In this document: piece by piece, positions 1 through 64,000 of the stretch | How positions within the stretch are numbered: position 1 is the stretch's first letter | Layout: every line of letters begins with the position of its first letter | Source of the DNA: Chryseolinea sp. | Lineage (GTDB): Bacteria; Bacteroidota; Bacteroidia; Cytophagales; Cyclobacteriaceae | DNA: 64,000 nt | NCBI GenBank assembly: GCA_025923195.1 | Contig: JAICGJ010000001.1 | Coordinates: forward strand, 1-64,000 | Direction: 5' to 3' | Notes under the pieces: model-generated | Databases searched by the model: none | What the model was told of the DNA's origin: nothing | Seen by the model: the letters and a program-made list of their open reading frames with translations, nothing else | Position numbers and translations under genes: made by a program

Positions 1-594
1 CATCATTAGAAAATCGACGGGCAAGAAGTTTCTCGATGTATCACCCACTTCAAAATTCCTATATCCGTATTTGTGCGCAAACCAATTGATAATTGCGCCA
101 TGTATCGGACTCAGCAAAAATTGAATTGGCAATAGGAGCCACAACCACCATGCGTCGGCGTAGATATAATAAACGCCAATATAGATACCTGCCCAAAAGA
201 GGCGTGAAGGCCACGAACGAGCAAATTTGTCAAAAGCTTCCCATTGGGGTACGCCTTCTGTGAAACGCTTGTCAGGAATTAGCTTCTTATTGGCGATGTC
301 GGAATAGATGGTTTTCGTTTTCCACATCATATTCCAGATGGTTTCATCGTACTTTGGCGAATGCGGATCATCCTCCGTATCGGCAAAAGCGTGATGCATG
401 CGATGCATTACTCCGTACCCATAGGGGCTTAAATAATTTGATCCTTGAAAAATCCAAGTAAGTACGTAAACAACCTTTTCGGTGAACTTACTCATGGTAA
501 ATGCTCTATGTGCAGCATACCTGTGCAGGAAAAATGTTTGAAAGAATAGCGAGAGATACCAGCTCGCTATGAAAAATGCCAAAATTACGGTCAT
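1..594 (-). CDS. Acyl-CoA/fatty acid desaturase, C-terminus cut off by window edge
   Basis: Membrane di-iron desaturase that would insert a double bond into an acyl chain. The start codon (ATG at 594) is in the window and 198 codons are readable before the sequence ends. The first histidine box HRYAAH is at residues 24-29 and the second, HRMHH, at 64-68, followed by DDPHSP, as in the desaturase superfamily. Hydrophobic stretches lie at about 3-22, 42-52 and 137-160. The third box (HxxHH) should lie beyond position 1. It is the second gene of a likely leftward pair with the ECF sigma gene, 103 nt upstream. It is clearly a different paralogue from the desaturase at 1518-2453. Family assignment is safe; the regiospecificity and substrate cannot be read. 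Confidence 0.85.
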   Translation of the reverse strand, partial: MTVILAFFIASWYLSLFFQTFFLHRYAAHRAFTMSKFTEKVVYVLTWIFQGSNYLSPYGYGVMHRMHHAFADTEDDPHSPKYDETIWNMMWKTKTIYSDIANKKLIPDKRFTEGVPQWEAFDKFARSWPSRLFWAGIYIGVYYIYADAWWLWLLLPIQFLLSPIHGAIINWFAHKYGYRNFEVGDTSRNFLPVDFLMM

Positions 595-697
595 GTTAAA
601 ATTTTAGGTTTAGATTGACAATTGCCCAAAACCAAGGGATGGTTTCTCTATTGTAAGACAATTTGGATAGGCATTTGTGACAGTTTCGAGAAAAAAA

Positions 698-1318
698 TTA
701 AGATTTTCTACTACTATAACTCTCAGCGTCCTTAGTAAGTTCAATTACAAGTTCTGAGGCATTGCCCAGATGGCAGGCTTTCCGGAAGGTTTCTATAAAC
801 TTTGAAGCATCAGGCAGTTCAAAATTCATTTTAGAAGTTTCATCGTCCAACTTTTTCTTTGCCCTGCACAGCAATTGTCTACAGTGATCTTTCTTCTTGT
901 TAAGAGCTTCCTGCAGGGAATCATAGTCAAAGTCAAAAACCTCCTTTAGTAAATAAACTGCCCGTTCCAACGGTTCAAGTTTCGATTGCAATACTTTGAG
1001 TGCTTTCGAGATCTCAACGTCAAAATCCAAATGAGCGAAGCTCGTTTCCTTAAATCGGCCGATTAATTCAGAAAAATTATGATTGCTGAATAGTTCCTCT
1101 TTCTTCTTTCGCAACGTATTAAGATGATTCAAACAGTTGTTTCTTACCGCCTTCACCAAATAAGCTTTTGTGTTCTCAATTTTTTGAGGACCTAGCGTAA
1201 GCCATTTTAGAAAAGTTTCCTGAACAATGTCCTCAGCATCCGCCTTGCAGCGCACGAGGTTATAGGCGATTGCCTGAAGCAATGGCCGATAGAGGATAAT
1301 AGTCTGTTCTTGATTCAT
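698..1318 (-). CDS. ECF-type sigma-70 factor with a vestigial C-terminal tail
   Basis: Extracytoplasmic-function sigma factor that would direct RNA polymerase to a small regulon. Region 2 is seen at about residues 10-75 (ADAEDIVQETFLKW) and region 4 at about 113-165 (LEPLERAVYLLKEVFDFDY, then a helix-turn-helix). The start at 1318 (MNQEQ) is chosen because ECF proteins begin close to region 2; the frame stays open to 1402. After region 4 come about 45 residues that include FIETFRKA and a short helix. They resemble the beginning of the SnoaL-like domain carried by SigJ/ECF41-type sigmas, but the protein ends where that domain would continue. No anti-sigma gene is adjacent. It lies between two desaturase genes, which could be targets, but this is inference. 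Confidence 0.85.
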   Translation of the reverse strand: MNQEQTIILYRPLLQAIAYNLVRCKADAEDIVQETFLKWLTLGPQKIENTKAYLVKAVRNNCLNHLNTLRKKKEELFSNHNFSELIGRFKETSFAHLDFDVEISKALKVLQSKLEPLERAVYLLKEVFDFDYDSLQEALNKKKDHCRQLLCRAKKKLDDETSKMNFELPDASKFIETFRKACHLGNASELVIELTKDAESYSSRKS

Positions 1319-1488
1319 AAATGGCCGTGCAAGATACGATGCATTTATTGGATTCCCGCACCATTCATAACTTCTGCTAAAATCTTTCATGTTACCATAC
1401 AATCGTTCGCTAAAGGCGAGAGTATCGAGTTCATTGTGAAAACATTACCTTTGATTTATTTTTGGACTTTAAAAGGTGCTAATGACAC

Positions 1489-1496
1489 TATATTTG
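1489..1496 (+). promoter_or_regulatory. Candidate -7 element (TAnnTTTG) for the desaturase at 1518
   Basis: TATATTTG matches the Bacteroidota primary-sigma -7 consensus TAnnTTTG and sits 21 nt before the ATG at 1518, which would give a short leader. A TTG is present upstream at 1462-1464, but the spacing (24 nt) is longer than the usual 19-21, so only the -7 half is convincing. Confidence 0.4.
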
Positions 1497-1517
1497 AGTT
1501 TTTTTGTTTGAGATATT

Positions 1518-2453
1518 ATGAGCGCTCAATCACATACGCCGGAGGTAAGAAGCAAACCTATAGTTGTGCAGGAGATCGCTTTTGCTGCGATGCATTTGTT
1601 GCCCTTCGGGGCATTTTTCACCGGTGCAACCTGGTTTGATTGGAGTATTTGCGCTTTTTTGTATTTGTTTCGTATGTTCTGGGTGACCGGTGGGTACCAT
1701 CGGTATTTCGCGCACAAGTCTTATAAAACGTCTAGGTGGTTTCAGTTTGTGATAGCTTTCATGGCGCAAACAACAGCGCAAAAGGGAGCATTGTGGTGGG
1801 CGGCACATCATCGCCACCATCATCGTCATAGTGATACGCCGGCAGATCCTCATTCCATGAAAATCTATGGATTTTGGTACTCGCATATCGGCTGGATCGT
1901 AGGGCCTGATTTTAAAAAAACGGATTACAAAGTAATTGGGGACTATGCCAAGTATCCTGAGCTGGTCTGGCTGAATAAGCATTACCTGGTTCCTCCGTTC
2001 ATTCTTGCGCTGGTAGTCATGGCGTTGGGCGGAATGGTCAACGGCGGCGGTATAAGCATGATGTTCACGACCGCAGGATTTTCGACGTTATTCGTGGGAT
2101 TTTTCTTAAGCACCGTGATCCTCTATCATGCGACCTTCTCCATTAATTCAATCATGCATAAGTTCGGAACTCAACGGTATGAATCACACGATGAATCACG
2201 CAACAGCATTTGGCTTGCATTGTTGACTTTAGGAGAGGGATGGCATAATAATCATCATTACTATGAGGTCGCTGCCCGTCAGGGATTTTTTTGGTGGGAG
2301 ATTGATATCACCTATTATGTGTTGAGAGGGCTTGCTGCCGTTGGCTTGATTTGGGACCTAAAAGAAGTGCCGAAACACATCAAGCATTCAAAGAACAAAC
2401 AGGAAGCAGCTGCGTTGCGAAAAGAATATGAATTTGATAAAGTGAATGTTTAG
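1518..2453 (+). CDS. Delta-9-type acyl-CoA desaturase
   Basis: Integral membrane fatty acid desaturase of 311 residues, introducing a double bond into acyl-CoA or acyl-lipid and so adjusting membrane fluidity. All three histidine clusters of the di-iron site are visible: HRYFAH at 61-66, HHRHHH at 97-102, and HNNHH at 243-247, plus a conserved LYH near 204. Hydrophobic spans lie at about 20-58, 72-90, 160-180 and 183-203. Length and box order fit the stearoyl-CoA desaturase-like family. The ATG at 1518 follows a -7-like TATATTTG. It is transcribed away from the sigma factor gene. Confidence 0.92.
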   Translation: MSAQSHTPEVRSKPIVVQEIAFAAMHLLPFGAFFTGATWFDWSICAFLYLFRMFWVTGGYHRYFAHKSYKTSRWFQFVIAFMAQTTAQKGALWWAAHHRHHHRHSDTPADPHSMKIYGFWYSHIGWIVGPDFKKTDYKVIGDYAKYPELVWLNKHYLVPPFILALVVMALGGMVNGGGISMMFTTAGFSTLFVGFFLSTVILYHATFSINSIMHKFGTQRYESHDESRNSIWLALLTLGEGWHNNHHYYEVAARQGFFWWEIDITYYVLRGLAAVGLIWDLKEVPKHIKHSKNKQEAAALRKEYEFDKVNV

Positions 2454-2551
2454 TCCGTTCGACCCGACCTTCAAATTTTGCTATATTGGCTTTTATTTTG
2501 ATTACCATTTTTGTTTTCATCGATATCACATCTTAATATCTTATCTAAACT

Positions 2552-3772
2552 TTGACTTTCCACAATTTTAATTTTGACAGCCGACTCGTAGATGGACTGG
2601 ATTCCATGGGTATTCGGACGCCAACACCAATTCAGGCCAAGGCAATACCCGTTATTATGAAGCAAAAGGATCTGATTGCTTGTGCCCAGACAGGAACTGG
2701 CAAAACTGCAGCGTACTTACTGCCGATACTGAATAGGATTATTCATACTGAAAAACGCCATCTAAATACGCTTATAATTGCGCCAACCAGGGAACTGGCA
2801 CAACAGATCGATCAACAGATTGAAGGGTTCGGCTACTATCTGGGAATTAGTTCCATCTCGGTATATGGTGGCGGAGATGGCGCAACATGGGATCAGCAAC
2901 GCAAAGCTCTGGAAGAAGGCGCAGACATTATCATAGCTACCCCTGGGCGACTCATAGCACTCCTGGCGACCGGCAAAATTGTTCTTGACCATCTCGAGCA
3001 CCTGGTGCTTGACGAGGCTGACCGGATGCTCGACATGGGATTTTATGACGACATCGTAAAAATCATAAACTATCTTCCCAAGAAACGGCAAACGCTACTG
3101 TTCTCTGCAACTATGCCTCCTAAGATCAGAATGCTTGCCAATAAGATATTAAACCATCCAGATGAAATAAACATTGCCATCGCCAAGCCTGCTGCTGGTA
3201 TTTTACAGCAAGCATATGTTGTCTATGATGAGCAAAAAGTTGCGCTCATTAAACATATCTTAAAGACTCACAAGTGGAACAGTGTTCTAATTTTCGCCTC
3301 CACAAAAGAAAATGTAAAAAAACTGGATGTGACATTTCAGCGCCTCGGTATTGCTGCCAAGGCATTCCACTCCGACCTTGATCAACAGGAACGCGAGCAG
3401 ATCTTGCGCGACTTTAAGAACAAGCAGATAAACATGATTATTGGCACGGACGTATTAAGCCGCGGAATTGATGTGGAGGGTATCAGTATCGTAATCAATT
3501 TTGACGTTCCACCCGATCCTGAAGATTACGTCCATCGGGTCGGGCGCACCGCGCGTGCGGAAACAACCGGCACCGCCATAACCTTCATCAATGTTAAAGA
3601 TCAGCGAAAGTTTTTGAACATTGAAAATTTGATCGGCGAGACTATCGAGAAATTGCCGTTACCCCAGTCTGTTGGCGAGGGGCCCGACTACCAACCTCAG
3701 CTTAAAAAGAAAACCAATTTCAGGAAACGTAATTTCGGAAGGCCAGTTAGAAGAAATAATTCCCGCAGATAA
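2552..3772 (+). CDS. rhlE: DEAD-box RNA helicase, RhlE type
   Basis: ATP-dependent RNA helicase used in RNA remodelling, ribosome assembly or RNA decay. In order it has the Q motif (TPTPIQAKAIP), motif I AQTGTGKTA, Ia PTRELAQQ, II DEAD, III SAT, V RGID, and VI HRVGRTAR, followed by a basic tail rich in Lys and Arg. The 406-residue length is typical of compact RhlE proteins. The start is TTG at 2552: the encoded MTFHNFNFD matches the usual RhlE N-terminus, and no suitable ATG lies upstream. It stands alone, 98 nt after the desaturase gene. Confidence 0.93.
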   Translation: MTFHNFNFDSRLVDGLDSMGIRTPTPIQAKAIPVIMKQKDLIACAQTGTGKTAAYLLPILNRIIHTEKRHLNTLIIAPTRELAQQIDQQIEGFGYYLGISSISVYGGGDGATWDQQRKALEEGADIIIATPGRLIALLATGKIVLDHLEHLVLDEADRMLDMGFYDDIVKIINYLPKKRQTLLFSATMPPKIRMLANKILNHPDEINIAIAKPAAGILQQAYVVYDEQKVALIKHILKTHKWNSVLIFASTKENVKKLDVTFQRLGIAAKAFHSDLDQQEREQILRDFKNKQINMIIGTDVLSRGIDVEGISIVINFDVPPDPEDYVHRVGRTARAETTGTAITFINVKDQRKFLNIENLIGETIEKLPLPQSVGEGPDYQPQLKKKTNFRKRNFGRPVRRNNSRR

Positions 3773-3828
3773 TAGCCTTCTGAATCTCCCTCAAAAATTG
3801 CTGGCCGATCCCGCGGCATGAAATTTTC

Positions 3829-3842
3829 TTGACTTAAGTCAA
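3829..3842. promoter_or_regulatory. Perfect 14-bp palindrome resembling a Crp/Fnr box
   Basis: TTGACTTAAGTCAA is a perfect palindrome 76 nt before the TonB receptor start. Its form TTGAC-N4-GTCAA is close to the FNR-class operator TTGAT-N4-ATCAA. A related copy lies 32 bp further on. The gene after the receptor encodes a Crp/Fnr regulator whose recognition helix carries the FNR-type E-x-x-S-R residues, which makes it the natural candidate to bind here (inference). Confidence 0.55.
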
Positions 3843-3860
3843 CGAAATTATAAGCCTAAA

Positions 3861-3874
3861 TTAACTTAAATCAA
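3861..3874. promoter_or_regulatory. Second, imperfect Crp/Fnr-like box
   Basis: TTAACTTAAATCAA repeats the upstream palindrome with two changes, one in each arm; the right half-site ATCAA equals the FNR consensus half. Start-to-start distance from the first site is 32 bp, about three helical turns, so two dimers would bind on the same face of the DNA. It is 44 nt before the receptor start codon. Confidence 0.5.
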
Positions 3875-3918
3875 CTGTTTGTGAGACGTGCTTGTCCGAA
3901 CTTTAAGGGAATAATCTC

Positions 3919-6318
3919 ATGCCAATGGGTCGCTACTTAATCTTCGTTCTCGCCCTGTCTTTAGTTGTTGTCATACACGCCGAGGCGCAATCGACTCAAA
4001 CCATCCGGGGAAGGGTCATTGACGAAGTTGACAATACACCGCTCGTTGGCGTCAATATAGTAGTCGTCGGCGCAAAAAATACCATTGGAGCCACTACTGA
4101 TACTGAGGGGTATTACCGAATTGAAGATGTACCTATCGGAAGACAAACGCTGAAAGTCACTTACATAGGTTATGAAGATCAAATCATTTCGAATATTATG
4201 GTGACTGCCGGCAAGGAAGTCGTACTCAATTTTGGTTTGATAGAATCGGTCAGGCAGTTGACCGAGGTCGAAATCATTGCGGATACAAAGGACGATAAGA
4301 CTGCTACCAACAACGACATGGCTATTGTGAGCGCGCGCTCATTTAATGTTGAGGATACCAAGCGATACGCGGGTGCGCTTGGAGATCCATCAAGAATGGC
4401 CGCGAACTTCGCTGGAGTCGTGGGCGGTAACGATTCAAGGAATGATATCGTCGTTCGTGGGAACTCTCCAACCGGAATGTTATGGCAATTAGAGGGACTG
4501 AATATCCCGAATCCCAACCATTTTGGCGCCTTGGTGAGCACAGGAGGTCCAGTCAGTATGCTAAATAATAACAATCTGGATAAATCAGACTTCATGACCA
4601 GTGCGTTCCCAGCGCAATACGGAAACGCAACGGCTGGGGTATTTGACATTAAACTTCGCGACGGCAACAATCAAAAGAAAGAGTTTGTGGGACAAGTAGG
4701 ATTCAACGGGTTTGAATTCGGTGCCGAGGGACCGCTTTCGAAAAATTCGAAAGCCTCCTATATCGTGAACTATAGATACTCAACGCTTGGAGTATTTCAG
4801 GCTTTGGGAATAGAATTCGGCACAGGCTCGAACACCCCGCTGTATCAGGATCTCAATTTTAAGGTTAGCCTTCCGACCGGTCAAAAAAGCAAAGTCACTG
4901 TTTTTGGATTAGGAGGTAATAGCGAAGTGGATTTGTTGGGTAGTGAAGCAGACCTGGAAGAGGATGGGGATCTTTACGGGAGCGAGAATCAGGACTCTTA
5001 CCCGAGATATAAGACAAGAATTGGAGGTGTTACTTTCGAGAGCTCCGTGCTGGCCAACACTTTTTTGAAAGTGACAGCAGGCTACAGCTCAACATCTGAA
5101 TACTTTCATTCCGATTCCCTGGTCAGGAATAGTGAAGACGAAGTTATTGAGAAATACAGGAGGGCAGCCGGCGACTTTAGCACTGAAAAATTCTCCCTCA
5201 ATTTTCATACTCGCACGAAATTCGACGCAAAAAACAGTCTCACCACTGGCCTTACGGCCGACGCACTTTTATTCGAATTATTCAATCAGGATATCTATGC
5301 CAACCTCAATCGCGATACGGTAAGAATCGATATTAAAGACAAAACCGTCCTGTATCAATTCTTTACATCGTGGAAACATCGATTCAGCAATAAGCTGAGC
5401 TTGAACACAGGTATTCATGGGCAGTATTACAATTTGAATAAGCAATTTGCGCTCGAACCCAGAATAAGTTTGCAATATGCATTCAACGGCTATCGTTCGC
5501 TGAGCGTTGGTTACGGACTTCACAATCAGATTCAAAACATCACGACTTCGTTCGTACAGACCAAAAGCTCCACAGATGAGATCTTGCTCACAAATAAATA
5601 TCTTGATTATAGCACGAGCAATCATTTTGTGCTGACCTACGACTGGAATATTTCTGATAACCTCCGATTAAAAGCTGAGGCTTACTATCAACAACTTCGG
5701 AATATTCCAGTCGAGCAAAGGCCGAGTTCATTTTCCGCTCTTAATACAGGATCCAGCTTTGCTCCGTCAGACGAAGATAGCCTTATTAATAAAGGGACAG
5801 GAAGGAACATCGGACTTGAACTGACTCTTGAGCGGTTCTTCAACGATGGATATTATTTTCTAATCACTTCATCACTATTTGATTCAGAATACAAGGGTAG
5901 CGATAGGGTGAGGCGGAATACTGCTTTTAATACACAGTTTGTGTTAAATATTCTCGGAGGGAGAGAATGGAAATTAAGCAATGCCGGTAGGTTCTTTTCT
6001 TTCAATGTAAAGGTTACCACCATTGGCGGTAAATACCTGACTCCAATCGATGTCGAAAGATCTCAACAATTAGGTCGCACTGAATATTTGGAAAATGAGG
6101 CGTTTAGCGAAAAACAAAACGCCTACTTTAGAACCGACCTAAAACTTTCGTATCGCAAGGAATATGTTAAAAGTACATTGGAAATCTCGTTGGACCTGCA
6201 GAACATTTTCAATACCAAAAATATATTCTCCCAAAGCTATAATCCTAGAACCAATACCGTAGTTACCCAATATCAGCAATCATTTTTTCCGGTGCCTTAC
6301 GTTAGGTTCACGTTCTAG
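3919..6318 (+). CDS. TonB-dependent outer-membrane receptor, substrate unknown
   Basis: Outer-membrane beta-barrel transporter of 799 residues energised by TonB. It has a signal peptide (residues 1 to about 24, ending AEAQS), a carboxypeptidase-regulatory-like beta sandwich (about 27-110, TIRGRVIDEVDNTPLVGVN), a plug domain (about 130-245, with NDIVVRGNSPTGMLWQLEG) and a 22-strand-type barrel ending in the aromatic terminus YVRFTF. It lacks an adjacent SusD gene, so it is not a classical glycan-uptake pair. Two FNR-like palindromes precede it and a Crp/Fnr regulator follows 54 nt downstream, suggesting local control. Substrate cannot be inferred. Confidence 0.88.
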   Translation: MPMGRYLIFVLALSLVVVIHAEAQSTQTIRGRVIDEVDNTPLVGVNIVVVGAKNTIGATTDTEGYYRIEDVPIGRQTLKVTYIGYEDQIISNIMVTAGKEVVLNFGLIESVRQLTEVEIIADTKDDKTATNNDMAIVSARSFNVEDTKRYAGALGDPSRMAANFAGVVGGNDSRNDIVVRGNSPTGMLWQLEGLNIPNPNHFGALVSTGGPVSMLNNNNLDKSDFMTSAFPAQYGNATAGVFDIKLRDGNNQKKEFVGQVGFNGFEFGAEGPLSKNSKASYIVNYRYSTLGVFQALGIEFGTGSNTPLYQDLNFKVSLPTGQKSKVTVFGLGGNSEVDLLGSEADLEEDGDLYGSENQDSYPRYKTRIGGVTFESSVLANTFLKVTAGYSSTSEYFHSDSLVRNSEDEVIEKYRRAAGDFSTEKFSLNFHTRTKFDAKNSLTTGLTADALLFELFNQDIYANLNRDTVRIDIKDKTVLYQFFTSWKHRFSNKLSLNTGIHGQYYNLNKQFALEPRISLQYAFNGYRSLSVGYGLHNQIQNITTSFVQTKSSTDEILLTNKYLDYSTSNHFVLTYDWNISDNLRLKAEAYYQQLRNIPVEQRPSSFSALNTGSSFAPSDEDSLINKGTGRNIGLELTLERFFNDGYYFLITSSLFDSEYKGSDRVRRNTAFNTQFVLNILGGREWKLSNAGRFFSFNVKVTTIGGKYLTPIDVERSQQLGRTEYLENEAFSEKQNAYFRTDLKLSYRKEYVKSTLEISLDLQNIFNTKNIFSQSYNPRTNTVVTQYQQSFFPVPYVRFTF

Positions 6319-6372
6319 ATTCCATTTACCAACAAAATTTATTGTGTTGCCCGTGAAATTTTAGGGACTTCA

Positions 6373-7008
6373 ATGGAATCCTTGTTACCAAGAATCTCGT
6401 TAATTTCCAGCATGTATGCCGATGAATATACCTATTTGCGTCAATTTGCTCTGCAACTTGTAGACTTTTCCGAGACTGAGTGGCGTGCTCATAGAGAATT
6501 GCTCACGAGAAGATTCTTGCGAAGGGGCGAATATCTCACAGTGGCAGGCGAGGTCTGTAATTATGTGTCGTTTATTAATTGCGGCTCTTTAAGGGTTTAT
6601 ATGGAAGTTAAGGACCAGGAGATCAACAAGCATTTTTTCTTTGAGCACGAATATGCAAGTGATTATTCAAGCTTTTTAACGAGAAATCCGGGACAATTGA
6701 ATATCAAAGCGCTCGAGGATACCGAGCTAATGGAATTAAGCTATGAAAAGGTGCAGAAGCTTTACGAGGAATTTCCAATATGGCAGAAGTATGGAAGACT
6801 AATTGCCGAGCAACTTTTCATCCAGGTGGCAAGTCGAAGCCAGGAGCTGCTGCTCAGGACACCTGAAGAAATGTATATCAGGTTAATAGAAGAGCAATCG
6901 CCCATCATCGCACGACTCCCGCAACATTACATCGCGTCCTATCTTGGAATTCAGCCGGAATCGCTTAGCAGAATACGGAAACGTATAATGGAAGTAAAAA
7001 AGGTGTAG
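6373..7008 (+). CDS. Crp/Fnr family transcription regulator
   Basis: Cytoplasmic regulator of 211 residues: a cyclic-nucleotide-binding-like beta roll at about 45-125 (RRGEYLTVAGE, FINCGSLRVYM) and a helix-turn-helix at about 182-205 (HYIASYLGIQPESLSRIRK). The residues E196, S199 and R200 have the spacing of the FNR recognition helix that reads TTGAT half-sites, not the CRP pattern. No N-terminal cysteine cluster is present, so an iron-sulfur oxygen sensor is unlikely, and the phosphate-binding cassette of true cAMP receptors is not evident. A second possible start is M14, which would fit the usual family length better. Its stop is 2 nt from the end of mutS on the other strand. Confidence 0.88.
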   Translation: MESLLPRISLISSMYADEYTYLRQFALQLVDFSETEWRAHRELLTRRFLRRGEYLTVAGEVCNYVSFINCGSLRVYMEVKDQEINKHFFFEHEYASDYSSFLTRNPGQLNIKALEDTELMELSYEKVQKLYEEFPIWQKYGRLIAEQLFIQVASRSQELLLRTPEEMYIRLIEEQSPIIARLPQHYIASYLGIQPESLSRIRKRIMEVKKV

Positions 7009-7010
7009 GT

Positions 7011-9620
7011 CTATTTTCTTTGCAGGATACCGATCACTTCATTCAATTTCAGTAGCGCCTCGACCGGACTAACAGTATTGATATCTACGTTCGCCAGCAA
7101 GTCCTGAATTTCTTTAAAGCGCGGGTCGGCCTCAAACAAACTCAATTGCGGAATTGGCCGTGGGACCTCTTTTATTTTAGTCCCAGTCTCGTTCTTATGT
7201 TTTTCTTTCTCAAGAAAGTGAAGAATTTCATTAGCTCTTAAGACAACACGCGTAGGGATGCCTGCCAACTGCGCTACGTGTATCCCGAAGCTGTGTTCGC
7301 TTCCACCTTCCTTGAGTTTTCGCATGAAAATGATCTTGTCACCAACTTCCTTCACAGAAACATTAAAGTTCTTCACTCTGACGAGATCTTCCTGCAGCTG
7401 ATTCAGTTCGTGATAGTGCGTTGCAAACAACGTTTTAGGTCGAAAGTCCTTGTGATTGTGAAGATATTCGACGATGGCCCACGCAATTGAAACGCCGTCA
7501 TAAGTGCTGGTCCCACGGCCAATCTCATCCATCAAAATTAGGCTGCGCTCGCTTAGGTTATTAAGGATGCTTGCCGTTTCAGTCATCTCAACCATGAATG
7601 TGGATTCGCCCCTAGATAGATTATCAGATGCTCCTACGCGAGTAAACACTTTATCAACAATTCCAATCGTAGCCTCTTCAGCCGGAACGAAGCTTCCCAT
7701 TTGCGCCATTAACACGATCAACGCTGTTTGCCGCAATAATGCTGACTTGCCCGCCATATTCGGACCGGTGATCACAAGTATTTGCTGACTTTCGCTGTCT
7801 AAAAAAATGTCATTTGGTACATACGTATCGCCGGCAGGTAATTGGCTTTCAATAACAGGATGACGGCCGGATTTTATGTCTACAATAACCGAATCATTTA
7901 TATCTGGCTTTGTATAACGGTTGGCCTGAGCAACGCGCGCAAATGAAAGAAGGCAGTCAAGCTGTGCGAGGAGCTTTGCGTTTTGCTGAATCTGCGGCAC
8001 GAAGTCTGTTGCGTCAAGTACCAGTTTATTGAATATCTTTTGTTCAATCGCGATGAGTTTGTCTTCCGCGTTCAGGATCTTCTCTTCGTATACTTTCAGC
8101 TCCTCGGTAATGTAGCGTTCACCATTCACCAACGTTTGCTTTCGTATCCAGTCCGTCGGAACTTTTTCCTTATTTGCGTTGCTTACCTCAAGGTAATACC
8201 CAAAAACTTTATTGTAAGAGATCTTCAGGGAATTAATTGAAGTGCGCTCAATTTCCCGTTTCTGTATTTGAATGAGATAGTCTTTTCCTGAAAATGCGAT
8301 CTTACGCAATTCATCCAACTCTCCGTCTATACCTTCTTTGATCAGGTTGCCCTGGTTGATCATGATTGACACATCCTCACGAAGTGTTCTTTCGATCTTA
8401 TCAGCCAAGAATTCACAAAGGTGTAATTGGTCACCCAGTTTTTTCAGTTCCCTTGACGAGTGGATGCACAGCGCGTTCTTGATAGGAAGAATGTTGCGCA
8501 AAGATCTTTTCAGCTGAAGCATTTCTCGCGGATTTATCCGGTTGACCGCAACCTTGGAAATGAGGCGTTCGAGGTCATTTATCTGCTTCAGAGGTTCCAG
8601 AATCCTATCAGCAAGGAGTTGATCGTTGAAGAAAGTATCGACCATAAACAACCGTTCCTCTATAGCTGATTTTTCTTTCAACGGTAGAATCATCCACTTG
8701 CGCATTTGACGCGAGCCCATAGGGGTAACGGTGCGATCCAGGATATTAATCAGCGGAACCCCGCCTTCGTTCTGCGAGTCGACAACTTCCAAATTCCGAA
8801 TAGTAAACTTATCGAGCCATACATACCTGTCTTCGTCGATGCGGGAGATTGAAGATATATGCGACGTGTCTTTGTGTTCAGTATCTTCCAGATAATGAAG
8901 CACTGCTCCCGCTGCGATGATCCCTTCCCCCATTTCGTCTATCCCAAACCCTTTCAGAGAAGCAGTTTTAAATTGATTGACCAATTTTTCGTATGCATAA
9001 TCGTAGCCATAAACCCATTCATCCAACGCAAACGTACTGTACTCATCGCCAAAAAGAATCTCCAGGTGTCCGCGCGTTTGTTTGCTAAAAATGATTTCCG
9101 ACGGAGCAAAGCCTTGAACCAATTTTAGAATATAATTCTCGCTTCCCTGAGCCACGTAGAATTCGCCCGTCGAGACATCTAGAAACGAAATGCCGTACAC
9201 ATTCTTGCCCATGAAAATTGAGGCAAGAAAGTTATTCTGCCTTCTCTCCAATACGCTATCATTAAATGAGAGGCCGGGCGTGACGAGTTCTGTGACCCCA
9301 CGCTTCACGATGCCTTTCACGGACCGAGGGTCTTCAAGCTGATCACAAATTGCTACGCGATGACCGGCCCGTACGAGTTTTGGTAAATAATTATCAAGTG
9401 CATGGTGCGGAAAACCTGCCAATTCGATTTCAGAAGCCGATCCGCTTCCTCGTTTAGTCAGAACGATATCCAAAACTTTGCTGGCCGTGATTGCATCCTG
9501 CCCAAATGTTTCATAAAAATCACCTACCCGAAACAACAATAAGGCCCCTGGATATTTTGCCTTAATCGCATTATACTGTTTCATCAACGGTGTTTCGACA
9601 ACAGATTTTACTTCACTCAT
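7011..9620 (-). CDS. mutS: DNA mismatch repair protein MutS
   Basis: Recognises mismatches and small loops and recruits MutL. The N-terminal mismatch-reading domain shows GDFYETFG, including the Phe-x-Glu that contacts the mismatch. The central lever and clamp domains are followed by the ATPase with Walker A GPNMAGKSALLRQ, the DEIGRGTST Walker B/signature and FATHYHEL. The 869-residue length is normal for MutS1, and a C-terminal helix set follows the ATPase. The ATG at 9620 (MSEVKSV) is preferred over the TTG three codons upstream. The upstream intergenic space to the next leftward gene is about 120 nt. Confidence 0.97.
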   Translation of the reverse strand: MSEVKSVVETPLMKQYNAIKAKYPGALLLFRVGDFYETFGQDAITASKVLDIVLTKRGSGSASEIELAGFPHHALDNYLPKLVRAGHRVAICDQLEDPRSVKGIVKRGVTELVTPGLSFNDSVLERRQNNFLASIFMGKNVYGISFLDVSTGEFYVAQGSENYILKLVQGFAPSEIIFSKQTRGHLEILFGDEYSTFALDEWVYGYDYAYEKLVNQFKTASLKGFGIDEMGEGIIAAGAVLHYLEDTEHKDTSHISSISRIDEDRYVWLDKFTIRNLEVVDSQNEGGVPLINILDRTVTPMGSRQMRKWMILPLKEKSAIEERLFMVDTFFNDQLLADRILEPLKQINDLERLISKVAVNRINPREMLQLKRSLRNILPIKNALCIHSSRELKKLGDQLHLCEFLADKIERTLREDVSIMINQGNLIKEGIDGELDELRKIAFSGKDYLIQIQKREIERTSINSLKISYNKVFGYYLEVSNANKEKVPTDWIRKQTLVNGERYITEELKVYEEKILNAEDKLIAIEQKIFNKLVLDATDFVPQIQQNAKLLAQLDCLLSFARVAQANRYTKPDINDSVIVDIKSGRHPVIESQLPAGDTYVPNDIFLDSESQQILVITGPNMAGKSALLRQTALIVLMAQMGSFVPAEEATIGIVDKVFTRVGASDNLSRGESTFMVEMTETASILNNLSERSLILMDEIGRGTSTYDGVSIAWAIVEYLHNHKDFRPKTLFATHYHELNQLQEDLVRVKNFNVSVKEVGDKIIFMRKLKEGGSEHSFGIHVAQLAGIPTRVVLRANEILHFLEKEKHKNETGTKIKEVPRPIPQLSLFEADPRFKEIQDLLANVDINTVSPVEALLKLNEVIGILQRK

Positions 9621-9742
9621 AATCGACAAATATAAAAAAGTCGGGGAGTCAGTTCTTCGTCAACCGTCAAAAGTTATCCGCTGACGCCTGAAAAAAAATA
9701 TCCAGTGCTCAACCAAGTTTTTATGGCCGATTTTTTAGATCG

Positions 9743-10405
9743 CTAATTGAATTTCTCACAGACAATTATCCACATTTTATCACCCTTTTCTTTAAGTCGA
9801 TCCACAAAAGACTCTTCTTGAAGGAGAATTCTATATCCCGCTTTTTTTAGATCCTCCGCCGCATAATTTATACCCAATTCATGCTTTCTTTCCTGGTCTT
9901 CGCGCGACAGCTTTTTTCGCTCGTCCGAAATAGGCTCGCAAATCACCAGCCGACCTCTCCGTTTCAGAGCATTCTTAATTGCTGCCAGCATTGCCATGTG
10001 AGCATCCATTTCATGGTATGTGTCTACTATCAAAACTGCGTCTAATGCCAATGGAGGAAGGTGAGGATCACTCTCTCCTCCAAGAATTACATTTACATTT
10101 TTTATCTCTCTTTCTTCAAGATGTTTTCTAAGCTTCTCTATTTTATCTCTACTAACGTCAACGGCATAAACTCTGCCCTGGTCCCCAACTGTTCTTGCCA
10201 ATTTCATCGTAAAATAGCCTTCGTGACAACCAATGTCGGCGACGCTACTCCCGGCTTGAATCATTAATTTATCGATAATATCATCCGCGCGCTGCCACGT
10301 ATCCCGCTGTTTCCATGCGCTCTCCCGGTAAATATCCTTCCAAGGGTCTTGCGCATGGAGCATGTTATAGCTTAGTGAAAGCAGGAAAAGAAAGGCGTAT
10401 TTCAT
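9743..10405 (-). CDS. Class I SAM-dependent methyltransferase with a signal peptide
   Basis: Rossmann-fold methyltransferase of 220 residues. The SAM-binding loop VADIGCHEGYF is at about residues 55-65, an acidic AVDVS at about 80-84 would bind the ribose, and DTYHEM at about 128-133 resembles motif IV. The N-terminus (MKYAFLFLLSLSYNMLHAQ) looks like a cleavable signal peptide with AxA-like end HAQ, which places the enzyme in the periplasm, an odd location for a SAM-dependent enzyme. Such exported forms recur in Bacteroidota, but the substrate is unknown. It follows a gap of about 230 nt containing a heptamer repeat. Confidence 0.8.
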   Translation of the reverse strand: MKYAFLFLLSLSYNMLHAQDPWKDIYRESAWKQRDTWQRADDIIDKLMIQAGSSVADIGCHEGYFTMKLARTVGDQGRVYAVDVSRDKIEKLRKHLEEREIKNVNVILGGESDPHLPPLALDAVLIVDTYHEMDAHMAMLAAIKNALKRRGRLVICEPISDERKKLSREDQERKHELGINYAAEDLKKAGYRILLQEESFVDRLKEKGDKMWIIVCEKFN

Positions 10406-10579
10406 GGTGATATTTTCGATATCCGTTATCCGGTTCAGAAATCCAATTATGAGATGTAAAATTTAGCGCGTATTGATTCTTTGATTTATTGTTCCAGGCA
10501 ATCATCCTTTCCTCCTTACAAACATAATACGTAATTAATGAACGCACTGTCGTATTTTTACCGCGCAAAATAATCACAC

Positions 10580-10628
10580 AACGGATAACGGATAACGGAT
10601 AACGGATAACGGATAACGGATAACGGAA
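10580..10628. repeat. Seven-base tandem repeat (AACGGAT), six full units
   Basis: AACGGAT is repeated six times without error (10580-10621), then a seventh unit differs in its last base. The array stops six bases before the GTG start of the RNA methyltransferase gene. A related sequence in inverted orientation (ATCCGTTATCC) occurs at about 10419-10430, just upstream of the leftward methyltransferase. Simple arrays like this can change copy number by replication slippage. Confidence 0.95.
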
Positions 10629-10633
10629 ACAGG

Positions 10634-11170
10634 GTGAAAAAACTAAAACTGGAGGAATTGGGTCGGATCTCTATCGACCAATTTAAAATCGCGGAAAAGC
10701 TGCCCATTTGCATTGTCTTGGACAACATAAGAAGTCTGCACAATGTGGGCTCCGCGTTTCGGTCGGCAGACGCCTTTCGCATAGAGAAAATCTACCTGGC
10801 GGGAATAACGGGTACGCCACCGCACCGGGAAATTCAGAAGACGGCACTGGGCGCAACTGAGTCGGTTCCCTGGGAATATAGCGATCAACCGTCTGAAATC
10901 GTAAGGCAGTTAAAGGAGCGGGGGTACGAAATTGTAATCGTTGAGCAAACGTCAGCAAGTATACCCCTTCAAAAATTCCAACTGGCCGTGGCGAAAAAGT
11001 ATTGCCTTGTTTTTGGAAATGAAGTGAACGGCGTTAGTGAAGCTGTGATCGCTATGGGTGATACTGCGCTGGAAGTACCACAAGAGGGAACCAAGCATTC
11101 ATTGAACGTTTCTGTGTGTTTGGGGATTGTACTTTGGGAAATTTTTCGAAAGACTATTCTTGCAAAATAA
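10634..11170 (+). CDS. SpoU/TrmH-family RNA 2'-O-ribose methyltransferase
   Basis: SPOUT-fold enzyme of 178 residues that methylates a ribose 2'-OH in tRNA or rRNA. The three trefoil-knot motifs are seen: NIRSLHNVGSAFRSAD (about 32-47), LVFGNEVNGVSE (about 125-136) and PQEGTKHSLNVSVCLGIVLW (about 147-166). It lacks the N-terminal L30e-like substrate-binding domain, as in the shorter TrmH/TrmL forms. The start is GTG at 10634, immediately after the heptamer array; there is no in-frame ATG upstream. Which RNA position it modifies cannot be decided. Confidence 0.88.
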   Translation: MKKLKLEELGRISIDQFKIAEKLPICIVLDNIRSLHNVGSAFRSADAFRIEKIYLAGITGTPPHREIQKTALGATESVPWEYSDQPSEIVRQLKERGYEIVIVEQTSASIPLQKFQLAVAKKYCLVFGNEVNGVSEAVIAMGDTALEVPQEGTKHSLNVSVCLGIVLWEIFRKTILAK

Positions 11171-11329
11171 GGTTCCAAATATGTCGGCCACAGCTGAAGG
11201 CAATACAATTGATATCATGTTTGATGGGTTACGCCAGATTCAAGCGGCTTTTAGTGGATGTAAAAATATCCTCGCGTTGCTAACGCCCTTTTCTCAATCA
11301 ATCTTAATTTGCGCATTGATTTATATATT

Positions 11330-12499
11330 TTGAGTTCAGATCGATATACACAAAGAGGCGTGTCGGCCTCAAAAGAGGATGTTCATCGGGCCATCACCAA
11401 TCTTGACAAGGGATTGTTTCCAAAAGCGTTTTGTAAAATTGTACCCGATTACCTGACACACGATGATGACTATTGTGTTGTAATGCATGCGGACGGCGCA
11501 GGTACTAAATCGTCTCTCGCCTATATCTATTGGAAAGAAACGGGAGATATGTCCGTGTGGAAAGGAATTGCACAGGACGCCATTATCATGAACATTGATG
11601 ACCTGCTCTGCGTGGGTGCAACAAATAATATTTTACTGTCATCGACCATCGGTCGTAACAAAAATCTAATTCCCGGTGAAATTATCTCAGCTCTCATCAA
11701 TGGAACTGAGGAGATATTAACCATGCTGAGAAGTCATGGCCTTGATATCATCAGCACAGGAGGGGAAACCGCTGACCTTGGGGATCTGGTTCGGACCATC
11801 ATTGTCGATAGTACCGTGGTGAGCAGGATGAGGCGTTCAAATGTCATTGATAACAGTAGAATACAGCCGGATGATGTTATAGTTGGACTGGCCTCATTTG
11901 GAAAGGCTTCTTATGAGCAGGAGTATAACGGCGGTATGGGAAGCAATGGATTGACGTCTGCGCGACACGATATGTTCAGCAGCGAATATGCATCAAAGTA
12001 TCCGGAGTCATTCGACAAGGACATCGCAGCCGATCTAACGTACAGCGGAAAATACAAACTAACGGACCAGCTACCAGAAGCGGAGGTCAGCGTTGGCAAG
12101 CTGGTTCTATCGCCAACCCGCACCTATGCCCCTGTTGTCATAGAAGTATTGAAAAACTTGAGGCCGTTGATTCACGGTATGGTGCATTGTAGCGGAGGCG
12201 CACAAACGAAGGTGCTTCACTTTATTGAAAATCTCCATGTGATTAAGGACAATCTTTTTGAAACACCTTTGCTTTTTAAGTTAATTCAGGAGGAAAGCGG
12301 AACGGATTGGAAAGAGATGTATAAGGTATTCAACATGGGCCACAGAATGGAGTTGTACATTGACAGACAACATGCACAGGAGATAGTCGATATCTCCAAG
12401 CACTTTAACGTAGACGCAAGGATCATAGGAAGTGTAAAAAGAAGCGACAAGAAACAACTGACAATTAACAGCATACATGGACAGTTTACGTACGTCTGA
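11330..12499 (+). CDS. purM: Phosphoribosylformylglycinamidine cyclo-ligase (AIR synthase)
   Basis: Catalyses ATP-dependent ring closure of FGAM to AIR, step five of purine synthesis. The N-terminal segment RGVSASKEDV, the glycine-rich HADGAGTKSSLAY, DDLLCVGA and the STGGETADLGDLVRT motif are all characteristic. At 389 residues it is the long form found in Bacteroidota, longer than the E. coli type. The start is placed at TTG 11330 (giving SSDRYTQRGVSASKED), which matches family N-termini; another TTG at 11309 would add seven residues. It ends 11 nt from the convergent acyl-CoA dehydrogenase gene. Confidence 0.93.
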   Translation: MSSDRYTQRGVSASKEDVHRAITNLDKGLFPKAFCKIVPDYLTHDDDYCVVMHADGAGTKSSLAYIYWKETGDMSVWKGIAQDAIIMNIDDLLCVGATNNILLSSTIGRNKNLIPGEIISALINGTEEILTMLRSHGLDIISTGGETADLGDLVRTIIVDSTVVSRMRRSNVIDNSRIQPDDVIVGLASFGKASYEQEYNGGMGSNGLTSARHDMFSSEYASKYPESFDKDIAADLTYSGKYKLTDQLPEAEVSVGKLVLSPTRTYAPVVIEVLKNLRPLIHGMVHCSGGAQTKVLHFIENLHVIKDNLFETPLLFKLIQEESGTDWKEMYKVFNMGHRMELYIDRQHAQEIVDISKHFNVDARIIGSVKRSDKKQLTINSIHGQFTYV

Positions 12500-12510
12500 C
12501 GCACAAAAAA

Positions 12511-13647
12511 CTATCGAAGCAGTTCCCGTGAAATAACCATCTTCTGAATCTCTGTCGTCCCCTCGTAAATCTGCGTAATTTTCGCATCACGCATCATTCG
12601 CTCGACGTGATACTCCTTTACATAACCATATCCCCCGTGAATCTGTACAGCTTCTGTCGTGACTTCCTGCGCGATCTGAGAGGCATAGAGTTTCGCCATC
12701 GCCGCCGCCTTCACAAAATCTTTCTTCTGGTCTTTTAGCCAGGCCGCTTGATGCACAAGCAATCGGGCTGCATCAATCTTGGTTGCCATTTCTGCCAACT
12801 TGAATTGTATGGCCTGGTGGTCGGATAGATTCTTTCCAAAGGCTTTTCTCTCCTTAGAATATTTTAGTGCCAGCTCATATGCGCCTGCGGCAATACCCAA
12901 CGCCTGAGACGCGATTCCGATTCGTCCGCCATTCAGTGTGCTCATCGCGAAGTTGAACCCGAAACCTTCCTCTCCAATGCGGTTCGCCTTTGGTATTTTG
13001 ACATCTGTAAACATAAGAGAATGTGTATCGGAACCGCGGATACCCATCTTATCCTCCTTCTTGCCAACTACAAAACCAGGCATCCCCCTTTCTAAAATGA
13101 ACGCGTTAATTCCCTTGTGTCTCTTAGAAGCATCTGTTTGCGCGATGACTATATAGACATTAGCGCTGTTGCCGTTGGTAATCCAGTTCTTTGTTCCGTT
13201 CAAAATATAAAAATCTCCCTTATCCTCAGCCGTCGTGCGTTGACTGGTTGCGTCGGATCCAGCTTCAGGTTCTGACAAGCAAAAAGCTCCAATACCATAC
13301 TGAGCCAAGGGCTTCAGATATCTTTCTTTCTGTTCTTCGCTACCGAATCTTTCCAGGCCCCAGCATACAAGCGAATTGTTAACAGACATACATACGGATG
13401 CTGACGCGTCGACCTTGGAAATTTCTTCCATGGCCAGTACGTAAGAAATAGTATCCATACCCCCACCGTTGTACTTGGGATCCACCATCATTCCCATAAA
13501 GCCAAGCTCAGCCATTTTCTTAATTTGCTCGGAGGGAAATTTCTGATGTGTGTCCCGGTCTATAACGCCTGGAAGCAAATCCGTTTGAGCAAAATTCCGT
13601 GCCGCATTTCTTACGGCCAAATGTTCTTCTGTTAATTGAAAATCCAT
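12511..13647 (-). CDS. Acyl-CoA dehydrogenase
   Basis: FAD enzyme making the first, alpha-beta desaturation in fatty acid or branched-chain acyl-CoA breakdown. The 378-residue length and the motifs CLSEPEAGSDA and WITNG in the middle domain, QIHGGYGY and RMMRDAKITQIYEGTTEIQ near the end are those of short/branched-chain acyl-CoA dehydrogenases. The Glu in YEGTTE is the expected catalytic base position of the short-chain class. No electron-transfer flavoprotein gene is nearby. A terminator of the upstream leftward gene lies between it and the zinc protease. Confidence 0.94.
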   Translation of the reverse strand: MDFQLTEEHLAVRNAARNFAQTDLLPGVIDRDTHQKFPSEQIKKMAELGFMGMMVDPKYNGGGMDTISYVLAMEEISKVDASASVCMSVNNSLVCWGLERFGSEEQKERYLKPLAQYGIGAFCLSEPEAGSDATSQRTTAEDKGDFYILNGTKNWITNGNSANVYIVIAQTDASKRHKGINAFILERGMPGFVVGKKEDKMGIRGSDTHSLMFTDVKIPKANRIGEEGFGFNFAMSTLNGGRIGIASQALGIAAGAYELALKYSKERKAFGKNLSDHQAIQFKLAEMATKIDAARLLVHQAAWLKDQKKDFVKAAAMAKLYASQIAQEVTTEAVQIHGGYGYVKEYHVERMMRDAKITQIYEGTTEIQKMVISRELLR

Positions 13648-13683
13648 AAATTCAGAGAAGGAGCGTGACTTCTAATCAATAAA

Positions 13684-13712
13684 GAAGGCCTGAGCGTCAA
13701 ACTCAGGCCTTC
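13684..13712 (-). terminator. Rho-independent terminator of the zinc protease gene
   Basis: A perfect 11-bp stem (GAAGGCCTGAG / CTCAGGCCTTC) with a 7-nt loop is followed, on the minus strand, by TTTATT. It lies 39 nt after the stop of the leftward zinc metallopeptidase gene at 13752. Confidence 0.9.
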
Positions 13713-13751
13713 CAAAAATACAATTTATTTTAGTCTTAACGATACCGCGAA

Positions 13752-14450
13752 TTACTCATCACGGGATCCCAGAAACAGCATGACATAATAAAAAAGTGTC
13801 GTAAGCGCACCAACAGCTGCAACCACATAAGTCATGGCTGCCCACTTCAAAGCGTCTTTTGCCATACCATATTCCGAATTGTTGACAATTCCTCTCGCTT
13901 GTACCCACGCGAGTGCTCTCTTGCTGGCATCAAATTCGACTGGCAGAGTAATGAGCGCGAACACCGTAAAGATACCATAACATGCTATAATCACGAGCAA
14001 TGCGGTTTGCCATGGAATCATGCTTTGCGCAAAAAAGGCTCCGAACATCATTAAATAAAATATGAAGTTGATCACCTTTGCACTAATGTTTTGAATCGGT
14101 ACCATGGCCGAACGCAGCTCGAGCATGCTGTATGCTTTGGCGTGCTGCACCGCGTGTCCACATTCGTGAGCTGCTACAGCGGTCGCTGCGGCATTTCGTC
14201 CGTGGTAGACTCCCTCGCTAAGGTTAACTGTCTTGGTAGCTGGATTGTAGTGATCGGCCAATTCGCCTTGAACGCTAATGACCTGAACATCACTGATACC
14301 ATTGTCGGCAAGCATCAATCTTGCGACATCGGCGCCCGTTAAATCGCGTGTTAAATGTACTTGTGAGTATTCGCGGAATTTGCTTTTCAGTCTGGAACTC
14401 ACGATCCAGCCAATCGCCATAAAAAAGAGACCTATTATTAATGCTCCCAT
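13752..14450 (-). CDS. Membrane zinc metallopeptidase, YugP family
   Basis: Membrane-embedded neutral zinc metallopeptidase of 232 residues. The zinc motif HECGH is at residues 95-99, inside VAAHECGHAVQHA. Hydrophobic segments are found at about 3-18, at about 110-150 and at the C-terminus (about 205-225), with SxxR-type basic residues after the first. The family (YugP/DUF neutral zinc metallopeptidase) is widespread but its substrate is not established. It has its own terminator and no partner gene. Confidence 0.9.
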   Translation of the reverse strand: MGALIIGLFFMAIGWIVSSRLKSKFREYSQVHLTRDLTGADVARLMLADNGISDVQVISVQGELADHYNPATKTVNLSEGVYHGRNAAATAVAAHECGHAVQHAKAYSMLELRSAMVPIQNISAKVINFIFYLMMFGAFFAQSMIPWQTALLVIIACYGIFTVFALITLPVEFDASKRALAWVQARGIVNNSEYGMAKDALKWAAMTYVVAAVGALTTLFYYVMLFLGSRDE

Positions 14451-14618
14451 ATCTTAAATCTATTTATTATCAGTTTATATTCCTGTGAAATTGCTAATAA
14501 TCAAGCATTGCGCCAAACCAGATTTACTGCCAAAACGACATTTCGAGAACGTTTGAGAAGCCACTTCAGTTCTTCCATAACAAACTTAATTGGCAGCAGT
14601 GCTTCGCAAGTGTTCAAT

Positions 14619-16979
14619 TCACAGTTTGACGGACAACATGCCCAGGAAATTGATCCCCGCCTGCGGGTAAAAATAGGGCAGTCCTCCATAACTGTAGCCA
14701 TTTGAAGAGTATTCAGCATCAAAGAGATTATTTACCAATAATCCCGCCTCGATCAGCCTAACACTCTTAATACTGAACCGGTAAGATAATTTTAAGTCGT
14801 TGATGAGGTAATTATCTAGTTTGATATTTTCATTCTCAGTATTATCCAGATATTGGTCACCGACAAACTTAGTTAGCAAGCTCACTTCAAAACCCTTTGC
14901 AACTCCCCATGTCACCTGGCTCCCAGCAATCCACGACGGTGAAAGGATGATTGTGGTTGTCCGCCTGGTCGCATTGTTATTCTCGTCAAACACCGCATAA
15001 TTCTTATTCTTGTTCATACTCCATGTCGCATTTGCCGCCCAATTTATTTTATCTGAGAATTTAACCGAGCCTGATAACTCCAGGCCGGTTCGATAACTTT
15101 TGCCGATGTTTGCACGGATTGGTGCGCCAACATCGCTTATAGCACCAGTTAGCACGAGCTGATCGGCATAATTCATGAGATAGTAGTTGGCCTCCACCCC
15201 GAACCTGGCAGAAGTTCTTCTCCAGCCCAATTCCAAATTCCCTAGCCGTTCGCTTCTTGGCTTCTCTTCTCCATCCAGATAATCCGTTCTGTTTGGTTCA
15301 CGGTTCGCGACAGCATAAGAAGTATACAAAACACTGTTCTCCGAAAGCGAGTAACTGAAGCCAATCTTAGGGTTGAAAAAATCAAAGCTGTCTTTTACAT
15401 CATAAGCACTTTGATCATTGTCGATGCCTCCGGTCCTGTACTCAACGGCCCGATATTGAACATCCACGAACGAAGTCAGCCTGTCAGTCCAGGAGTAATT
15501 CCACTTAGCATAAAAATTGAAGTCCGCTTTTTCCGAATCGCCTTCGTAGTAAACATGCCGGATTGGTGCATTTAGCGCTACGGCGGCCCATATGATCTCG
15601 CCAAAGTGGCGGGCATTATCGTATTTACTGAAAGCGCCACCCAAGGTCAGGTTGGTTTTATCCTTTGTGTAATTCGCTGAGAAGGTCGTTCCGTAGTAGT
15701 CGTTATCAAGCCATCGTCTCACAATAACATCTGAGGATTCCACAGTCTCATTGCCAATAGTGACGTTTGGTAAACCAAGGTTTTCAAAATTCTCATCTTG
15801 CTTATACTGCTCAAAGTATCCTCGTCCGTAGGTATAATGAACTGAAATATTACCATTCCAGTAGGCAGAAAGTTGCTGTGATACGTGTAATTGATAATGG
15901 TCCTGCCTGTAATCGTCCACTTCGCGATCATAGAAATCCGTAATGTTTCCGTTCACATCGTAGATAGCGCCAGAATAGTTGAACCGGCGGTCTGTGTCCA
16001 TCATTTGCTGATCAATGCCATACCAGGCCTGGTAGGTCTCCTCATGGCCGCCAAACATAATCCCCTTTATGATGGTCTTGCCGGCATAGTAGCCACCGCT
16101 GATGTAGTAAGAATTAAGGTCTGACGCAGCTCGTCGAATGTATCCGTCAGATTTTATGCTTGATAGTCTGGCGTCAAATGACCAGCGGTCTTTAATGAGT
16201 CCGGTACCTCCTTTGAGTGTGTAGCGGCGAGTATTGAAGGATCCGTATGAAGTTAATCCTTCAACGTAGGGCTCCCGGGTAAGAAGGTCGGTTTGAACGC
16301 TCACTGTCGCACCAAATGCACCTGCTCCATTAGTTGATGTACCGACGCCACGCTGAATTTGGATACTTTGGATGGACGAAGCGAGATCCGGTGTATTAAC
16401 CCAAAAAACCCCTTGCGACTCGCTATCATTCAGCGCTATGCCGTTTATGGTCACATTAATCCGCGATGCGTCCGTTCCGCGTATACGCAATCCGGTATAA
16501 CCCACGCCAGCTCCTGCATCTGATGTAGTTACCATCGATGGGGTCCAGTTCAGTAACATGGGTATGTCCTGACCAAAATTCTGCTTTTCAATTGATTGCT
16601 TATTAACGTGCGTAAATGTGGTGGGAGTTTTATCGTTTGCCCGCGTTGCGTAGACCACAACTTCTTCAGTCATTTGTATTGACGGTTCCATAACAATCTC
16701 CAGGTCGGTATTTCCATATAAGGATAAGACTTGTTTTTTTGGATTATAACCCAGGAATCTCGTTACAACGGTATAATTACCCGCACGAATTCCTTCGATT
16801 CTGAACCTTCCTTCATCATCAGTAATGGCAAAATGACTTGTGTTTTCGATTTGCACAGTGGCACCTGTCAGGATCTCCTTTTGATCGCTGTCGATGACTC
16901 TCCCGCCAAGAGTGAAGTTTTGCGCATATGCGTTAACGACCACCAGCATAGCTGCGGCGAAATAAACTGATTTCAACAT
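14619..16979 (-). CDS. TonB-dependent receptor under TPP riboswitch control, probable thiamine uptake
   Basis: Outer-membrane TonB transporter of 786 residues with a signal peptide (MLKSVYFAAAMLVVVNAYAQ), a carboxypeptidase-regulatory-like domain (about 25-105), a plug (GLRIRGTDASRINVTINGI) and a C-terminal beta barrel. The ATG at 16979 is chosen because it starts directly with the signal peptide. A thiamine pyrophosphate riboswitch is found in the leader, which is the known arrangement for predicted thiamine or thiamine-precursor receptors of Bacteroidota. The transport role is thus inferred from the riboswitch. No inner-membrane PnuT-like or thi gene follows it. Confidence 0.9.
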   Translation of the reverse strand: MLKSVYFAAAMLVVVNAYAQNFTLGGRVIDSDQKEILTGATVQIENTSHFAITDDEGRFRIEGIRAGNYTVVTRFLGYNPKKQVLSLYGNTDLEIVMEPSIQMTEEVVVYATRANDKTPTTFTHVNKQSIEKQNFGQDIPMLLNWTPSMVTTSDAGAGVGYTGLRIRGTDASRINVTINGIALNDSESQGVFWVNTPDLASSIQSIQIQRGVGTSTNGAGAFGATVSVQTDLLTREPYVEGLTSYGSFNTRRYTLKGGTGLIKDRWSFDARLSSIKSDGYIRRAASDLNSYYISGGYYAGKTIIKGIMFGGHEETYQAWYGIDQQMMDTDRRFNYSGAIYDVNGNITDFYDREVDDYRQDHYQLHVSQQLSAYWNGNISVHYTYGRGYFEQYKQDENFENLGLPNVTIGNETVESSDVIVRRWLDNDYYGTTFSANYTKDKTNLTLGGAFSKYDNARHFGEIIWAAVALNAPIRHVYYEGDSEKADFNFYAKWNYSWTDRLTSFVDVQYRAVEYRTGGIDNDQSAYDVKDSFDFFNPKIGFSYSLSENSVLYTSYAVANREPNRTDYLDGEEKPRSERLGNLELGWRRTSARFGVEANYYLMNYADQLVLTGAISDVGAPIRANIGKSYRTGLELSGSVKFSDKINWAANATWSMNKNKNYAVFDENNNATRRTTTIILSPSWIAGSQVTWGVAKGFEVSLLTKFVGDQYLDNTENENIKLDNYLINDLKLSYRFSIKSVRLIEAGLLVNNLFDAEYSSNGYSYGGLPYFYPQAGINFLGMLSVKL

Positions 16980-17286
16980 TTTTTTAGTACATGGTTTAAA
17001 CTCGCAGGGCACAGGGGAATGCTCCGCTTACGTTTAACCCCTGCCCTAGCCAGGCAGGTTGCCTTCCCTTCGGCCGCATTACCGGCATCAGGTTCTTTGG
17101 GTATAATCTCAGCCCGTTGTTTTATGGCACCCCTCGTCTTTTGGACACACAAAGTTATGTCCACATTTTTTACAATGACAAGTTTTTTAGGTAGTTTTTC
17201 CAGATGACCCTTTTTTATCGCACGATTTATTGTTCAATTTGGTAGAAGCAAACGAAACTGTATGATTTACCCGAAAGGCAAGAGCG
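16980..17286. other. Divergent intergenic region with riboswitch
   Basis: 307 nt separate the thiamine receptor (leftward) and the biotin carrier gene (rightward). It holds the TPP riboswitch at 17055-17140. The rest (17141-17286), rich in T runs, should contain the divergent promoters; I see no other gene or strong hairpin. Confidence 0.6.
17055..17140 (-). promoter_or_regulatory. TPP riboswitch (THI element)
   Basis: Read on the minus strand, this leader contains the conserved core in order: GGGGTGCC (17133-17126), GGCTGAGATTATACCC (17114-17099), GAACCTGATGCC (17094-17083), a variable GGTAATGC, and GAAGGGAAGGC (17071-17061). These are the pyrimidine- and pyrophosphate-sensor loops of the TPP aptamer. 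I could not define the closing P1 helix by eye. Downstream, CCTGCC...GGGCAGG (about 17056-17038) could be part of the expression platform. The receptor start codon is about 80 nt further on. Expected behaviour is repression when TPP is plentiful. Confidence 0.9.
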
Positions 17287-17781
17287 ATGTATAGAGCCAC
17301 TGTAAACAAAAGGGGCTTCGAGATCACCTACCGAGACGACAAAATCATGATCGATGGAACTGCGCTTGATTGGGACGTCACCAAAATCTCGAACCAATAT
17401 TTTCACATTCTGATCAAAAATGAAAGTTATCGCGCCGAGATCATTAAGGCAGATCCCGTAACCAAGTCATTTATTATTAAAATAAATGGTAAAGTGTATA
17501 GTGTGGATCTAAAGGACAAGTTTGATCTCCTTCTTGAAAAAATGGGATTGAATAATGGAGCAACCGGAAAAGCGAACAATGTCAAAGCTCCAATGCCCGG
17601 GCTGATCGTTGATCTTCGCGTAAAGGAAGGTGATAAAGTAAAAGCGGGTGATGCCCTTCTGATTCTTGAGGCAATGAAGATGGAAAACATGATCAAAGCA
17701 TCAGCAGAAAGTATCGTCAAATCTGTAAAAGTGACGAAAGGTGAAAGCGTAGAAAAAAATCAGGTTCTAATTGAATTCTGA
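17287..17781 (+). CDS. Biotin carboxyl carrier protein (acetyl-/propionyl-CoA carboxylase type)
   Basis: Carries the biotin that shuttles carboxyl groups in a biotin-dependent carboxylase. The C-terminal biotinyl domain (about 95-164) shows KAPMPGLIVDL and LLILEAMKMENM, with K131 as the biotinylation site. The first 80 residues form a beta-rich segment as in the carrier subunits of acyl-CoA or oxaloacetate carboxylases of this phylum. It is a stand-alone gene: no biotin carboxylase or carboxyltransferase gene is in the neighbourhood, so the partner enzyme is undecided. Confidence 0.88.
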   Translation: MYRATVNKRGFEITYRDDKIMIDGTALDWDVTKISNQYFHILIKNESYRAEIIKADPVTKSFIIKINGKVYSVDLKDKFDLLLEKMGLNNGATGKANNVKAPMPGLIVDLRVKEGDKVKAGDALLILEAMKMENMIKASAESIVKSVKVTKGESVEKNQVLIEF

Positions 17782-17873
17782 GAAAGGGCACAACGTACAG
17801 CGCAAACTTTTGACATTAACGCTTTTTAAACCTTGCCGCTTTCTCAATATATTGCGCCACCAAAATGTCATAA

Positions 17874-18581
17874 ATGAAATATAAACGTATATTATTAAAG
17901 TTAAGTGGTGAGGCTCTTCAGGGTTCAACAAAAAGTACAAATATTGATCCGGCGGTATTGGAACAGTATTGTGCTGAAATAAGACAGGTTAAGGATGCCG
18001 GAATTGAATTAGCAATTGTTATTGGAGGAGGAAATATCTTCAGAGGTGGACAAGCTGAGGCGTTGGGTATAGATCGTGTGCAGGGTGACTATATGGGAAT
18101 GCTTGCAACTGTAATAAATGCGATGGCCCTGCAAAGTGCATTAGAGCGACACGGTATGTACACACGGCTGATGGCAGGTATTAAGATGGAGCAAGTTTGC
18201 GAGCCCTTTATAAGACGACGGGCAATTCGCCATCTGGAGAAAGGAAGAATTGTGATCTTCGGCGCAGGGATTGGTAATCCATATTTCACGACTGACTCGA
18301 CGGCAAGTCTCCGTGCAGTCGAATTACAGGCGGACGTAGTCCTCAAGGGCACAAGGGTTGATGGCGTTTACACCAAAGACCCTGAGAAATTCCCCGACGC
18401 GATGCGTTACAACAAACTGTCATTTCAGGAGGCTTATGAAAAAAACCTTAACATCATGGATATGACAGCCTTCACATTGTGCATGGAAAATAACCTTCCG
18501 ATTATCGTATTCGACATGAACAAGAAGGGCAACTTATTAAAGGTTGCCAAAGGTGAAGAAGCCGGCACTTTAATAAGTTGA
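17874..18581 (+). CDS. pyrH: Uridylate kinase
   Basis: Phosphorylates UMP to UDP using ATP; cytoplasmic hexamer of the amino acid kinase fold. Diagnostic segments include [14 protein letters not shown] at the N-terminus, GGGNIFRG at about residues 51-58, a [11 protein letters not shown] loop and [11 protein letters not shown] near 160-170. The 235-residue length is standard. It is followed 45 nt later by frr, a common pairing that joins nucleotide supply with translation. Confidence 0.96.
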
Positions 18582-18626
18582 CAGCGACTGAAATAATTAT
18601 TACTTGATACGTATAATAAATTCTTT

Positions 18627-19193
18627 ATGAAAGATGCTATAGACGAAATTGAGTTATACCTGGACGATGCAAAAGCCCAGATGAATAAAGCCTTGCAGCA
18701 CGTAGGACATGAGTTAGGTAAAATCAGGGCCGGAAAGGCAAACCCTTCGATGCTGGATGGGATCATGGTGCCTTACTACGGTACCCATACGCCTCTTAAT
18801 CAAGTGTCCTCGTTAACTACCCCTGACGCGCGAACCATTTTTATTAAGCCTTGGGAGAAAGGTATGATACCGGAAATTGAAAAAGCAATCCTGACCGCAA
18901 ACCTTGGTTTGAATCCTCAAAACGACGGGCAGCAGGTGATCATAAATATACCCATGTTAACGGAAGAAAGAAGGAAGCAACTTGTTAGGCAAGTAGGACA
19001 GGAGTGTGAACATGGAAAGATCAGTATCCGCACCGTTAGGAAGGAAACCAACGAGGAACTTAAAGCAATTAAAGGGGTATCTGAAGATGATGTAAAAAAT
19101 GCCGAAGCCAGGGTACAGGAGATGACCAATGAATTCATAGCCAAGATTGACGCAATCATGAAAAAGAAAGAGGGAGAAATTATGACGATCTGA
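18627..19193 (+). CDS. frr: Ribosome recycling factor
   Basis: Splits the post-termination ribosome together with EF-G. Recognised by the N-terminal helix, LGKIRAGKANPSMLDGI, PDARTIFIKPWEK and LTEERRKQLVRQ, then the long C-terminal helix. The 188 residues match the family. Probably co-transcribed with pyrH. It ends 7 nt from the convergent RNase G gene. Confidence 0.96.
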   Translation: MKDAIDEIELYLDDAKAQMNKALQHVGHELGKIRAGKANPSMLDGIMVPYYGTHTPLNQVSSLTTPDARTIFIKPWEKGMIPEIEKAILTANLGLNPQNDGQQVIINIPMLTEERRKQLVRQVGQECEHGKISIRTVRKETNEELKAIKGVSEDDVKNAEARVQEMTNEFIAKIDAIMKKKEGEIMTI

Positions 19194-19200
19194 TTTCAGG

Positions 19201-20754
19201 TCACGTCAATTGGATCTCTTCACCTTCTTTATTTAGAAACTTGTATTCAATTATTGCCATTGAAGTGTCCTTCACCAGCGTAACCCATCGTTTATACTTG
19301 AAATACCAGCGCATCCTTTGTGAAATCAGTCCATGTGTAAAGTAGGCATGTAAATAAGGATGTACTGCCAATACCAGATTTCGCTCGTTTTGTTTGACCA
19401 GAAGGTGTTCGATATTTTTTTCAATCAGATCAGATACCAGAATTGAAGCCGTTATCTTGCCCGTGCCATTACATGTAGGGCATACTTCCTTTGTAGCGAT
19501 GTTCATCTGCGGCCTTACGCGCTCGCGGGTGATTTGCATCAAACCAAATTTTGATAATGGAAGAACCGTGGATTTAGCCTTATCATCGGTCATCTCATCC
19601 TTCATGATTTTATAGATGAGTTTCTTGTTGTCAGGATTCTTCATATCAATGAAATCCACCACAATAATGCCTCCCATATCACGAAGCCTTAATTGTCGGG
19701 CGATTTCCTTTGCTGCTTCCATATTTACGGAAAGCGCCGTAGTTTCCTGATTCTCCTCGCGGTTGGACTTGTTTCCGCTATTAACATCGATCACATGGAG
19801 TGCCTCCGTGTGTTCGATGATCAAATAGCCTCCTGCCCGCAAGCTGACAGTTTGTCCAAAAGCGGACTTGATTTGGCGTTCTATACCATAATGTTCAAAA
19901 ATTTTGGCCTTGCCGGAATAGAGCTTGACAATCTTTTCCTTATCCGGCGCAATGTTCCGAATGAAGCTTTTTACGTCCTCATAGATCTTCTTGTCGTCGA
20001 CATGAACATTGTCAAAGGATTCATTGAGCATGTCACGCAACAACGATGAAGTCTTATCCAGTTCACCAATAATTTTGTCCCTGGGACTGGCAGTCGCCAG
20101 ACGCGACATCCCCTCCTCCCAGGTCTTCACTACAGAACGCAGATCGCGGTCTAATTCTGCAACCTCCTTCCCTTCGGCAACGGTTCGGATAATCACACCA
20201 AAATTCTCCGGCTTTATGGATTGAATAAGGCGAAGCAGTCGCTTTCGCTCCTCGCTACTGGTAATTTTTTTAGACACGCTTACAGCATTGGAAAACGGTA
20301 CCAACACCAGGTATCTTCCGGCTAAAGCTAACTCACAGGATAATCGTGGCCCTTTCGTTGAAATCGGTTCCTTAACAACCTGAACTGGCAGAAGCTGGCT
20401 CTTGGACAGTTGCTGGGTAATTTTCCCATGCTTGTCAATGTCTGCTTCCCCGTTGAACTTGTCAAGTTTACCAGCGTTGATCTTTTTGGCTCGGACCAGT
20501 TTCGTAAACTTCTGAAGTGAACTAAACTGTGGTCCAAGATCGAGGTAATGAAGGAAAGCATCTTTATCGTAGCCGACATCAATAAATGCTGCATTGAGGC
20601 CTGGAACAACTTTCTTAACGGTTCCGAGATAAATATCACCTACGGTAAACTTGCTGCCTTCTTCTTCATTATGGAATTCAACAAGCGTCTTATCTTTAAG
20701 AAGGGCTATACGACATCCGTCCTGAGTGGCACTAATTATTAGTTCATTACTCAA
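19201..20754 (-). CDS. rng: Ribonuclease G/E family endoribonuclease
   Basis: Single-strand endoribonuclease for rRNA maturation and mRNA decay. The S1 domain (about 35-125) opens with GDIYLGTVKKVVPGLNAAF. The catalytic domain includes GGYLIIEHTEALHVIDVNSG and GGIIVVDFIDM, with the Asp residues that bind magnesium. The zinc-link cysteines are in CPTCNGTG. At 517 residues it is the RNase G-like short form with no RNase E scaffold. The start is TTG at 20754 (MSNELIISATQDG), which agrees with family N-termini. It is last in a leftward series after the 29-residue basic protein. Confidence 0.94.
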   Translation of the reverse strand: MSNELIISATQDGCRIALLKDKTLVEFHNEEEGSKFTVGDIYLGTVKKVVPGLNAAFIDVGYDKDAFLHYLDLGPQFSSLQKFTKLVRAKKINAGKLDKFNGEADIDKHGKITQQLSKSQLLPVQVVKEPISTKGPRLSCELALAGRYLVLVPFSNAVSVSKKITSSEERKRLLRLIQSIKPENFGVIIRTVAEGKEVAELDRDLRSVVKTWEEGMSRLATASPRDKIIGELDKTSSLLRDMLNESFDNVHVDDKKIYEDVKSFIRNIAPDKEKIVKLYSGKAKIFEHYGIERQIKSAFGQTVSLRAGGYLIIEHTEALHVIDVNSGNKSNREENQETTALSVNMEAAKEIARQLRLRDMGGIIVVDFIDMKNPDNKKLIYKIMKDEMTDDKAKSTVLPLSKFGLMQITRERVRPQMNIATKEVCPTCNGTGKITASILVSDLIEKNIEHLLVKQNERNLVLAVHPYLHAYFTHGLISQRMRWYFKYKRWVTLVKDTSMAIIEYKFLNKEGEEIQLT

Positions 20755-20809
20755 AACTTAAAAAGTTAATTAAATGATGTATGTATAGGCTGGATTGTAT
20801 CCAGCAATC

Positions 20810-20829
20810 AACCACGCTAAGGCGTGGTT
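20810..20829 (-). other. 8-bp hairpin at the end of the 29-residue gene
   Basis: AACCACGC-TTAG/CTAA-GCGTGGTT is a perfect 8-bp stem with a 4-nt loop that overlaps the stop codon of the small basic gene. There is no T run directly after it on the minus strand, so it may act as an RNA-stability or attenuation hairpin and not as a full terminator before rng. Confidence 0.5.
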
Positions 20830-20917
20830 ATCTCTTCTTATGCCTGTTTTTTCTCAGACGCTTTTTACGCTTGTGCGTGGCCATTTTGTGTTTCTTCCTT
20901 TTCTTTCCACTAGGCAT
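20828..20917 (-). CDS. 29-residue basic protein, AURKAIP1/COX24-like (mS38-type)
   Basis: A very short gene coding 29 residues, of which 19 are Lys, Arg or His: it begins MPSGKKRKKHKMATHKRKK and ends RHKKR. This pattern matches the small Bacteroidota proteins named for the AURKAIP1/COX24 domain, related to the mitochondrial small-subunit protein mS38. A ribosome-associated role is likely by family. ATG is at 20917, 14 nt after the TPR gene; a stem-loop overlaps its stop. Automatic callers with a length cut-off would miss it. Confidence 0.85.
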   Translation of the reverse strand: MPSGKKRKKHKMATHKRKKRLRKNRHKKR

Positions 20918-20931
20918 AGTAATATGTTAAA

Positions 20932-21744
20932 TTATTTTAAATCCTTCAGGTACGAATCTGCTGTGGCTTGTGCTGCAGGATCGCTCTCCATTTGTTTTAC
21001 TTTTTCAAACTGCTGCTTTGCTCTTGCCCTCTGCCCTGTGTTCATCAATGCAATACCCAGCAACAAGTGCCCCTGCGTATGATTCGGGTTGACGTTCACA
21101 AGCTCTTCCAGGCGCTCTATTGCCCTCTCGTGTTGACCTGACTGAATTGAAAGCATACCCATGTTCAGCAGCGCCAACTCGTTTTTCGGATCCTCGGCCA
21201 ACACTTCTCTCAACATCATAACACCTTGCATAGGGCTTGACGATAGGTACGTCATTGCCAACTTCGTCTTTACCTCCAGGTTCCTCGGATTTTCGTCTAT
21301 TACCTTCTTAAAAAATTCCTGGGCCTTGGCGGCCAACTGATTTTGTTTGGCCTGTTCAATGGCAAAAGTGTAAGCCTGGTAATATTTATCGCCCGCCTTG
21401 ATCCAACTTTCAGTCGTATTAAAGAACTTCGAAGACTCCTCAGCAAACCATGCCGCGCTGTCAAACTGGCCTGCCTCCTCATAGAGGTTCGCTAAAGAGT
21501 CGGCAAAGATAGCATTTTTTTCTTTTGGCACATCCCCAAGTGCCTGACGCCTCAGCCGCCGGATGGCCTCCAAGGTTGCCGGCGAAGCTTGCATATGTAT
21601 CTCGGATGTTTCATTGCTTTCCACGGAATCCCTGGAATCTCCAGCCAATTCCGACTCGTTATTTACTACCACTTTTGGCAACAGGAAAATGAGCCAAATG
21701 ATAATAGCACTACCTATAACTAACAGGATACGGGTTTTGAGCAT
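20932..21744 (-). CDS. Membrane-anchored TPR-repeat protein
   Basis: 270 residues. One N-terminal membrane segment (about 5-25, ILLVIGSAIIIWLIFLLP) is followed by a Ser/Glu-rich linker and at least four tetratricopeptide repeats (about 85-265, e.g. PKNELALLNMGMLSIQSGQ and PNHTQGHLLLGIALMNTGQ). Such proteins act as protein-binding scaffolds; the partner is unknown. It lies between HU and the small basic protein, all leftward and closely spaced, so is probably in the same transcript. Confidence 0.85.
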   Translation of the reverse strand: MLKTRILLVIGSAIIIWLIFLLPKVVVNNESELAGDSRDSVESNETSEIHMQASPATLEAIRRLRRQALGDVPKEKNAIFADSLANLYEEAGQFDSAAWFAEESSKFFNTTESWIKAGDKYYQAYTFAIEQAKQNQLAAKAQEFFKKVIDENPRNLEVKTKLAMTYLSSSPMQGVMMLREVLAEDPKNELALLNMGMLSIQSGQHERAIERLEELVNVNPNHTQGHLLLGIALMNTGQRARAKQQFEKVKQMESDPAAQATADSYLKDLK

Positions 21745-21787
21745 TTAATGAGTGCTACTGCGAGTGAGGAAGGTCAAATCGATGTGA

Positions 21788-22102
21788 TCAGCTCGTTGAT
21801 TTTTCTTCCAATTGCTTTACCTTTTCACTATTCTTGATCTTATTAACAAAAATCTTGGCAGGTTTAAAGCTTGGAACAAAGTGCTCGTCGATAACCAATG
21901 CGGTGTTCCGTGAAATATTCCGCGCGATCTTCTTTTTGCGCTTCTTATTTATGAAACTACCAAAACCACGAATGTAAATGTTATTCCCATTTGACATGGA
22001 ACTCTTAATAACGCTGAAGAAAGCTTCCACGGAAGCTGTTACGTCGGCTTTGTCAACCCCAGTCTTTTCTGCGATTTCATTGATAATGTCTGCTTTAGTC
22101 AC
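21788..22102 (-). CDS. HU/IHF-family DNA-binding protein
   Basis: Histone-like DNA-bending protein of 104 residues: MTKADIINEIAEKTGVDK at the start, and the DNA-arm segment GFGSFINKKRKKK with a further basic patch. The proline-tipped arm of classic HU is altered (RNTALVIDEHFVPSFKPAK). A short extra tail follows the core. Start is GTG at 22102. It is the first gene of a leftward series and is divergent from mutY, with 109 nt between. Confidence 0.93.
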   Translation of the reverse strand: MTKADIINEIAEKTGVDKADVTASVEAFFSVIKSSMSNGNNIYIRGFGSFINKKRKKKIARNISRNTALVIDEHFVPSFKPAKIFVNKIKNSEKVKQLEEKSTS

Positions 22103-22211
22103 TGTGTTATATTTTTGGTCTGAACTAGAATCGAAAATTTACGGGAGGGCAAATTTAAATGCCGCCTTCAGAATTAAAAATGAATATTGAAAAAATCTGA
22201 TACTCAGGAGG

Positions 22212-23276
22212 ATGGACAGCCGATATTTCTCTGATAAAGTCGTTGAATGGTATGTGCGGCACAAGCGGGACCTCCCATGGAGGGACACAACCGACCCCTA
22301 CAAAGTCTGGTTATCTGAAATTATCCTGCAGCAAACACGTGTTAAGCAGGGCCTGCCCTATTATTTGGACTTTATTAAAATGTTCCCTACGGTCTGGGAT
22401 CTTGCGTCAGCACCAGAACAACGAGTCCTCAGGTTGTGGCAGGGTCTGGGGTATTACACGCGTGCGCGGAATCTCCATAAATGCGCTAAGGTCATAGTGT
22501 CCTCATTCGATGGCCAATTCCCCAAATCCTATAAAGAACTACTGGAATTGCCCGGTATCGGAGATTATACCGCGGCAGCGATAGCGTCATTCTCATTCAA
22601 AGAACCTGTTGCTGTTGTGGATGGTAATGTTTTTAGGGTGTTATCGCGCGTCTTTGGAATCAAAGCGGAAATTAATAGTCCAGCCGGAAAAAGAATCTTC
22701 GCATCACTTGCCGAGGGCCTTCTCAACAAGGAAATGCCCGATTCCCATAATCAAGCCTTAATGGAATTCGGAGCATTAAACTGCATTCCGAAGAATCCAC
22801 CTTGTTTAACATGTCACCTTCGACCTCATTGCTACGCAGCCCAGGAAGGGCTTCAGTCGATCCTACCAATGAAGGTGAAATCGAAACCGCCTCGCAGCCG
22901 ATACTTATATTACCTTGTTGTCCGGAGAAGGAAATCTTTGCTGATGCGAAAACGCAATGATAGAGACATCTGGCATGGATTGTTCGATTTTTATTCCATT
23001 GAAAGCTTCCAGCCCATCAGCAGGGGAAGCTTGCAGGCGAAGATAAGACAAGCCCTTGGCGAGAATGTACGTTTGGATGACGTCTCAATTTCAGCCAGCT
23101 ATAAACATATCCTAACGCACCAGGTTATTCATGCGAGGTTTGTTCTAATAACCGGAAAGTTAGATCACTCCGAGGATAAAAATTTGAAATTCTATACATT
23201 CGAAAGAATTAACGACTTGCCGAAGCCCGTGCTGATAACTCGGTTTTTATCTGACCATAAAAGCTTTTATAGTTGA
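22212..23276 (+). CDS. mutY: A/G-specific adenine DNA glycosylase
   Basis: Removes adenine paired with 8-oxoguanine. The catalytic Glu is E36 (LSEIILQQTRV); the helix-hairpin-helix LPGIGDYTAAAI is at 113-124 and the catalytic Asp is D137 (VVDGNV). The 4Fe-4S cluster ligands are C191, C198, C201 and C207, with the normal C-x6-C-x2-C-x5-C spacing. The C-terminal NUDIX-like domain (about 230-350) reads 8-oxoG. 354 residues is normal. It starts a rightward set with ssb and the gld genes. Confidence 0.96.
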   Translation: MDSRYFSDKVVEWYVRHKRDLPWRDTTDPYKVWLSEIILQQTRVKQGLPYYLDFIKMFPTVWDLASAPEQRVLRLWQGLGYYTRARNLHKCAKVIVSSFDGQFPKSYKELLELPGIGDYTAAAIASFSFKEPVAVVDGNVFRVLSRVFGIKAEINSPAGKRIFASLAEGLLNKEMPDSHNQALMEFGALNCIPKNPPCLTCHLRPHCYAAQEGLQSILPMKVKSKPPRSRYLYYLVVRRRKSLLMRKRNDRDIWHGLFDFYSIESFQPISRGSLQAKIRQALGENVRLDDVSISASYKHILTHQVIHARFVLITGKLDHSEDKNLKFYTFERINDLPKPVLITRFLSDHKSFYS

Positions 23277-23331
23277 GTGAAGAATGGTACTTTTACCAAG
23301 TCGTTATGTATCACTTTAAACAATTATTAGT

Positions 23332-23769
23332 ATGTCAGGAGTAAATAAAGTTATTCTGGTCGGCCGGTTAGGCAAAGACCCAGAAGTTAGAAATCTCGAA
23401 AATGGCGCAACTGTCGCTAATTTCACAGTAGCAACCTCAGAGAGCTACAAAGACAAAACAACAGGTGAGAAGAAAGAGGTCACGGAATGGCACAACATCG
23501 TGCTATGGCGCGGGCTTGCTGAAATTGCTCAAAAATATCTGCACAAAGGTGACATGATATACATAGAAGGGAAGCTCAGAACACGTTCCTGGGAAAAAGA
23601 AGGCGTAACCCGCTATACTACAGAAGTAATAGCAGACAATATGACCATGCTTTCAACTAAGGGAAGCAGTTCTAGCTCGAATGCCGGCTATAGTCCAGTG
23701 GAATCGACAGCAGATAGCTACCGTGCCCACGCGCCAGTTGATAATAGTACGGACGATTTGCCGTTCTAA
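23332..23769 (+). CDS. ssb: Single-stranded DNA-binding protein
   Basis: OB-fold protein protecting ssDNA in replication and repair. The start [20 protein letters not shown], the [12 protein letters not shown] core and the [16 protein letters not shown] loop are characteristic. A low-complexity linker ends in the acidic tip DDLPF, which docks partner proteins. 145 residues. Lies between mutY and gldE, an order seen in several Bacteroidota. Confidence 0.96.
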
Positions 23770-23792
23770 TGTCTCACCAACGTAACCCCTGA

Positions 23793-24839
23793 GTGAAAGA
23801 GCCTCCCAGTTTTGTTTTACTGTTTGATATTCTTTCAAGTCAGGGGTTATTTTTTTCTTTAAGCTTAGCCGGTATTGTATTCCTACTGTTTTTATCGGCT
23901 ATCATCTCCGCCTCGGAAGCTGCTTTTTTTTCATTTGGCTCCCGTCATCTGGACCGGTTTAGAAGCAGTTCCAATAGACGCAATCAATTGATTGCCGACT
24001 TGTTGGCAAGGCCGCGTCTCCTTCTTGTCTCATTTATTATACTTAACACTTTTGTAAACGTTAGCATCATCACCCTCTCAACTTCATTGGTATGGGATAT
24101 CGTCAGCACTATGAAGTTTAAAGTGGGAATTATTATGTTGGCACTCTCGCTTTGCGTTCTGGCTATTGCTGTCGTTGGCGAATTTATTCCCAGAATCTAT
24201 GGTGTAAAGCATAACATTCTCTTGGCGCAACGTACCTCCTACCTGTGGAAAGTCTGGATTGAAGTATTAAAGCCATTTTCCATTTTCATTATCAAAATGG
24301 GACACCTCGTCGAAAAACGGTTTGAAAAAAGTGGTCATCAATCAAAGGCGGATGAACTAAGCCATGTGCTGGAGCTAGCTGCTGAGAACACGCTTGAAGA
24401 AGGTGGCGACAGACTTTTTTTACAACGACTTTTAAACTTTGGAACTCTAACAGTGAAGGAAGTCATGCGCCGCAGACAAGAAATCTCCGCCATCAGGACG
24501 GAGATGAGTTTTCAGGAGTTGGTGAATTATATAAGCAAGACCGGCTTTGCAAGAATTCCTGTCTATCGAAAGGGCATCGATAACATCGTAGGAGTGCTAT
24601 ATCCAAAGGATTTGTTGCCGTTTATCGAGGAAAAAAATTATCCATGGCAAAATCTCATACGGCCTGGATTCTTTGTAAATGAGACAATCAAGATAAGTTC
24701 TCTTCTGAAGGATTTCCAGGAAAAACATGTTCACATGGCTATTGCAGTCAATGACGCGAGGTCTACAGTGGGATTGATAACACTCGAGGATATTGTACAG
24801 GAGATTATTGGCGATGTTAAAGAGATCGAAACGGGCTAA
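23793..24839 (+). CDS. gldE: Gliding-associated protein GldE, short form
   Basis: Membrane protein of the CNNM/HlyC family linked to gliding. Four hydrophobic segments (about 20-40, 74-95, 105-135, 150-170) make the CNNM domain, with SAIISASEAAFFS typical. Two CBS domains follow (about 230-345). The protein stops right after the second CBS (GLITLEDIVQEIIGD), at 348 residues, and lacks the CorC/HlyC C-terminal domain that normally follows. The space before gldD is only 89 nt, so the missing part is not nearby. Start is GTG at 23793. Adjacency to gldD supports the name. Confidence 0.82.
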   Translation: MKEPPSFVLLFDILSSQGLFFSLSLAGIVFLLFLSAIISASEAAFFSFGSRHLDRFRSSSNRRNQLIADLLARPRLLLVSFIILNTFVNVSIITLSTSLVWDIVSTMKFKVGIIMLALSLCVLAIAVVGEFIPRIYGVKHNILLAQRTSYLWKVWIEVLKPFSIFIIKMGHLVEKRFEKSGHQSKADELSHVLELAAENTLEEGGDRLFLQRLLNFGTLTVKEVMRRRQEISAIRTEMSFQELVNYISKTGFARIPVYRKGIDNIVGVLYPKDLLPFIEEKNYPWQNLIRPGFFVNETIKISSLLKDFQEKHVHMAIAVNDARSTVGLITLEDIVQEIIGDVKEIETG

Positions 24840-24928
24840 TGATTTAAAATTTATTAAGGAATTTAAGGACTTTTGATATTGTTACAATACAAGAATGGCC
24901 GCTTACATTTGCAATAACTGGAGGGGAA

Positions 24929-25540
24929 ATGCATTTAATCCGATCTGTACTAGAACGCTTTATTCTGAAAGTCTTAGCAGTGGTCCTCGCGTTGTCATGT
25001 GGTTTGCTCACTTCGTGCCAACAAGCGTATTCACCAAAACCACTGGGATATAATCGATTGAATCTGCCTCCTCCGGCGTATAGACCGCTGGCAGATTCCT
25101 TGCCTTACAACTTCGAGTATTCAGTACATGCGAAATTGTTAGACGATACTTCGGCAATCAGCGAACGCTTCTGGATCGAAATCTACTATCCTGACATTAA
25201 AGCAAACGTGCATATTACCTATAAAACCATCAGGAATGAGAAGCTACTAAAAGAATTCCTCGATGACGCGTATACACTTACATCCAAACATCAAATCAAA
25301 GCTTACGCCATTAATGAAGTAATTTCAAAGACCCCAAGTGGAAAAACAGCTGTAATTGCCGAACTGGAGGGAGAGGTACCCAGCCAGTTTCAGTTCACAA
25401 TGACTGATTCTTCCAGGAATTTTATGCGGGGGGCACTGTACTTCAACACAAAGGTTGCAAATGATTCCTTGTCGCCAGCAATTGAATATATGAAAGCCGA
25501 TATCATGCATATAATAAACACGCTGGAATGGAAAAACTAA
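24929..25540 (+). CDS. gldD: Gliding motility lipoprotein GldD
   Basis: Lipoprotein of 203 residues required for gliding and type IX-dependent surface functions in studied flavobacteria. The signal segment ends in the lipobox LLTSC. After it come [20 protein letters not shown] and, toward the end, [16 protein letters not shown], both recognisable GldD features. It follows gldE in the same direction. Its presence, with gldE, is the best argument that the host glides or has the type IX machinery. Confidence 0.88.
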
Positions 25541-25581
25541 TGAGTTCCAACCCTATTTTGGTCCGTTCTGAATGAGTCGCT

Positions 25582-26490
25582 ATGAAAAAGTATATTCTCT
25601 TCAATCTTTGTTTGTTGACAATGGTTGCTGGTAGTTGCCAGCAACAAGGGTCTAAAAGTCAAAGGGCATACGAGCGCGAAAACTTTAAACGATACTGGTA
25701 TGCAGGAACGGCCGAGATTAACACTTACCAGCTTATCCAATCTAGATATGGGGAGCCGCGGCAGGGAAAGGCCGTATTGATCTTTGTGACAGAAGATTTC
25801 TCAAAGTCGAAGCAAGTGAAGCTTGATGACCCTTCCGAAGCAGGTAAGGACAAGGTGAGTGTATTAAAATTAAATGCCACTAAAAATTTTATTACCGGCA
25901 TTTATCCCTATTCCATGATGCAATCTGTATTTACACCTGTGAATCGCAATGAAGCACCTAACAGCCTGAAAACATCCATGTCATCTCAAGAATGGTGCGG
26001 ACATGTCTTCACACAACTGAACCTGCGCGGAAATCAATTCGATGTAAGTTCATTTTCCTATTTCGAACAGGAAAGCGACGACAGCTATTCTGTAAAGACA
26101 ACATTGTTGGAAGATGAGATCTGGAACATTATTAGGCTTGAGCATACCGCTTTGCCTACGGGCAATTTTGAAATAATCCCGGGTCTCTTTTTCACCCGAC
26201 TGAGTCATACTGATCTGAAACCCCAACCTGCTAGTGCCACCAAGTCAGAATCCGCTTCTGTCATTACGTACTCCGTAACCGTACATGATCAAAGCCGGTC
26301 GCTGTCTGTTCAGTTTGAAAAGGATTTTCCACATAAAATTCTAGGGTGGGAAGAAAAATTCATGGAGCGTGGTGTTCAACAAGTGACGAAAGCATCCCTT
26401 GATAAGACATTGGTCACAGATTACTGGACAAAAAATAAAAACGAATTTCAATATCTTCGAGATTCGCTTAATTTATCTACTACACATTAA
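25582..26490 (+). CDS. Lipoprotein of unknown function (Bacteroidota family)
   Basis: 302 residues with a lipoprotein signal peptide (MKKYILFNLCLLTMVAGSC; Cys at 19). The mature part contains YWYAGTAEINTYQLIQSRYG, a GKAVLIFVTEDFSKSKQVKL stretch and a C-terminal EKFMERGVQQ segment. I recall this kind of protein being labelled 'septum formation inhibitor Maf' in databases, but it has no Maf-type nucleotide-binding features, so that name is probably wrong. Function is unknown. It follows gldD by 41 nt and may share its transcript. Confidence 0.7.
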   Translation: MKKYILFNLCLLTMVAGSCQQQGSKSQRAYERENFKRYWYAGTAEINTYQLIQSRYGEPRQGKAVLIFVTEDFSKSKQVKLDDPSEAGKDKVSVLKLNATKNFITGIYPYSMMQSVFTPVNRNEAPNSLKTSMSSQEWCGHVFTQLNLRGNQFDVSSFSYFEQESDDSYSVKTTLLEDEIWNIIRLEHTALPTGNFEIIPGLFFTRLSHTDLKPQPASATKSESASVITYSVTVHDQSRSLSVQFEKDFPHKILGWEEKFMERGVQQVTKASLDKTLVTDYWTKNKNEFQYLRDSLNLSTTH

Positions 26491-26532
26491 GCTAATGTTT
26501 TCAATATTACTCATGACGTTAAATTGCCGCTT

Positions 26533-27891
26533 ATGATTAAAGAATATATATCAAGAAATCAGGATCGCTTTCTAAGTGAACTATTTGATTGGCTCAGGAT
26601 CCCCTCTATAAGCGCTGACAGTAATTACAAGCGCGACGTGAGATCAGCGGCGGAATTCCTAAGGGATAAGTTGACCGACGCAGGCGCAGACAGTGTTGAG
26701 ATTTGCGAAACAGAGGGAAATCCCATCGTGTATGCAGAAAAGGTGATTGATCCATCCCTGCCAACAGTTCTCGTCTACGGGCACTATGATGTACAGCCTC
26801 CTGATCCAGTTAACTTGTGGAATTCTCCTCCCTTTGAGCCCGTGATCAAAGATGGAAAAATCTATGCACGGGGCGCATGCGACGACAAAGGCCAGGCATA
26901 TATGCATGTGAAAGCCTTTGAAGCCATGAGCCAACTGAAGTTGTTGAACTGCAACTTGAAGTTTATGGTGGAAGGCGAGGAGGAAATCGGATCAGATAAC
27001 CTTGGGATCTTTGTCGCTAAGAACAAAGATAAATTGAGAGCTGATGTTATTTTGATCTCGGATACCGGAATGATATCACTCGAAAATCCGTCCATCACCA
27101 CTGGTCTTCGGGGCTTGAGTTACGTTGAAGTGGAGGTCACAGGCCCAAACAGGGATCTTCATTCTGGTGTATATGGCGGGGCTGTTGCGAACCCTGTTAA
27201 TGCGCTCTGCCAGATGATCGCATCCTTTCATGATGAAAATGGCCGTGTTACAATTCCAGGCTTTTACGACAAAGTTGAAGAACTCACTGCCTCGGAGCGC
27301 GCAGCAATCAATAAGGCTCCTTTTGATATCAATGCATACAAGCGCGAATTGGGCATTAAGGAATTAAAGGGCGAAAAAGATTTTTCGACACTCGAGCGAA
27401 CTGGCATAAGACCGACCCTTGATGTCAATGGAATCTGGGGTGGCTACACAGGAGAAGGAGCGAAGACCGTATTGCCTGCAAAAGCCTTCGCCAAGATTTC
27501 TATGCGCTTGGTACCAAATCAGGTCAGCACAGAAATTACAGCGTTGTTCACAAAACACTTCCTTTCCATTATACCGCCCTACGTGACGGCAAGAGTAACT
27601 CCGCTTCACGGCGGAGAGCCGGCCGTTACATCCACTGATTCGGCAGCCTATAAAGCGGCAAGCAAGGCGTTCGAAGAAATATTTGGCAAGACACCCATTC
27701 CCATGCGCGATGGAGGAAGCATACCTATCGTTGCTTTATTCAAAAAGGAACTGGGGCTTGACACCGTACTAATGGGTTTTGGATTTGATACAGACGCCAT
27801 TCATTCACCCAACGAACATTTTGGAGTGAAGAATTTTTTCCTTGGGATCGAGACCATCGTCGCCTTTTACAAACACTTCGGAAAGAAGTAA
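26533..27891 (+). CDS. M20-family dipeptidase
   Basis: Zinc dipeptidase/carboxypeptidase of 452 residues in the PepD/CNDP-like branch of M20. The first metal ligand and neighbouring catalytic Asp are H84 and D86 in VYGHYDVQPP; the bridging region is GACDDKG at 115-120; the general base lies in EGEEEIGS (about 148-154). A dimerisation 'lid' domain is inserted in the middle. ATG at 26533 is used in place of an upstream TTG. No signal peptide, so cytoplasmic. It ends 5 nt from a convergent radical SAM gene. Confidence 0.92.
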   Translation: MIKEYISRNQDRFLSELFDWLRIPSISADSNYKRDVRSAAEFLRDKLTDAGADSVEICETEGNPIVYAEKVIDPSLPTVLVYGHYDVQPPDPVNLWNSPPFEPVIKDGKIYARGACDDKGQAYMHVKAFEAMSQLKLLNCNLKFMVEGEEEIGSDNLGIFVAKNKDKLRADVILISDTGMISLENPSITTGLRGLSYVEVEVTGPNRDLHSGVYGGAVANPVNALCQMIASFHDENGRVTIPGFYDKVEELTASERAAINKAPFDINAYKRELGIKELKGEKDFSTLERTGIRPTLDVNGIWGGYTGEGAKTVLPAKAFAKISMRLVPNQVSTEITALFTKHFLSIIPPYVTARVTPLHGGEPAVTSTDSAAYKAASKAFEEIFGKTPIPMRDGGSIPIVALFKKELGLDTVLMGFGFDTDAIHSPNEHFGVKNFFLGIETIVAFYKHFGKK

Positions 27892-27896
27892 ACTGT

Positions 27897-28958
27897 TCAA
27901 AACAAGTTCAGATTTCCACCCCTTCTGAATTTTGTCAGGTCTAGCGGCGGCATGGAACGTCCTTGGAAATATTTTTTCTTTGATGACTGAAAAAGTTGTT
28001 GAACTGCTTCCGCATAGTTGCCTTCTCCTGTCATACGACGCCCAAAAATTGAATCGTTTACATGACCGCCGTGAACAGCGCAAATCTGATTCCAGACCTT
28101 TTCAAAACGGTCGGGGAAATTCTTTCGGAGCCAATCCTCAAAAATTTTTCCGATGGCACCATTTAGACGTACAATTGTCATTCCTGCACCCATCGCGCCG
28201 TGGTCGGAAGCCGCCTTGAGAATATTGGGGATTTCGTGGTGGTTCAATCCTGGAATTACGGGTGCGTTCATTATTCCGATCGGAATGCCCGCGTTCGCTA
28301 AAGCCTCGACTGTAAGCAACCTTTTCTTGGCACTTGCTGTTCGAGGCTCCATCACCCTTCTCAAATCCTCATTCAACGTAGTGATCGATATATGGACATG
28401 TATGAGATTTTCCTTTGCAAGGTCACTTAAAATATCAAGATCGCGGGTTATCAGGCTGTTCTTTGATATCATCCCAACGGGGTGCCTATACTTTAAAAAT
28501 ATCATAAGCAACTTACGCGTAATCTCAAACTTCCTTTCCAAGGGCTGATAACAATCCGTGTTGCCTGATACCATTATAGGGGCGGCATGCCATTCAGGAT
28601 GGAGCAAAAATTTTTCTAACAAGTCAGGAGCGTTCTGTTTCACGATGATCTTGCTCTCAAAATCCAGCCCCGCACTAAAACCCCAATACTCATGAGTGTT
28701 GCGTGCATAACAGTAGATGCAGCCATGCTCACAGCCCTGATAAGGATTTATAGAATACATTCCGTGCAGATCAGGGCTTTCTATTTTATTAACAATTTTT
28801 TTTGCACTCTCATAAAACACCTGAGTAGTAGGCGACGACAATAGTGGCTCATCAAGGCCTTCAATATGATCAGTTACGTATTCAGCCTTTAAGAATTTGT
28901 TTCCCGTCTTGATCTGGGCGCCCCTGCCTTTCAAATAATCTTCCTGCTCTTCATTCAT
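27897..28958 (-). CDS. PA0069/Rv2578c-type radical SAM protein
   Basis: 353-residue radical SAM enzyme. C76, C80 and C83 (CEHGCIYC) ligate the 4Fe-4S cluster with the standard C-x3-C-x2-C pattern. The region around NPYQGCEHGC and later PVIPGLNHHEI follow the PA0069 family, whose reaction is unknown; it resembles spore photoproduct lyase in the core but there is no reason to claim that activity here. A short N-terminal extension (LKGRGAQIKTGN) precedes the core. Divergent from the PLP enzyme gene, 103 nt away. Confidence 0.85.
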   Translation of the reverse strand: MNEEQEDYLKGRGAQIKTGNKFLKAEYVTDHIEGLDEPLLSSPTTQVFYESAKKIVNKIESPDLHGMYSINPYQGCEHGCIYCYARNTHEYWGFSAGLDFESKIIVKQNAPDLLEKFLLHPEWHAAPIMVSGNTDCYQPLERKFEITRKLLMIFLKYRHPVGMISKNSLITRDLDILSDLAKENLIHVHISITTLNEDLRRVMEPRTASAKKRLLTVEALANAGIPIGIMNAPVIPGLNHHEIPNILKAASDHGAMGAGMTIVRLNGAIGKIFEDWLRKNFPDRFEKVWNQICAVHGGHVNDSIFGRRMTGEGNYAEAVQQLFQSSKKKYFQGRSMPPLDLTKFRRGGNLNLF

Positions 28959-29061
28959 ACACCTAATTATTTTAGTGATTATACTAACAATATTAGTAGT
29001 TCTTGATAGCCAAATCCAATGTTTTTCAAGAATTTTTAAGATTAAATTTCAGAAAATAATC

Positions 29062-29940
29062 ATGCTCAAATACGAACAAACGCCTATTCAAGAGGTTTTG
29101 GACCATCAGACGGAAAAGGCAGGTGTCCACTTGCTGGTAAAAAGGGAGGATTTGAACCATCCCTTGGTATCGGGCAATAAGTGGTGGAAATTAAAATACA
29201 ATCTGGAAGAAGCCGTGCGCAAAAATTCAAAGGTATTACTCACTTACGGTGGTGCGTTTTCAAATCACATATTTGCAACGGCAGCAGCAGCTTCAGAGCT
29301 TGGGCTCAAAAGCATTGGTATCATACGTGGCGAGCAAAAGCTGCCACTTAATCCGGTGCTGGCCTTTGCATTATCCAGAGGTATGGAATTACACTATGTA
29401 TCACGAAGTGCCTACCGGACAAAATCCGAGACAGATAATTATCTTGAACGATTTGAGAATTTTTACTGGATTCCTGAAGGGGGCAGCAATTTGCTGGCTG
29501 TTAAGGGCGTCATGGAATTTGCAGCAGCAATTAGCATTCCATACGACTACCTTTGTTGTCCGGTCGGTACGGGAGGCACGTTGAGTGGTTTTGTAGAAGG
29601 AGCGGCAGCCGACAAAAAAATTATCGGGTTTGCCGTACTGAAAGGGGCGGAATTCCTTGACGAGGAAATTCACAAGTTAAGCAAGAAGAGCAGGAACTCG
29701 TCAAGTTGGCGGATTGTTCATGATTATCACTTTGGAGGCTATGCAAAAAGTGACCTTAAACTTGGCCGGTTTATGGAAGAATTTACAACGGCTCACGTCA
29801 TTCCCCTGGATCCTATCTATACTGGCAAAATGATGGCAGGGATTTACGATCTGTTGTCAAAAGGATTTTTTGCACGCGGTTCAACAATACTTGCCATACA
29901 TACCGGTGGCCTACAGACCAATCGTTACATCAATTGTTGA
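29062..29940 (+). CDS. PLP-dependent ACC deaminase/D-cysteine desulfhydrase family enzyme
   Basis: 292-residue pyridoxal-phosphate fold type II enzyme. KREDLNHPLVSGNKWWKLKYN contains the Lys for the PLP Schiff base in GNKWWKLKY; SNHIFATAAA binds substrate; the GTGGTLSG loop holds the phosphate. Family members open 1-aminocyclopropane-1-carboxylate or eliminate sulfide from D-cysteine. The ATG at 29062 is preferred over the more upstream ATT-based open frame, since the family starts near KYEQTPIQE. Substrate undecided. Confidence 0.85.
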   Translation: MLKYEQTPIQEVLDHQTEKAGVHLLVKREDLNHPLVSGNKWWKLKYNLEEAVRKNSKVLLTYGGAFSNHIFATAAAASELGLKSIGIIRGEQKLPLNPVLAFALSRGMELHYVSRSAYRTKSETDNYLERFENFYWIPEGGSNLLAVKGVMEFAAAISIPYDYLCCPVGTGGTLSGFVEGAAADKKIIGFAVLKGAEFLDEEIHKLSKKSRNSSSWRIVHDYHFGGYAKSDLKLGRFMEEFTTAHVIPLDPIYTGKMMAGIYDLLSKGFFARGSTILAIHTGGLQTNRYINC

Positions 29941-30016
29941 GTAGCTTAATAAATAAGTATCCTCAGTTTTCCCGACAACGATTGACCAAAAATCATTGCC
30001 TCTCCAGGAGGTTTTC

Positions 30017-30616
30017 TCAAGTTTGCACAGCATTACTTTTTTCCCGAAGTTCAAATTCCTGAAAGACTTCCCAAACTGAACCAGAATGTTTAAGGAGCGC
30101 TATTTTATCCGCAAGAAAATTTGCCTGATATTCTTTTCCAACGAATTCTTCCAATGCCCTTTGATAGTTGGGTTTTTTCAGGTCACGGAAAGCAAGCGTT
30201 AGGTGCGGATGGAATGGCAGGTCTTTATATTTTGCATTAAACAAATTTAGCCGTCTTTTAAAGTATCGCTCCAGATTCTTTTGTAGCCTTTCCAATTCAG
30301 GGGTGATCTCGACGTTGATAAAAATGACACGTGGGGGAAAGGACGAAAATCCATTCAATTTGATCCGGACTGCCGCATTTTTTTCAGCAAATGCCTTCAA
30401 GTGGTTCGCCAGATCCTGCTCGTCCTTTTCCACCCATTTGAACGGCATATGCAGCGTTATATGAGGCGGAGAATTTAACGAAGCCTTGCTATTATATTTT
30501 GTTTTAAAATACACCTTCTGATTAAAGGCCTCCTCATATATGGGTGATGGTGGCACAATAGCAACAAAATAAAGCCTTTCAACTATTGCTTTTTGCGATG
30601 CCCTTGCCCCCTTCAT
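30017..30616 (-). CDS. 2'-5' RNA ligase/2H phosphoesterase family protein
   Basis: 199-residue protein with the two HxT motifs of the 2H phosphoesterase fold: HITLHMPFKW at about 52-61 and HPHLTLAF at about 140-147. These histidines cut or join 2'-5' and cyclic phosphates. It is close to the LigT/YjcG-like proteins; the physiological RNA is unknown. It ends 76 nt from the PLP enzyme gene, convergent. Confidence 0.85.
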   Translation of the reverse strand: MKGARASQKAIVERLYFVAIVPPSPIYEEAFNQKVYFKTKYNSKASLNSPPHITLHMPFKWVEKDEQDLANHLKAFAEKNAAVRIKLNGFSSFPPRVIFINVEITPELERLQKNLERYFKRRLNLFNAKYKDLPFHPHLTLAFRDLKKPNYQRALEEFVGKEYQANFLADKIALLKHSGSVWEVFQEFELREKSNAVQT

Positions 30617-30691
30617 ATTGCAATAAATACACGGCTAACCCCAAATCCAACAGCTATTACATTTATGTTTATGCTATCATCGCCTAAATTT

Positions 30692-30723
30692 TTGCATCCT
30701 TTCATTTTATCGTTTTATATTTT
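30692..30723 (+). promoter_or_regulatory. Candidate Bacteroidota promoter for fumC
   Basis: TTG at 30692-30694, then 21 nt, then TATATTTT at 30716-30723, one mismatch from TAnnTTTG. Spacing and distance (20 nt) to the fumC ATG at 30744 fit the primary-sigma pattern of Bacteroidota. Confidence 0.5.
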
Positions 30724-30743
30724 TACGAACAAATCTAATAATC

Positions 30744-32141
30744 ATGAGCTATCGCATAGAAAGAGACACCATCGGTGAAGTGCAGGTACCAGCCGACAGA
30801 TATTGGGGGGCGCAGACGGAAAGATCAAGAAACAATTTCAAGATCGGACCTGAAGCAAGCATGCCAAAAGAAATTATCTACGCATTTGCGTACCTGAAAA
30901 AAGCTGCAGCACAAGCAAACCACGAGTTGGGAGTCTTAACAGAACAAAAGAAAAAGCTAATTGAACAAATATGCGATGAGATTCTGGCAGGCAAACTTGA
31001 CGAAGAGTTTCCTCTCGTTATCTGGCAAACCGGTTCGGGCACGCAAAGCAATATGAACGTCAACGAGGTCATTGCCTATCGGGCGCACGTGCTGCAAGGA
31101 GGCAAACTTGACGATGAAAAAAAAATCCTGCATCCGAATGACGACGTCAACAAATCACAATCCTCAAATGACACCTTTCCAACCGCTATGCACATCGCTG
31201 CATACAAGCAGGTGGTTGAAATTACATTGCCTGGGATTGATAAACTTCGCCAGACCCTTGCAGCAAAATCTGCTGCTTATAAGAATATTGTCAAGACCGG
31301 CAGAACCCATTTTATGGACGCAACTCCACTTACTCTCGGGCAGGCTTTTTCTGGATTCGTTCATCAACTTGATCAAAGTATCCGGGCCATTAAAAATGCG
31401 CTGGATGTCGTACGAGAATTAGCGCTCGGAGGCACGGCGGTCGGCACAGGACTGAATGCACCAAAAGGATATGATGTGCTCGTCGCCAAAAAAATTGCTG
31501 ATCTGACGGGATACCCTTTTATCACTGCACCTAATAAATTTGAGGCACTCTCTGCTCATGACGCCATGGTTGAACTTTCTGGTGCGTTAAAAAGGACGGC
31601 AGTCTCACTGATGAAAATTGGTAACGATATTAGGATGCTAAGTTCTGGTCCGAGATGTGGTATCGGCGAAATTATCATTCCTGATAATGAACCTGGATCT
31701 TCTATTATGCCGGGCAAAGTTAACCCCACCCAGCCCGAGGCTCTCACCATGGTATGTGCGCAAGTAATGGGTAATGATATTGCTGTTTCTATTGGAGGGG
31801 CTACTGGACATTTCGAACTAAATGTCTTCAAGCCGCTAATCGCCAGCAACGTATTACAGTCGGCACGACTGCTAGGCGATGCATGTACATCGTTTAACGA
31901 TAAGTGCGCTTTAGGCATTGAGCCGAATCATGAAGTAATTAAAAAGCATTTGGAGAATTCGCTCATGCTGGTTACGGCACTGAATACACATATAGGTTAT
32001 GAACAGGCAGCTAAGATTGCAAAGACCGCGCACAAGGATAACAAAACGTTGCGCGAAGTAGCGGTGGGGCTGGGAATAGTAACCGCCGAACAGTTCGACG
32101 CTTGGGTCAGACCCGAAAAGATGGTGGGGAATATGGACTAG
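30744..32141 (+). CDS. fumC: Class II fumarate hydratase
   Basis: Interconverts fumarate and malate in the TCA cycle, iron-independent homotetramer. 465 residues with [16 protein letters not shown] in the middle, and the signature [11 protein letters not shown] near 317-327. N-terminal [12 protein letters not shown] is also typical. No other TCA gene is adjacent. A promoter-like sequence lies directly upstream. Confidence 0.96.
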
Positions 32142-32195
32142 TTGAGCATATTAATAAAATTTGTACCTTTAATTCAAATTTTTTAACCTAACAGA

Positions 32196-32831
32196 ATGAA
32201 AAAGAGTATCATAGCATTCTTCTGCCTTGCGTTGATCCTTACAGCCACGCAAAGCTTTGCTCAGCTTTCCAAGAAAGAAAAGAAAGAGTGGAAGAAAAAA
32301 GCCAAAGAGTACGCGAAAAATCCCGCTAACTTAAAGCAGTTTACCGACGACAAGCAGGCGGCAGACAACACAGTCACAACGTTGAATCAAAAAGTCTCCC
32401 AATTACAATCCTCAATGAGTGAAAAGGATTCAAAAATCGCTAGCCTTGAAGATCAGCTTACAGAATTGCGTGGTCAGCTTACGTCAGCAAATGCTGAACT
32501 AACTGCGCTCAAGGAAAACCCTTCCAACTCAATGGACTTCTCGAAAGGCGTGGTATTCAAGGTTCAAATTGGTGCATTTAAGAATAAGAACCTGGCAAAA
32601 TACTTTGAAAACAATCCCAATTTTGGGGGCGAAGCTAAGGACAATGAGCCTCAAAAACTTACCATCGGCGTGTTCCGCGATTATTGGGAAGCCGATACAT
32701 TTAAAAAATATATGCGTGAAATGGGAGTAAAGGATGCATGGATCGTCCCATATCAAGATGGACAACGCGTAGAAATCAAAGACGTGCTTGAAGGGGTTGT
32801 TGCCGATAAACCTGATTCCAGCTCAAAATAA
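32196..32831 (+). CDS. Secreted coiled-coil protein with SPOR-like C-terminal domain
   Basis: 211 residues: signal peptide (MKKSIIAFFCLALILTATQSFAQ), a Lys/Glu-rich segment (about 25-45), a coiled coil (about 60-105, SQLQSSMSEKDSKIASLEDQ) and a C-terminal domain with VVFKVQIGAFKNKN, typical of SPOR-like folds that bind peptidoglycan. Databases often give such Bacteroidota proteins the name 'Ezrin/radixin/moesin family', which reflects only the coiled coil. Likely periplasmic, role unknown. Followed by a clear terminator. Confidence 0.78.
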   Translation: MKKSIIAFFCLALILTATQSFAQLSKKEKKEWKKKAKEYAKNPANLKQFTDDKQAADNTVTTLNQKVSQLQSSMSEKDSKIASLEDQLTELRGQLTSANAELTALKENPSNSMDFSKGVVFKVQIGAFKNKNLAKYFENNPNFGGEAKDNEPQKLTIGVFRDYWEADTFKKYMREMGVKDAWIVPYQDGQRVEIKDVLEGVVADKPDSSSK

Positions 32832-32854
32832 CTTTTATAGAGAAACATAGGATC

Positions 32855-32890
32855 AAAGCAGTTGCTTACGCACCTGCTTTCTTTTTTTAT
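32855..32890 (+). terminator. Rho-independent terminator after the SPOR-like gene
   Basis: AAAGCAG (32855-32861) pairs with CTGCTTT (32874-32880), with inner TGC/GCA pairs after one mismatch, followed by a T run CTTTTTTT. It lies 23 nt after the stop codon at 32831. Confidence 0.85.
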
Positions 32891-32954
32891 ATGTGGCACG
32901 CGGGTTGTAAGGAAAATATATTTTCTAAAATGAATACTTGGCTATTTTTATCGG

Positions 32955-33737
32955 ATGACCAATTTTAAAGTTCTTTTATATCTCTTATTTTTATCCAACT
33001 CATTATTGGGTCAAGTCAGGGTAAGCAAATTGGTCATCAAATCGCATGAAGCTTACACGTTGTCTGAAACAGATATTTTAGTAGCCGATACCTTAATTAT
33101 GATGGATTCCTCGAGACTTATTTTGAATAAACTCAAGCCAGATAACTTCATTCGCACAAAAGTTGTCATCGTTGGCAGCTATTGTGTGATCGATGGCAAA
33201 GGCCTTCCAGGCAATCCCGGACGGCAGGGTAGACACGGGCTTTCCTATAACTCGCCATGCAGAGACGGATTGCCCGGCGGTCCGGGCTCCCGCGGCCTCG
33301 ATGGCCGACCGGGGATAAATTTATCATTCTATTTCAATCATATCACTGTCAGAGGACCGTGGATCATAGACGTTTCAGGCGGTGACGGAGGACAGGGGGG
33401 CCCAGGCGGAAGCGGAGGCGGCGGAAGTCCCGGTACCCTTCATTGCAACGGAGGAAATGGTGCGAACGGGGGAGATGGTGCTCCGGGAGGAAATGGGGCG
33501 CGAGGCGGAAATTTGCTTCTTTCGGGTCCAAAAAGCCAGACTGTAATTAATTGGATTGGAACCAAGATATTAGTTAGGACCAGTGGAGGAAATCCTGGCG
33601 ATGGTGGGCGCGCGGGATATCACGGTGGTGCTGGTCTCGGCCCACGAGGCAAGAACGGAAAGAATGGAGAGCCTGGGGCTGAAGGTAAAAGCGGTACGTC
33701 GGGTGTTGATGGCAGTTTAAAATTTGAATCTGACTGA
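32955..33737 (+). CDS. Secreted collagen-like glycine-rich protein
   Basis: 260 residues with a signal peptide (MTNFKVLLYLLFLSNSLLGQ). Three glycine-rich stretches, at about 81-120, 141-185 and 211-253, include Gly-x-y runs such as GLPGNPGRQGRHG, GLPGGPGSRGLDGRPG and GGDGGQGGPGGSGGGG. Between them lie hydrophobic beta-like stretches (60-80, 121-140, 186-210). It has three Cys residues outside the signal (C77, C102, C164). The stop (33735-33737) is 2 nt before the recJ ATG, so the two are probably translated from one message. I do not recognise a named family. Function unknown; secretion or cell surface placement is inferred. Confidence 0.75.
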   Translation: MTNFKVLLYLLFLSNSLLGQVRVSKLVIKSHEAYTLSETDILVADTLIMMDSSRLILNKLKPDNFIRTKVVIVGSYCVIDGKGLPGNPGRQGRHGLSYNSPCRDGLPGGPGSRGLDGRPGINLSFYFNHITVRGPWIIDVSGGDGGQGGPGGSGGGGSPGTLHCNGGNGANGGDGAPGGNGARGGNLLLSGPKSQTVINWIGTKILVRTSGGNPGDGGRAGYHGGAGLGPRGKNGKNGEPGAEGKSGTSGVDGSLKFESD

Positions 33738-33739
33738 TT

Positions 33740-35440
33740 ATGAATAAACGTTGGATTCTAAAGGATTTGCCTCCGCAGAAACGCATTGAAGAGCTTTGCC
33801 AAGCCATCAACATAAATTCATTTCTCGCATCGATCTTACTTCAACGAGGCATCAATGATTTTGAAGCCGCTAGAAATTATTTTCGACCATCCCTTGAGCA
33901 ATTGCACAACCCTTTTTTAATGAAGGGCATGGAACGCGCTGTGATGCGGTTGAAACGAGCAATTGACGGAGGCGAAAAAATACTTATCTATGGAGATTAT
34001 GACGTTGATGGCACAACGGCGGTTGCCCTTGTCTATAGTTACCTCACGAAATTTTATACACGCTGTGAAATTTATGTGCCTGACCGTTACGCCGAGGGAT
34101 ACGGAATTTCGCTCGCAGGAATAGAGTATGCTGAACAGCACGAGTTCTCCCTTATCATAGCTTTGGATTGTGGCATTAAGTCCTCGGAATTGGTTGAACT
34201 CGCGACGCTAAAAGGAATAGATTTCATTATCTGCGATCACCACCTGCCCGATGACGATATCCCCAATGCCGTTGCTGTCCTTGATCCTAAGCAGGAGAAT
34301 TGTGAATACCCTTACCAGGATCTGAGCGGCTGCGGGCTGGGGTTCAAATTCATGCAAGGATTTGCTCAGAAATACCGGGACCAGCGAGAACTTTATGAAT
34401 ACCTCGATCTCGTCGCTGTTAGTATTGCTTCAGACATCGTACCCATTACGGGGGAAAATAGAATTCTAACCTACTTTGGACTGATAAAATTGAACGAGAA
34501 TCCAAGCCCTGGATTAAAGGCGTTGAAAGAAATCTCAGGAATAAAGAGCGAATTAGATGTTTCCGGAGTTGTTTTTTCGCTCGGTCCACGAATAAATGCT
34601 GCGGGGAGAGTTGCGCACGCCAGGGCAGCCGTTGATCTTCTCGTTTCTAAGACTGAGCTTGAAGCGAACCAATTGGCGGAAAGGTTGAATCTAAAAAATG
34701 AAATTCGAAAACAGTTTGACTCTGATATAACGGTGGAGGCACTGGCCATGATCGAGGGCAATGATTTGTTGCGTACTGCTAAATCGACCGTGCTCTTTAA
34801 AAATACGTGGCACAAAGGTGTCATCGGTATTGTGGCAGCTCGTTGCGTGGAAAAATATTATCGTCCGACGGTAATACTCACGGAATCCAATAATAAAATT
34901 ACAGGTTCAGCAAGAAGTGTAAGCGGCTTTGATTTGTATGGTGCCATTTTAGAATGCAGTGATTTATTGGAAAAATTTGGTGGTCATAAGTACGCCGCTG
35001 GGCTGACGTTAGATATGAATAATCTTGAGCTCTTCCAGCAAAAATTTGAACAGGTGGTTTCTTCTACCATAACGGAGGCGATGCTTATCCCCCTCGTTGA
35101 AATTGATATGGCAATTCATTTCGATGCCATAACACCTAAATTCTTGAGAATTTTGAAACAGATGGCCCCCTTTGGTCCTGAAAATCCGCGTCCCTTGTTT
35201 GAAGCAACCAATGTCCAAGTGTTCAATTCACTTTCAAGTTTCAAAGACAAACACATTCGCTTCCTGGCCAGGCAACATAATAACGAAAAGATTTTCCAGG
35301 TCCTGGGATTTGATATGGCGGAATACTACGACCAGCTTGCTGCGGGTGATTCATTTAAAATGGCATTTACGATTGAGGAAAATACATTCAATAATTCTAC
35401 GAGTGTTCAATTGAGAATCAAGGACCTCAAATTTTATTGA
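33740..35440 (+). CDS. recJ: Single-stranded-DNA-specific exonuclease RecJ
   Basis: 5'-3' exonuclease on ssDNA in recombination and mismatch repair. The DHH-domain metal motifs are [11 protein letters not shown] (about 89-99), [10 protein letters not shown] and CDHHLPDDD. The DHHA1 domain has [12 protein letters not shown] near 415-426, and an OB domain follows. 566 residues is a typical length. It overlaps functionally nothing with the preceding collagen-like gene, yet is 2 nt from it; lptB starts 1 nt after its stop. Confidence 0.95.
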
Positions 35441-35441
35441 C

Positions 35442-36221
35442 ATGATTTTACGCGCTGAACATCTTATAAAGAAATACAAGACCCGGACCGTGGTGAATGA
35501 TGTTTCAGTGCAGGTACAGCAGGGCGAAATCGTAGGTTTGCTGGGGCCGAACGGCGCCGGAAAGACAACCTCATTCTATATGATAGTCGGGCTTATTAAA
35601 CCCAATGAAGGGCGAATCTTTCTGGACGATGAGGAAATCACACCATTGCCTATGTACCAGCGAGCCCGGAAAGGACTTGGATATCTGGCACAGGAAGCTT
35701 CTGTTTTCCGAAAATTGACCGTGGAAGAAAATTTGATGTCCGTGTTAGAGCTGCGTTCTTATACCAAGCAGCAACGCAAGGAAAAAGTGGACATGCTAAT
35801 TGAGGAATTCAGTCTGCAAAAAGTCCGGAAAAATTTAGGTATGTCGCTGTCGGGTGGCGAAAGGCGACGAACTGAAATAGCCCGTGCTTTGGCAGTAGAC
35901 CCAAGCTTTGTACTGCTGGATGAACCTTTTGCGGGCGTCGATCCGATCGCCGTGGAGGAAATCCAGTCGATTGTATCCAGACTCAAGCAAAAGAATATTG
36001 GCATCTTAATTACAGATCACAACGTCGACGAGACGCTTTCCATTACCGACCGGGCATATTTGATGGTCGATGGGAAGTTATTTAAAGCGGGCACGGCGCA
36101 AGAATTAGCAAGCGACCCGCAGGTACGGAAAGTATACCTGGGGCAGAATTTTGAATTGCGAAGAGCGAAAGTTGTGCAACAAAATGATAATTGGACCGAT
36201 CCCTCTGAAGCGCTGGAGTAA
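35442..36221 (+). CDS. lptB: LPS export ABC transporter ATP-binding protein
   Basis: ATPase of the LptBFG complex that pulls lipopolysaccharide from the inner membrane. Walker A is [10 protein letters not shown], the signature is LSGGERRR, Walker B is [13 protein letters not shown], and [12 protein letters not shown] contains the switch His. LptB-type details include [16 protein letters not shown] and the short 259-residue length. The gene begins 1 nt after recJ. The Lpt permeases are not in the window. Confidence 0.92.
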
Positions 36222-36267
36222 GTTTATTTCTTCGATCCTCCAACTGCGACAATCATAACAAGTTTAG

Positions 36268-36275
36268 TATTTTTG
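36268..36275 (+). promoter_or_regulatory. Candidate -7 element for the GH3-like gene
   Basis: TATTTTTG fits TAnnTTTG and lies 18 nt before the ATG at 36294. I see no clear TTG at the -33 position, so this is weak. Confidence 0.3.
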
Positions 36276-36293
36276 AAGTTAATCTAAACTGTT

Positions 36294-37817
36294 ATGGGAC
36301 TGATAAATTCAATTTTGACATGGGTGATGCAGAAACGCATCCATCAAATTGAGCTTTTCATAAAGTATCCCCATGAGGTTCAGGAGGAATTATTTAAAAA
36401 ACTCATTCAAACTGCAAAACACACGGAATTTGGAATGCAGTTTGACTTTTCCTCAATCCATTCGTACGAGCAATTCAGGGGGCGGGTGCCCATCCACACC
36501 TACGAAAAAACGTTCACGTATATCGACCGTCTAATGAAGGGCGAGCAAAATATTTTGTGGCCCTCGGAAATTAAATGGTTTTCGAAATCATCCGGCACCA
36601 CCAACGCCAGGAGTAAATTCATTCCTGTATCCCAAGAAGCATTGGAGGATTGCCATTTTAAGGGCGGCAAAGACCTATTGTCTATATATGTCAACAACTA
36701 CCCAGACACTAAGCTATTTGATGGCAAAGGACTGGCGGTTGGTGGAAGCCATCAGATCAATGAACTTGATCCTACTGCCTCCTCTTACTATGGCGATGTA
36801 TCTGCCGTCATTATGCAGAATTTGCCCCCATGGGCCCAGTTCATCAGAACCCCCAGCCTAGAGACTGCCCTTATGGGTAATTGGGAAGAGAAGATCGAAA
36901 AACTGGCCCGTGAAACAATTAAGGAAAACGTAACAAACATAGCAGGTGTGCCTACGTGGACTGTATTGCTGATCCAAAGAGTTACGGATATCGCGATGAA
37001 AAAAAATATCCTTGAAGTCTGGCCAAACCTGGAGGTATTCTTTCATGGCGCCGTAGCATTCGCACCCTACAGGACGCTATTTCAGTCTATCATACCTTCG
37101 GATAAAATGCGATACTGGGAAACCTATAACGCAAGCGAGGGCTTCTTCGGAATCCAGGACCAGAAGAATTCAGAAGAATTATTGCTTATGCTTGACTACG
37201 GAATCTTTTATGAATTTATTCCAATGGATGAAGTCGAAAAGGAAGATCCAGTGGCCATACCGTTAAGTGAAGTAGAACTGGAAAAGAATTACGCGATGGT
37301 AATCTCAACCAATTCCGGCCTCTGGCGATACAATATCGGTGATACCGTCAAATTCACTTCCAAGTATCCGTACCGGATTAAGATATCCGGAAGAACAAAG
37401 CATTTTATGAATGCTTTTGGCGAGGAAATCATTGTAGAAAATGCAGAAGCTGCAATTACCAGAGCGTGCGAACTAACCGGGGCAGTGATCGACAACTTTA
37501 CTGCAGCTCCCATCTATCTTAAAGAAGGTAACAAAGGGGGACACGAGTGGATTGTTGAATTCAAAGTACAACCTGCAGACCAGGAGGAATTCGCCCGGAT
37601 TTTAGACGAGTCCCTCCGTGCCATTAATTCGGATTATGACGCCAAGCGCGCACAAAACCTTGCGCTTATCGCGCCTAAGGTTCACAGTGCCGGCGAGGGC
37701 ACTTTCTATAATTGGATGAAACGAAGGGGCAAACTCGGTGGCCAAAATAAAGTGCCTCGCCTTGCGAATTCCCGCGAATATGTTGATGAGATTCTGAAAA
37801 TAATGGAAGGTGCGTAA
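36294..37817 (+). CDS. GH3-family acyl-adenylate/amide synthetase-like protein
   Basis: 507 residues of the GH3 fold, named for plant auxin-conjugating enzymes: an adenylating domain that activates a carboxylic acid and joins it to an amine. The ATP motif FSKSSGTTNARSKFIPVS is near residues 99-115; YNASEGFFGIQD (about 281-292) and NIGDTVKFTSKYPYRIKISGR (adenylate loop) are also typical. Bacterial members are common in Bacteroidota with unknown substrates. It has its own -7-like element and ends 5 nt from the convergent DUF2179 gene. Confidence 0.85.
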   Translation: MGLINSILTWVMQKRIHQIELFIKYPHEVQEELFKKLIQTAKHTEFGMQFDFSSIHSYEQFRGRVPIHTYEKTFTYIDRLMKGEQNILWPSEIKWFSKSSGTTNARSKFIPVSQEALEDCHFKGGKDLLSIYVNNYPDTKLFDGKGLAVGGSHQINELDPTASSYYGDVSAVIMQNLPPWAQFIRTPSLETALMGNWEEKIEKLARETIKENVTNIAGVPTWTVLLIQRVTDIAMKKNILEVWPNLEVFFHGAVAFAPYRTLFQSIIPSDKMRYWETYNASEGFFGIQDQKNSEELLLMLDYGIFYEFIPMDEVEKEDPVAIPLSEVELEKNYAMVISTNSGLWRYNIGDTVKFTSKYPYRIKISGRTKHFMNAFGEEIIVENAEAAITRACELTGAVIDNFTAAPIYLKEGNKGGHEWIVEFKVQPADQEEFARILDESLRAINSDYDAKRAQNLALIAPKVHSAGEGTFYNWMKRRGKLGGQNKVPRLANSREYVDEILKIMEGA

Positions 37818-37822
37818 CTCGG

Positions 37823-38434
37823 TTATTCCCTTCGGATGTTTCGCAGCCATGCCGACAACACATTCCATCGCGAGGACTGTTCTGCTATCGTTCCGATCTC
37901 GACGGCCCGGTTAACTTTTTCAACTGTATAGAAGGCTGTTGGCAGCATCTCTTTCAATTTATGTAGAAGCCCATCGAGATTTTCGCGTTCCAAAACGGTA
38001 AATACCAGATTTTCGTGACCATCCGGACCCTGGGCATTGACATGCGTATACCTAAACCGTTCCACATTCAGATATTGAATTAAGCCTGAAATTTCTTTTC
38101 GCGTGATTATTCTCACGATCACCTTTCCATAAGCAATTCGCTCTTCAATAATCATCCCTACAAAAATGCCAGTGGCAAAGCCTGCGGGATAGGCTATGTA
38201 ACATATCCAGTTATCCAGATGCTCAAAGATCTGGCGTATCGCCATGAGCCAAATGAATGATTCAAAAAAACCCAGGAGCGTCGCGGTAAACCTCCGTCCT
38301 CCCAATACATAAATGATTCTAATAGTATTGATTGAAACATCTCCGATGCGGGCAAAAAAGATAAGTAATGGCAGGAGAATGTAGCTATATACATTTTGCG
38401 AAACACCTAAATTTTCAATAACAAAATTTTCCAT
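37823..38434 (-). CDS. DUF5698/DUF2179 membrane protein (UPF0316 type)
   Basis: 203 residues. Two or three membrane helices in the first 100 residues (YSYILLPLLIFFARIGDVS, then WLMAIRQIFEH and YIAYPAGFATGIFVGMII) are followed by a cytoplasmic DUF2179-like domain (about 103-180, GKVIVRIITRKE). Related domains end YitT-like proteins. Start ATG at 38434 is preferred over an in-frame TTG at 38452. Probably co-transcribed with radA, 24 nt upstream. Confidence 0.8.
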   Translation of the reverse strand: MENFVIENLGVSQNVYSYILLPLLIFFARIGDVSINTIRIIYVLGGRRFTATLLGFFESFIWLMAIRQIFEHLDNWICYIAYPAGFATGIFVGMIIEERIAYGKVIVRIITRKEISGLIQYLNVERFRYTHVNAQGPDGHENLVFTVLERENLDGLLHKLKEMLPTAFYTVEKVNRAVEIGTIAEQSSRWNVLSAWLRNIRRE

Positions 38435-38458
38435 TGGAAATGGGTTATTCAATGTTTG

Positions 38459-39832
38459 TTATCCGAACAAGTCTTGAAATACCTCGTGCAGTTGCCCAAA
38501 CGCTTTTACATCAATTTTAAATTTTCGATAGTCAACGGACTTAGAGCTGTATTTTGAGATATAGATTTCATTAAAACCCAGTTTTTCAGCTTCCGAAATC
38601 CGCAAATCAATTTTGTTAACGGCGCGGAGTTCTCCACCGAGACCGATTTCCGCTGCGAAGCACGCCTTATCCGAAACGGGAATTTCCTCAAGCGACGAAA
38701 TTATGGATATACAGGCCGCAAGATCTATCGCAGGATCTTCCACCCGTATACCTCCCGCGATATTCAGAAAAACGTCATGAATCCCCATTTTGAATCCACA
38801 TCTTTTTTCCAACACTGCCAGCAACATGTTAAGCCGCTTATGATCAAACCCGGTAGGAGTACGCTGTGGCGTTCCAAAAGAAGCAGGGCATACGAGCGAT
38901 TGAATTTCAATTAGCAACGGCCGGTTTCCCTCAAGCGTGGTTCCAATCGTCACTCCGCTGAGCGACCGGTCTTTCTGAGAAATCAATATCTCTGATGGAT
39001 TAGACACTTCTCGCAATCCTGTACCCATCATCTCGTAAATACCGATTTCTGAAGTTGATCCAAATCTGTTTTTCGTCGTGCGAAGTATACGGTATGACAA
39101 ATGCCTGTCTCCTTCAAATTGTAGCACGGTGTCAACCATGTGCTCAAGCACCTTAGGACCTGCCAGCAAGCCGTCCTTGGTGATATGACCGATCAGGAAA
39201 ACCGGAGTGTCAGTTTCCTTGGCAAATTTCATAAGCTCAGCAGCGCACTGCCTTACCTGTCCGATACTTCCTGGCGAAGAATCAAGTTGACTGGATTGCA
39301 GGGTTTGAATCGAATCAATTACGACAATGGCGGGCTGGACCTCTTCAATAGCGAGGAATATGTTCTTCGTATTCGTTTCAGTGAGGATGTAAAAATTCTC
39401 GGAAGCGATTCCGAGCCGCTCAGCACGCATCTTGATCTGTTGTTCACTTTCTTCTCCCGATACATACAGTATCCGAATTTGACCTAACTGAAGGCCTACT
39501 TGCAAGAGCAAAGTGGATTTCCCAATTCCTGGCTCCCCGCCCACCAACACCAATGATCCCGGAACAATGCCACCTCCAAGAACCCTGTTTAATTCTTCAT
39601 CTTTTGCAGAAAATCTTACATCATCTACAGCTTGAATTTCATGGAGAGACTTCGCCTTCACAACCTTTGACCTATTCGCTTCCTGACGCCATTCGTTTCG
39701 GGCATTATCCTCCTTCGACAGAATTTCTTCTACAAAAGTATTCCAGGAACCACAGGAAGGGCACTTCCCGAGCCATTTCGCGGACTCATAACCGCAGGAC
39801 TGACAAAAGAATGATGTTTTGGTTTTTGCCAA
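38459..39832 (-). CDS. radA: DNA repair protein RadA
   Basis: RecA-like branch-migration helicase, 457 residues. A C4 zinc finger (CQSCGYESAKWLGKCPSCG, residues 10-28), the ATP loop GGEPGIGKSTLLLQ, the RadA-specific KNRFGSTSEIG, and a Lon-protease-like C-terminus (from about 285) are in the right order. The start is TTG at 39832 (MAKTKTSFFC); upstream in the same frame a stop is met before any ATG. Followed by the DUF2179 gene. Confidence 0.95.
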   Translation of the reverse strand: MAKTKTSFFCQSCGYESAKWLGKCPSCGSWNTFVEEILSKEDNARNEWRQEANRSKVVKAKSLHEIQAVDDVRFSAKDEELNRVLGGGIVPGSLVLVGGEPGIGKSTLLLQVGLQLGQIRILYVSGEESEQQIKMRAERLGIASENFYILTETNTKNIFLAIEEVQPAIVVIDSIQTLQSSQLDSSPGSIGQVRQCAAELMKFAKETDTPVFLIGHITKDGLLAGPKVLEHMVDTVLQFEGDRHLSYRILRTTKNRFGSTSEIGIYEMMGTGLREVSNPSEILISQKDRSLSGVTIGTTLEGNRPLLIEIQSLVCPASFGTPQRTPTGFDHKRLNMLLAVLEKRCGFKMGIHDVFLNIAGGIRVEDPAIDLAACISIISSLEEIPVSDKACFAAEIGLGGELRAVNKIDLRISEAEKLGFNEIYISKYSSKSVDYRKFKIDVKAFGQLHEVFQDLFG

Positions 39833-39937
39833 GGCGCAAAGAATTCTAAATGACTAAGGTTACTATAATCTTACAAAGCCGATAAAGTTGCATCATTTTT
39901 TTATAACTTTTTATTAACCAAACCTTAAACCAGTTGT

Positions 39938-41878
39938 ATGAAGCGCAAAGTTTCGGGGCTAATACTATGCCTCATCGTTAATTGTACCCTCGCCCAAAAG
40001 TCTCCTATCAAATTTGGAATAATCCCCATGGAAGATCTAAAGATGACACTTTATGAAAAAGACTCATCTGCTTCTGCGGTCATGCTCGTTGACTATGGAG
40101 AGGCCTACATCACCCTTAATGCACACGCTGCGTCTCTCAATTTTGATCGTCACGTACGGATTAAAATTCTAAACAAAGAGGGCCTGAAATGGGCCAATGC
40201 GGAAATTCCGCTTTTTCGTTCCGGATCCGACGAAGAGCGAGTGTTCAAACTAAAGGCTACAACGTACAATTTAGAGAATGGCAAGTTGGTTGAATCTCCA
40301 ATGAATAAGGACGCTGTGTTCAAAGAGAAGTTCAACAGGGATTTTTACATTCAGAAGTTTACCCTTCCTAACGTGAAGGAAGGCTCTGTTATTGAATACA
40401 GTTACACCGTTAGCTCTGAGTTCTTAGCCAATTTCCCTAATTGGCAGTTCCAGTACGACATTCCTGTGAAATGGAGTGAATATTGGGCAATGTTTCCAGA
40501 GTTCTTCATTTTCGAAAAATACATGCAGGGGTACATTGCTCCGACTTCCTATGAAGTAAAGAATAAATCTGTTGGTGGATTTAATACGCAGGCTCACCAC
40601 TGGATCTCAAAAGATGTGCCGGCCTTCAAGGCCGAACCATTCATGACCAGCGAAGATGATTACGTTTCCAAGATCAATTTAGCACTTGCTCGGATAAACT
40701 TTCCGGGCGAGATACCGCGTGAGATCATGGGTACTTGGTCGAAGTACAACGCTGAACTGCTAGAAAGTGAAGGTTTTGGCCGTGCCGTTACGGGATCGGG
40801 TTTTCTGAAAAAGAAGGCCGAAGAACTCACAGTAGGAATGACAGATCCATTACAAAAAGTAACGGCAATTTTTAATTATGTGCAATCTACTTTAGAATGG
40901 GACGGTACCAAGGACAAATATGTAGATAATCTGAAGGAGGTGATCGAAAAAAAGAAAGGAACCGCAGCTGATATTAACATCATCCTGGCTTCCATGCTGG
41001 AGAAGGTAAATGTTCCATCTGATATGGTATTACTTAGCACACGCGACCACGGATTTATCCGTGAACAGTATCCTATGGCGAGGCAGCTGAACTATGTGAT
41101 TTGTCTTGTGAAGATCGGAGACAAAATGTTATTCCTTGATGCTACTGAAAAACTTCTACCTATGGGCATTTTGCCTGAACGATGCCTGAATGGCCAAGGT
41201 TTGGTGATTTCTAAGACAAATCATGGATGGATTGAAATTGTGCCAAAAGCAAAGGCACGTACTGTCGTAAACTCAGAAATTTCGCTCATGGAAACAGGTG
41301 AGATAAAAGGAAAAGTAAATCTTACCTGCGAGGGATATGATGCCTACAAGCTCCGCCACGATTATTACAAGAAGGGTGAGCCAGATTATGTTAAGGAGTT
41401 TCTCGCAGACAAGAACTGGGATATCGAGAAAAGCGAATTCCAGGATATTAAAGAAATTGACCGCAGTGCTCAACAGATTCACCAGTTTGCCATAAATGAT
41501 TATGGTACCTTGGCAGGAAATGTTATTTACGTAAATCCTTTTGTCACTTCTCAAACAAAGGAAAACTTGTTTAAGTTACCGACTCGAGAGTACCCGGTAG
41601 ACTTCGGAAGTCCGATTGAACGCGTATATATGTGCAAAATAAAATTGCCTGAAGGCTTTACCGTCGACGAGTTGCCGAAGCCCAAGGTAATTATCTTGCC
41701 GAACAACTCCGGAAAGTATACTTATAACGTTACCCTGATGGGTAATACATTAAATGTTGTAAGCATGTTACAAATCAATAAGAGTCTATTTATCCAGGAT
41801 GAGTACCCGAACCTCCGTGAGTTTTACAATCAAATTGTGGCGAAACAAGCGGAACAAATCGTACTAAAGAAAAACTAA
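39938..41878 (+). CDS. DUF3857 transglutaminase-like exported protein, catalytic Cys replaced
   Basis: 646 residues, signal peptide (MKRKVSGLILCLIVNCTLAQ), a DUF3857 beta domain (about 45-220), a transglutaminase-like domain (about 295-400) and a C-terminal DUF3858-like part. In the transglutaminase motif the usual Cys position is Ala343 (GTAADIN), although the following LLSTRDHG is kept, so the enzyme activity is probably lost. The next gene, 3 nt downstream, is a paralogue that keeps the Cys. Likely periplasmic; function unknown. Confidence 0.85.
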   Translation: MKRKVSGLILCLIVNCTLAQKSPIKFGIIPMEDLKMTLYEKDSSASAVMLVDYGEAYITLNAHAASLNFDRHVRIKILNKEGLKWANAEIPLFRSGSDEERVFKLKATTYNLENGKLVESPMNKDAVFKEKFNRDFYIQKFTLPNVKEGSVIEYSYTVSSEFLANFPNWQFQYDIPVKWSEYWAMFPEFFIFEKYMQGYIAPTSYEVKNKSVGGFNTQAHHWISKDVPAFKAEPFMTSEDDYVSKINLALARINFPGEIPREIMGTWSKYNAELLESEGFGRAVTGSGFLKKKAEELTVGMTDPLQKVTAIFNYVQSTLEWDGTKDKYVDNLKEVIEKKKGTAADINIILASMLEKVNVPSDMVLLSTRDHGFIREQYPMARQLNYVICLVKIGDKMLFLDATEKLLPMGILPERCLNGQGLVISKTNHGWIEIVPKAKARTVVNSEISLMETGEIKGKVNLTCEGYDAYKLRHDYYKKGEPDYVKEFLADKNWDIEKSEFQDIKEIDRSAQQIHQFAINDYGTLAGNVIYVNPFVTSQTKENLFKLPTREYPVDFGSPIERVYMCKIKLPEGFTVDELPKPKVIILPNNSGKYTYNVTLMGNTLNVVSMLQINKSLFIQDEYPNLREFYNQIVAKQAEQIVLKKN

Positions 41879-41881
41879 GCT

Positions 41882-43789
41882 ATGAGAATTTATCTCCTTC
41901 TCGTTTGCTCGTTGTTGTCCAATTTTGTAATCAACGCGAAAGACGAGCCCCTTTACGCCGTCTCTTCAATTCCGGAAATTATGAAAACCGGTATGTATGC
42001 CGTGATACGAGAGCAGGAATTAAGATTTGAGATTAATTCTGAAAAAAACGCCACCACGTACGGGCGCGTTGTCATTACCATATTGAATCCCAATGCACTC
42101 AGCTACGCAAAAAAAATCCTGTTCTATGATAAATTCAACGTGGTACGATTGTTCAAGGGTGTGTCTTATGACGCCAACGGAGATGTTATTAAGAAACTAA
42201 AATCTTCTGAGATCTATGATCAAAGTGAATATGACGGGTCACTTTATAGTGACAACCGTTTAAAAATTGCTGACCTTTCCCATGGCACGTACCCCTACAC
42301 CGTTGAGTTTGAGTACGAGATAGAACAAAAGGCGTTGCTACATGCCCCGGGATTTAGGCTATATATGGATGACGAAATTTCTATTCAAAAATCCAAGTAT
42401 GTTCTGATATATCCGTTGGCGTTGAAGCCACGGTATAAATCGTTCAAAATCCAGAATCCCACAGTCGGTACATACAACAACAAGGAAATGCTTGAATGGA
42501 ATTTCGAAAATGTGAGACCGGAAAAATTCGAAAAATTTAGCCCGCATTCTAATCAAATTATTCCAAACATTTCTGTGGCTCCCACGTCATTTGAATATGA
42601 TAAATATTCGGGTAAAATGGATACTTGGGACAATTATGCGAAGTGGATAACCTTGTTGAACAAGGACAGAAGTGAATTGCCCGAACAATCAAAAAAATAT
42701 ATCCAGGACCTTACGAAAGATGCTAGATCAGCAAGTGAAAAAGTCCAGCTTCTATATGAGTACCTCCAATCTAAGACTCGGTATGTTGGAATTCAATTGG
42801 GCATCGGAGGGTATCAACCTTTTGAGGCTTCGGTCGTAGATCAAACCGGCTACGGCGACTGTAAGGCTTTATCAAACTACATGGTAAGCATGCTTAAGGA
42901 AGTGGGAATAAAAGCGAACTATACATTGATCAGAGCTGGAGAAAACGAGCCGGATATTGATGTTTCCTTCCCAAGTTCTCAGTTTAATCACGTTATCGTC
43001 GCTGTCCCAAACAATACGGATACGCTCTGGTTAGAATGTACCAGTCAGACCAATCCTTTCGGGTATTTGGGAGACTTTACAGGAGATAGGCACGCGCTGA
43101 TGATTACAGATGATGGCGGGAAGATAGTAAAGACGCCATCGTACTCTGCCAAAGACAACATCCAGTCGCGTATTGCCGATGTTCTTGTAGAGTTAAGCGG
43201 AGACGCAACGGCCAAAGTTCAAACCACATACCGCGGGCTGCAATATGAGAGTAACGATCTGAACTTCATTCTTAACCATCAATATGATGATCAGAAAAAA
43301 TGGATCCAAAAGAATGTAAGAATTCCCGCCTTTGATATTGCCAGCTTTAAAATGGTCAACCATAGAGGTGTCATTCCTTCAGCGATTGTTAATACCGAGT
43401 TGCATTTGAAACGATTTGCAACGGTGACGGGCAAGCGAATTTTTTTAACGCCCAATTTGATGAACAAATCTACTTACATGCCTGAGAAAGTGGATTCAAG
43501 AAGGGCAAACATCGTCTTACGCAAGCCATTTATTGAATTGGACACGATCCATTATCGTCTTCCTGAAGGTATTTATCCAGAATTTCTGCCGGAACCAATG
43601 AAAGTCAATTCACGATTTGGAGAATACGAATCTACTTTTTCGCTTGAGGAGGGGAAATTACTGTACATCAGAAAACTAAAAATGAATAAGGGTGAATATC
43701 CACCGGAAACGTATAGGGAATTTTCAGAATTTTTTAAAGGCATCAACAAAGCCGACAACACCAAAATCGTCTTCATGAGCAAGACATAA
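41882..43789 (+). CDS. DUF3857 transglutaminase-like exported protein with intact Cys
   Basis: 635 residues with a signal peptide (MRIYLLLVCSLLSNFVINA), DUF3857 (about 45-240) and a transglutaminase-like domain (about 270-400) with C327 in GYGDCKALSNYM, H370 in FNHVIVAV and an acidic E385 in WLECTSQ in the proper order for the Cys-His-Asp/Glu triad. DUF3858-like tail. It begins 3 nt after its paralogue, so the two are surely one operon. Could be a cysteine peptidase or crosslinking enzyme in the periplasm; no substrate known. Confidence 0.87.
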   Translation: MRIYLLLVCSLLSNFVINAKDEPLYAVSSIPEIMKTGMYAVIREQELRFEINSEKNATTYGRVVITILNPNALSYAKKILFYDKFNVVRLFKGVSYDANGDVIKKLKSSEIYDQSEYDGSLYSDNRLKIADLSHGTYPYTVEFEYEIEQKALLHAPGFRLYMDDEISIQKSKYVLIYPLALKPRYKSFKIQNPTVGTYNNKEMLEWNFENVRPEKFEKFSPHSNQIIPNISVAPTSFEYDKYSGKMDTWDNYAKWITLLNKDRSELPEQSKKYIQDLTKDARSASEKVQLLYEYLQSKTRYVGIQLGIGGYQPFEASVVDQTGYGDCKALSNYMVSMLKEVGIKANYTLIRAGENEPDIDVSFPSSQFNHVIVAVPNNTDTLWLECTSQTNPFGYLGDFTGDRHALMITDDGGKIVKTPSYSAKDNIQSRIADVLVELSGDATAKVQTTYRGLQYESNDLNFILNHQYDDQKKWIQKNVRIPAFDIASFKMVNHRGVIPSAIVNTELHLKRFATVTGKRIFLTPNLMNKSTYMPEKVDSRRANIVLRKPFIELDTIHYRLPEGIYPEFLPEPMKVNSRFGEYESTFSLEEGKLLYIRKLKMNKGEYPPETYREFSEFFKGINKADNTKIVFMSKT

Positions 43790-43794
43790 CAATT

Positions 43795-44601
43795 TTACGA
43801 TATTGGGGCATTCCGTTCCTTAGCCATAACGTTATAAACCATTCTATCTGCCAGTGACGGGAAAAATTTATTTAACAATATCGCAAACTTGCCTTGAGTA
43901 GTCAGCACCAGGCGTGCTTTCCGTTTCAACGTTGCTCTATAAATGTGACGAGCGCATTCTTCCGCCGACATCATCTGCTCCTCGACCCGCGGAGACTGTC
44001 CTTGCCTGGTTCCATCTTTTGTCAATGCATTTTTTCTGATGTTTGATGAGGTGAACCCAGGACAAGCCGTCAGCACATGAACACCGCGTTTTAAAAATTC
44101 TGTGCGCAACACTTCCAAGAATCCATTCAAGGCAAACTTAGATGCGGAGTATCCTGCACGGCCTGGTAATCCTCGGTATCCAGCGATCGATGAAATACCT
44201 ACGATCGATCCCTTATTCTTGATGATTTCCGGCAGACAATATTTGGTGGCATATAGCGCCCCATAAAAATTGGTATCCATCACCTTCTTAATGACGTTCA
44301 GATCCACGTCTTCAAACAAAGCACGCATGGAAATTCCGGCATTATTAATCAGGATATCGATAGATCCGAATTTCATAATCGCCTCCCTTGCCATGTGTTG
44401 GTTATCATCCTCGATGCCTACATCGCTGACAAATCCTTCGATTACTATTCCCTTGCTTCTTAAGTCAGTAACGGCTCGCTCCAAATGTTCTTTATTCCTA
44501 CCTGTAATTAGAATTTTGGATCCATGCAAGCCGAACTCCTGGGCAAGCGCTAGTCCGATTCCAGAGGAGCCACCCGTGATAATGACGACCTTATTCTTCA
44601 T
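43795..44601 (-). CDS. Short-chain dehydrogenase/reductase
   Basis: NAD(P)-dependent oxidoreductase of 268 residues. The cofactor loop is TGGSSGIGLALA at about 8-19, NNAGIS near 87-92, and the catalytic Ser/Tyr/Lys are in GISSIAGYRG and YSASKFAL (about 137 and 150-157). The C-terminal part, with hydrophobic and basic residues, resembles DHRS7-like members. Substrate unknown. Divergent, 48 nt from the acyltransferase gene. Confidence 0.9.
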   Translation of the reverse strand: MKNKVVIITGGSSGIGLALAQEFGLHGSKILITGRNKEHLERAVTDLRSKGIVIEGFVSDVGIEDDNQHMAREAIMKFGSIDILINNAGISMRALFEDVDLNVIKKVMDTNFYGALYATKYCLPEIIKNKGSIVGISSIAGYRGLPGRAGYSASKFALNGFLEVLRTEFLKRGVHVLTACPGFTSSNIRKNALTKDGTRQGQSPRVEEQMMSAEECARHIYRATLKRKARLVLTTQGKFAILLNKFFPSLADRMVYNVMAKERNAPIS

Positions 44602-44649
44602 CCGCCAAAAGTAATAATACTTGCTTAACTTGCTGTTTGAAGGTCTTAT

Positions 44650-45504
44650 ATGTTTGCTATTAAACTCCTCTCAAGGTTGCCTTTCAGAGCCTTGTACGGC
44701 ATTTCGGATCTGCTTTTCTTCCTCAGTTTCCATGTTGTTAAATATCGGCGAAAGCTCGTATTCAAAAATTTGAAGAATTCGTTTCCAGAAAAGTCGCATC
44801 CTGAACTAAGAAAAATTGAAAAGAGGTTTTATCAAAATCTCTGCGACTATGCCGTCGAGATGATAAAGCTACTTACAATTTCAAAGGAGGATCTTGAAAG
44901 CCGGGTGAAATTTGTCAATCCCGAGGTTTCAATTAGCCATCTCCGGAAGGGACAATCTCTCCTCAACCTGGCCTCTCACCAATTCAATTGGGAGTGGCTG
45001 CTTGCGGCCGGGTCATTTATGCTACCTGGACAAATGGATTTTGTGTACCAACCAGTCCACAACAAATTCTTCGACCAATTTTCTTACGCGTGCAGGACGA
45101 GGTTCGGCGCGTATGGAATTAAAAGAGATTCTGTGGCCCGCGAGGTAATTAAAAGAAGAGAGATTGTTAGAAACATTGCTATTGTAGGCGATCAGTATCC
45201 AGGATGGGGACATGACAAAAGATATCCAGCAACGTTTATGCATCAAGCTACAGTATTTTTCAATGGACCAAATCAACTGGCACAACTGACCCAATATCCT
45301 GTCATGTACTACGCGATGCGTAAAGTCAAACGAGGCTACTACGAAGCTACAATTATAGAAATTGCAGCACCACCATTTGATAAGGAAAATACTGATGTTC
45401 TTAAGAAATATATCGAGGAAATTGAAAGAGTGATCAATAACGATCCGGCTGGATGGCTTTGGTCACATAACCGGTGGAAAACCAGGCATCTTGACAAGAA
45501 TTGA
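44650..45504 (+). CDS. LpxL/HtrB-type lipid A acyltransferase family protein
   Basis: 284 residues: an N-terminal membrane region (about 8-30), and the acyltransferase motif HQFNWE (H-x4-E) in NLASHQFNWEW at about 103-113, followed by QPVHNKFFDQF and GDQYPGWGHDKR. The family adds secondary acyl chains to lipid A or related lipids at the inner membrane; Bacteroidota members may also acylate other lipids. Together with lptB and LolE-like gene it adds to envelope biogenesis in this window. Confidence 0.87.
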   Translation: MFAIKLLSRLPFRALYGISDLLFFLSFHVVKYRRKLVFKNLKNSFPEKSHPELRKIEKRFYQNLCDYAVEMIKLLTISKEDLESRVKFVNPEVSISHLRKGQSLLNLASHQFNWEWLLAAGSFMLPGQMDFVYQPVHNKFFDQFSYACRTRFGAYGIKRDSVAREVIKRREIVRNIAIVGDQYPGWGHDKRYPATFMHQATVFFNGPNQLAQLTQYPVMYYAMRKVKRGYYEATIIEIAAPPFDKENTDVLKKYIEEIERVINNDPAGWLWSHNRWKTRHLDKN

Positions 45505-45520
45505 TTTCATGTCAAAATTA

Positions 45521-48466
45521 TCATAGCAGGATCTGATTGATATCCTCCCGGGTCAGTTGCTTCATAAAGCTTTCTTCCGTTGTAATCAACTCCGTTGTAA
45601 GTTTTAGTTTGCGTTGCTGGAGGGTAAGAATTTTTTCCTCCACTGTATTCCGTGTGATAAACTTATAGGTAAATACTTTTTTCTTCTGCCCGATCCGGTG
45701 TGCCCTGTCAACTGCCTGGGCTTCAACGGCAGGATTCCACCAAGGGTCCAGAATAAATACATAGTCTGCCTCTGTCAGATTCAATCCCAGTCCGCCGGCT
45801 TTGATAGAAATGAGAAACACTTTCAGATGGGGATCTTTGTTAAATCGTTCAACCTGCTCCTTTCGATCGGTGCTGGAGCCGTCCAGATAAGCAAAGTCGA
45901 CCTTGTGCGTTTTTAAATATTGCCTGACTAATTCCAGGTGTTTCACAAACTGACTAAATATCAACACCTTGTGTCCTTCAGCAATTGCATTTTCCAGCAT
46001 GTACGTAACGTCTTCCAGTTTTCCTGAATCACCTGTGTAGCCTTGTTCCACCATTCTCGGATGGTTGGCAAGCTGTCGAAGTTTTGTAAGGCCCTCCAGG
46101 ATCATGAATCGGCTGTTTCCCAGTCCCTCCTGATCGATCAACTTAAATATTTTTTCCCTATAATATGTTTTGACTTCTTCGTAACGCTTCTCCTGGTCGT
46201 AGGACATGACACAGTATTGAATGTTCTCGACCTTCTCAGGCAGTTCGGTCGCTACTTGAGATTTATGCCGTCGCAGAATGAAAGGCTTAATGACGGCATG
46301 CAACTTTTTCGAGCGAGACTCATCATTTTTCTTTTCTATCGGCGATTGAAATTCATTCCTGAAATAAGTCTGCGTCCCTAAAATCCCGGGATTGATAAAC
46401 GACATTTGAGACCAAAGGTCCATCGTTGTATTTTCAATTGGTGTACCCGTAAGCACTAACTTATGGCGTGATTTAAGTTCGCGCACTGCCTTAGCAATAT
46501 TTGACGTCGGGTTCTTAATCACCTGCGATTCGTCCAAAATAATGTAGTTGAAGAAAAACCGCTGTAATAACTCTACGTCTAAGCGCGTAATACCATACGA
46601 GGTAAGGACCAGATCGTAATTCTCAAACCTTTTAATATCTTTATTCCGGAGCGTCCCGGTATAGTTCAGGATTCGAAGTTCCGGAGTGAACTTGTTTGCC
46701 TCCATCTCCCAGTTATAAATCAGAGAAGTGGGCATGACCAGTAAACTGGCTCCTGACCCTGAATCCTTTTCGGCCTGAAGCAGGGTTAAGGTTTGAACCG
46801 TTTTACCAAGACCCATATCATCCGCCAGACAGCCGCCGAGCTTGTACTCATTCAAAAATCTGAGCCAGTTGTATCCAGCCTTCTGATAAGGACGCAGCTC
46901 TCCTTTAAACCCCGGAGGCAGAGGATAATTCTTAATGCCGCTAAATGAATTTAACGATCTCAGCTTTTCGCTGAGATGAACTTTGGCCAGATTACCTTCT
47001 TCCAGTTCTTTAACGAGATTAAGATGATGCTTGCGAAGAACCGGTTTCTCATGTTCCCCATCTGTTTCACTCAATGCAAACAGATCGGCATACTTCGTGA
47101 GCCAGGCCTCCGGAATGATGGCAATTTCTCCGTTTGGGAGCTTAAACTCTACCTTCTTCCGCATGATAAGTTTTCGAAGCTCCTTGAAAGGTATTTCAAA
47201 CTCGCCAAATCGAATCTTGGCATGTATATCGAACCAATCGATATTTTCTTTGACCTCGACTTCTATGACGGCTTTGCCGACAAAATACTTCTTATCACGG
47301 CTTTCCGGCTGGCTAACTTCAAATCCAAAGTTCAACAGATTCACCCTGTTTTCATTTAGCCATGAAAACGCCTCTGATTTTGGGATCGCAATTCTAAAAC
47401 CCTTCATCGGCAATCCCAGTTTTTGAAGCGTGTGTAAATAGTTTTTTTCGTCCTCCGTGCGCCGGGTTATTCTGTGGAAAACATATCCCTCCCCTTGCTT
47501 CTCCAGCGTTACGCTTACGGGTCCGATGTTATCACCGCGAAACCTGTGTTTCCCATACTTGAAGGATAAATCAAAGACTATTTTACCTGCTTCATCGCTA
47601 TGATCTTCCTTAGCAGATAAGCTATCGTCGAAGAGTGAACCTGCCTGTGAATTTTGTGCTGTATGCAATTCCGAAAGCGTCAATACGGGATGCGGGTCAT
47701 ATGTACTTTTATTTATCTCGAATCCACGCGCATCCACATCGTCAAACGACGCAATCAACGGTGCCACAAAACGGTTGTAGTAAGTCTCCTCCACATTCTT
47801 AGGAATCACTACATATTTCTTCGTGAAAAACGGAATTAATTTTTTCCCGTCAACATGCTTTTCAAAGCCATAGAGCTTTCCGTTCAATACCATCCAGGCC
47901 GGACTCTTACAAATGAGGTAAGCGGAAGAATTTGGAAGGTCGATTTTTTTGCCCTGGTAAAAGATTGTTGGATAATAGTTCGTATGCTCCTCCGTTCGCA
48001 TAAAGTGGAATTGAATGGATGCCCTCTTATCCAGCACTTCGATCTTGCGCCAGGTAGGCTCACCGTCATTTCCCATTTCAAAAAGTATCTTGCCTTTCAT
48101 CTTCTCCAATATCTTGGCGCGACGCTTTTCCATGTAATCTTCAATCTGCTCCTGGATTAATTCATTGCCCTTGGTCTTATCATAAGTCCTTGAGAAGAAT
48201 TCTTCAGGCTTCATGAATTTTGCGGAAAACTTTTTGACGATTGATTCCTGTGCCATTGAATCCATGATCTCGATCAACTCGAAATCGCGGTCGTCAAGGC
48301 CTTTGGAAAATTCGCGAGCGTTTTTGGGAGAGATATTCTGGTGTTGATAAGTCAGCTTCCCCTTATCGTCAAGATGGATAATATAAGATTCAAACACGAA
48401 TCCAAGGTACTCGTGTTGGTATAACGAATATATAATTTGAAACGGTTGTGAAGCAGAGACTTTCAT
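45521..48466 (-). CDS. SNF2-family DNA-dependent ATPase
   Basis: 981 residues. The first half (1 to about 520) is a long family-specific region; the second half has SNF2 motifs: Walker A DDMGLGKTVQTL (about 549-560), box II DESQ, LTGTPIEN, and the C-terminal helicase half with GLGLNLTEADYVFILDPWWNP and DRAHRIGQ. It would translocate on duplex DNA to remodel bound proteins. No methyltransferase, nuclease or restriction gene is nearby, so it is not evidently part of a defence set. Alone on its strand, ending 16 nt from the acyltransferase gene. Confidence 0.92.
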   Translation of the reverse strand: MKVSASQPFQIIYSLYQHEYLGFVFESYIIHLDDKGKLTYQHQNISPKNAREFSKGLDDRDFELIEIMDSMAQESIVKKFSAKFMKPEEFFSRTYDKTKGNELIQEQIEDYMEKRRAKILEKMKGKILFEMGNDGEPTWRKIEVLDKRASIQFHFMRTEEHTNYYPTIFYQGKKIDLPNSSAYLICKSPAWMVLNGKLYGFEKHVDGKKLIPFFTKKYVVIPKNVEETYYNRFVAPLIASFDDVDARGFEINKSTYDPHPVLTLSELHTAQNSQAGSLFDDSLSAKEDHSDEAGKIVFDLSFKYGKHRFRGDNIGPVSVTLEKQGEGYVFHRITRRTEDEKNYLHTLQKLGLPMKGFRIAIPKSEAFSWLNENRVNLLNFGFEVSQPESRDKKYFVGKAVIEVEVKENIDWFDIHAKIRFGEFEIPFKELRKLIMRKKVEFKLPNGEIAIIPEAWLTKYADLFALSETDGEHEKPVLRKHHLNLVKELEEGNLAKVHLSEKLRSLNSFSGIKNYPLPPGFKGELRPYQKAGYNWLRFLNEYKLGGCLADDMGLGKTVQTLTLLQAEKDSGSGASLLVMPTSLIYNWEMEANKFTPELRILNYTGTLRNKDIKRFENYDLVLTSYGITRLDVELLQRFFFNYIILDESQVIKNPTSNIAKAVRELKSRHKLVLTGTPIENTTMDLWSQMSFINPGILGTQTYFRNEFQSPIEKKNDESRSKKLHAVIKPFILRRHKSQVATELPEKVENIQYCVMSYDQEKRYEEVKTYYREKIFKLIDQEGLGNSRFMILEGLTKLRQLANHPRMVEQGYTGDSGKLEDVTYMLENAIAEGHKVLIFSQFVKHLELVRQYLKTHKVDFAYLDGSSTDRKEQVERFNKDPHLKVFLISIKAGGLGLNLTEADYVFILDPWWNPAVEAQAVDRAHRIGQKKKVFTYKFITRNTVEEKILTLQQRKLKLTTELITTEESFMKQLTREDINQILL

Positions 48467-48559
48467 TCGAGAACAACGCTTTGGTGCCCATAGAAACTTG
48501 AAAATTAGGCATAATCCGTCAAAAAAGGAGGGTTTTCTTTGAAAATTTGGTACACAGAC

Positions 48560-49786
48560 TCATAAATTCTGGACAGATGCAAACCTGGCGGCCAACGATG
48601 CTGGCTTGGAGGAGATAAAAATGGTGACTGCGCTCATGGCCAGGAACACGTACACAAAATCAAAAAAAGCCAATTTTACAGGATATCCGTCGACCACTGA
48701 CGAATTCATTCCCATGGATATGAGGCTGAATTGTTGTTGAAGCAAGACGATGCCGGCGCCGAAGAGCAGACCCGCGCAGGTACCGATGGCAGCTATCAGG
48801 AGGCCTTCCGTGACGAATACTTTCTTCAAAAGCGTGCTATCGGCCCCCATCGAAGCTAAGATTGTAATATCTCTTTTTTTATCTAGCGCCAACATCATAA
48901 GATTAAAATAGATGTTGATCGAGCCGATTATCAGCAACAGCACGGCAGCGATGAACGCAAACAACTTTTCGAGTTTCAAAACACGATAAACATCCTGATG
49001 CTGCTCTTCAGAATTCAACACATTGAATTCTGAACCGAGGACGCTTTGTATTTCCTTTTCCACGTAATCTTTGTTCGCATCTGATGCGATTCTCAATTCC
49101 AGCGAAGTTCTTTTGTTCTCATAGCTCAACAGCTCTTGCGCAAAATCGAGGGGAACGATAACATAGTTTTCATCAAAATTTTGAATGATAGAGAACACTC
49201 CCCCAGGTAAAATTCCTTTTTGCGCATATAACTTTGAAGGGTCAAGCACACCGCTCTTGACGTTTTTCACATAATATAATTGCAACAGATGGAAATCTTC
49301 CTCCAGCGAAATAGAAAGCGTATTTCTTACGCCGTAACCGATTAACGCACGGGGCATACCATTCTTTTTCAGCATCAATTCGCCTTCCACTATGCTCTGC
49401 TTAGGGATTCGCTGTTGATCGATAAAATTATCACTTACCCCCTTGATGATTACGAGTTGATTGGCATTATTATATTTGGCGTACGCATAATCTTCGATTA
49501 CCTCGGTTACAACTTCAACCCCTGGCACTGATTGAATTTTTGTCAGCAGCAACGGGGTCACAGGAAAGGATTTTCCCTTCGCCGCTTCTATTTTAATTTC
49601 AGGGTCGAAGGAATTGTTCAATGAGTGGATCAAATCGCCTAACCCGTTAAAAATTGAAAGTACGATGATGATTGCCGCCGTAATGATGGCAACGGCGATT
49701 ACAGAGATAATGGAAATAACATTGATGAAGTTCTTCTTCCGCTTGGATATTAAATAACGCTGTGCAATAAAAAGGGAGAGATTCAA
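48560..49786 (-). CDS. LolE/MacB-type ABC transporter permease
   Basis: 408 residues with one N-terminal membrane helix (about 22-48, INVISIISVIAVAIITAAII), a large periplasmic domain (about 50-265) and three C-terminal helices (about 270-400), as in the FtsX/LolCE superfamily. Such permeases extract lipoproteins or other substrates from the inner membrane. The partner ATPase gene is not next to it. Start is TTG at 49786, 12 nt after rbfA; MNLSLFIAQRYL matches the family start. An operon with rbfA is likely. Confidence 0.87.
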   Translation of the reverse strand: MNLSLFIAQRYLISKRKKNFINVISIISVIAVAIITAAIIIVLSIFNGLGDLIHSLNNSFDPEIKIEAAKGKSFPVTPLLLTKIQSVPGVEVVTEVIEDYAYAKYNNANQLVIIKGVSDNFIDQQRIPKQSIVEGELMLKKNGMPRALIGYGVRNTLSISLEEDFHLLQLYYVKNVKSGVLDPSKLYAQKGILPGGVFSIIQNFDENYVIVPLDFAQELLSYENKRTSLELRIASDANKDYVEKEIQSVLGSEFNVLNSEEQHQDVYRVLKLEKLFAFIAAVLLLIIGSINIYFNLMMLALDKKRDITILASMGADSTLLKKVFVTEGLLIAAIGTCAGLLFGAGIVLLQQQFSLISMGMNSSVVDGYPVKLAFFDFVYVFLAMSAVTIFISSKPASLAARFASVQNL

Positions 49787-49798
49787 GACATTTAAATT

Positions 49799-50170
49799 TT
49801 AGTCGCCTTTCCTTTCAGGCGGGATGTTCAGATTCTTGATAAGCTCCTCAATCCGGCTTGCGTTCTCCTCTACCTCGTCCTTAAAAAAGATCAATTCAGG
49901 AATGATTCGGACCTGCTTGCCAATGCGGTTGCCCAACGCCTTTCGTATCTCAGATTTGTGGTCATTGATATTGTCGAGAATTCTGTCTTTTTCCTTTGCC
50001 AGCAGCATACTTATATAAACCCGGGCAACGCTGAGGTCAGGGCTCATGCGTACATCCGCGATCGTAATAAATGCATTATCCAAAATTCCCCGCTTATCGC
50101 GTAAAAAAATTTCGCTTAACTCTTTTTGTACGAGCTTTGAATACTTCTGTTGCCTGGTTGTTTCTGCCAT
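49799..50170 (-). CDS. rbfA: Ribosome-binding factor A
   Basis: Small KH-fold protein that assists 30S maturation. 123 residues from MAETTRQQKY, with KLVQKELSEIF, DPxLSVARVY-like sequence (SPDLSVARVYISML) and PELIFFKDEVEENASRIEELI. The ATG at 50170 is chosen over an ATG six codons upstream since family proteins begin just before RQQKYSKL. It leads into the LolE-like gene. Confidence 0.93.
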   Translation of the reverse strand: MAETTRQQKYSKLVQKELSEIFLRDKRGILDNAFITIADVRMSPDLSVARVYISMLLAKEKDRILDNINDHKSEIRKALGNRIGKQVRIIPELIFFKDEVEENASRIEELIKNLNIPPERKGD

Positions 50171-50264
50171 AGTACAAATATCTCTCATGATTTAACAATT
50201 ACCAATGAACCATTGGCAATTATAAAAACCTGGTCTAATTTGCCATTCAAAGCAATTTTTTATT

Positions 50265-51662
50265 TTGTTACGATACTTTCGCATTAACGATCCATATCGG
50301 CTGCTCGGTTTGCTGGTCATCTTAGTCATTATCTATCTCCCCTTATTTGTAGATATGCCAGAAATGACTTATCCTGAATTAAAAAGTCTTGTTATTGGCG
50401 AAAAAGTTCAAGAAGGTCGAACTCTTTATGCCGAAATTGTAGACTCGAGCGGTCCATTGGCCGCCTGGTTTAATGGATTTATAGATCTACTGTTTGGCAG
50501 ATCTATGATGGCAAGACATATCCTGGCTTTTATTGTTTTATTTTTTCAGGCAGCGTTCGTGGGTATTATGTTCGCTGATAAAAAGGCCTTTTCTGAGAAT
50601 ACCTATATCCCCTCTCTTATTTACGCGATACTTATCTTCTTTTCTTTTGATACGCTCTCTCTTACACCGGAGTTACTAGGCACGGGCTTCATCTTACTGG
50701 CGTTAAATAATCTATTTAAGGAAATTGAATTCCGGGAACAACGGAACGAATCGATCTTTAATCTCGGCTTATATATAAGCCTGGCATCCTTGTTTTCTTT
50801 TTCGCTTTTTTTATATCTGCCGGGGGCGTTAATAATCCTGATTATTTTTACCCGCCATCCTCCCAGAAAATATTTTCTCTTGATCTGTGGATTTATAATA
50901 CCCCATCTGTTGCTGATGAGCATATTTTACCTACAGGATTCCTTTTCTGAGATGTGGATGTACTACTACGTCCCTAATCTCAGCTTAAATGTCACCCGGT
51001 ATATTTCCGCAGGCAGTCTGTGGTGGCTCGGAGCACTTCCTCTGTTCTTTCTACTTGTTTCGCTTTTTATGCTTAATCGGGAAGCAAGACTTACCAAATA
51101 TCAAACCCAGCTGGTCCAAAGTATGTTTTTCTGGATGGTGTTTTCATTTCTTCATCTGTTTTTTTCAAAGGACATCAGGCCTCAAAGCTTCATTACCGTG
51201 ATTCCAAGCCTGAGCTTTTTTATTACTCACGCTCTCCTGGTAATTCATAAGAAGAAGGTTGCAGAGATTAGTGTATGGATCTTACTCCTTACAACGGTAT
51301 GCATAAGCTATTTGGCGCGGTATGGGGCAATTGGTGTCGATTATGGTAAACTTATAGTGAAAGAGGATAAAGCCACCGAGGGTGTTCAAAAGGCTTTAGC
51401 ACTCGACAATGACATAAGCATTTATAAGAATCATTCGTTGGCCTCTCCTTTTTTTAACTGGGACCTATCCATGGAAATATTTTCGACGCCTGACTATTAT
51501 GAAAGCGTCATTAAAGTGTATCAAGGGATCATTAATGACCCCCCCGATGTAATACGCGACCGTGACGACAAATTAAAGCCGTTCCTTGAACGCATTCCGG
51601 ATCTTAAGAGGATGTATGTAAGGAATGATATATTCTATGTAAAGAAAAAGGCTAACAACTGA
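50265..51662 (+). CDS. DUF6427-like multi-pass membrane protein
   Basis: 465 residues with about ten or more hydrophobic helices (from LLGLLVILVIIYLPLF near residue 13 to ISVWILLLTTVCISYL near 355), then a soluble C-terminal tail of about 95 residues. LRYFRINDPYRLLGLL at the start is a Bacteroidota-specific pattern that I associate with DUF6427. The start is TTG at 50265. It resembles glycosyltransferase-like polytopic proteins but I see no catalytic motif. It overlaps the end of rpiB by 11 nt, tail to tail. Confidence 0.7.
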   Translation: MLRYFRINDPYRLLGLLVILVIIYLPLFVDMPEMTYPELKSLVIGEKVQEGRTLYAEIVDSSGPLAAWFNGFIDLLFGRSMMARHILAFIVLFFQAAFVGIMFADKKAFSENTYIPSLIYAILIFFSFDTLSLTPELLGTGFILLALNNLFKEIEFREQRNESIFNLGLYISLASLFSFSLFLYLPGALIILIIFTRHPPRKYFLLICGFIIPHLLLMSIFYLQDSFSEMWMYYYVPNLSLNVTRYISAGSLWWLGALPLFFLLVSLFMLNREARLTKYQTQLVQSMFFWMVFSFLHLFFSKDIRPQSFITVIPSLSFFITHALLVIHKKKVAEISVWILLLTTVCISYLARYGAIGVDYGKLIVKEDKATEGVQKALALDNDISIYKNHSLASPFFNWDLSMEIFSTPDYYESVIKVYQGIINDPPDVIRDRDDKLKPFLERIPDLKRMYVRNDIFYVKKKANN

Positions 51663-52077
51663 TCTTGTTGACCCTTGTTGAATGGCGGCCTCCCTCAAAG
51701 TCCGTTGTTATGAATTGGTGTACGATCTTTTCTGCAAGCTCGTAATCTATGAACCGCGCAGGTAAGCAAAGAATGTTCGCGTCGTTATGTTTGCGTGCCA
51801 ATGACGCGAGCTCTTCATTCCAGCAAATTGCAGCTCTAATGCCCTGATGTTTATTAGCCGTAATAGCAACTCCATTTGCACTTCCACAAACCAATATGCC
51901 CAAGTCGAAATCGTTCTTCTCAACTGCAATAGAAACGGGATGTGCAAAATCGGGATAGTCTGCGGAATCTTTGGAATAGGTGCCAAAATCTTCCAATTCA
52001 AACTTATTAGCAAGATGCGTCTTCAATTTTTCCTTGTAATCAAATCCGGCGTGGTCGCTTCCAATGGCTAGTCTCAT
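51652..52077 (-). CDS. rpiB: Ribose 5-phosphate isomerase B
   Basis: Interconverts ribose-5-P and ribulose-5-P, pentose phosphate pathway. 141 residues: MRLAIGSDHAGFDYKEKL, GTYSKDSADYPDFA, VCGSANGVAITANKHQGIRA, and the C-terminal AEKIVHQF helix. The catalytic Cys is in CGSANG. It ends in overlap with the membrane protein gene on the other strand, and lies downstream of tatC in the same direction. Confidence 0.95.
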   Translation of the reverse strand: MRLAIGSDHAGFDYKEKLKTHLANKFELEDFGTYSKDSADYPDFAHPVSIAVEKNDFDLGILVCGSANGVAITANKHQGIRAAICWNEELASLARKHNDANILCLPARFIDYELAEKIVHQFITTDFEGGRHSTRVNKISC

Positions 52078-52112
52078 CTGATCCGTACGCGATGCGTATA
52101 TTTACATTGAAC

Positions 52113-52970
52113 TCACGAAGGTGAAATCTTTTGTTCCCTTAATAATTCTTCGGCCTCTTCACGAGCCTTTCGTCTCGCAACTGATGCCGAAATAAGTATA
52201 CTAACTTCAAAGAGAAGGTATAGCGGAATCGTTATCAACATTTGGCTCAGCGGATCCGGGGGTGTAACTACTGCTGCTACAACCAGGATTATAATGATAG
52301 AATGTTTCCGGTATTTGCGGAGAAATTCAGGCGTAACGATCCCAATCTTCGTTAGGAAATAAATCACGACAGGCAATTGAAAAAGCAACCCTGAACCCAA
52401 TACAAGCATTACAACGGTAGAAACATACGAAGTGATGTCAAATTCGTTCACGATCATGTCGCTGATGCTATAGTTCGCCAGGAAGTATACCATCCAGGGC
52501 GCGATAACATAATACCCGAATGCCACACCGAAGAAGAATAAGATTGAGACTGAACCGACGGCACCACGTGAGTATCGTCTTTCATTTACCTGCAGCCCTG
52601 GTTTGATAAACCGCCAAAACTCCCAAACCACGTAGGGGAATGCGACCACTAGACCCAAGATAAAAGAGGACATCAGGTGCATGGTGAATTGACCCGTCAT
52701 ATTACGGCTTTGGATCTTAAAGGGGATTTCCTTTACACATAACCCTTCGTATCCGACAAAGTCACCAAACCCGCATAGGAACTTAAAGGTGGGAAAATCA
52801 ACCCGGGCCGGGGCAAAGATTATATTTTCAAATACCCACGGGGCCATAATAAATGCAGCAATAGTGAATACAATAACTGCTGCAAGCGCCCTTATTACAT
52901 GCCACCTTAATTCCTCGAGGTGTTCGAGGAAACTCATCTCCTTTTCTCCGCTGTCTTGATCTAATGGCAT
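52113..52970 (-). CDS. tatC: Sec-independent protein translocase TatC
   Basis: Core membrane component of the twin-arginine pathway. 285 residues, six hydrophobic helices, with the family start EMSFLEHLEELRWHVIRAL, the PYVVWEFWRFIKPGL loop and VVTPPDPLSQMLITIPLYLLFE at the end. Length is slightly longer than average owing to a loop between helices 1 and 2. TatA is not adjacent. Between glyA and rpiB, leftward. Confidence 0.95.
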   Translation of the reverse strand: MPLDQDSGEKEMSFLEHLEELRWHVIRALAAVIVFTIAAFIMAPWVFENIIFAPARVDFPTFKFLCGFGDFVGYEGLCVKEIPFKIQSRNMTGQFTMHLMSSFILGLVVAFPYVVWEFWRFIKPGLQVNERRYSRGAVGSVSILFFFGVAFGYYVIAPWMVYFLANYSISDMIVNEFDITSYVSTVVMLVLGSGLLFQLPVVIYFLTKIGIVTPEFLRKYRKHSIIIILVVAAVVTPPDPLSQMLITIPLYLLFEVSILISASVARRKAREEAEELLREQKISPS

Positions 52971-53018
52971 ACTCTGGTGGATTGTCTCTTCGCTTGAATC
53001 AATTTCTTGCGCTTGGAC

Positions 53019-54290
53019 TTATTTATAAAGTGGAAACTTTTGCATGAATCTATTCACCTTTTTCTTGACTGACTTCAAATGTCTCGTATCGTCGGGCTTT
53101 TGCAGCGCCTCGTCAATCAAGTCGACGACTTTAGCAATATCTTTCTCCTTCAAACCGCGGGTCGTTACCGCAGGTGTCCCTAATCTCATTCCCGATGTGA
53201 CCATCGGAGATTGTGAATCGAAGGGCACCATATTTTTATTAATGGTGATGTCGGCCTGTATGAGCGCTTCCTCAGCTTGCTTTCCAGTCAAATTCTTTGA
53301 CCTCAAGTCGATCAGCATAAGATGGTTATCTGTTCCGCCAGAAATGATCTTATATCCCTTGTCAAGAAAAGCCTGGGCCATTGTTTTGGCGTTCTTAGCC
53401 ACCTGGACGACATATTCCATGTACTCATCCGACAACGCTTCGTGAAAAGAAACTGCTTTCGCTGCGATCACGTGCTCCAAAGGTCCGCCTTGGGTTCCAG
53501 GAAATACCCCTGAGTCAAGAACGGACGTAATCTTTCGAAGTTCGCCTTTAGGTGTCTTAAGACCCCAGGGGTTATCAAAATTTTTTCCAACCAGTATCAT
53601 ACCTCCGCGGGGGCCGCGCAGAGTCTTATGCGTTGTCGTAGTCACGATATGACAATATTCCATTGGATCGCTCAACAGACCCCTCGCTATAAGCCCAGCG
53701 GGGTGCGAAATATCGGCGAGCAAAAGTGCACCCACGCTATCAGCTGCCTCTCTTAACTTCTTATAGTCCCAATCCCGGCTATACGCAGATGCCCCGCAAA
53801 TAATCATCTTCGGTTTTTCCTGTTCAGCCTTATTAATAACCTTATCAAAATCTATGGTTCCTGTTGCCTCCTCTACGCCATAAAACGCGGGCTGGTATAG
53901 CTTTCCTGAAAAATTTACGGGAGATCCATGAGTAAGATGTCCACCGTGCGACAGGTCAAAGCCAAGGATCTTGTCACCGGGCTTAAGACATGCCAACATC
54001 ACCGCAGCGTTAGCCTGAGCTCCTGAATGCGGCTGGACGTTCGCCCAAACCGCTCCAAATAGTTTCTTTGCCCTGTCTATTGCTAATTGCTCAATTTCAT
54101 CCACAACCTCGCATCCGCCATAATATCTTTTCCCGGGTAAGCCTTCCGCGTATTTGTTTGTGAGTACAGTGCCTTGAGCTTTCATCACCTGAAGCGATGT
54201 AAAATTCTCCGACGCTATTAATTCAATGCCGCTTTCCTGACGTTGCTTTTCCTTTTCTATAAGATCAAATATAGCTTTATCGCGTTTCAT
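53019..54290 (-). CDS. glyA: Serine hydroxymethyltransferase
   Basis: PLP enzyme converting serine and tetrahydrofolate to glycine and methylene-THF. 423 residues. The N-terminal [32 protein letters not shown]-like loop and [16 protein letters not shown] (Lys binding PLP) are clear. ATG at 54290 (MKRDKAIFD) is chosen over an upstream in-frame ATG with no homology. Between tatC and the DUF885 gene, leftward. Confidence 0.96.
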
Positions 54291-54413
54291 GTATCGAGGT
54301 TTAAAGAAGGGGCAAAAATAAGGGAGTGCTATGAGATGACATAATAACACCCTGAAAAAGAAGACCGCTAAAACGCAACTACGTCCTTCTTTAGAATTTC
54401 CTGCCGAATAGGA

Positions 54414-56198
54414 TTACGATTTGGGATCCTGCTTTTGTATCCAATCGTTTACGATGTTTTCCAAAACGTTTAACGGCAGGCAGCCATATTTTAACACTTC
54501 ATCATGAAACAGCGAGATATTGAACTTATCTCCCAGGATATCCTCCGCTTTCCTTCTGAGTTCTAAAATTTTAAGCTGACCCAATTTGTAGGAAAGTGCC
54601 TGTGCAGGGATCGCCATGTACCGTTCAATCTCAGCTGTAGCAGTTTCCGTACTTATTGCCTCGTTGTCGATCATATACTTTATGGCCTGTTCTCGCGACC
54701 ACCCCTTCGCATGCATCCCCACGTCTACGACCAGACGGATAGCGCGATGTATTTCGTCGCCTAAATTTCCAAAGTATTGATATGGGTCGGTGTACAACCC
54801 TAATTCCTTGCCCAGCGCCTCGGTATATAAAGCCCAACCTTCGCCATATGCACCGTACCACAAGAATCTTCTGAACTTCGGAAGTTCTTCATTTTCATAT
54901 TGCAACGAAATCTGATAGTGGTGGCCAGGGATTGCCTCATGGAGAAATAACGTCTCCATTCCTGTATAATTGTACTTGGACGCATCAAGGATGGGCACAT
55001 AAAAAATTCCCGGCCGTGTTCCATCGGCAGTCCCAGGGTTGTACTCAGCACTGGCAGACGCTGCTCGGAAGGCCTCGGTTTGCCTTACCTCAAACCCTGT
55101 TTTAGGAACCATATTAAAAAGCTTTTTTAATTGTGGCTCCATCTTCTTATGGATTTCATGATATCCCGCGATAACATCCTGAGGCGTTTTGTACGGCATA
55201 AATTTTTTGTTTGTATTGACATAGTCAAAAAATGCTTTAAGATTCCCCTTAAAGCCAACCTGGTTCTTCACTTTTTCCATTTCGAGTCGAATCCGGGATA
55301 CTTCACGCTGGCCGATTTCAAATATTTCATCCGCTGAAAGATCAGTCGTGGTCCAAAAATTTATGAGATGCTGATAATGCTCTTTGCCTCCTGGTAAATC
55401 AGAGAAACCTGCAGTGTTGCGAGCTTTCGGAATGTATTCGCGCTCAAGGAAGTCGTGAAGTTTCTGATAGCTGGAAATGATTTTGTTTCGAATGGATTCT
55501 TCATACGCGTTAGCCAGCCGGATGCTGTCAGCTTCGGTAATTCCGTCCGGCATATTTTTTATTGGTTCCCAAAATATACTTTCCTTGGCATCGGTCACTA
55601 TCATATCCTTCGCCTGAGGCAGAACGCGTTCCATCAGAATTTTGGGGTACGTGTAACCGATAGTTAAACCTTTCCGCATGTTCACGATCGCGGTGTCTAC
55701 CCAAATAGCAAAAGCATCGATCCTCTGCAGGAAATCATCATAATCTTTGGTTTTCTTAAATGGTTGATAACTCTTGCCGCTTCCAATCTGAGGAATAGTC
55801 AGCGTCATACCCCAGAACTGTTGGACCGGAATGTAGTGATCTTTGAAAGTCAGGCCCTTGATGCCAACATCCATCTCCCTCTTAAAAATATCATAGCTCA
55901 CCTGTTCCTGGACGGATAGGGAGTCGCGTTGATAATGGTCGAGGTCAGATTTATAGCGGGTATACAAGTCGCGTAGGTCTGAGCGAAAACTCTCGCTAAT
56001 ATCATTCGGGAGTAAATTGTTATATCGATTGTCTCCGATTTGTGTTGCCTCTAAGGGATGATATCTCAATCTCTCCTCGTAGTAAGAGTCTAAAAATTCA
56101 TTAAAGGATTTTTTCATTTCAGTTCCCTTGTTCTCCTTGTCGGCTGTGCACGACACCAATAACATAGCTATAACTATTGAATTGTGAAAAATATTCAT
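54414..56198 (-). CDS. DUF885 lipoprotein metallopeptidase
   Basis: 594 residues beginning with a lipoprotein signal (MNIFHNSIVIAMLLVSC; Cys 17). The C-terminal DUF885 region has a zinc-type motif HEAIPGHHYQ (about residues 420-430) and a downstream acidic EGWALYTEALGKELG, the gluzincin-like pattern. Members cleave peptides or act on modified peptides; precise role unknown. The upstream in-frame extension to 56354 is excluded because it overlaps the preceding TPM gene and carries no signal peptide. Last of the leftward pdxJ-TPM series. Confidence 0.85.
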   Translation of the reverse strand: MNIFHNSIVIAMLLVSCTADKENKGTEMKKSFNEFLDSYYEERLRYHPLEATQIGDNRYNNLLPNDISESFRSDLRDLYTRYKSDLDHYQRDSLSVQEQVSYDIFKREMDVGIKGLTFKDHYIPVQQFWGMTLTIPQIGSGKSYQPFKKTKDYDDFLQRIDAFAIWVDTAIVNMRKGLTIGYTYPKILMERVLPQAKDMIVTDAKESIFWEPIKNMPDGITEADSIRLANAYEESIRNKIISSYQKLHDFLEREYIPKARNTAGFSDLPGGKEHYQHLINFWTTTDLSADEIFEIGQREVSRIRLEMEKVKNQVGFKGNLKAFFDYVNTNKKFMPYKTPQDVIAGYHEIHKKMEPQLKKLFNMVPKTGFEVRQTEAFRAASASAEYNPGTADGTRPGIFYVPILDASKYNYTGMETLFLHEAIPGHHYQISLQYENEELPKFRRFLWYGAYGEGWALYTEALGKELGLYTDPYQYFGNLGDEIHRAIRLVVDVGMHAKGWSREQAIKYMIDNEAISTETATAEIERYMAIPAQALSYKLGQLKILELRRKAEDILGDKFNISLFHDEVLKYGCLPLNVLENIVNDWIQKQDPKS

Positions 56199-56217
56199 GA
56201 TCACTAGATTAATGAAA

Positions 56218-57171
56218 CTACCAAGAACCGCTGGCACCGCCACCGCCGAAACTGCCACCTCCTCCGGAGAAACCACCCGACGATCTACCCCCACCGCTAC
56301 CCGCAGACCACCCCGAACCAGTTGACCAACCGCGGCCGCCACGACTGCCAGCACTTGCCATCTTTTTTGCCATTCGTTTACCCCAGTCTGTATTCCCCAA
56401 CGTCAATTTCAAAATCGGAAATCCAACAACATAGCATGCGAGTATCGCCAGTCCCCCAGTCGTACCAAGCACAATCAAGGGAAATGCGGCATAAAAAGGG
56501 ATCAAAAAAGCATATAAAAACCATCCGGAGCAACCTGGAAGGAACAGTCCCAACAGGGTGAATATCCCAAGTATGACAAAAATAAATAGTCCAACCAGGA
56601 GGCGCGCCTTCAAATCCAGTTCCGGCATCCCATCCTCGCCATCATCGGCCGTGTATTCGCCGCTGATCGTTTGCATGATCGCATTTACTCCTTTTGTAAC
56701 GCCTTCGTCAAACTGGTTTTGCCGAAAGGCAGGCGCCACTTCGTTCCGAATGATACGGCTGGATATGGCGTCGGTCAATACTCCTTCCAAGCCGTATCCG
56801 GACTCTATGCGCATTTTATGGTCGTCGACAACGATCAAAAAAAGCACGCCATTATCTTTCCCTTTCTGTCCAAGCTTCCATTCTTCTGCCACACGCAAGG
56901 CGTAGTCCTCCAGCGCATCTCCTTCGAGGGACGAAATGATTAACACAGCGATCTGGTTAGAGGTAGAATCCTCAAAAGCTATCAATTGACTTTCCAACCT
57001 ATCCACTGCAGGTTGTGACAGAACATGGGCTTCATCATGGATATGCGTACCCCAAAGAGCTGGGATAGATTTTTGTGCTTGTGCAATGGTAAAAATAAAA
57101 CTCAGCAAAAATGTAGCACAGACAGTACGTGGGTATTGTTCATATCCGCATAGCCTCACCGATACAATCAT
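56218..57171 (-). CDS. TPM-domain (YgcG-type) protein 1
   Basis: 317 residues: a long signal-like N-terminus (about 1-32, hydrophobic stretch ATFLLSFIFTIAQA), a TPM domain (about 45-180, VHDEAHVLSQ-like HIHDEAHVLSQ, NQIAVLIISSLEG, RIESGYGLEGVLTDAISSR), one or two hydrophobic helices (about 195-255), and a C-terminal Gly/Ser-rich tail that ends in SGSW. TPM domains bind membrane or periplasmic surfaces; the plant TLP18.3 protein works in photosystem repair. A similar gene follows upstream; paralogy is plain. Confidence 0.85.
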   Translation of the reverse strand: MIVSVRLCGYEQYPRTVCATFLLSFIFTIAQAQKSIPALWGTHIHDEAHVLSQPAVDRLESQLIAFEDSTSNQIAVLIISSLEGDALEDYALRVAEEWKLGQKGKDNGVLFLIVVDDHKMRIESGYGLEGVLTDAISSRIIRNEVAPAFRQNQFDEGVTKGVNAIMQTISGEYTADDGEDGMPELDLKARLLVGLFIFVILGIFTLLGLFLPGCSGWFLYAFLIPFYAAFPLIVLGTTGGLAILACYVVGFPILKLTLGNTDWGKRMAKKMASAGSRGGRGWSTGSGWSAGSGGGRSSGGFSGGGGSFGGGGASGSW

Positions 57172-57212
57172 ATTTCTGTAAACTTTACACTAGTTTCATC
57201 ACCATCATCCGT

Positions 57213-57965
57213 CTACCATGATCCACTAGAGCCACCTCCGCCAAATCCGCCGCCGCCACCAAAGCTTCCGCCTCCGAAACCGCCGCCAGAGCCCCAGCCA
57301 CTACCTCCCAATCCCCCTATCGGTCCTATCCAACCGCGTCCCGAACTCCAATGACCGCCGCCGCCTCCTCCTCTCCTTCTCCGGGACGCAATGAGGATAA
57401 TGATAATGATAATAATAATGGTGGCCAAGGGCGACTTTTTTGTATTGCGTTTTTGGGGTACGGGGTCTTCGTTCACGTATTCGCCCGCAATAGCCTGCAT
57501 TATTGCCATGACTCCCGCCTCCACACCCCCGTCAAAATCCCCGGCACGGAATCTCGGCGCAATTTCGTTCCTGATTATGCGGCTGCTCATGGCGTCGGTC
57601 AAGGATCCTTCCAAGCCATACCCGACCTCAATGCGCATTTGTCTGTCTTCGATCGATATCAACAGTAAGACGCCGTTATCCTTTTCCTTCTGACCGGGTT
57701 GCCACGCTTCAGCTACACGCAATGAATATTCTTCGAGCGAGCCGCCCTCCAGCGAAGGAATAATTAAAACGGCAATTTGATTTGAAGTAGAATCGCGTTC
57801 TGCCTGAAGAATGGCTTCCAGCCTGGACTTAGCACCGGCAGAAAGAATATTTGCTTCATCATGCACCCATATGCCGCCGTGGTCTGGAATCCGCAATTGG
57901 CCATACGCGATTCCTGCGAGAAGGAGCAGCAACGCACTTAGGTATCTCCTCATGCTAAAATTCAT
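57213..57965 (-). CDS. TPM-domain (YgcG-type) protein 2
   Basis: 250 residues. Signal peptide (RRYLSALLLLLAGIAYGQ), TPM domain (about 30-160, WVHDEANILSA, NQIAVLIIPSLEG, RIEVGYGLEGSLTDAMSSR), then one transmembrane helix that includes eight Ile codons in a row (57396-57419), a basic RRRRGGGGGG cluster and a Gly/Ser/Trp-rich tail ending SGSW. ATG 57965 (MNFSMRRY) is taken; a second ATG at 57953 is equally possible. Sister of the neighbouring TPM gene. Confidence 0.85.
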   Translation of the reverse strand: MNFSMRRYLSALLLLLAGIAYGQLRIPDHGGIWVHDEANILSAGAKSRLEAILQAERDSTSNQIAVLIIPSLEGGSLEEYSLRVAEAWQPGQKEKDNGVLLLISIEDRQMRIEVGYGLEGSLTDAMSSRIIRNEIAPRFRAGDFDGGVEAGVMAIMQAIAGEYVNEDPVPQKRNTKKSPLATIIIIIIIILIASRRRRGGGGGGHWSSGRGWIGPIGGLGGSGWGSGGGFGGGSFGGGGGFGGGGSSGSW

Positions 57966-58003
57966 TAGCACCAAGAAAAAAGAATAGCTGAGAATATATT
58001 GAA

Positions 58004-58663
58004 TTATACCCGTAGCTCATCGTGAAGTTCATTCGTATCGTCACCGGTTTTTCGAAATCCCTTTTCAAGCAAGATATCTCCGCACTGCCTTATCCCGCTT
58101 TCCAACGCCTCAACTATTTGCCCATTGCGAATGCTCTTGATAATCTCATAAACGATCTGATCCCATTGCTTCTGCTCAACAACTTTGTTAATTCCCTGAT
58201 CTGCCATCACAATAACCTCATGTTCGAAGAAGGAAACGAAAATCATTATCCCGGTCCGTTGTCGAGTATTAAATACCTCCTCCTCAAGAAAAGCATTTTC
58301 TGCACACTGACGCGTCATCAGATCTTGGTATCTGCGCGAGATTAAGAGCCTCTTGATCACATCAGAAAAATTGGGAATTGCAGCTCCGATGACTCCACCA
58401 AGAATGACAACGAGAAATATGAAAGCCGGATCATAAAATAACGTATTGGTGGCTTCCTCAAGGATATAGCGATCCAGGATGATCATGATTATGAACGCCA
58501 GGGATGCCCCTATTAAACTTCCCTTATAATTTGCGATAGAATACTCTGCGCTTCTTTCAACAATCACGGGCACGATCTCACCTGAAATTTTTTCCTCTGC
58601 AGCACTTACGGCCATCTTAATGCGATGGAGGTCGTTTTCAGTAAATTTCTGTCTTAAGTTCAT
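58004..58663 (-). CDS. TPM-domain protein 3, membrane type
   Basis: 219 residues, no signal peptide. A short N-terminal TPM-like part (LRQKFTENDLHRIKMAVSAA, SGEIVPVIVERSAEYS) is followed by two membrane helices (about 50-68 and 82-102) and a C-terminal TPM-like part (GIMIFVSFFEHEVIVMADQG, KVVEQKQWDQIVYEI). It is the third kind of TPM protein in the series, lacking the Gly-rich tail. ATG at 58663 is preferred over the GTG before it. Confidence 0.82.
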   Translation of the reverse strand: MNLRQKFTENDLHRIKMAVSAAEEKISGEIVPVIVERSAEYSIANYKGSLIGASLAFIIMIILDRYILEEATNTLFYDPAFIFLVVILGGVIGAAIPNFSDVIKRLLISRRYQDLMTRQCAENAFLEEEVFNTRQRTGIMIFVSFFEHEVIVMADQGINKVVEQKQWDQIVYEIIKSIRNGQIVEALESGIRQCGDILLEKGFRKTGDDTNELHDELRV

Positions 58664-58704
58664 CACAGGATGGTTTGCTTCAAAGATAGGAAGCTACCTT
58701 GTAT

Positions 58705-59439
58705 TCAGGTGAAAAATTTGGTCGCCCGGTTCAATTCCCTCAAATACAGTTGAATTGTGTTTTCCAAACCATAGTATAATGCGTCACATATCAGCGCGTG
58801 CCCAATGGACACTTCATCCAGATGAGGAATGTTCTGGGAAAAAAAATTCAGGTTCTCCAAGGACAGGTCATGGCCTGCGTTGATCCCCAAGCCCACCTCA
58901 TGGGCAACTCTGGCGCTCTCTTTATATGGCTTAATTGCAACGTCTCTTTGGACCGTAAATTCACGCGCATATGGTTCGGTATAAAGCTCAATCCGATCAG
59001 CATCGACCTTCTTTGCTCCCTCAACCATTTTAGGCACGGGATCGACGAAGATAGAAACTCGAACTCCGTATGATTTTATTTCCTGCGCAACTTCCCGAAG
59101 AAAGATCTCATTCTCCACTGTGTTCCAGCCCGCATTGGAAGTTATGGCATCCGGCGGATCGGGCACAAGAGTCGCTTGCGCTGGTTTTATTTGCGCGATA
59201 ATTCTTCGATACCGTTCGTCAGGATAGCCTTCTATATTAAACTCCGTTTTCACCACTCCCTTCAAAGCAACAACATCACTGAACCGAATGTGCCGTTCAT
59301 CCTGTCGGGGATGTACAGTAATACCCTGTGCTCCATACCGCTCACAATCTTGGGCAACTTTTACAACGTCCGGATTATTTCCCCCTCTGGCATTTCGGAG
59401 TGTGGCAATTTTATTAATATTGACACTAAGTCTTGTCAT
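58705..59439 (-). CDS. pdxJ: Pyridoxine 5'-phosphate synthase
   Basis: Joins 1-deoxyxylulose-5-P and 3-amino-2-oxopropyl phosphate to make PNP, the last step of DXP-dependent vitamin B6 synthesis. 244 residues from MTRLSVNINKIATLRNARGG; ITVHPRQDERHIRF (catalytic His region), VSIFVDPVPKM, HAGHD-like NAGHDLS, and EVSIGHALI at the end. TIM barrel. ATG at 59439 fits; the open frame further upstream is not part of the family. It opens the leftward run with the TPM genes, 38 nt ahead. Confidence 0.96.
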   Translation of the reverse strand: MTRLSVNINKIATLRNARGGNNPDVVKVAQDCERYGAQGITVHPRQDERHIRFSDVVALKGVVKTEFNIEGYPDERYRRIIAQIKPAQATLVPDPPDAITSNAGWNTVENEIFLREVAQEIKSYGVRVSIFVDPVPKMVEGAKKVDADRIELYTEPYAREFTVQRDVAIKPYKESARVAHEVGLGINAGHDLSLENLNFFSQNIPHLDEVSIGHALICDALYYGLENTIQLYLRELNRATKFFT

Positions 59440-59524
59440 GGTGTGAATAAAGATTCTGAGTGATATGCGATATAACTGATGAAATGAAAGATTCGTTGCG
59501 AAATTTACACTAACTAATCCTATT

Positions 59525-59977
59525 ATGAGCCTCAAACAACAAATTGACAATGATATAAAAAATGCAATGCTAGCAAAGAACAAGGAGGAGCTTGAAGCGC
59601 TGCGGGCGATTAAATCATTGATTCTTCTCGCGGAGACAGACAAGGGTGCATCTGGTGAAATTTCCGCAGATACCGAAAACAAACTTTTGCAAAAAGCAGT
59701 CAAGCAGCGAAAAGAATCCGCCGACATTTTTCAACAGCAGGGTCGTCAGGAATTAGCTGATAAAGAAACCTTTCAGCTAGAGATCATAAGTCGCTATTTG
59801 CCAAAACAACTCTCAGAAGACGAAATTGCGAATGAACTCAAGAAGATTATTCAGCAGATAGGAGCAAAAGGTCCCCAAGATATGGGAAAGGTAATGGGTG
59901 CTGCAACGAAAGCATTGTCGGGAAAAGCCGATGGCAAACAGATTTCTGAATTAGTAAAAAAACTTTTGAATCCGTGA
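59525..59977 (+). CDS. GatB/YqeY domain protein
   Basis: 150 residues matching YqeY: LKQQIDNDIKNAMLAKNKEEL at the start, KQRKESADIFQQQGRQEL and DMGKVMGAATKALSGKADGKQ near the end. It is related to the tail domain of GatB and the GAD part of tRNA-dependent amidotransferase; its own function is not settled. The cvpA gene overlaps its stop by 4 nt (GTGA), which suggests coupled translation. Confidence 0.9.
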   Translation: MSLKQQIDNDIKNAMLAKNKEELEALRAIKSLILLAETDKGASGEISADTENKLLQKAVKQRKESADIFQQQGRQELADKETFQLEIISRYLPKQLSEDEIANELKKIIQQIGAKGPQDMGKVMGAATKALSGKADGKQISELVKKLLNP

Positions 59978-60471
59978 GTCCTGTAGACATTGTTCTTGTA
60001 ATAATCATAATCGTTGGCGGGTTTGTCGGCTATAAGGAGGGATTCATTGTTTCACTGTTTTCCTTAGTGGCCATCGTGTTGGGAGTGCTTGGCGGATTTA
60101 AGCTGATGGGCGCCATCATGGTTATGATGGGCCGTAATTATAAGGTAGACGAATCCCTTCTACCCTATGTGGCTTTCGGTATTGCGTTCGTCGTCATTAC
60201 GATCGTCGTGGGTCTTCTTGGAAAAATTGTTAAGGCTGCTGCGCAGATCCCTTGGCTTGGTCCTTTGGATCCGGCTCTCGGATCTCTGTTTGGATTAGCT
60301 CGGGCCACTTTTATGGTGAGTATTCTTCTTTGGATTATTGATTCTCTAAGAGTTAAACTGCCCGATCATTGGAAGGAAGATTCATGGCTACAACCCATCA
60401 TATCAGATTTTGCCTTAAAAATCACAAATTGGCTTAGCGCGTATTTACCATTTCTTCGTGCCAGCTCTTAG
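59974..60471 (+). CDS. cvpA: CvpA family membrane protein
   Basis: 165 residues with four hydrophobic segments (about 4-20, 28-50, 62-85, 100-122), the family pattern PVDIVLVIIIIVGGFVGYKEG at the start. Homologues are known from colicin V production and biofilm phenotypes; exact role unclear. GTG start at 59974, overlapping the yqeY stop. Probably in one operon with the hydrolase gene that follows. Confidence 0.85.
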   Translation: MSPVDIVLVIIIIVGGFVGYKEGFIVSLFSLVAIVLGVLGGFKLMGAIMVMMGRNYKVDESLLPYVAFGIAFVVITIVVGLLGKIVKAAAQIPWLGPLDPALGSLFGLARATFMVSILLWIIDSLRVKLPDHWKEDSWLQPIISDFALKITNWLSAYLPFLRASS

Positions 60472-60536
60472 CATGGGAAAGCAGGACAAATTTTTTGGTT
60501 CTGAATATTTTCCTTTATTTATCCACGAAATTCTTT

Positions 60537-61304
60537 ATGGCTATCAAGGTTAAGGAAGAGAAGGGGCTCAGATTTGTTGATGAGGGTCAGGGGCAGGTCC
60601 TGTTTCTGCTGCATGGACTATTCGGGGCACTTAGCAATTGGGAGGGCGTGGTGAATAGGTTTTCAAGAAATTACAGGGTAGTGATTCCGATGCTTCCCAT
60701 TTACGAGATGCCGATCAGGGAAGCGGGTCTTGATGGGCTCCGGCAATTTGTAGAAGATTTTGTCGCGCAAAGAAACCTCAATAATATGATCATTATGGGG
60801 AACAGCCTGGGTGGTCATGTTGCGCTGATGTATTGTCTAAAAAATGCATCTAAGGTCAATAAGCTTATTCTTACGGGCAGCTCCGGTCTGTTCGAGGATT
60901 CCATGGGAGGATCTTATCCTAAAAGGGGAAATTATCAGTACATTAAAGAGCGCGTTTCTTACACGTTCTATAACCCGGATGTGGCTACAAAGGAATTGAT
61001 TGATGAGATCTTTGAAGTTACCAACAGCATACCAAAGTGCCTTAGAATTGTGGCTATTGCGAAATCTGCCCAACGCAATAACATGGCTGACGAGATTCCC
61101 AATATTAGAATTCCCACTTTATTAGTATGGGGATTAAACGACACCATTACACCTGCAATGGTTGCCCATGAATTTAATCGTTTGATTCCAAATTCACAGC
61201 TTAAATTTATCGACAAATGTTGCCACGCTCCCATGATGGAGCATCCTGAAACCTTTAATGAAATTGTGGAAGATTTTTTGCTTAACACAAATGAAATAAA
61301 ATGA
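60537..61304 (+). CDS. Alpha/beta hydrolase
   Basis: 255 residues with the nucleophile elbow GNSLGGH, the acid in WGLNDTITPA and the His in CCHAPMMEHPE, a complete Ser-Asp-His triad. No signal peptide. ATG at 60537 (MAIKVKEEKG) is chosen over one 14 codons upstream. Activity may be esterase, lipase or C-C hydrolase. Gene order YqeY-CvpA-hydrolase-CBS-nadK looks like one transcript. Confidence 0.88.
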   Translation: MAIKVKEEKGLRFVDEGQGQVLFLLHGLFGALSNWEGVVNRFSRNYRVVIPMLPIYEMPIREAGLDGLRQFVEDFVAQRNLNNMIIMGNSLGGHVALMYCLKNASKVNKLILTGSSGLFEDSMGGSYPKRGNYQYIKERVSYTFYNPDVATKELIDEIFEVTNSIPKCLRIVAIAKSAQRNNMADEIPNIRIPTLLVWGLNDTITPAMVAHEFNRLIPNSQLKFIDKCCHAPMMEHPETFNEIVEDFLLNTNEIK

Positions 61305-61317
61305 ACATAATCTTTCA

Positions 61318-61983
61318 ATGATCGCTGAAGACTTAATCAACCACATGTTGCCTCCCCTAAAAGGTACGGACGATGCACATAAAGCCATCGTCTGGATGGA
61401 GGAGTTTCGTTGTGCTTATATGCCGGTGGTTGAAAATGAGAAACTGCTCGGATTCATTTCAGAAGAGATAATTTTGGAAACCAATGAAATTGAAAAGCAG
61501 GTGAAGGATTTCGACCTGGTAGGTCAGAATTGTTATGTGCATTTGGATACCCATTTCTATGATATCTTAAAGATTGCCGCCAACAATAAGCTCCAAATGG
61601 TAGCAGTTCTGAACCAGGATCAGAACTATTGTGGCGTAATAACCATTCAGGACACGTTGACCTCATTTGCCCAAACTGCGGCCGTCCAGCTGCCAGGGGG
61701 CATCCTGGTGTTATCAATGAATCACACAGATTATTCGTTGTCTGAGATCAGCCGACTTATCGAAGAAAATCACGCAAAGGTTTTAAGCAGTATCGTTAAA
61801 GAGGATCCCCTAGATACTGTAAAAATGAGATTGACGTTAAAAATAAACCAGCTCGATCTTTCGCGGATCGTGGCTACCTTGGAAAGATTTGGTTACAAAG
61901 TTATCGGTCGTTATCACGAGACTAAGCCTATGGGGGACGACAGGGAGCGTATCGATATGCTACTACGCTATCTCGACATATAG
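61318..61983 (+). CDS. Two-CBS-domain protein with ACT-like tail
   Basis: 221 residues: a CBS pair in the first 135 (MIAEDLINHMLPPLKGTDD and YCGVITIQDTLTSFAQ) and an ACT-like C-terminal part (about 140-210, VLVLSMNHTDYSLSEISRLI). CBS pairs bind adenosine ligands, so it may sense energy state. 13 nt after the hydrolase gene and 78 nt before nadK; the same order with nadK is known to me from other Bacteroidota. Confidence 0.85.
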   Translation: MIAEDLINHMLPPLKGTDDAHKAIVWMEEFRCAYMPVVENEKLLGFISEEIILETNEIEKQVKDFDLVGQNCYVHLDTHFYDILKIAANNKLQMVAVLNQDQNYCGVITIQDTLTSFAQTAAVQLPGGILVLSMNHTDYSLSEISRLIEENHAKVLSSIVKEDPLDTVKMRLTLKINQLDLSRIVATLERFGYKVIGRYHETKPMGDDRERIDMLLRYLDI

Positions 61984-62015
61984 GCAAACATGCTTTTCTG
62001 TTGATTCTGTCGCCG

Positions 62016-62039
62016 ATCTATAAATTTATTATAGATTTG
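62016..62039 (+). promoter_or_regulatory. Palindrome over the nadK -7 element
   Basis: ATCTATAA-ATTTA-TTATAGAT (62016-62036) is a perfect 8-bp inverted repeat with a 5-nt spacer. The right arm overlaps TAGATTTG (62032-62039), which is an exact TAnnTTTG -7 match, 22 nt before the nadK ATG. A protein on the palindrome would block the promoter. No TTG at standard -33 distance is seen. Confidence 0.5.
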
Positions 62040-62061
62040 GATTCCCAATGCTATACTTGAA

Positions 62062-62934
62062 ATGAAAATAGCGATTCATGGAAAAGAATTCAACCGTGCG
62101 ACCGCGCCATTAATTGCCCGAATATTTGAAATCCTTATCCAGCATAAAGCTACTCTCTACGTTTCGTCAAAATTCAGTCAATACCTCAAGGCTCCCTTAA
62201 CCAGAGATCACTATCACGTTTACAACCCTGGCGACGATTTAAGAGATGTACAGGTTTTTATAAGCATTGGTGGCGATGGAACGTTGCTCGAGTCCGTTAC
62301 ACATATTGGAAAATTGGAGGTCCCTATTCTAGGTATCAATACTGGCAGACTAGGATTTCTTGCCACCATAAGCAAAGACCAGACGGAGGCGGCGTTACAG
62401 AAATTTTTTCAAGGTGCCTTCACGCTCGACAAAAGGGCTGTGCTGAAACTGGAAACCAACAAAGACATTTTTGGACATTTCAACTTTGCCTTGAACGACT
62501 TCACAGTAGTAAAAAAAGACTCGTCAGCGATGATCACTATCCACACATATATCGACGGCGAGTTTCTGAACTCATATTGGGCAGACGGTATTATCGTAGC
62601 TACTCCCACAGGTTCTACGGGATATTCGTTAAGCTGTGGCGGACCACTTATATTTCCGCGCTCTGGAAACTTCGTTATAACCCCTGTTAGTCCCCATAAT
62701 CTGACCGTGCGACCGATAGTCGTTTCCGACGCCGCCGAAATTAGCTTCCAGGTAGAGGGGAGAAGCAAGCGCTATTTGGTGTCGCTCGATTCAAGGATGG
62801 CTTCCGTTGATTCTTCCGTACAACTCAAAGTCTCGAAAGCGGACTTCAGAGTCAATTTGGTACAGCTGGAGGGAACGCATTATTTTAAGACATTGCGTCA
62901 GAAGTTAAATTGGGGCCTTGACGTCCGAAACTGA
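62062..62934 (+). CDS. nadK: NAD kinase
   Basis: Phosphorylates NAD to NADP. 290 residues: SIGGDGTLLESV (GGDG motif, catalytic Asp), GINTGRLGFLA, and DGIIVATPTGSTGYSLS, the conserved nucleotide-binding motif. ATG at 62062 follows a TAGATTTG -7 element. Last of the series from yqeY to the DUF6089 gene. Confidence 0.95.
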   Translation: MKIAIHGKEFNRATAPLIARIFEILIQHKATLYVSSKFSQYLKAPLTRDHYHVYNPGDDLRDVQVFISIGGDGTLLESVTHIGKLEVPILGINTGRLGFLATISKDQTEAALQKFFQGAFTLDKRAVLKLETNKDIFGHFNFALNDFTVVKKDSSAMITIHTYIDGEFLNSYWADGIIVATPTGSTGYSLSCGGPLIFPRSGNFVITPVSPHNLTVRPIVVSDAAEISFQVEGRSKRYLVSLDSRMASVDSSVQLKVSKADFRVNLVQLEGTHYFKTLRQKLNWGLDVRN

Positions 62935-63021
62935 ATTGTTAGGTTACCATTGTATGGTATTTGCTGATAAAGAATGATTTAAGTGGCAGTCATTTTTTAA
63001 ACTTTCGTTTTTTTACAGCAA

Positions 63022-64000
63022 ATGAGAAAGTATATCTGCATTATCTCCACAATCCTCTTCATCTGTGCGCTATCCGAATCATCTTCAGCCCAAATGAAGC
63101 GCAGATCCATTAAGAAGAATAACAAAAGAATTTCCAATTATCGAGGCAAAAAAGAGTGGTTTGCAAAGGAGAAGCGTTATAATACGTTTGGAATCGCATT
63201 GAATGCCTTGAACTATTACGGCGACTTGGCACCAAAACCCAGCCGATTCAGCACGGATATTAGTTTTACCCGACCAGCTGTTGCGATTGGTCTCTCCCAT
63301 AGGTTTGGACCCAGATATTCCATTAGTGGCTCGTTCATGTACGGCACATTGAAGGGCAGTGATAGTAAGTCTGCAGACCCTGGAGACAGCGAAAATGCAG
63401 TTTATCGCTATCAACGCAATTTGTCATTTAGAAATAGGATCATGGAACTGTCGGTAGTGGCAAATTTTGATCTCTATCCTAACATGGCGACATATATCAG
63501 TAGAGTGAAATGGACACCTTATTGTTTTGTGGATGTCGCGGCCTTTTTACATAATCCTCAGGCGAAGGCGCCTGCAACCGACCTCCATGGCGACCCATTA
63601 CCTGAGGCTGGGAAATGGGTGGACTTGCAGCAGTTGGGTACGGAGGGTCAGAAGGCTACACTTCTTGAAACTGATGTGAATAGCGGTATTAAAGGGTACA
63701 AAAAGTTCCAGCCCGCGATACCATTTGGGATTGGGGCTCGTTTCAGATTAAATGAAGTGCTAGATTTGTCAGCTGAATTAGGCTTTCGATATCTGTTTAC
63801 TGACTATATTGACGACGTAAGTCAGAATTATGTGGACCTGGGCGTTTTTGGTGACAATGAGCTGGCAAAGGCGATGTCATACCGATCAAATGAAATAGTC
63901 GATCCAGGTTTGTTAGTCCCCAGGGGAACCAGAAATGGCGAAACTTACAACCTGTTGAACGGGTATGGACAGGAATACATTGATAACAAGAGGGGAAGCA
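63022..64000 (+). CDS. DUF6089 outer-membrane protein (PorG-like), truncated by window edge
   Basis: 326 codons are readable and the frame stays open to the edge. The start is ATG 63022, with a signal peptide (MRKYICIISTILFICALSES) ending before SSAQ. The mature part opens with a basic stretch, then WFAKEKRYNTFGIALNALNYYGDLAP, typical of the DUF6089 beta-barrel proteins, a family that includes the type IX secretion protein PorG. The C-terminus is absent. In other Bacteroidota, this gene is often next to nadK and followed by undecaprenyl synthase and BamA (from memory), which could be tested on the adjacent contig. Confidence 0.75.
   Translation, partial: MRKYICIISTILFICALSESSSAQMKRRSIKKNNKRISNYRGKKEWFAKEKRYNTFGIALNALNYYGDLAPKPSRFSTDISFTRPAVAIGLSHRFGPRYSISGSFMYGTLKGSDSKSADPGDSENAVYRYQRNLSFRNRIMELSVVANFDLYPNMATYISRVKWTPYCFVDVAAFLHNPQAKAPATDLHGDPLPEAGKWVDLQQLGTEGQKATLLETDVNSGIKGYKKFQPAIPFGIGARFRLNEVLDLSAELGFRYLFTDYIDDVSQNYVDLGVFGDNELAKAMSYRSNEIVDPGLLVPRGTRNGETYNLLNGYGQEYIDNKRGS

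Follow-up and report, generated by a model that had tools for sequence, protein, structure and literature searches.

What do two FNR-like palindromes do in front of the gene for a TonB-dependent receptor that is itself followed by the gene for a Crp/Fnr regulator? This arrangement occurs in a 64,000-nt stretch of Chryseolinea sp. DNA (hereafter, the window). The original prediction had placed two palindromes about three turns apart before the receptor, and we found both within the 146 bp that separate a DEAD-box helicase gene (positions 2552 to 3772) from the receptor gene (3919 to 6318, plus strand). Site 1, TTGACTTAAGTCAA, occupies 3829 to 3842 and site 2, TTAACTTAAATCAA, occupies 3861 to 3874, neither with an assigned strand, and they are spaced 32 bp start to start. 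The receptor, which is the predicted target, is a 799-aa protein with a CarboxypepD_reg domain and a weak Plug match; Pfam and NCBIfam searches returned nothing specific as to its ligand. The 211-aa regulator is encoded on the plus strand at 6373 to 7008, 54 bp beyond the receptor stop codon. This short gap, together with a 4-bp overlap of the two genes in G164 and G129, suggests a single transcript, and the receptor and regulator genes probably form one operon.

The arrangement is conserved. Sixteen further loci from the same family encode an orthologous receptor (64 to 71% identical) together with a linked orthologous regulator, and in all of them both sites are present upstream of the receptor. 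With the window included, 13 of 17 loci show a spacing of exactly 32 bp, among them G164, G129, and G184, where the second site or both are one base off the strict pattern; the spacing is 31 bp in G298 and 37 bp in G250, G272, and G021, three loci that have the regulator gene upstream of the receptor. Linked receptors with palindromes were also found in additional Cytophagales MAGs. In genus g86 (L201 to L205 and L209), the receptor is followed by two tandem paralogous regulators, and in L203 the two genes before the receptor encode a histidine kinase and a LytTR response regulator, with similar-sized genes at that place in L201, L202, L204, L205, and L209.

Four genomes of the same genus (G001 to G004) have kept the receptor (64 to 68% identical) with no linked regulator, the best regulator homologs elsewhere in these genomes being at most 38% identical, and none of the four has the palindrome upstream of the receptor. 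In the receptor tree, they group with the window and G184 (support, 100/98), inside the regulator-linked clade. This nesting indicates that the regulator and the sites were probably lost together, an event that would probably amount to a natural deletion. Thus, when the pair and the regulator were followed through relatives, as the original prediction had proposed, the palindromes proved to be retained, and the site pair, with its spacing, accompanies receptor and regulator from genus to genus, and within the same genus the sites are missing along with the regulator. Both patterns argue for the predicted control of the receptor-regulator pair by the regulator. Immediately before the receptor, G001 and G003 carry a gene for a LytTR-domain protein (L064:4017-4946 and L065:5605-6534) where the Crp/Fnr regulator is missing, a possible case of regulator swap in same-genus genomes.

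CRP and FNR, as class II activators, bind sites centered near -41.5. Among 17 aligned upstream regions, the distance from the center of site 2 to the first T of a TTTG was 34.5 bp in 14 and 33.5 bp in G028 and G021; TTTG is shared by all 16 relatives, and at 34.5 bp the window has TTTA (3902 to 3905). In Flavobacterium psychrophilum, the TAnnTTTG box spans -12 to -5 (PMC9723704), so that 33.5 bp would place the site at -41.5 and 34.5 bp at -42.5, positions that depend on the start-site offset of an organism other than the host. On this scale, sites 1 and 2 of the window are centered at about -74.5 and -42.5, respectively, relative to the predicted start, and site 2 stands in the class II position. 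The predicted -7 box of the window, GAACTTTA (3898 to 3905, plus strand), was taken from the alignment of the 17 regions and matches TAnnTTTG poorly, its final base being A and not G, so the receptor promoter may be weak here or read elsewhere. Olivibacter, Parapedobacter, and a Ferruginibacter MAG also carry a receptor of 39 to 50% identity with a linked regulator and a palindrome at 33.5 bp.

We consider it very likely from these sequence comparisons that the regulator activates the adjacent receptor locally from a class II position, via the two palindromes, and thereby also raises its own expression. This reading has to be weighed against the notion that the palindromes are functionless, chance A+T-rich sequence. 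Counts of TTRAY-N4-RTYAA are what that notion would predict, with 2 occurrences in the window versus 2.64 expected and 155 genome-wide versus 142 for the reversed control; with the pattern at chance level in both, a lone site means little. The site 1 sequence itself occurs once in the 6.57-Mb genome. Two sites within one 146-bp gap of that composition, however, have a probability of about 5e-5, and their conservation in relatives, across genera and with fixed spacing, is far stronger evidence than this figure. A chance origin was therefore rejected, and its probability appears negligible. A global FNR-like regulon was also rejected, because the pattern is not over-represented genome-wide.

If the palindromes are functional, they might still be bound by a different Crp/Fnr paralog of the same cell, since the genome encodes about a dozen, several of which share the E-x-x-S-R helix and have operators resembling these. 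The palindromes are gone where the linked regulator is gone, though, even as other paralogs persist, and in almost all loci the sites adjoin the regulator, making binding by another paralog very improbable. It is also conceivable that the linked regulator binds the palindromes yet represses the receptor operon: a pair three turns apart would fit cooperative repression as well, and the sites stand before the putative operon that contains the regulator. Against this, the site center is fixed 33.5 to 34.5 bp ahead of the -7 box rather than covering it, and no TTTG is conserved at the position of the -33 element among the aligned upstream regions; repression is accordingly unlikely.

For activation by the linked regulator, we envisage that the protein would act as a dimer and would sense its signal through the N-terminal CRP-like domain, with the recognition helix (E196, S199, and R200) contacting both palindromes. 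Site 2, at about -42, would replace the -33 element and drive activation of the receptor promoter, and a cooperative or upstream contact would come from site 1, three turns further upstream. Since the regulator gene lies close behind the receptor gene, activation would also raise the level of the regulator, providing positive autoregulation.

The protein itself belongs to the CRP/FNR superfamily by its N-terminal part: PF00027, the cNMP-binding-like domain, was the sole Pfam match in the regulator (E value, 6e-9), and no Pfam HTH match was obtained. An AlphaFold2 model (pLDDT, 75.6) has a CRP fold whose last helix spans residues 195 to 208, and a fold search with this model returned 3DN7 as the best match, followed by CRP and FNR structures. 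This recognition helix contains PESLSRIRKR (195 to 204), and across 169 regulators a median of 9 residues follow E-x-x-S-R before the C terminus; ending right after the recognition helix, the protein has no C-terminal wing. E196, S199, and R200, numbered as in the original prediction, align with E209, S212, and R213 of E. coli FNR. Cys62 and Cys70 are the only cysteines (relatives have one to three), and the four 4Fe-4S cysteines of FNR are absent from the window regulator, as had been noted. The residues of the CRP cAMP pocket are absent in an alignment to E. coli CRP. Sensing of cAMP or through an Fe-S cluster finds no support in these residues and was set aside.

The argument from the E-x-x-S-R helix to the type of half-site holds as a statistical association. 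Among 103 regulator clusters at 60% identity, a palindrome lay nearby in 45 of the 72 with E196 and S199 but in only 6 of the 28 without E (P = 3e-4); by the strict pattern, about 27 of the 72 E-type clusters had none nearby. Residue 197 correlates with the third base of the half-site, which was G in 36 of 36 cases with T197 and either A (19 cases) or G (25 cases) with S197 (T versus S, P = 1.6e-6); because the two half-sites of a palindrome are linked observations, these nominal P values overstate the significance of the helix-site comparisons. The FNR combination of an E-x-x-S-R helix with TTGAT-type half-sites is thus found here, and the helix type of the window (E-S-x-S-R) also takes TTAAC and TTGAC half-sites.

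Sequence searches detected regulators of this family in 52 of 59 related genomes. An unbiased count of every 4-base half-site with spacers of 0 to 12 in the flanks of 103 paralogs ranked TTGA-N6-TCAA first (34 loci), and with 5-base half-sites TTGAT-N4-ATCAA ranked first. In a first set of 47 paralog sites, TTTG lay downstream at exactly 33.5 bp in 20, at 34.5 bp in 3, and at 56.5 bp in 7, over a background of 0.56 per offset. A second set, of 66 previously unused loci, yielded 43 sites versus 2 control-pattern sites, with TTTG at 33.5 bp 12 times and at 34.5 bp 12 times (24 occurrences). The nominal P value of this recurrence is about 1e-25 per set, with some related loci counted as independent. 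Several of the 56.5-bp cases have an imperfect second site 23 bp beyond the first; at the regulator 3' ends in L124, L129, L130, L084, and L157, the left half of the second site is TTGCG, and TTTG lies 33.5 bp from that site.

At the paralog loci, the site usually lies between the regulator stop codon and the next same-strand gene, which may encode a pirin, cupin, SnoaL, short-chain dehydrogenase, DoxX-like protein, LigB-type dioxygenase, outer-membrane barrel, or another product. One paralog in G053 (L072:3455-3499) has two sites 31 bp apart before a different gene, one with no Pfam match. In the genome of the window, four of seven composite sites adjoin a paralogous regulator (P, about 8e-10). 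Across 60 genomes the composite pattern gave 468 sites versus 251 for the control, a modest global excess that we did not use as main evidence. We lean toward the view that these proteins form a large, undescribed Bacteroidota family of wingless CRP/FNR-fold local class II activators, with tens of paralogs in some genomes, that would follow a common operator grammar (TTRAY-N4-RTYAA at -41.5), usually target the adjacent gene, and set the half-site through residues 196 and 197.

E. coli FNR pairs an E-x-x-S-R helix with a TTGAT-N4-ATCAA-type operator at the class II position, -41.5. The window regulator resembles it in recognition helix, operator type, and class II position, but lacks the 4Fe-4S cysteines and the C-terminal wing, would act locally rather than globally, and faces a different core promoter. 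With E. coli CRP it has in common the fold and the class II geometry; unlike in CRP, the cAMP-contact residues G-E-L and R-S are not kept, there is no wing, and the half-site differs. A sequence search found a single relative of solved structure (E value, 1e-22): 3DN7, a cyclic-nucleotide-binding regulatory protein of Cytophaga hutchinsonii, whose chain likewise stops just past the recognition helix; we found no function for it, only the structure entry. Bacteroides thetaiotaomicron BT4338 is also a Crp-type regulator from the Bacteroidota, and it too has an unknown effector and recognizes a palindrome, but its motif, TATGTTnTAnAACATA, differs from the window operators, and it controls a global sugar regulon (PMC3878776), whereas the window regulator is predicted to be local. 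The CRP/FNR superfamily is further represented in the Bacteroidota by HcpR, PgRsp, and CrpPg of Porphyromonas gingivalis; the first two bind heme, and CrpPg acts globally and falls outside known families (PMC12040651). We found no prior description of the present family in the open-access literature that we searched.

Our analysis goes beyond the original prediction in the class II geometry, the missing wing, and the family-wide recurrence: to judge from sequence, the layout of this locus recurs across a large, mostly unstudied Bacteroidota regulator family. The missing wing raises the question of how an FNR-type helix functions without one. The recurrence yields a testable operator rule and a set of predicted targets (pirin, cupin, short-chain dehydrogenase, SnoaL, DoxX-like, LigB, and other genes) that regulators of this family may control.
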